From NCBI GenBank assembly GCA_000310025.1, contig FN649751.1, forward strand, positions 6,554,504 to 6,587,846: a stretch of 33,343 bases of DNA. Reading direction: 5' to 3'. The notes under the pieces are model-generated. The model worked only from the letters and a program-made list of their open reading frames with translations, was not told the origin of the DNA and ran no database searches. Made by a program: the position numbers and the translations under genes. Each line of letters begins with the position of its first letter. Position 1 is the first letter of the stretch. This DNA is from Ectocarpus siliculosus (Eukaryota > Sar > Phaeophyceae > Ectocarpales > Ectocarpaceae). Shown piece after piece: positions 1-33,343 of this stretch.

Positions 1-321
1 CTTTTTTGGTGTGGCTGGGCTGGGGGGGGGGGGGGGGGGGCGTACTCATTTGTTGCTTGCCGTAGTCATTTGACCATTGAGGGGGGGAGGGATATCGCAC
101 AAGGACTAAACATGTCATCACACACCAGTCAAAGCACATCAACAGAAGCGACATGCTGATGACATTCTGTTGTTTGGCCATCAGCTCCAGATGCGCGTTC
201 CCTTCCCGCAGGGCTGTAGATTCAACCCCCCACACACCCCGGCCATTCCATCAACACCGGCTTCTTTGTACAACGAGCTTTGCGTTCGCGTATACCACAG
301 AACACCATATGTTGCCATCTC
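1..321. other. Left edge without a supported gene
   Basis: Begins with a long G homopolymer (about 21-41) next to low-complexity sequence, which suggests a contig edge. The remainder is downstream of IWS1. A final IWS1 exon could lie here if the donor after base 481 is used, but I could not identify one. Confidence 0.35.
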
Positions 322-3300
322 TTACATGAACAATTTGACCCCCTTCAATATCTTCACCCTCCTACTGCTGTAGGTACGCACATGAACATCATGACGAGAA
401 AGTACCATGCAATACAGCAGTTCCTCCTTACGGATAAAAACCGCCCCTCCCTCTGGTAAATCCACCCCATAAACACAAACCTGCTGGGCCGGTGCCCGGC
501 CGTGTCCCTCGACCCTCGACCTCGGCGCCTTTGAGAAAGCGTACCCGTTGGAGAACGGCACGCGAGCCTTTGTCGGGTCCAGCCCCCGCGCCCTGGCGTT
601 GAGAATGTTCCCTACAGCCTCGTCCTTGCTGGCTCCGTCGCGCCTCATGCTACCGTGGACCACTCGCCGCCTCCCGCCACTACCGGCGGCACCCCCGCCG
701 CCCCTAGTCGGGACCTCCATGGCCTCGAGGTCATCTTGCGCCGGGCGGCGGGCGCGGTAGTTAGTCTCCTTCTCGTACACGGGCCGGTTCCATTTGCTCA
801 CTAGCTGCCGGAGGCGGCGCTTGTTTTCGGTCGTCTCCTGCGACGCGTGGCGATGATAACGCGGGTGGGGGGGAGGGAAAGCGACACCACATATATTGTG
901 TTTTACGTATTTTGTTCCGGGGCATGCCAGGGGGAGAGGAGGTCGTGCTGGGCTGTTGTTGGGGGGGGAGGTGGGAGGTGGTGGTTGAGGAGGGAGTCGA
1001 GGGTGAAACTGAAACGCGCGCGCGTCGGGCTGCTGAAAAGTGTACGCTGGGTAGCTTTAGCCCTTGTGATACAGAGATTACCTTGATCTGCGGTCCACGA
1101 TTTTCGAAACGAGCCTTTACATCGAGTTCGGTGAGCTACAATACAAGTAGGACATGGATTGTGAACGCTTCAAGCTCATAGCAGTGGCCGCAAATCAGAG
1201 GTTATGTGAATGCGTGCAACCGCCGCCTTCAGCGCAGTTTGTATTGCAGTGTGATTGCACGGTCCTGGTCACGTACGTGTGTCGGGTAGCCAAGTAGCGT
1301 ACGGTCGTCCACAACGAGCAAGCATAAAAACGGGGAAAGATAGCCCCACAGGCATGGACCAGAGAGAAGGTGGCATTGCGCATACTAATAAATGGCTACG
1401 CTGAACCTAGACGAAAGAGAGGGGACATTCAAGCCAATACAGAGGACAAGACAGCACACACACGTGGAGCAGATACTCTTGGCAGACGAAAGACGCGGAG
1501 CTCGAGCCGAGAGAAAAAATCAGGCCAACACACCACTGGCATCCTCACAATCAAATCCACCTTTCACCCACCTCCCTGCAGTTGAGCAACCCCATCACCA
1601 CCTTCCCGATTCCGCTTCGCTTCAGGTGGTCCACCTGTACCGGTAGGTTTTCTATCAACTTGAGGATGTCCGTCCTGACGGTGAGGTTGGGCAGCTGGCC
1701 ATTGGAGTAGGGCTTTTATCATCCATGTCATCCACAGCATCACAGGAGGGGCGGCGGCGGCGGCAGGGAACGCGTGGCATTGCGTGCGCGAAGGGGCTTA
1801 GAAGATAATGGGGGAGCGTCACAGGGACTCGTTGGGTGAAGCTATTCAACATCTGGGTTGGGGCGAGGGGGGGCGCGGTCGATGTATCCACATGGTATCG
1901 CCGAAAGTCCGTGGGCGCACGGGCTTTGCTGCTGCTGCTACTGCGGCTGCGAATGTCGTACACTTGCCACTCTCGCATCGGAGATCACGGAGATCACGCA
2001 CGCTCGTTCAATCTTCTTCCGTACACATTTTCGTCGTTGCCGCTGTCACAGTGGCCGGCCTAGGTCTTGCTTTATCCTCGAGAGACAGGCGCTGTGAAAT
2101 GCAAGCAAACGACCCTACCCATGCGGTTTTGGCTGACCAATTTCGCTCATGAATCACCTGAAATAGCACCAGCACTACTGCTAGACAATTTCGAGAGTGA
2201 TGCCGCTTCGCAGCAGCAGCGGTACAAACCTCTAGGAATCAGAGCAAGAGATTAACCCTCCCCCTGTGATCCGTTGCTACCGTACCCACACCGTCACAGG
2301 TTGTTTCTCGCCCGCACTTGGTTGCTGTTGCCATCACCAAGAACCACGTGCACACACACGCCCTCACCAACACGCCACGTCACCATCCAGAACAGAGCCT
2401 ACCGCTTAGCTTGGCCTAGCTTGGCAGAGGTACTTACAAAGGGTCGAGGGTTATCGTTAGGCATTACGGTAGTGGAGGTGTCTGTTTCGATCTCCTAACC
2501 TGCAGCCAGCGCTTCAGGACGCCGAGAAGGTCGAACTCGAGGAAGGTCTCCTGCAGCTCTTTCTTCGCCAACGTCGCCTTCACAACCTACCCAGGCAGCC
2601 GCAAGCAGCAAGCAGCAAGCAGCAAGTACAGCGCCACGCAGCACCCGAGACGGCGTGAGCAGCAGACAGCATGGAGGCGAGCGCGCCAGGCACACGGCGA
2701 CGTAGTGTCAACACTTTCTGTGCGAACGTGTAGTGGAGTGTGCATGCGGGCTGGACGTTCTGCTCGGCTGAAACTCTTCACACCGTACACGCTTGCATTT
2801 CAACAAGAGTAAAAGAGACAGAAGAAGAACGTCGGGTTTGCGACGGCCAGTGGGAAGTGGAAATTGCGAAAGGCGCGAGAGGCCGTGAGGTGTCGGGCTA
2901 GTCCTTTGAAGGACGGACTTCACCCCGAGGGACAGTTCGCATGTTGTTGACACCAAAAAAGTACCATTTGTCACGCGGAAACAACAAAATAACAGAAAAT
3001 GCCGGCAACCAAAAGTCGAGACATCGGAACACCTAGTACCAAGGGCATGATTAAAATAGTGATTGCCCTGGAAACAAAGTTTGCTTGGTACCTTGGCCAT
3101 TAAAACGCACCAAACGGGGGCTTTGGCACAACACCTTTGCGACCCGAAGGGCAATACATAACCTCGCAGCAGCAGAGGCAGGCAGTCAACCTATCCTTAT
3201 CCCCGAGCTTGAGCTAGCAAGCATCCCGACGCAGAACAGAACAACCAAGCCTACAGCAGCAGCAGAACTAAAGCGGTACTCTAGTGAGTCAGTCACACCC

Positions 3301-5785
3301 TGATCATCTTGATCTTGTAGATCGCCGGGCGTCCGTTCTGCACTGCCTCCTCGTCGTCTTCCGCAGCCTGGTTGATCTTGAACATGAACTCCTGGGCGAT
3401 CTGCTCGCGCTCAGCCGTGCTCAGGTCCTGAGCCTTGCGCTTCTTCATGGATGCCAGGACCTTGGGGGCCAAGTCGGAAGTCATAGTCATAGCATCCATG
3501 ACGCCCACGGTGTTGGAATTGTAGGGGCATGAGAAAAGGACACAGCGGGCGACCTTACAAGCTTTGTGCATGTGCATGTGTCCACCACGTACTTGTGCAT
3601 TCTGTGTCGATGCTGGCACACCATCTACAAACGAATCGCCATCAAGGCTTGCCTTTGTCCGTGCAAGTCACATCCCCGTAATCGTTTCGCACGCTTTCAA
3701 CGACCACAGCAGGCGTGCCGCTGCTGCAACTGCTGCTGCTTCTGCACGGTGCTATGCATGATACTCTTAACTCACCGCGGTCATGGCACTCTCCTTCTTA
3801 GGGGCATCGTGGAAGTTCTCTGGGTTGTTGTCCTCCTCCGCCTCGCTGTGGTCTCCCCCTTCCGGCTCGTCCTGCTTGTACTCGTTTAGCAGGTCTGCGT
3901 TGTCGTCCTAAGAACACGGGGGGGGGGGGCTCCCTCAAATTCAAGCCTATAAAGCAAACCGTGTCACGTGATCAAAGGTATTGGTAGCCACGCCAAAACG
4001 GATGGTACGGTGAGTTTCCATGGGTTGTGGTACCGTGGGATAGCGGGTTATTGTGTGGCTTACATGACGGGTGTTTCTAGGGTCTGCGAGGCACCCACCC
4101 CCGCTGCATGTTTTTATCTGGCGTCACCCCCGGGCTGGGGCGGCTGTGTGTGGAAAGATCAGACAAAATGCGCATCCAACAAAAACTTCCACCTGGCGCG
4201 GTTACGCCGAATCGCCGTTACCCTATCCACGACACAACTTGCCGGCAGGCTTCCGTACCGTACCCCAGTTGGGATCATCCCAACATGACATCACACCACC
4301 CGCCGGCGAGGTCGTCATTCCACGGCAGCAACCGCGCTAAAAAACAGCTTTTTTTTGCGAATGCTCCAGCTGCTTGGCTCTAAATGGGTGTTGTTAGCGA
4401 CCCAAATTAGCGCAAAGTTTCGTGCGGATACTGCCAGCAGGGCGGCCCAAGATTGATGTATGCTATGTGGCGGCAAAGTATGAACCCCACCCCATCCCCT
4501 TGTGTGAACCCTGCCCGTACAACAGAAACCATCGGCTTCTACATACCCCCTATTCTCCAACGGTATGTACTTGGAAAAAATTGTCGAGAAACTGCCGAAC
4601 ACGATTACGGCTACTCTTAGCACAGGAAACCACTTCTGAACACCCTTCTAAATGGCCCAACTAGCTAACCAGTAACTTCCTCTCCCAATCGCGATATTTT
4701 CTGCAAGGACGCGTGAAACGAACCTAGACTATCGTTGCGGCAACAACATTTTGTACGAAAAATGATGCGGTATCTGGTGCCATAAACTACGGAAAAGCAG
4801 GGCGCATATAGATATGCATGCTTCAACGAACAGCATTGGGATTTTCGCTTAATTTAGTTACCGCACCCACCGCGTCGTCGATGAAATCATCGTCCTCCCT
4901 CGTCCGCTTGTTCGGTGCCCTCACCACCTCCTCACCACCATCGCCACCTAGCCCCTCATCCTCCTCGTCCTCGTGCTCTACCTCGGCGTCGCTCAAGTCG
5001 TCATCGCCATCGTCATCGTCTTGGTCTTGTGCCGCTTCGTCCGCCGAGGACTCCAGCCCAAGGTCTTGCAGGGTCGAGCTCTCGACGCTTGTCGTCTTAG
5101 CCTTCTTGGACTTCTTTTTCTTGCCCTTCTTCTTCTTGGTCGTCTTCTTACTACTGCCACCCTCCACCCCTTCCTCAACGTCGCCGTCCTTCTTCTTCTT
5201 TTTCTTCTTCTTCTTCTTCTTGGTGGGCTTGTCCCCTTCCCCTTCCCCGTCCGTCCCCTTCTTGCGCTTCGACTTGCTGGAACCCTCGGCACCAGCCTTG
5301 CGCTTCTTGCCCTTTCCTTTACCTTTACCGGAGCTATCCCCCTTGCTCAACCGGTCGCCTCCGGTCTTGCCGAGGGTTTTGCCCCCTGACCCACCCTCCT
5401 CGTCGTCGCTTTCCTCGAAAGGATCGACGTCTGCCACCGCCGTGTCATCGTTCTCGGCTCCTCCCTCTGGCGGCGGCGCGACCTCCTCCTCGCTGTCCGA
5501 CCCGAACACATCGGCATCCATTGCCAGCTTCTCCGCATCGGCATCCGCTGGGAAGGCCTCATCATTATCGTCCTCGCTGTCACTAAGGCCTGTCCCTCCC
5601 AAGGCGGCTCCCACGTCCGTGGGCGACGCGCCCGGCTTGTTGCTGGTCATACCCTCATCGTCATCGCCATCGGAGTCCAGAGCGCCAGCACCCCCGCTGG
5701 GCGCATCCTCGTTGTTGTTATTGTCGGCTTCTTCTGCGGGGTCAAACTCGTTGGCGGAGGAGTCCGACCCGAACACATCGTCCAT
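322..5785 (-). CDS. IWS1: IWS1/SPN1 transcription elongation factor, six exons
   Basis: IWS1/SPN1 binds the Spt6 elongation factor and RNA polymerase II complexes in the nucleus. Proposed exons in transcript order: 5785-4871, 3907-3776, 3460-3299, 2586-2500, 1712-1572, 837-322. All junctions are phase 0. The model gives about 650 residues. Residues 1-305 are an acidic, Ser/Asp/Glu-rich region with a long Lys run, as in the family's disordered N-terminus. Exons 3-6 form the conserved TFIIS-N-like IWS1 core: INQAAEDDEEAVQNGRPAI, then LAKKELQETFLEFDLLGVLK, then LKRSGIGKVVM, then RRLRQLVSKWNRPVYEKETN, then KARVPFSNGYAF. These line up with the human and Arabidopsis proteins as I know them. Two ends are uncertain. 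The exon 3 acceptor could lie at 3553 instead of 3460, because no AG follows the best pyrimidine tract closely. The C-terminus could splice at a CAG|GTTTGTG donor (exon end 481) instead of reading to the stop at 322. It is head to head with EMC4. Confidence 0.92.
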
Positions 5786-5816
5786 GGTGTGCGCTGAATA
5801 AGCCCCAGCACGCCCT

Positions 5817-5856
<40 letters not shown>

Positions 5857-6234
5857 CTCTCTCTCTCTCTTCGTCACAGCGGGGGCGTCTCCAAACAAGC
5901 CGGGCGGAGAGGTACAGCCTACAGCAGTTACACCTCACTTTCTTTTTTCTCGCAGAGTGAAAACGGACCCTTGCGAAAAACAGAGGAGGAGGAAGATGTG
6001 TGTGTGGTTGACGCACGCGTGGAGAAGGACGAATTCCTTAGCTGCTCAGATGTATGTGTGGGGGCAAGGGGCCTCAATTGCCTCAAAGACGATCTGGAGG
6101 GGGTACGCAGATTGGATACGGCATCTGGTCGGGTACCATCATCGTACGGCGTAAGAACCCCCCATGCTGTCTCGTGGTCTGTCTCCGGACACACACAGCA
6201 CAGCACCGCCGCCCACCCACCTCTTAGCTGAACC
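5786..6234. promoter_or_regulatory. Divergent intergenic region between IWS1 and EMC4
   Basis: This is the 449-bp interval between the two start codons and must hold both 5' leaders and promoters. A CT/GA microsatellite sits about 40 bp upstream of the IWS1 start, so it is probably in the IWS1 5' leader. The EMC4 start lies in gaaccATGg. I see no clear TATA box on either side. The promoter role is inferred from position. Confidence 0.5.
5824..5870. repeat. CT/GA microsatellite in the IWS1 5' leader
   Basis: An alternating CT tract with one gtt interruption, 39-85 bp upstream of the IWS1 start on the opposite strand. In the IWS1 transcript it reads as GA repeats. Confidence 0.8.
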
Positions 6235-8451
6235 ATGGCACCTCCCGAACGAACATGGCGCTTCGACCTCAACCCTGGGCCAGGAGAGGCCCCAAAATCA
6301 TTGGCTAGACCTCTGGGATTCAATCCGGGAGCATTAATTGACGTGAGTTCCTCTAGGGCTTCTGTCGGTATCAAAAACGCTCATCATCCGGTGTGCTGTG
6401 AACCAAGCCACCGCACGCCCGTGTTGTGCAGCAGACTCACGGACCATCGATCAGGATACACTGTTGAAGCTGTACTGTGTGTCACTTCTGTGTAGATATG
6501 TTGATGGAACTGCAACTACGAGTAACGGACAAGAGGAAGCCGGGAGGGAACCGCACTTGTTCCTGCCGGTGCCGGATGGGTTGCTGGTTTGTCTTCGCCC
6601 AAGAGACCTGCAAGGTGCACACTGCACACACACCAGGAAGCCAGTGGACAACACAGAGGAGGCGAGCCCACACTAGGTCTACTGGCTTCGCATCAGGGCG
6701 AAAACTGAACCAATAACAGTCAATCGCTGGGAAATACGAAAATACAGCAGCGTACACCTTGTCGGTGATGTGATGCATCTCCCACTCCACCCAGCGAACA
6801 CCCGCACGTTACAGGAGTACCGAATAGACTCCTGTACAGACTACAAATCTGTTATCGAACAAAGCTAATGGGTGTTTGTGTGGGGTGCATATGCGGCAAG
6901 AGCCGTGTAGTGGACCAACGGGGCCTTGTCCCTTTACGCCCCGTGATGCTTGGCGGTTCAATTCAACGAGAATGCGCAATTGCTCCGCACGCGCTTCCTC
7001 CAAGGGCGACGGTAAGACACGAATCCTTCGCCCGTGGGTCGCGGTACGGCCGCGCACGCGGCGGGCGACCTTGAAAGAACCCAGCACCTTTTCAAGACCC
7101 TAGCCGCACCCACCGACACTACAATATCTTTGTGTCTGAGCCCGGAGCCTAACCCATCGGATAATGTAATGGCGTCGTAGGCCTCTTCCTTTTTCTGTTA
7201 CAGATGTACTGGGCACGAAGCTGGAAACTACTGTACTGCTGTACCGCACCTGTACGTGACAAGAAGCTCGGCCGTGGATGAAACATGCTCCTCGAGGGGA
7301 CTGTAGCGATCGTGGCATCAGCACCGGTTTGACTAACGCAACAACAACGTTTTGGGAGGATCACACCCCAATGTTGACGAAGTCCGTCGAACTCCTTCCC
7401 CCCCCCCGTGTCGCTATCGTATTGGTACTTTCTTGCATCAATCAGGATGATGACGCCACCGGGCCGAGCGCACTGGCACAGGAGAACTTGAAAAAGAAGG
7501 TGAGCGAACGTGGGATAAGATTATCAGAGAAAACTTAAAGCAGTGCCACCAGAAGTGAGGGTCGATAGTCAGCCTTACCTTGAGGCACACGTGCCTCGGC
7601 GGCATGATAAAAAATATGCTTCTCTCGAAGAACAGTAAAGTTTGTTAAACCTTATGCTACCCCCTCCGCGTCTCCTTGCACGCGTGTCCTTGATTGTGCC
7701 CACCCACCCGCCATGTTACTCCTGCTTTCCCGTCGACCACCAAAACAGAGGGCGATGGAGATCGCGCTAGGGCCGGGGAAAAGTATCTTGATGAACGGTT
7801 TCATGATGTACATGTCGGGGGCTGGCATTCACATCTTCAGCATCATGATTACCTTCATGGGGATCATGAATCCCGCTAAGGCGATCCTCAGCGTTCACAG
7901 TGGTGAGTGAGATGAGAGCCGACCAGCAGTAAACAAACCGCAGCAAACTTCCGATATTGAGTAACAGGAAGGCTGTGGTTTCACCTCATGTGTCCGAAAC
8001 CAAGCCCTGTTTGTGTTTTAGTGTTTTTCTTCCTGTAGCAAGTCTTCTACCGCCGTCACAATTTTTTAGCTTCGCGCACTTGTCACTCTCACGCCCTTGT
8101 CGAAGAAGTCGCGTGTGGCTTGCACGGCATTTTCTGCTAGTTTTAGGGATACCATCATTTACAACACCACGCACCATCCCTGCGGTATCCACCGCTTACG
8201 CACCCGCTCAACCCGCGATGTCATCGCCCCGCCCGCCCGCCCCGCAAACGTATGCAGTCTTCCGAACAGTCGACGATGGCAAGATTTCCCTGCTCTTGCC
8301 GAAGCTCATATTTTGCGCCGTCAACTTTGGGGGAGTATGTGTCGCTCTTTGGAAGATGGCCAAGATGGGACTGTTGCCTGTAACCGCGGCGGATTGGACG
8401 TCTTACCTGGTGCCGAAACACGCCATCGAGCAGTCGGGAGTTCCATTATGA
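6235..8451 (+). CDS. EMC4: ER membrane protein complex subunit 4, four exons
   Basis: EMC4 is a small subunit of the ER membrane protein complex, which inserts tail-anchored and multipass proteins into the ER membrane. Exons: 6235-6342, 7446-7499, 7749-7902, 8258-8451. The phases (0, 0, 1) agree and the total is 169 residues; the human protein has 183. The N-terminus has the family's [12 protein letters not shown] pattern. Exon 2 supplies ENLKKK and exon 3 continues [20 protein letters not shown], matching the family W-[DE]-IALGPLKQIPMNLFIMYM block. The remainder of exon 3 is a hydrophobic hairpin. Exon 4 holds another membrane segment followed by [15 protein letters not shown], the family's C-terminal signature. 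The start ATG has a good context (gaaccATGg). The 1.1-kb first intron contains nothing I recognise. I found no alternative family that fits. Confidence 0.93.
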
Positions 8452-9707
8452 TACTATGATGCTTGGGAAAGAGGGGACTAGTCTTGGTTGGCATGATTCC
8501 CTAGAAGTTGGTTTTGTAATTGTCACCGACCGTTGTGGATCTGTTGGTTGTTTTTTTGGACATCTCAACGCAAATTGACCTGCTTTGGCCACCTTGTTAT
8601 CGCGTATCGTACTACTGGGCATGCCCGGTATCAGCAGCCCCAAGTAGCGTTGTCTTGGGCTAGATTTTGGAACGTGAGTGACTCGGATATCGGCCGTCGC
8701 CCCGCTCCCTCTACAGGGCAGGACTGTTGGAAATGTTGATCGGGTTTACGTTGCGTGATCTCTTTTGTTTGCTGCAGGATGGAGGGTACAAGGAAATGGA
8801 CCAGTTTCTGCCGTTGTCTTGGGCGGGGGAAAATAGAACGTAGACCGACATGCCACAGAAATAGCAAGAGCAGCCGCGGCATCTTCGTTGCGTCAATGTT
8901 CAGCGGCGGGTGCAATAAATGTACAACTATCCCTGCGTAATGATGCTTCTACAGTAGTACGTCGTGTGCGTCATGTCGAGTCTGACGCTGCTACTGTTGC
9001 CTGCCATGGAGGTACTCAGTACTCGGGTCTCTCGTAAACGAGATGGTGGCAGATGCAACCCTTCCACCAAAGCTCGGGTTATGATTCCCACGCATGAATA
9101 AGCCGACATGCCCAGGCACTGTGAAAAGGACGCATCATCTCAATTGCGAGAGGTCTGTCGCCTCTCATTTTCGTACAAGCCAAACTGTTCAGACACGGGA
9201 ACAAAGACGTACCACCTCACTTGAGAAGCTCGTTCACGTCTTATCGGTCGGTTGGCTTATCCAGGACTTTTCCGGGTGGAAGTTTCGTTAGTGTAGTGTA
9301 GTTGCGTAACCTCGGCGAAGTCTATGCTACGCAACGCACACTGCACGGATGATCACGGTGCACTCAACAGTTCGCGTTGACTTCGCGACGAGAGGTAGTA
9401 GGGTCTGTACAGAAGCAGGGCATCACGAAACGTCGTGCCAAGAGGCCTCAATACCTCTCCGGAAAAGTGGGTGCTTGGAATCGCCAAAGTAAAAATGATT
9501 GGAGGTCTCGTTCTAGTGCGAGTACGACCTCTGCCGGCAACACTACTATTGGAAAGCTTGGGTATCGACAGTACAAACTGCCAAGCTTAGCCTATGGCAA
9601 ACAACGCCACATGAAGCCGCGAAACCTTTGTACATACACCGGGAAAAATCTTCGAACGGTAAACGTTAAACTCCTTCACATGAACACCGGCTGCTTCAAT
9701 ATTCTAT
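8452..9707. other. Convergent intergenic region, EMC4 to the Yae1-domain gene
   Basis: A 1.26-kb tail-to-tail interval that should contain both 3' untranslated regions. An AATAAA occurs at about 8915 on the plus strand, but whether EMC4 uses it is unknown. An open frame of 169 codons at 9377-9886 overlaps the end of the Yae1-domain gene on the opposite strand and has no recognisable motif. I see nothing else. Confidence 0.5.
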
Positions 9708-11400
9708 CTACTCGTCCAAGCCATCAGCAACAGCTACTCCCGCGGGGCCGACGAGTCGAAGTCTCCGTAGGACTTCCGCCCTGTCGGGCACACCCGGTCC
9801 ATCCGGTCCCAACAGACTTGCCCGTCGAAGCTCCCCCACCAACCGCTGCAAATCCTCCGCCGTTCCCGCGGCTGGGGAAGTCTTAGTATTTCTATAGCCC
9901 TCTACTGGTTGCGATACGGCACCACCACTGCTGCTACTATTCCCCCCCCCTCCGGCAATCTCACTAGCACCCGTAGATCCTAGGGGTGCTGCACTCAACG
10001 CAGCTCCAGACGTGCTACTTCCTGCCGCCGTTTCGAGTCGTAGCCCTCCTACCGTCCCCGCGTCCTTCTCCGTGGATTGCCCCCCGCGAGCGGCCTGCTT
10101 GAGGGCTGCTTCCGCAGCGGCGGCTGCGCCGTACAGCGACCCGACCTCCCACCCCGCGGCCGCCCCCACCGCGTAACCCTGGTCGAAACCCTCCTGTACG
10201 GACTCCTGCACGCCGTCATCCACGCCGTCCTGGTAGCCGAGGGTGGTGAGGCGGGCTTGGAGTGCCGCTAGTTCTCTGCGGAATCGAACGAACGCGGTTT
10301 GACAGACCAGGGGATGGATCGATGATGAGGTTGGTTAGCGCTCACGCTTGAGCGCTTGAAACGTGCAGTTGGCAGGGGAGACATAAGAGAGGGACAGCGA
10401 CAGAGGCATAGAGGGGAGAGGGAGAGGAGGGAGAGAGAGAGACACACACCGAAACTGCGAGGTACAGACTTGCACAGAGAGAAGGAGGGAGGTACCGGAA
10501 AAGGGGACTGCGAGCACAAAGGGTGTTGTGTGTGAATTATTCACGTATGGTTAAAATTTTACCGTTATATCCGTCCCGGGGGGGTATGCCAAGATTGCAA
10601 TGGACTGACTACTACCGAGGTGACATAAGATATCACACCCCCTGGACATGTTTTCAAAGCTCGACTATTCCACAGCAGAAACAGTGGCGGCGCCGATAGT
10701 TGCGGCATTGGGACCGTCTGGTCGATGGCTTTCCGAAAACGTACGTTTGGCTTGTACATCCTCGTCGTCGTGGGCTAACATTGAGCTGTGAGTACAAGTA
10801 TTGATCAAAGGGGGTGTGATATCTCATGTCACCGAAGTACGGCTGTCGATACCAAAGTTTTAGAAGTTGCGAGACAAGGGTTCCATCTGCCTCACCACAA
10901 ACGCCAGCAACACCATACAGAGAAGGTGCGCTGCTGGTAAACAGCCACCATGGCCCTTCACAACAACCGCCGCCGAGGTCGCAAAAGCAGCTACGGCTGT
11001 ATGCTTGTTTGTACCGCACCTCCAGCAAGGGCATCCAGCATCCAGCTAAGCGTCCACGTGTTGCCTCTTGTGGGATGGCATAAATAAGCCAATGAATGGT
11101 CTACCATCAGGAGTGCTCAAAAGCGGATATCATTTTATGGGCTACAGGGACAACTGCATCCGAGGCAGCGCGTAGGGGCATGCGTACGATAGAGCGTCCC
11201 CGCTGTAAAGGTAGACTCATTTAGCTTCAAGCGAGGTGCTCATCGGCTTGGTTGTTCGGGGCATTTTCAAAAGTTCAAACACAAAACATGATCCACCTGT
11301 CGGCCATGTCGCGGGATTGCTCTCGTTCCTCTTCCACATCATCACCGAAGAACTCGTCGACCCCATCCACCCCAAAGATCTCCGGCCTTTTCTCTTCCAT
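9708..11400 (-). CDS. YAE1: Yae1-domain protein (Fe-S maturation adaptor), two exons
   Basis: Proteins with a Yae1 domain act with Lto1 as an adaptor that brings the cytosolic Fe-S machinery to the ABC protein Rli1/ABCE1. Exons: 11400-11297 and 10275-9708. The junction splits an AGA codon (AG|A) and gives 223 residues. Exon 1 encodes an acidic N-terminus beginning MEEKRPEIFG. Exon 2 begins with RELAALQARLTTLGYQDGV, followed by the repeated G-x3-G pattern typical of the domain (QEGFDQGYAVGAAAGWEVGSLYG). After the domain come Ala-, Gly- and Ser-rich segments and a short Leu/Arg-rich helix near the end; this tail is much longer than the domain needs. Family assignment is strong. Whether it is the Yae1 or the Lto1 orthologue is not settled by sequence alone. 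The gene is head to head with the deacetylase gene and its intron carries an inverted-repeat element. Confidence 0.85.
10619..10833. repeat. MITE-like element with 25-bp inverted repeats
   Basis: The left arm is 10619-10643 and the right arm 10809-10833. The arms are reverse complements with one mismatch (ggtgacataagatatcacac against its partner). The interior of about 165 bp shows no coding signal. It lies in the single intron of the Yae1-domain gene. I could not define target-site duplications, so calling it a mobile element is inference. Confidence 0.6.
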
Positions 11401-11575
11401 GCTCCTGTTGGTTGTGGGGAAATGCGCCGGTGGCGAACGCGGCCTGTCACAGTTCCGTGAGCGGCCCCGCGGATTCATCGCTCGACGGAGCCGCACCCGC
11501 CACGCTCCCGGACTGCTTGGCTCCTAATAAGCAGCAGGTTGCGGCCATCGGCACAAAGGCACAAACAAATAAACA
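11401..11575. promoter_or_regulatory. Short bidirectional promoter between the Yae1-domain gene and argE
   Basis: Only 175 bp separate the two start codons, so both transcripts must start within or very near this segment. It is GC-rich near the Yae1-domain gene and A-rich just before the argE start (caaacaaataaacaATG). No TATA box is obvious. The function is inferred from spacing alone. Confidence 0.55.
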
Positions 11576-14500
11576 ATGTCGAGCATGTCGGCCGGAGAAG
11601 TGCAGGAGCTGCTTTCTACTGTTCAGATCGACGAAGGGCGCTTCGTAGGGCTGCTGACCAAGTTGATCGACAATGTGGCAACGCTCCAAAACAACCCTTC
11701 CCAGGTATGTTCCGCCGTAGAACGCGTCTGCTGGTCACGGATCGTCGCACAATCTCGAGAACAGCAATATATTAGCTCTCGTCGATGTTCTGCTATAGTC
11801 TACACCCGTACTTGTTGTGCACATGTCGGTTGTTCGAGAAACTGCCGCCTCTGGATCTGCTCTGCAACCTAACAGTTTACTGCTGTTATGAGCGACCAAG
11901 ACAGCAGTAGTCTACATACTGTACAGTAGTGTAGTACGGCGTTGCATTTGTATCTTGTATCCGTTCATCGGATGGTTCGAGTTGAACGTTGAACCTCTTC
12001 GGTCATCTACAGAATCTACGAATCTACAGCCAGAACGACAGCAGCAGTGCCCCTCTGAACCTCTGAATGTGTGCGAAGCCACCAGAGGTTGCCTTTCGAA
12101 GAGCAATTTCCGGTGCCACCGCACGAGGGCCCTATGCTCTCCACAATTACGGTAGCTTTCGCGGGAGCAACGAGACCTTGCAGCTACTGTAAAGGGTTCT
12201 GTTGTAGATTACAGATTACTCCCGCCCAACAGGAACGACAACGGACACTTGCTCTATACAGTCTACACTGCCTGTGTTCTCGAGCTGCTGCCTGAAAACT
12301 ACGAACAGTAACGGTTCCCTGTTCCTGCGGACGGATGTGCGGTTGCGATGATGTCTATTTCCGTCCGATCGTCGATCCGATCGCCCGCACACCCCCACGG
12401 CCTCCCAGAACATGGTCCCGAAAGAGGACAATGCCAGCGACCATGTGCTAGAGCTCTTGAAGCCCTACACCACTGAGAACGGTGGCCCGCTGGAGGTGGA
12501 GCGGGTCCACTTCACGCCGGGGCGCGGGAACGTCATCATCAAATACCCAGGCAAGCCATCATCTGAGGAACATTAATATCGAAAGTAGTTGTTCATGGGA
12601 GAGACGCTTCTCCTGCCAATCAACAAGAGTATGTTGCATGCATACGAAACGACGTTGGATCACCGTAAGTCCCTGCGTCTGTAACGGCATTTTTTTTCCT
12701 GCTGTAACTGGTACTGCCCGTCTTCCGTCCCCGCCCTCCCGTGCCTGCGCGTTCTGGGCAAACCCCTCGAAACCCTCGCATACGTGACGACGCAGGCACT
12801 GGGGACAAAACGGTAACCTTCCTGGGAAGTCACCTAGATGTCGTACCGGCGAACCCGGAAACGTGGGAGGTGGGTTTGCTCATGTTTGTTCAGTGCAGAT
12901 GCAGTGTCGTTGAGGTGTGCTGAGGGAGCGTGCGTCTCGCCAATGCCCAACGGCAGAACCTGGTGTGTGGCATATTCGCTTCGCACACTCTGTGGATATT
13001 CATTGGTGTGGTTAGATATGTTTGGCGGGACTGCAGCCGGTCCTGCGGCAAGACTGTCTAGCATTTTGTATTCGAATTGCGCTGTCCGAGGGTCTGTTGA
13101 TTTTGGTTTGCGGGCACACGTTGAGAGCGAAGACTGTTATTGATAGTTACGACACCCAGACTCGGACTGAAGATATATGCCATGCTGCAGAGTTTTGGGG
13201 ATGACGAACGGACCACAGGGAGGCCCGATTTAGTTTTTGTTTCCCCCCCCTATGCCAAGCCCCCCCCCCGGTGTTTGCCATCGGGGTTGGGTTTTCGTCG
13301 CTTGGCAACGACGTTGTAAAACAAGCCGCCCCCCCCGGTGTTTGCCATCGGGGTTTGGGTTTTCGTCGCTTGGCAACGACGTTGTAAAACAAGCCGCCCC
13401 CCCCGGTGTTTGCCATCGGGGTTTGGGTTTTCGTCGCTTGGCAACGACGTTGTAAAACAAGCCAATTCACTTCGTGAACTCGGCAACCAGGTTACCGTTT
13501 TTTTTTTTTTACCTCGGTTTTTTTTTTTGCGGTAACCATAATGGTGGTCGAGTAGATCATGTTGTGCGGGGTCGAAAAACCTCACTCCGCGCAACGGGGG
13601 ATGATCGCACCTCGTTGTGTTAAAATGGTCAAGCTTCCTCGAGGCAGTTACACAGCGCTTACAACTGTCTCTGGAAGTGAAAGCACCAGAAAATAAATTA
13701 AGTCATACGTAGCTGACATCCGTACGCAAGGAAGTAAGCACAAGATGCCGAACACCCTTAGCAGGATGCAGCTCACCCTTCATGCGACTCGCCAAATACC
13801 TCACGGCGCTTCGCGCTTGGTGATGTGAGAGCCTGGTCCGGTGAGAACCCGGCGTGCTCCGTCCCGGCTTTGTAGGGATGCGAGGTCAATGGTCAAACGA
13901 CTACGGCATGCACGACTATGAGCACCCCCCCCCCCCCCCCCCCCCATTCCCAGCTTTTTGGGGCCCAAAAATCTTCTTGTAAGGGTTGGCCCAGGGAACT
14001 TTTCTTAACATGGCCCCTGGTTTGCTCCCCAAAGGACCCCGGGGGATCCCCTTCCCCTTTCCCCGGGGGGGGAAAAACCCTCCCNNNNNNNNNNNNNNNN
14101 NNNNNNNNNNNNNNNNNNNNNNNNNNNNNNNNNNNNNNNNNNNNNNNNNNNNNNNNNNNNNNNNNNNNNNNNNNNNNNNNNNNNGGCGGCCCCCCCTTCT
14201 TGGGCCTCCCAAAATCCCCCCGGGCCTTTCCCCTTTGGTATTGGAAAACCCTGTTCCGGGGAAACCCCGGGGGCCCCCCCCCCGGTTTTTTGGGGTGGGG
14301 GGTTAAAGGTCAAAAGGATTCGGCCACCCCGGCTTTGGGCCCCCCCCCCCCCCCCCCCCCCCTATGCCAAGCTTTCGTGCGCCAGAAACTCTCTCTGTAA
14401 GTGTTGCTCAAGTGAACTTCTCTAATCATGTCGCATGTCTTGCTCACTATGGTACGCAGGTGGATCCCTTCCACCTTACCCGGGATGGTGACAAGCTCTA

Positions 14501-16610
14501 CGGCAGAGGGACGACCGACTGCCTCGGCCACGTGGCGATGATCACGGACCTGATGGTGGAGCTAGCCACCAAGCGGCCGGCTCTCTCACGGACGGTGCTG
14601 GCGATTTTCATGTCAGTCACTCAGCCAGCCGGCCAACACAGAACACGGACATAGGCTGGTGGCGGGAGTGTTTATTTTCCTCGTTCAAAACAATTTTCCT
14701 TGTGGGGGATCGGGTGCAGACATGACATATCATTGTGGTTGGTGCCGTGCCAAGTACTTCGTGTCTATGTTCGGTGCAGAAGTTGGCTTACATACTACGT
14801 CGCGGGATGACACGATTTGGAAATATCTGACTGCCGCCGTATGCTCTCTTGTCCGTTGGGGCAAGAACATGTTTATGTACTCCGGCTGAACGCAATTTTG
14901 CATTTGGCGCGCAACTGGCCGGTCTTAACGGCACCGGTAACTTAAGGCAACGCATGGAATCGTTTGGCAGGTATATTGATGCCCGCTTGCATCCGAATCA
15001 ACCAACACGTGATGCCAACCACGTTTTCCCCTGTCACTATGTTACTTTGTCACTATGTCACTGCCTGTGCCACTGTGTCACTGCTGTGTCACTTTGAACA
15101 GCGCGAACGAAGAGAACGGGGAGATCGATGGGGTCGGTGTAGACGGACTCCACAGCTCGGGGAAGTTGGACGAGCTCGGTATCGGCAAGGGGCCTATCTT
15201 CTGGGTTGATTCTGCGGACTCCCAGCCGTGCGTCGGCACTGTCGGGAACATGCAGTGGATGATCAAGGCCAACGGAAAGCTGTTTCACTCGGGCCTGCCT
15301 CACATGGTAAACCTGGAACTTGTCATTCGTGTTGGGTGATGTGGGTGGTGTTTGTTGGTTACACGACAAGTGCCCAGCAGCAAGGCGTTTTTACTTGTCT
15401 CTTTGTGTACAGTATGCATTGCTTGCTGATTACAACGGCCCTAATCATGTCGCTGATCTGTTTCGTCTATATAACACGCACGATCACACCCGAATGAAAA
15501 GGAGACCACCAGACCGCGCTCTCCGCACGCTGGGAAGAGTCCGGAAGTTCAAGTGAATGAACTTGCTGCATTGTCCACCACTGTGGTGTCTGTTCAAAGA
15601 CTTTTCTGTACTTCGGCCAATCGTTAGCTGTTCATGATATCAGAGAGCAACTGGCATCATCCCCCGACACAAAAAACATTTCGCTTGCCAAGCCGGTGTG
15701 GCTAATGAGAATAGGGCTCGAGATGAAGCCGATGTTCCCTCCGGCCTATTACAACAGCAGTATACGACCGAAGTTCACATCGAAGAAATATTATTTCGTG
15801 TCCCGCCGCTCTCTGTCCGTGTGTGTATCTATAGGCCATCAACCCGATCGAGATGGTGATGGAGGCTGTGGCTATGGTGCAGAAACGCTTCTACGAGGAC
15901 TACCCGCCGCACCCCGATGAAAAGAAGTACAACTACAAGTGCTCTTCCACGATGAAGCCGACACAAGTTCAGGTGACAGGGGTTTCAATTCTAAACGGTT
16001 TTTCTCCTTGAGCGAGTTATGTTTCTCTTTGTTTTGTTGTCCGGTGTCAGTGTAGTTGTTACCACAGAGTTAGCGAGAGGTCAAGCCCAGGCGAGGGTTT
16101 ACATTCTGGGCACCGAGGGCGGGTTTCCCCTCGTATTTTCGTATTTTCTGGCTTGTTGGCGGGTACCACAACAAACATTGTAGTACGAGGAATACGTTGT
16201 AATATATACATGCATGGCTTGGAGCACCGGTAGAGTCCAGAGGAGAGACGAAACAATATTGTAGTCGATGGATGTTGAGATACAAAACAAAGCATGAGAA
16301 AGTACAGGATTACGAGCATGGCGGACATGGTTTTGGCTGCGACCTGCTCTACCATAGCCTCTGTCTCGTGTCATCCCTTGCTACAATAAGATGACGGTTC
16401 GCGATTTCTTGCTGGTGCTGGCACTGATCTGATCGACCCTTTATCCTATATCCTGTCACTGCACCGTTCAAAAGTTGCTTGCTGTTGCCGGACCGACTTG
16501 GAACTGTCCTCTTCATCGAGAACCCTCCGCCTCTCCAGCTCCTTTCCTCTGCTACGCGCACCGTTTGAGGTAAACCCGCCCTACCTTACTCTCCTGCCCC
16601 TCCTGTGCGA

Positions 16611-16656
<46 letters not shown>

Positions 16657-18733
16657 CCTTAACGATCGGCACGGACACGACTGCGCTCCAAACGCGCAAC
16701 AAAAAAAAACACAGTGCGCGAGCGGCAGCATCAACCAGATCCCCCCGCACGCAACAGTCTCCGGGGACTGCAGGGTGACCCCTTTCTACGGCGTAGACAA
16801 GGTCCAGGAGAGCATCGAGAAGTATGTGGCTGACATCAACGCCGACCCGTCCATCCTGCCGAGCCGCGGAGCCTTCTCTAAGTACGTGCTGCCAGCGGAG
16901 GGGCGCCAGGGAACGATCGATTTGACGTGGGTCACGAAGGGCGAGGATGGCATCGCCTGCAACCTCGAGAGCGAGGGTGCCGACGCACTGAACGGGGCTA
17001 CGGCAACGGTGAGTGAATGCTGTGTTAAGTCTTGAGCTTCGGTGTTTAGCCACCCAGCTGCTTTTGCAGCGGAGACGCAGCAGAGACGGGGAGGTTTCGA
17101 CAGTAGTTGTGTGTGTCATTTTGCAAGTGATAAAGAATCGTTTTTTTCAACCCCACTATGCATCAATGTTCATGTACCGTATGAGTCGGAGAGATGGCAC
17201 CCCCGTGTTAGCGTTTTTTAGTAGCGCATTGCTCCACAACCAGGGGGTAGCACTGCCGAAAAGGGTAGTTTTGGAAACATATCGTCGAGGGCTTTCCTAA
17301 GAGATATCGGTTGGTGTTCGCACCCTCCTAAATAGTTGTGGAGAAATACGCTACAAAAAACGTTAACACGGGGGTGCCATCTCTCCGACTCTTGCGTTAC
17401 GGTATTCCATATTCATAGTCTTGTTCTTCCAAGCGTGTGGTGTCCGACGGGTAGCGTGCCTTTTGCAGCACATGCGCTGCTGCCGTAGGTGGCAAACCTC
17501 CACTTTGGTATCTTCGTATATTGTAGCTGGCTTCGGGTGGTTCTTCAGGCGGATATCGATGTTGTCGCATGTGTAGAAGGAAAGCGCCATATTCCCGTCC
17601 AGTTGCACCCAGAATTAGGGCGCTGAACTTCAGTTCGGGCAATCGCTGTTGGCATGCCCTGATGGGCCCCATTGTGATATCGTGCGGCCGTGGTGTGGGG
17701 GCGGACTGGGGATACGATACCCTACTGTTGCTGGCAGGAATTCCATTTTGGTTCTTTATGCGTCCTAGGTTTCGGTTGCCTCACTTGGTGGCTAGACTAG
17801 ATACCTCGTACGGTTGCACATTCACGAGCGATGAAAGCGCGGTATGGATGCTGAATCCTTGGTTCTTTCCGCTCGATTAGCAGAGACATTATGGTACATG
17901 TATGTATCACGTCGTTTTTTCCTTGCTTGCTCGTTTTTGGCAACGTGTGTCACCATTCTCTTGTCAGCGAAACACGATGCCGCGTGACATATTTCTGTCC
18001 TTTCTTTTCTGCAGGTTATCGGTCAGTCGGCACCCTTCGCCATCTCTGGATCATTGCCGCTGGTACGATGGCTCCAAGACCAAGGCTACGATGTGCAGAT
18101 CTGCGGATACGGCTTGAGCTCCCGCTGTGAGTGATTTCCCCCAACATTTGCACCTCCATGCTTGCCCGCGCTTTTTTTTTTTCTGGATAAATTTGCCGAC
18201 ACGCGGGCCGGCCGCCCATCGTAGCAAGAAGTATGCCCATCTCTGGTTAGGCTCGCGGCATGTACTCTGAACCAATCTTTCGTTTCAATTTCCCTGTGAT
18301 ACTTGAACGATCGGGCGACCGCTTTGATGGTGTGGAGAAAGAGTGTTTTAGGGCTTAATCGTGATATATCGTGCGTTGTCGTCAAGGGCAAGGTCTGGTT
18401 ATTCTACTGTCGACAACAACATGCTCACCTAGCCGTGCTGCCGCACGACACGGAGGTGCAAAGGGCCATGGACACAAGCGCTTTGCGCGATGTTTTCTGC
18501 CGCTGACAACATGGTGAATGTTTTTGTCTCCGCGGTTCTCTTGTCAGTTCTAACCTAGGAACATGGTAAGTGTGTTCTGTATCTGTGACGCCCCCTTTTC
18601 TCTGTCCCTGTTGTGTTCCCTTGTGCGCTGCCCACCCACAGACCACGCAGAGAACGAGTACTGCAGCCTCGAGGCGATGGGGAATGCCGTGAAGATTCTT
18701 GCGGGCACAGTTGCGCGACTAGAGAAAAACTAA
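11576..18733 (+). CDS. argE: Acetylornithine deacetylase (M20 metallopeptidase family), nine exons
   Basis: Hydrolyses N-acetylornithine to ornithine and acetate in arginine biosynthesis. Exons: 11576-11704, 12409-12550, 12796-12869, 14460-14611, 15102-15306, 15835-15972, 16715-17008, 18015-18126, 18642-18733. Every junction is phase-consistent, giving 445 residues against about 440 in the Arabidopsis homologue, which it follows end to end. The M20 metal and catalytic residues are present: H103 and D105 in LGSHLDVV, D135 in GRGTTDCLGH, the E169-E170 pair in ANEENG, WVDSADSQP, the dimer-site His in LFHSGLPH, and the C-terminal His417 in YHAENEY. Intron 2 uses a GC donor (CAG|GCAAGC). Intron 3 contains the tandem repeat and the N gap, and intron 7 an inverted-repeat element. 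The N-terminus (MSSMSAGEVQEL) has no signal peptide, so a cytosolic enzyme is likely, unlike the neighbouring LeuD. Confidence 0.97.
12551..12795 (+). other. GC-AG intron in argE
   Basis: Intron 2 of the deacetylase gene begins with GC rather than GT (CCCAG|GCAAGC) and ends TGACGCAG. Joining at these points restores the family sequence ...IIKYPG|TGDKTVTF in frame. No GT close by gives that result, so the GC donor is well supported by protein continuity. Confidence 0.85.
13270..13463. repeat. Three-copy tandem repeat of about 67 bp in argE intron 3
   Basis: Copies begin at 13270, 13337 and 13405; the third is truncated at 13463. They are nearly identical apart from one T indel and C-tract length. 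Each has a C tract, ggtgtttgccatcgggg, a short hairpin (cgtcg...cgacg) and gttgtaaaacaagcc. The near identity indicates recent expansion or assembly duplication. Confidence 0.85.
13490..13537. repeat. Inverted repeat enclosing two T tracts
   Basis: ggttaccg at 13490-13497 and cggtaacc at 13530-13537 flank two T homopolymers separated by acctcgg. A smaller perfect hairpin, ttcac-ttc-gtgaa, lies just upstream at 13466-13478. Both follow the tandem repeat directly. Confidence 0.55.
13921..14362. other. Assembly artefact: 100-N gap flanked by two corrupted duplicate segments
   Basis: N bases occupy 14085-14184. The stretch 13946-14084 is a degraded copy of the good sequence from 14363 to about 14505: both begin after a C tract with a [c/t]atgccaagcttt-like start, share ttgtaag and the gctcac...ggtggatccctt region, and diverge mainly as homopolymer errors. 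The stretch 14185-14340 is likewise a degraded copy of about 13763-13923 (ctttggtattgg against cttggtgatgtg; ctgttccggggaaacccc against ctggtccggtgagaaccc). The real locus probably has a single C tract joining 13923 to 14363. Confidence 0.85.
16614..16654. repeat. CT microsatellite in argE intron 6
   Basis: About 20 uninterrupted CT units, 60 bp upstream of the exon 7 acceptor, inside what would be the extended pyrimidine tract of that intron. Confidence 0.85.
17175..17404. mobile_element. MITE-like element with long terminal inverted repeats
   Basis: The left arm is about 17175-17240 and the right arm about 17335-17404. The arms are reverse complements with few differences: taccgta at the tips, then gagtcggagagatggcaccc, a shared T/A homopolymer, gtagcg and ctccacaac. 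The internal spacer is about 95 bp and non-coding. It lies in intron 7 of argE. The long arms and lack of an open frame suggest a non-autonomous DNA transposon relic; a clear target-site duplication was not found. Confidence 0.7.
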
Positions 18734-19488
18734 ACGTGTCTGACCGTTTATCACAATCACAGGTCATCCTGTGACAAGCCAAAGGGTGTGTGCGATGGAC
18801 ATGTTTTGTCTTGTCTTGGTCTCGCTCGCCTGACCATCACAGTGGACTAGCCCTCGCCGACCGCGACTCCTACCCTTTCTTCGTAGTTTTATGTTTCGAA
18901 GTTTCGAAGTGAGTTCCCAGCATCTTTTGGTTGAAGGTTTTTTCTTTCTCTTGTTGAAAAACCCGTATTGTACAACCTTTTTGAGTGTTGTGTGATGGAC
19001 GGACGGGGGGTATTTGTCTGTGCGGATTTCAGGGATGGTGGAGGGGGAGACGAGGGCCATAAAGCATGGATTGCATGAGACCCTTGCTTAACGCGAGGGC
19101 CCCTTGTAGAGGCAAGCACATCCCGGGACTAATCCAGATCCAGATCCTTGTGTTGGGAATAAGGTGAACCAATCGGCCGCGAAATTCAATGGACACGGGT
19201 ATTCGTCCGTCAATGTTTTTGTTTCCTGTTTGGGGTGTTCACAGAACTCTCCTTCAAGCGGTAGTCTACCATATCGGCATTTTCCATTGCCGGCTCCTTT
19301 TGAAACGAGTGCCACCCAACTCATACAACAACCCGGATGAAGGGGCAGAAAACAGCGTTATGTTACATGTGTGTCGAACAAGCCCAGATTCGCAGGGCGC
19401 CAAAGGGCTCTATTTTCATCGGCACGCACAAAAATCCATACATAGATTTATGCGTACTATTTTAGTTTCTTGCACAACGAGCGAGCGG
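18734..19488. other. Convergent intergenic region, argE to the YqgF gene
   Basis: A 755-bp tail-to-tail gap holding the two 3' ends. It contains only very short local duplications (tttcgaag twice near 18897; ccagat twice near 19136). No coding region or RNA gene is supported. Confidence 0.5.
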
Positions 19489-21244
19489 TCATCTTCTTCG
19501 CCGTTTACGCCATGCCCTTCTTCGAGCCGAGTCTTCTCCTGCGGCCGCGCTTCTCGCAGACTCCTCCCTCATCTCTTGGAACCTCCGCCTAGACCCTTCG
19601 CCGTACGCGTCTTCCCCCTTCTCCCCCTCGCTCTCGTCCTCCTCGCCCTCTTCACCGTCTCTACCCGCCGCCCGCCAAACCTCCGCCGTCACTACGCCCG
19701 TTGAGGGCTTGACCTTCTCGGCGTTGTTGGTGCCCCCCTCCTCGAAGAAGTGTTTCAAGATTAGGCTTGCCGCAAGGGAGTCAATCTCCACCTTGCTGCT
19801 CATCCCACCCCCATAGGGGTCCAGCATGGCCGCGGCCTGGGCGGAGGAGAAGCGCTCGTCCCACAGGAAGACACCGGCGGTAGGCCGCGACGCGGCGCCA
19901 ACGTCGGCGAGAACGGAGGCGAAGCCGCGCACGATTTCACACATCTCGGTCTCCGTCCCGTTCCTGTAGGCGACAGCAGTATATCAGTACACAGACGTGG
20001 GCGTTGGTTGTTGGTGGTCATTGCATCAATCGATAGCACCAATGAAATTCGTGGACATAGGAAGAAATATGCCCACTTGTCGTCCTGCTGTGTTGCATGC
20101 TTCGAAGCTGCTCAGCAGCATCGGCGTGACATACTTCATTGCCAGGATTTTAGCAGGCGCTTGTGGTTCAAGGAGAAAGCGGTGTGGGTGATGGGCGGCC
20201 ACCGAAGTTCCGAATCTAATCGAACGAGGCAAGTTGGGTATGCCTACTTTCGTAAACCGCTTTCTGGTCGCGCGAAGGGTTTCGTTGGACACTCTCCTCG
20301 CGGAATCGCTGCTACTGAATTGTACGTTGTACGTGCAGGCAAGGTTGGTGAAGTACATTACAACTGCTGTCGTAGTCTACCCCAAGAGCAAGTGCTCCAT
20401 GAATGGTGTGCCGAAATCGGGAAGGTTCTCAGAAAGTGTTTGCGGGCAGTGTCCAACCACGAACTTCCATCTCCCGCAGCGCGCCAACACGTGATGGTGC
20501 TACAGTCCTCACTCAAGCACCACATGAGCCCAAAACCTTTCAAAAGCATCCGTCAAAACATTGCTACAACGCATGGGCGAACATATGACGGGGATGCCGT
20601 GAACGGGTACTACAACTGCTGTACCTTTCGAGCGGCAACCCCACGACGATGTCTCGGATGCCTTCTCCGCGGGCTCGAACGAGCACCTGGCGAGCGACTT
20701 CCAAGTCGCTCCCGACGTTGGTGACGCCCGGCACCGCACGCGGGGATATCCCTACACCGATGGCCAGCCCCACACGACGGGTTCCGTAGTCCACACACAG
20801 CGTCCTCCTTGAAGGCCTAGTCTTCGTCTCTTGGCTACGGGTGTCCGTTGTCTTCACAGCAGTAGTTGAGGAAGGCTTGGGAGGATAGAGCCAGGAGACC
20901 GATGGGTGAACATCCTCGTCGTCGAAATCATCTTCGTCTTCATCGTCGACGTCGTCGTCATCGTGGATCTCGATTGGGTCCTCCTTGCTGCCGCCGACAA
21001 CCTCACTGCCAGTAGACGAGACGGCGGTGCTGCCATGCATAGAGGCGCAACGTGCGGTGCTTGTTGACGTTGCAGTTCGTAGAACTGGTCTAGTTGATGA
21101 TGGTGCTTTTGTGGAGAACACAAAAGCGTCCCCTGCAGGCCAAATTAGAGTGAGCAGAGTCGTGAACGCACAGAGGCACACTGCAGGCGAAGAAAGCCAT
21201 GGTTTTCTGGGCCTTGGCAAGGCTTCTCCCTGCGTTGGAGCCAT
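19489..21244 (-). CDS. ruvX: Plastid-targeted YqgF/RuvX-like putative Holliday junction resolvase, two exons
   Basis: YqgF/RuvX proteins have an RNase H fold and are linked to Holliday-junction resolution and pre-16S rRNA processing in bacteria. Exons: 21244-20625 and 19963-19489. The junction splits an Arg codon (AG|G), giving 364 residues. Residues about 20-40 form a hydrophobic signal peptide ending PAGDA|FVF. The Ala40/Phe41 site followed by a Ser/Thr-rich stretch is the secondary-plastid bipartite targeting pattern. A highly acidic linker (about 92-111) follows. The YqgF domain starts at LCVDYGTRRVGLAIG (Asp152), continues through DIVVGLPLERNGTETEM across the splice site, FLWDERFSSAQAAAML, and ends with EIDSLAASLILKHFFEEGG. 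A charged Glu/Arg-rich tail of about 70 residues follows. Targeting is inferred from the motif. The in vivo substrate is not known from sequence. Confidence 0.92.
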
Positions 21245-21417
21245 GGGAGTGAGTGCACTTCATCATGCTTTGAGTGGCCCCGTGAGCACATGCACAGCGC
21301 TGACGGGGGGGGGGGCGTAAAAGGAGGGGATTCCGCGACAGCCACGAGAACCAGCGGTAGGCCGACCGCCAGCTACGCGCACAGCAGCAGCAGTAACATC
21401 GGCAAGGCGTAGTAATC
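21245..21417. promoter_or_regulatory. Short bidirectional promoter between the YqgF gene and leuD
   Basis: The two plastid-targeted genes start 173 bp apart on opposite strands. The segment holds a G tract near 21304-21315, a purine-rich stretch and a short CAG run at about 21382. No TATA box is visible. A shared promoter is inferred from the distance. Confidence 0.55.
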
Positions 21418-24400
21418 ATGATGTGGGGCTTCGCGACGACGACAACCATGGTGGCGGCAGTGTCGTCAAGCGTGTCGGCATTCGTTTTGCCGATGTCAAC
21501 CGCGGGGACTACTGCCGTGGCATCGCGACCTGGTTGCAAGGTACGTGTCGTGTCGTACATCATGTGTTGGGTGCCCTGCTGTTGATCAACAACAACCGCA
21601 CGACCTGCTGCGTGTCCAATAAGCATCAGCCCAAGCACTGCCCCATTTCCGCTACCAGCTGTGCTAGCAACCCTTTTGACCCTTCCTTCTACCTCTGGCT
21701 GACGCGCGCCTTGCCTCACTCTGTGAATAAAATGCAACACAACATCAAGTCTGCTGGTGTGGCACCGCGAAGAGCTGCCGAGGCAGATGCGGCGGCCATC
21801 GATGACCCTCGCGTAAAGGAGATGCCCAAGAACAGGGATCGACCAGACAAGTACACGGGGCAGTGCTTCGTGGTGAAGGACAACATCGACACCGACCAGA
21901 TCATCCCGGCGGAGTACCTTACTCTCGTGCCGTCTAATGTATGCATAGGAGGAGGTGGCGCATGAATGTCAAGGGTTTGATATGATACACGCTACGCTGA
22001 CTATTTACATACTCTAGATAAGATTTACAGGAAGCATCTACTGCTCCCGCCGCTCGCTGTACCTGCGGGCCTGTGGATATGTGTGTGAAGCACGCAGTTT
22101 GGAGGTTCAGCAGTATCCATACTAAAGGCTCAACTGCCCATGCTACTCGAGGTACTTTGTAAGCAATTTGGTGTACGACAATCTATTGCTGTAGTACAGC
22201 AGACAGGCAGTGTGCAGAGAGGCCTCAGTACTATTTACCTATTTAGTGCCGGCATCGACCAGACCGGTTCACCGGCACAATTCAGAATAGGGATATACGA
22301 TATAGGTTTTAGTACAGGAGTGGACACTCGTGCCCAGAGGTTTGACCGGTACTACACCGGGCGTAGGCACTGTTCAACCGGCACTACCGAGGGCCCTCTA
22401 TTGTACATTTAATGGTCGCATCCCCGAAGAGAAGACCGTCATTTTATTGCAGTACAAGCATTTGTTGGTTTTCCAACATCCAACTTTGACATTGAACATG
22501 TGCCTCTACAAATGCGGTGTCGCATATCGTTTAAGCAGCGGAATGTTTATACCCCAGAACTTCGAGCCTAACCAGGTTTTCTCCCAAAGTCGATCGAGAG
22601 GCAGCGTTTGAGATACCGCAGACGTCACCCCCCTGTCCCCTTCCGACGACCACCTGCGCCCGCCCCCCCTTGGTCTTGGCCTCCACTCCCACCCTTCGTT
22701 CATCGATGCATGAGCTGCTTGCAACGGCCCCGCTTCCACTCCATCCCATTTCACGCAGCGTAACCTATAGTCAGCTCTAGACGTTCCTTTCTTTTCCTTC
22801 ATCAAACCCTTGTACCGGACACGGACCCAGCTCGATGCTGGTTGATCTTGATGCTTGACGTTTCCGAGGACTTATCGTCGTCATCGGTTGTCATACGTAT
22901 GTAGTGTACGGCGGTATTCCGACAAGTGTAGGCACCGTGGTAGCTTCTACGAAAACAGCAAGGATACCATGGTATGGTAAGTTTTCGACATGGTTTCCGT
23001 TTGCTGCCGGCTGCTAACGGACTGGTTTCGTTCGCTAAATGCAACTCCTCTTCAATCCAAGTTTGACACGCCACCTAACCGCCTGCTGGCGTGTACTTCC
23101 TCTGCCTCCTCTTTGAATATCCAGGCCGATGAGTACGAAAAACTGGGTTCATACGCCATGATCGGACTTCCGGATGTCTACACCACACGTTATGGTGAGT
23201 CAGTGCATCAGGTACTCCATGACGTCGAACATGGAGCGTTTGGTGTGAAAGAACACCGCTGAGCATGGTCTGCTGCTCATGTTTCCGATGTCTTCGCTGT
23301 AGAACGGAGTGTTCGCGGCTTTCGGGGGTTAGGAATCACCGAAAGGGCGGCTTCGCGAACCCAGAGAAAAGCAGCGACGACTCGCGTAGACACGTGTTAT
23401 CTTGTTGCCGAGCAGAAAAAAAAGTACTGAAGTACTTTTTTGTTAGCACCCGGACGCCACCATCTGAACGCACCACGACACGCAACTGCTGTGTGTGGCC
23501 CGCCCTGCCTCTTTCTCTACTCGTGCCCTCATTCACACGACATTTGCAGTGGAGGAGGGGTCTATGGCAACGCGGTACCCCATCATGATCGCTGGAGACA
23601 ACTTCGGGTGTGGCTCCTCGCGAGAGGTGAACATGATGGTGTCTTTTTATCGTTTCTTTTGTTTCCGTAACCCAACTAATGCAGAATACCACTGGTAGGG
23701 GTGCTAATGGCCCAACAAACATAAAGGATTTTTTTTTCGAAATGTGTCCCGGATCTTCCAGATGGAAAGATGATCGAGCCAACCAAATCTCGAGAACCGG
23801 TCCTCGGGCACCGCGAAAAGGACGTCAGCGAGAGAGAAGCACACCACACATATATTATATATGCCTCAGCGATACCATGCAACAAGCGGTGGCGAACGAA
23901 TCCCACAGACACACGTGACGAGCGCGACGCCATCAAAGTAGTCAGTTTGCTTGGCCCGTGGAGGCTGAGACTTGTGTTGTTGCTGCTGCTGCCGCTGCGA
24001 TCGGTGTGTCTGTGGCCAAAAAAGAATCCGTTGCATCGGGACTGAAGACGTCGTCTGTCATCACAAATCCTGCTGCGGGAAATAGAGGAGACACTGCTTG
24101 GCATTGCTTGCCGCCTCCGTGCCCCTACAAAGGAGGCCGGGATCTTGTGGTCCCTGACCCTGTGGTAGGATGTCTAGCCTCGTAGGTCAAGCAAGCGAGA
24201 TCGGCGCACACAGCGATGGTGTGCCGCGAGCCTTTTTTTCGGGGCCTTTTGGCCCTTTCGGCATTTTTTTAATTCTTCTTGCCGCTGTACACCAACTTTG
24301 CTCTACCACCTGCTGCTTTACTGGTCAGACTAGACAATGAAAATACCACGAGCTCGAACGGACTTGTTCTTCGTGCGTGCGCGGCGGTGCTAGCGATCTA

Positions 24401-27400
24401 TGTCTCTCTTCGCTGTATCCCAGCAGCAGCATCTGCGAGGATGTAGCTGAGCAATGGAACAGCCAGCAGTCAGTTGAAGAAAAAAATCGGACTTTCAGCA
24501 ACCAGGCGCTCGCTTTCCTTTTTTGCTACACTCCACGCACGCCCATCTCCAGTTCAGCACTCGCACGAATCGCTGGGCAGTAGCAAACGCACACCCAGCT
24601 GTCACCGCGTGGGGTGGTCGCGGCAGCAGAACCGCTAACTCGCGCATGCCGAATGCTGTTGTGTTACCTTCGCAACCAAAAAAGACGTGACGTTTTTTTT
24701 TTCCGCTCGTCCGTGCCCAGCGGACGGAACCTTGAGCCAGATTTCGGGCAAAAATGGCCATTTTTGAGTTACTACTTCTCCCCGACGGCGTGCGCGATTG
24801 AAGTACTTCCTTCTGTGCTGTCGGCTCTGACTCGCAAGGCAGTGAGTGCACTATAAGCTCCGATTTTCGCGTGTCGCAGCTACTCCACCGAGTGGAAAGG
24901 AAAACGGAGAAAAAAGTGTCAAAATCGGAGGCTTTTTGCTCTTTTGCGGCTCCCTCTTTATCCAAATGAAAATCGGAGCTTATGGTATTGTGGCCACTGC
25001 CCGTACACAGGTGTGTGTAGAGTGTGAAGGCCCAACATGTCCCTGGGCGCAAGGACTTCTGTCCCAAAAATGAAGATGAAAGCGGTTTAAAATCAAGTAG
25101 TTTGATGTTCGGCGTCGTCAGAAGGACTCCTTTTTTTTTTTCTGGAGGCAGTAATTTTCAATTTTCGAACAGACCGGACACATTTTTACGCGCATACAAG
25201 GCCGGATTAGCACCCCTAACCTGGGCACACACCCGTAGTCGCACCATGTGTCCTGAGTGAGTCACCCACCCGCCCACTCAGGGGTGCTGACGCTGCAAGT
25301 GAGCTGGAAACCAAACACTATCTTGTATCTTGGGGTAGCGCGGGGACGACAGGCTTGCTGTGCAGTCGTCTGATGTAGGACATCGACACCATCGGGAACA
25401 ACAAAACTCGGCAACTAAAATCCTCTATATTGTATCTTGGGGCAGTTGTCAAGGCCCGGTGCAAACCACGGACCACTGGTCAAGATGCACTGATGGACGT
25501 GAACGGCGATAGCTTGCGTTGTTCCATCGGTCCCCAGGACCACGTCAGCCGCGCCCCCTCTTGCGAGACGCGGCATGTGCTCGTGGTTTACTTTATTTTG
25601 TTCCCTGAACAGTACAGCTCAAGATTGGTACATGATTCCCTCATTCCGCGGGTTAGAGACGGCCGACGACTTTGTACAGCTCAAGCTTGGTGCATGATAC
25701 CCTCATCCCGCGCGAAGCAGCAAACAATCTCTTCAACACTCGTGAGTGCCCTGTAATTCCCTTGATGTTTGCTTATCCGTTTTCCCGATCGTGGCGACGG
25801 CACACCCCTTTCGCTGTGTTGTTGTCGGCGACAGCACGCACCGATCGCTATGGGGGCGGCGGGAACTCGGGTTGTCGTGGCAGAGTCTTACGCAAGAATC
25901 TTCTTCCGGAACTCCATCGCCACAGGGGAGGTAAGCGCGCTGCCCCCCGTCACATCTGACGCTCTGCCTGGAGTGTGAAACATAGAAAAAAACGAGACCT
26001 GTTCGGCGATGAGGGCAAAGGCAAACCTTTGATGGATGTTGCACGCATGGTTAGATTGATTGAACAAAGCAACCAGCCGGTGGCATGTCTTTGTCCGAGT
26101 TGTTGCCAAGCTTGAGATTTTTGAAAGCACCGGCCCGCCATTTAGATATTTCGATGAGTACCTATATGGCAAATCCTAGTTGTGAACGTGCGTACCTCTG
26201 TCTAGGTTTTAAGTACCGCAGCCCGACTGATGTTGTACGTGTTGTCGATGTCTCTGATTATCGAATGCCGGTTATCTTGGCAACACGGGTGTACCGCAAT
26301 CGAACGATAGGCGTCTTGGAGTGTTCGGAAAACTCTTGGCAGAGCAGGCTGTGTTAAATGACTCACTTTTGGATAGGCGCATCGCCCTTTTGCTGTGGGG
26401 CACGTGAAGCTTGGAAATGTTAATGTTCATTTTGTACCGGCCAAGGGGTGCCTACTATTAATTTTGAACACAGTAGGTCCGTTGCGATATTTTCACTCGT
26501 GCCGAAAGTGACTGATTTCATCGTTACACATCGGCATTCTATTCTTCTGTGTGGGAGGATTTTACCGCTGCTACGGTGTTCGGACACGAAAAATCACGTT
26601 CCTCTTACGTCCTCGTGATTGTATTGCATGTGTTGCATTGCATGATTGTATTGCAGCTGTACCCGTACGAGTGTCAAGAGCGACTGGTCGATGCCTTCAC
26701 CACGGGAGACGACGTGACGGTGGACCTCACAACAGACACTCTCATCAACCACTCCACTGGTGAGTACGTATAATAGTGGTCTACATGTGATTGGGTTCAC
26801 GCAGGTAGAGAATGATCTTGAGTTGCCAACCGATCGATCCTTGATCGACCCCTATTTTGCTTTACTGTCTTTACCGCCCATGCTGTTTTTGCCTCGATGG
26901 TCAGTCTATGTCCGGTTGTCGATACAGCAGCACTGCTGCATGCACTGTGTATGTACAAGGACTACGAATACCCCCGCGTGGAGATGGTTTAGCATCTAGA
27001 TGTTCACGCGAAGCAGAGAGTAACCGGCCGAACGTACGGTATGTTGTACCATGTACCATGGTGTCCTTCTCCATTACATGGGCCAGTAGGAACGTCAGCA
27101 GGACTGGTGCTTCACCGGAGCTGAAAATATGCTTGGTGGAGACACATACGCTCACTCAATTGCTTGTCCGTGTGCCGCGTGCAGGTAGCGAATTCCACAG
27201 CATACACTATTCGCATCTACTGCTGTAAAATGGAGTTGTATGCGTAAGGGATGTACCGGCGAAAGAGCCAGAAGTGAAACTTGTGAAAAAAACGTCGAGG
27301 AGAGCGTTTCCCCAGTCGCCGCATGTCAAAGTGTCATCTTGCCAAGCCAACCGTGGTGTTGACGCTCCCCGTTATTTACATAGCTGCTTGGTGTCGCAGA

Positions 27401-27721
27401 ACAGCTGTGGCCACCGACGTTCTTGTGTTTCCCAGTTGGTGATGTACAGCAGTGCAAGTTCTGCTTGTGTTCCTGCAAATCTTTGGCCATTGCTTTGTTG
27501 TCGATAGTTTCTGTTAAAGACACACCTTTCTTCCCGTGCCCCCTTCTCCCTCGTTTCGTTCTGCAAATTTTGTCATGCGTATCGTTTTTACCCGACGAAA
27601 CATGGGTGCAGGCAAGGAGTACCCCCTCAACCCCTTGGGAGATGCCGGGCCGGTGATCAACGCAGGAGGGTTGTTTCCCTATGCCATTAAGACCGGCATG
27701 ATCAAGAAGATGGACGAGTAA
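21418..27721 (+). CDS. leuD: 3-isopropylmalate dehydratase small subunit, plastid-targeted, seven exons
   Basis: This is the small, swivel-domain subunit of isopropylmalate isomerase, which converts 2- to 3-isopropylmalate in leucine biosynthesis together with a large Fe-S subunit not found in this window. Exons: 21418-21540, 21750-21938, 23125-23194, 23550-23626, 25835-25930, 26657-26759, 27612-27721, giving 255 residues. Exon 1 encodes a signal peptide ending SSSVSA|FVLP, a plastid bipartite motif with Phe at +1. Core motifs run in order: CFVVKDNIDTDQIIPAEYLT, EYEKLGSYAMIGLP, YPIMIAGDNFGCGSSRE joined to HAPIAMGAAGTRVVVAESYA, ARIFFRNSIATGE, and a C-terminus with NPLGDAGPVINAGGLFPYA. The exon 2 acceptor (AAG|TCT at 21750) is the least certain junction, because another in-frame AG lies upstream near 21623. 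Intron 4 is 2.2 kb and contains repeats. The gene is head to head with the YqgF gene. Confidence 0.95.
24853..24983. repeat. Perfect 16-bp inverted repeat pair in leuD intron 4
   Basis: ataagctccgattttc at 24853-24868 is exactly complementary to gaaaatcggagcttat at 24968-24983, enclosing 99 bp. This is compatible with a small non-autonomous element or a long hairpin. The surrounding intron is rich in T and A homopolymers. Confidence 0.55.
25612..25712. repeat. Direct duplication in leuD intron 4
   Basis: Two 39-bp copies at 25612-25650 and 25674-25712 match at about 35 of 39 positions; both start gtacagctcaag. They lie about 120 bp upstream of the exon 5 acceptor. A second, shorter direct repeat (ttgtatcttgggg) lies nearby at about 25323 and 25431. 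Confidence 0.65.
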
Positions 27722-28373
27722 GGACTCTGGACAAATACTGTACGGTCCAAGAGACGAGACTAGTTTGAAGCTAACAGAAGCGAACAGCATCATCACCCCC
27801 GAAGTGTTGCAGGGCGGGAGCGAGCGAGGGAGCACGGAGGAAGTCATTGTCACGGCTACGGCTACACCACTCGGCTACTGTTTTTGCGTGGCTTTCGCTG
27901 TGTTGAATGGGGGGGAAATTTGAATCACACGAGATAGACCCAAGGTGTTGGCTGGGTACGTGGTAGCGGTGCTCCACTGCTGTTATACTTGGAAGTATTT
28001 TGTTACGGGAGTAGCCACCAACACCACCACCACCTGGTCTATCTCGACCGTAGCGCGAACGGAAACGTAACAGAACGGGAATGTCCATGGCCATTAAATG
28101 CGTGTGCAACTCGCGCAAAGAACGTAGGATAATCGTTCAACTTAATGTAATGGTATTCTTGTCCTTTTCGTTGGCAGTGCTGTCTTACACCACACAGAGC
28201 AAATGGCATGCAAGCCATGCTTTCGTGTTCTTACTCTCTCTCGCCAGTCGTTACACCGCTGAGAAGCCTATACCTACATGGAGTACAATGCGCGTACGCC
28301 TTCCTCCCCATCCCCCAACGCGTGCGCCTTTTCCCGAAGCCAAACAATCCATGACGGGAAAAAAGAAAAAGCT
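27722..28373. other. Convergent intergenic region, leuD to SMN
   Basis: A 652-bp tail-to-tail gap. I see no gene, structured RNA or repeat in it. It should contain both transcripts' 3' untranslated regions. Confidence 0.5.
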
Positions 28374-28455
28374 CTAGAACGCACGTCGGCCGCTTGATGT
28401 GGACGATTGAGCACTTGGTGGTGGGGCAGCAGGGGTGCTGCTGCTGCTGCTGTGT

Positions 28456-28496
<41 letters not shown>

Positions 28497-31400
28497 TGGT
28501 TGCTGGTCGTGCCACCCCTGCCGCTCCCCACCCCACCCTTCACTACCTCCTCCTCCGCCGACCCCCCCGTGGTACGCCGACGAGGGCGTCGGGGGTAGAG
28601 GCACACCCCCATACCCCGGTGCTGACGGCGGCACGCCCGGGGGAGGGTGCCGCCGGTAGTTTCGCGGGTGACGCGCTTCTTGCATCGCGCGGTAGCGGCC
28701 CGTGTAGTACCCGCTGTAAGAAAGTGGCATGTGTTGCGGCAAGCACGCGACAGTAGGCGTCAATGGGAGGAGGGTGGTGAGGACGCGGGGAGGGGCGCGG
28801 GGCAATAAATCTTGCAGTTGAGGTGATGGGCATGGCAACGGAGAAGCGGACAAACACGACCAGAAAAAAAAGAAAATATACCTAATCTGGAGCAGCAAAG
28901 GAAGCGTTTTTCAAGCCCGCTTACGGACGTCGCTCGAGCCAAGTCCCTCCGCCGAACAACAGTACCGCAGAAAGAAAAGGGTGATCAAACAGATCATCTC
29001 AAATCTCCCTCTTCCAACTTTCAACTACAAACGATTCGCCCTTCAACCAGATGCTCATTTTCTTCGAAAGAAAGGTGCTCGACCGTCGAGCAGTGACTGG
29101 CATGGCGGGGTCCCCTCGAAACTAACTCGCCGTTGTGGTGCATCTACAACAGCAGTGCCTTCCACACCCGTGTGTGTGTCTCATCGACATCATGCCGTGT
29201 AACACCAAGGGTATGTGCGGTTTACTGCTGCATGCATATGAATGCATACCTGTAGTACCAAGCGAGCAGCAGGTCCGCCAGATCATCGTCGGGTATTCCG
29301 TCCAAAGACTGAGTGGGCGAGGTTTACAAGTTCCCAAGGGACGTCAGCACGACAAGCGTTTTCAGTCAGATGAGGTCAGGGGGTGAAGAGATACGGAAAC
29401 AAAAACTAGCGTCATCCGTGAATGCGTGATCCCGGCAAGTGCGTCATGCATACTGCCGTATGCACATCGAAACGCGTAGACTGGCGCCTAGAATAGATGG
29501 CACATAAAACAAAGCGAAATATAGACAGCGAGAACAAATCCACCACAGAAAACTGGTAGACACACTCCTTCATTCTGTCCGTACCAGGCAAGCGCCGTAG
29601 CTGGAAACGCTAAAAAAGTATTTTCAGATGTACCTAATGAAGAGCAAGAACCGCCGGTGGCGAGGTCACCTGAAAGGCTGCCGCGTGGGGACCGACTCCA
29701 GGATGTGGCGGCGGGGGCGGGGGTGGCAGAGGAAATCCACGCCCCCCTTCTTCAAAGCCACCTGCCGCGCCCCCCGGGGGGTGAGGAGGCGGTTGTGGAT
29801 GATGAGGCGCCGCTTGTGCGGGATAGTAGTTATGTGCCCCACCGCCATATTCTTCCTGCCGCGCGTTGGGGTCGTACGCCCCAGGCCTCGCGTACTCGGT
29901 CCTGCGTTCGATTTCATCCGCACGACGGTGAATTGAGAGCCAAACATAGGTTTCGATTCCATCCGCACGACGGGGAATTGAGAGCCAAACAGAGGGTTCA
30001 AGACGAGGAGTGCCCACGAACACTGCTGTAAGGTACCAAGAGGGTAGGATTTAGGGATCACCAAAAGGACGGCAACAACAACAACAACAACACGAAAAAT
30101 AAAATTATCTAGCAGGCAGAACGCGCGGAAAATTAAACAAAACTGTGGGATCTGTGCGGAATCTGTGGGGAGCATCGTCGCAGCGTTCCGGCCTAGAAAA
30201 GAAAAGACATCGAACACAAATGGTCCCGACCACATAGGATACGACTAGGTTGGTTGCCACGCGTGAGCACGAACCCGGTACTGCTGTACACCGTCACAGC
30301 AGTGACAGCAGTGGAACTCCTTGGTCGCATCGGAACATGGGAGTCCGTCCCAAAGCACAACACACATATACACACACAACCCGGATTATGCGTTCTCACC
30401 GCTGCCCCGGGTCATCTTGGTGACCTGCTGCCCGGCCGTACTGCTGTCCCTCGGTCGGACCAGCCACGGGCTCCCACGGTCCCGGGATACCAGCCCGCAC
30501 GACACCCGCGGTGCCCCCTCCGGAAGAGGCCTCGGCATTGCCCTTGGCCAACAGAGACGCAAAACGCCGGTCGGCTTCTTGGAAACCCTGGTCTCGGTGC
30601 CCGCTCGGCACCGACCGGGGGCGTTGGTATCCGGCTCCCGCCGGGGAGGTGCCGCCGCCCGAAGCAGCAGCAGCAGCAGCAGCAGCGCGCGAGGTGCTGG
30701 ACGGCGTTGACGGCTGCTGCTGCTGCTGCTGCGGTTTGCCCTCCGCCGTGTGGGGTTGCACGGCTACCCCCTGCGCGGCGTGCTTATTCCACTTGCGAGC
30801 CTTTTGCGGGGCGATGGTACATATATTTATAGGAGTGCGCGACAAGAAAAGGCAAAGGTTAAGGATAGGGTTTCGTCAATAAGCTTTACTACTGCTGTTA
30901 GATGGATCAAGCACCGGCGGTCCGCCGTATGCCTTGCGACACACGTTAATAAGCCATCACCTGTGGGCGCTATCAGGGTCAAGAACAAGAGGGCTTTATA
31001 ACAGGTGGGTAGACTACACTACTACACTACTGCTGTCAGGGGCATGGACCGGATGTGTTGTAACTGTTATTCCTGAAAAGCTCAAGCAAAAGTAGTCAGT
31101 AGCATCAGCAGCGAATAACAAGAAGGGTCTGAGCACGCAGGCTGGCACGTACCTCCACCCCATCCACAGGTTTGCGAGAGTGCGAATTCAAGGCATCATC
31201 GAAGGCCTACAGGAAGCAGTAAGTCACGGACAGGCAGACGCATACGCAGCAAGAGATACGCGGGAACGAAAGGGAGGGGGAGAGAAAGGAGCAAGCAGCA
31301 AGTCGATGGGGGCGGGAGGGGGAGTGAGGGACTGACGGCTGCTGTGAATAGGAACAGCGAAAGCAGTGAATGGAAGCTCGTATGCTCCCGGCAGCTGGGG

Positions 31401-32078
31401 CTGCACTGCTATTATTGCCATAGATGTTTGTATGCATACAACGCATACAGCAGTACCGCAACGACATCTATCCATGTGCTATACATATAATAGCATCGGG
31501 CGCGCTATAATGTACCAGGTGCTCGATAAGGGGAGCATTATCGATGAAACGCGCCTTCTTGGGATAAAAAAAGGATACACACACATGACGGCAGCCAGCC
31601 GCTTGAAGCACTCTGGAGGACATCAATCTCCCCTCCGACACACTACGCAGGACAAGTCTTACCTTCAGAATTGCGCGGTCGTCCCACATGTCTTCCCCCT
31701 ACAAAAACGGAGCAATTTTGAAAACGATGCGCAACGTTGACAGGCGTTGAGGTCGTCAGTCAAGAAAAGAGGAGGGCGCGGTCGATTGCGAAATACAAGA
31801 AGGGAAGGAATGGGACAAAGGTAACAGCGCTCCTCTCACGCTATGCACTCATGCACACAACCAACCAGCCATGTATGGCCTTGAGTTGGGCTGCTTGTGG
31901 TGCCTTGCGCGCTGGACGCTGCCATGCTGCCATGGTTGCATGCGACCTGCGACCTGCGACCCACCCTAACCTTGCGACAGCTATGTAGTTGTTCCATCAA
32001 CCGCTACACGGACTCGACGCCTCTGCTACGCTGGACCGAACTCACCTCCGCATTGCCGGTGCCAACGTTTGGCTGCAT
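28374..32078 (-). CDS. SMN1: Survival motor neuron (SMN) homologue without visible Tudor domain, seven exons
   Basis: SMN is the core of the complex that loads Sm rings onto spliceosomal snRNAs. Exons: 32078-32046, 31698-31663, 31206-31153, 30800-30400, 29901-29670, 29308-29250, 28713-28374. All phases agree, giving 384 residues. The Gemin2-binding segment GEDMWDDRAILK|AFDDALNSH spans exons 2-3 and matches the family DIWDDTALIKAYDKA block. Exon 4 is Gln/Ala/Ser/Gly-rich and occupies the position where animal SMN has its Tudor domain, but no Tudor pattern is visible. Exon 5 is Pro/Gly-rich, as in SMN. Exons 6-7 form the self-association YG box, DLLLAWYY|SGYYTGRYRAM. A Pro/Gly/Gln-rich tail of roughly 100 residues, including a run of about 14 Gln, follows the YG box, whereas animal SMN ends soon after it. 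The start could instead be the in-frame ATG at 32132, adding 18 residues. Confidence 0.88.
28438..28497. repeat. CTG-type triplet tract encoding polyglutamine in SMN
   Basis: CTG/TTG triplets on the plus strand, read as CAG/CAA (Gln) and then AGC (Ser) codons in the SMN tail. Mixed codons indicate selection or slow drift on the protein rather than a pure expansion. Shorter CAG/CTG tracts at about 30663-30684 and 30715-30732 encode Ala and Gln runs in SMN exon 4. Confidence 0.85.
29907..29995. repeat. 44-bp direct duplication next to an SMN splice acceptor
   Basis: Copies at 29907-29950 and 29952-29995 match at about 41 of 44 positions. They begin a few bases inside SMN intron 4, immediately upstream (in transcript sense) of the exon 5 acceptor, so they supply the likely branch-point region. 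Confidence 0.7.
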
Positions 32079-32873
32079 GAATGTCAATCCTCCAGTGTCC
32101 CAGCGCTCCCTCGTTGTCCCTGCAACTGTCATTGCATGGTATGTATGTAGCACCGACAGAGCGGCCTGGTGGTGGTCGGCAGTCGGCAGCACTGCAGTGG
32201 GGTCTCTCCGACTGAACATTTTAAGTATCTACCCTTTCACACATGAACAGCAATGTGCGGAGCCGCTCAGACAAGTGGGAGTCACCTGGTGCTGCTGTGC
32301 ATCTGCACTGATCTGCACCTGCCGTACGATGCGTGCCTCCGGCTGGAAAGGATGGATGCTCTTGGGGCTTGGCGCATGTGGAGAGGCCTTCGTAGTTCGG
32401 TGCGCCCAGTTGCGAGTATATATTGGGACGTTTCTCCTTACTTGCCTGTGCACACATTTTGTCTCAACCTCTGACCCACAGATGATTCCTGTTCAACGAG
32501 CTCCACCCCATGTGCCACACAACACATACCGTACCCGCTGAATTGCGTATACTGCTGTTGTCACCTTCACGAACAATACACCCCCGCCTGCCCTATACCC
32601 TCCACGCCTTCAGTTGCCTTAAGAACGAGATTGTTTCTACATGGTATGACCTCGCTGAACACGTGTCTGCTGCCTTTCTCTCTGCAATATTGCACCCGAC
32701 CTTCTCCAAATAGGCCGCTCGTCCACCTCCCAACTAGCAGTGGGTCGGCGTCAACAACGACCACCATCACAACACCAGGCGCAGCAGTACCGGCGCGCTG
32801 CTCGCGAGGGCCGCAGCAGCAGAAGCAGCGTCGGGATCGTGCCGCGACGGCATTGGCATCGTCGCAGCCAAGC
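32079..32873. other. Divergent intergenic region upstream of SMN and the next plus-strand gene
   Basis: About 0.8 kb between the proposed SMN start and the proposed plus-strand exon. It contains one TACTGCTGT-type motif near 32550 and scattered short open frames without family resemblance. Both 5' leaders and promoters should lie here, but I cannot place them. Confidence 0.35.
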
Positions 32874-32987
32874 ATGATGCAGGACGAGAGGCAGCAGCAG
32901 GGGTTTGCGGCGAAGGTGGCGCCGAAGCCTGGCGACCCTAGTGAGGAGGAGGCTAAGAAGGCAGCGGCGGTCGTATTCGTACCGGAG
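32874..32987 (+). CDS. Possible first coding exon of an unrecognised gene (partial)
   Basis: An open frame with coding-like composition runs from an ATG at 32874 to a plausible donor, CCGGAG|GTACAG, after 32987 (38 codons, phase 0). The peptide begins MMQDERQQQGFAAKVAPKPG and ends in an Ala/Val stretch, AAAVVFVPE. The frame is also open upstream to about 32631 with Thr/Gln/Arg-rich sequence, so the start could be earlier. I do not recognise the product. Continuation lies beyond the window or inside its degraded last 340 bases. Its strand and position fit the alternating, head-to-head pattern with SMN. Confidence 0.4.
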
Positions 32988-33007
32988 GTACAGTATGCAT
33001 GTGTAGG

Positions 33008-33343
33008 CTGGGGTAGGGGGGGGGGGGGGTAAAAGGCGGGGGGGGGGGGGTTTTTTTTTGGCCGGGGGGGTTTTTTATCTAACCCCCCCCCCCCGAAAAT
33101 ACCCTGTTGGGGGAGTGGATCCTAACGGAAACCGGGGGGGGAAGTTGAAACGGCGTGTTTGCCAAATATAAACAGTTATGGTTTCTTCGGGGTGGAATAA
33201 AACCCCTCCCTCCCCCCCCCCCCCTGTTTTTACAGAAAACCCAACCCTGTTTTTTTTTTAAAAAAAGTTGGGGGGGTTCCGGGGTTTCCCGGGAACTTTT
33301 TTGGGGGCGTTTTTCCCCACAATTAATGACCTTTCCCCACCCC
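33008..33343. other. Low-quality sequence at the right edge
   Basis: Dominated by long G, C, T and A homopolymers in patterns like those of the corrupted segments around the N gap. It begins about 20 bp after the possible donor at 32988. I do not trust any reading frame here. Confidence 0.7.

Follow-up and report, generated by a model that had tools for sequence, protein, structure and literature searches.

Does the single gap in this stretch of Ectocarpus siliculosus DNA hide missing sequence, or do the two contigs beside it meet? The window, by which we mean the whole stretch analysed (33,343 nucleotides), contains one run of N, of exactly 100 bases, which lies inside an intron between two exons of an M20/ArgE-like gene. 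To the left of the gap come, in order, a clean flank, a tract of 21 C and 139 run-rich bases. To the right come 155 run-rich bases, a tract of 23 C and another clean flank. The features of the locus are the following.

12801-12869 (+): exon before the gap, 3' part, translation GDKTVTFLGSHLDVVPANPETWE.
12870-14459 (+): intron that holds the gap, GT...AG; 1590 bases as assembled, probably about 1174 in reality.
13767-13922 (+): left flank in clean form, from which the right smeared copy derives (alignment, diagonal scan).
13925-13945 (+): tract called as 21 C at the left contig's end; presumably the same tract as 14340-14362.
13946-14084 (+): stuttered, smeared read tail that copies 14364-14502 in the + direction (93/139 identical).
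14040-14041 (+): copied splice acceptor site, CG as against AG in the clean copy (14458-14459).
14085-14184 (no strand): placeholder of 100 N (N-run count), very probably a false (negative) gap.
14185-14339 (-, a direction suggested by position): smeared read tail, a copy of 13767-13922 (103/155 identical).
14340-14362 (+): tract called as 23 C where the right contig starts.
14364-14502 (+): right flank in clean form, with the end of the intron and the start of the exon, from which the left smeared copy derives.
14460-14609 (+): tested part of the exon that follows the gap, VDPFHLTRDGDKLYGRGTTD..., of the M20 peptidase family (PF01546, E 1.6e-6).

The original prediction held that each flank of the gap is a corrupted copy of the opposite side, and computed alignment of both pairs of segments bears this out. 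The left copy, 13946-14084, had been paired with 14363-14505; its refined partner is 14364-14502, to which it aligns without gaps. The right copy had been placed at 14185-14340 with 13763-13923 as its partner and refines to 14185-14339 against 13767-13922, in 155 aligned pairs with one gap, where one source base is skipped. Both local alignments score 50. Among 1000 dinucleotide shuffles the mean score was 8.9 for the left copy (sd 1.38, maximum 15) and 9.04 for the right copy (sd 1.45, maximum 17), and 0/1000 reached 50 in either case. We also scanned all ungapped diagonals on both strands with the slip model described below. With the copies themselves excluded, the proposed partners ranked best, with log-likelihood ratios of 83.0 (left) and 86.6 (right), as against 13.7 and 16.4 for the best unrelated diagonal. 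The adjoining contigs carry each other's sequence at their ends, as in a negative gap. A 20-base stretch of the right flank, searched as an exact match, had no hit in a collection of bacterial and archaeal contigs, where absence is expected.

The errors in the copies had been described as mostly of the homopolymer type, but they are not changes of homopolymer length. They are substitutions by a neighbouring base, with runs lengthened and positions unchanged. The wrong call equals a base adjacent in the clean copy at 45 of the 46 mismatches on the left and at all 52 on the right, or 97/98 in total, as slippage stutter would have it. When the called bases were shuffled among the mismatch sites, the adjacent-base share averaged 51% and 53%, and 0/5000 shuffles reached the observed value in each copy. 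Outward from the tract, the previous true base is called most often, in 42/46 (left) and 42/52 (right) cases, and the next true base in 22/46 and 32/52, a class that overlaps the first. Errors fall on 38/85 (left) and 49/96 (right) of the single bases and on 8/54 and 3/59 of the bases in runs, and they are most frequent where both neighbours are identical (19/33 left, 22/31 right). The fraction of bases in runs is 0.83 and 0.90 in the copies, as against 0.38 and 0.39 in their sources. This neighbour-substitution pattern is the output to be expected of a base caller confronted with several superposed, slipped ladders.

We modelled the trace past the tract by superposing the true sequence on itself at several offsets and biasing the call towards the strongest signal. 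The slip weights, fitted separately, were similar in both copies: about 0.35 at offset 0, 0.3 at -1, 0.13 at -2, 0.06 at -3 and 0.1 to 0.2 at +1. Slip superposition gave a negative log-likelihood of 69.6 (left) and 78.4 (right). A model with uniform errors gave 138.8 and 156.0, and a 4x4 matrix of substitutions, likewise fitted, gave 129.6 and 148.0. With slip weights taken from the other copy the values were 78.4 and 88.1; with those weights mirrored and the register fixed they were 134.8 and 145.5. As a caller the cross-fitted model is only moderate: it predicts 102/139 calls on the left and 117/155 on the right, compared with 93 and 103 from identity alone. Of the wrong calls it recovers 29/46 and 25/52. 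When the register was free to move by one base, the reading direction was clear for the left copy (83.0 versus 65.4 reversed) and weak for the right (86.6 versus 82.4), since shifting the register by one base nearly offsets the reversal. As reversal costs the right copy little, the right tail's direction is read chiefly from its position next to the tract.

The smeared sequence starts at long homopolymers. Over the 100 bases on each side, the run fraction jumps abruptly from 0.39 to 0.80 across C21 and falls from 0.90 to 0.30 across C23. Shorter tracts elsewhere in the window have ordinary flanks, with run fractions of 0.45 and 0.53 at G12 (3918-3929), 0.46 and 0.39 at C10 (7398-7407), 0.44 and 0.35 at C9 (9942-9950), and 0.40 and 0.40 at G11 (21305-21315). 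A further C10 (13260-13269) sits in a tandem repeat and has flank run fractions of 0.51 and 0.65. Besides the moderate performance of the model as a caller and the weak direction signal of the right copy, two observations count against the slip explanation. The C tract was called at unequal lengths on the two sides, 21 and 23, and G19 (22-40) is clean on its right, with a run fraction of 0.38, and has 0.62 over just 21 bases on its left. The 21 odd, run-rich bases that precede G19 (1-40) are possibly the end of another smeared tail.

A similar-looking segment closes the window. The run-rich, smeared-looking stretch 33030-33343 begins right after G14 (33016-33029), a long homopolymer like C21 and C23, where the run fraction rises from 0.43 to 0.81, with 100-base windows up to 0.87. 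We searched the window for its source on all ungapped diagonals in both directions and found none, the best scores off the segment itself being 18.5 and 19.9, as against 83.0 and 86.6 for the two copies at the gap. Its source probably lies beyond the window, and the segment is probably another stutter tail, located where a contig ends.

Could the copies be real? If two old duplications had decayed on either side of a C-rich insertion, with unseen sequence at the N, they would be collinear, as the copies are, and an identity of about 67% could reflect decay. The mismatches speak strongly against this. In simulations of neutral decay (2000 runs per copy, 2:1 transition bias) the adjacent-base count averaged 21.3/46 and 23.0/52 and never exceeded 33 in either copy, far from the 97/98 observed. 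Transitions make up 15/46 and 18/52 of the differences, roughly the one third expected without a transition bias, and the 294 aligned pairs include one single-base gap. Decay would also have to account for the raised run fractions of the copies, and the crossed layout, in which each side copies the other starting exactly at the tract, would need coincidence. We regard this account as having next to no chance of being right.

The two other explanations stay within sequencing. Two alleles or clones with C tracts of different length, read together, would give a simple overlap of two ladders in which neighbour substitutions are equally expected, and two offsets are indeed far better than one (AIC 279.6 to 186.5 on the left, 314.0 to 236.7 on the right). 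However, the AIC drops with each added offset through three and four to five, the largest number tried, where it reaches 150.6 and 167.4. More than two ladders were thus mixed, and a plain two-allele overlap is highly improbable; if true, it would leave the conclusion of a false gap unchanged. An overall loss of quality towards the ends of long reads, independent of the C tract, is slightly less improbable but still very unlikely as the whole cause. Peak broadening at read ends likewise gives false runs, yet identity does not drop with distance from the tract (15/23 left and 13/23 right in the first 23 pairs; 15/23 and 15/23 in the last full bin, 115-137), and the change is abrupt at both tracts. 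Such a loss may add to the slip effect, and were it the cause, the gap would likewise be false.

We therefore return to slipped read tails. Judging from the finished sequence, we give a probability of about 96% to the reading that the 100-base gap is a false gap, produced by two slipped read tails, with no DNA missing. The true locus would consist of the left flank (to 13924), one tract of about 21-23 C and the right flank (from 14363). One read or read set would have run into the tract from its left side, and a second one from its right side. Slipping of the polymerase in the tract would have turned the trace beyond it into a set of ladders shifted by about -3 to +1 bases, and a base caller taking the strongest peak would have converted single bases into their neighbours and created false runs. 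The resulting tails would have differed too much from the clean contigs opposite for a merger, and scaffolding would have inserted the standard 100 N, presumably a placeholder of unknown size. We infer the Sanger chemistry, the assembler's behaviour and the exact length of the tract, and likewise that no true unique sequence lies beneath the N. The idea that two read tails crossing a C homopolymer had failed to merge was already part of the original prediction, and it gains support, independent of the alignment, from the adjacent-base mismatches, the shared slip weights and the onset at the tract. Its estimate that the locus is over-long by about 440 bases fits the span 13925-14362 (438 bases), but the net excess is smaller, about 415-417, because the real C tract (21 or 23 C) belongs in that span. 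The feature is not biological; it is an ordinary artefact of sequencing and assembly.

The intron itself has other peculiarities. A tandem repeat at 13256-13463 has a period of 68 bases, 3.1 copies and 98% matches, with a C tract in each copy. A 15-base word that occurs in it three times (at 13308, 13376 and 13444) may be one known from the start of E. coli lacZ and the region of the M13 primer. A blastn search against plasmids returned 3 chance-level records, and such a search is hardly able to detect so short a match. The word CCCCCCTATGCCAAGC occurs exactly twice, at 13245-13260, just before the tandem repeat, and at 14357-14372, where the right flank leaves the C tract, compared with 0.00 occurrences expected by shuffling. 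This shared word could have complicated assembly at the gap.

The gene can be read across the gap. The intron begins with the donor GTGGGT and ends with the acceptor CAG, and the flanking exons join in frame (...PETWE|VDPFHL...). The joined peptide matches residues 7-58 of an acetylornithine deacetylase (7rsf_A, E 4.6e-7), a match that spans the junction. Other M20 enzymes match it as well (12 distinct sequences, E up to 0.001), and the second exon has a match to PF01546 on its own (window 14307-14651). As noted previously, the left copy holds a decayed version of the acceptor and of the exon start: the smeared copy spans both, and the AG has become CG. It had been feared that automatic annotation might call a partial exon duplication here. 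One frame stays open over the copied start of the exon (ORF 14009-14425, +), but the copied acceptor lacks its AG, so a false duplicate exon at that site seems unlikely from the sequence. The intron would measure about 1174 bases, that is 1590 minus 438 plus the tract of 21-23 C.

A Pfam scan of 9 open stretches in the window gave any match for 5, the fifth being the M20 exon. The stretch 16574-17032 (+) has an M20_dimer match (E 7e-5) and is probably a later exon of the same M20 gene. The others are a Yae1_N match at 9711-10334 (-; E 1.6e-10), an EMC4 match at 7933-8448 (+; E 4.3e-10) and, at 20567-21259 (-), a RuvX match (E 4.6e-6) under its curated cut-off, with a second sub-cut-off match to PF23501.

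The case combines known kinds of artefact. As the term is used in PMC3504050, a negative gap separates adjacent contigs that should overlap but do not do so by sequence, the true gap length being less than zero. Here too the adjoining contigs are due to overlap and their sequences disagree, although in that account the overlap is expected from mate-pair distance and here it is read from the smeared tails. Stutter by polymerase slippage in Sanger sequencing, as described in PMC10643650, adds peaks immediately before or behind the true one, is stronger at homopolymers and leads to wrong calls. In our locus the second fitted ladder nearly equals the first (0.31 versus 0.36 and 0.27 versus 0.35). 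PMC4053816 treats it as well known that certain loci are hard to sequence owing to slippage of the polymerase. False duplications at overlapping contig ends are described as 'duplicated overlapping contigs' of the Kelley type in PMC2864568, which gives divergent haplotypes as their cause, whereas slipped base calling at about 67% identity would be responsible here. We also considered a haplotype false duplication for this locus and rejected it: it needs high identity and ordinary polymorphism, and here 97/98 differences are explained by a neighbour. A limited literature search found no paper on reciprocal stutter copies around a gap, and we do not claim that none is in print.

These results give a test that requires no reads. 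Where nearly all mismatches equal an adjacent base, a slipped read tail can be recognised from the finished sequence alone. We suggest, tentatively and with more doubt than confidence, that stutter tails at homopolymer gaps in Sanger-era drafts can be decoded, the slip kernel of one tail predicting another, so that many such gaps could be recognised and closed without new reads. If so, the tail after G14 at the right end of the window would be a second case. Smeared copies beside an N gap should not be taken for a duplication, for the remnant of an exon or for unique intron sequence. For the M20/ArgE-like gene, the consequence would be an intron that is too long in the assembly, with the coding sequence across the gap intact.
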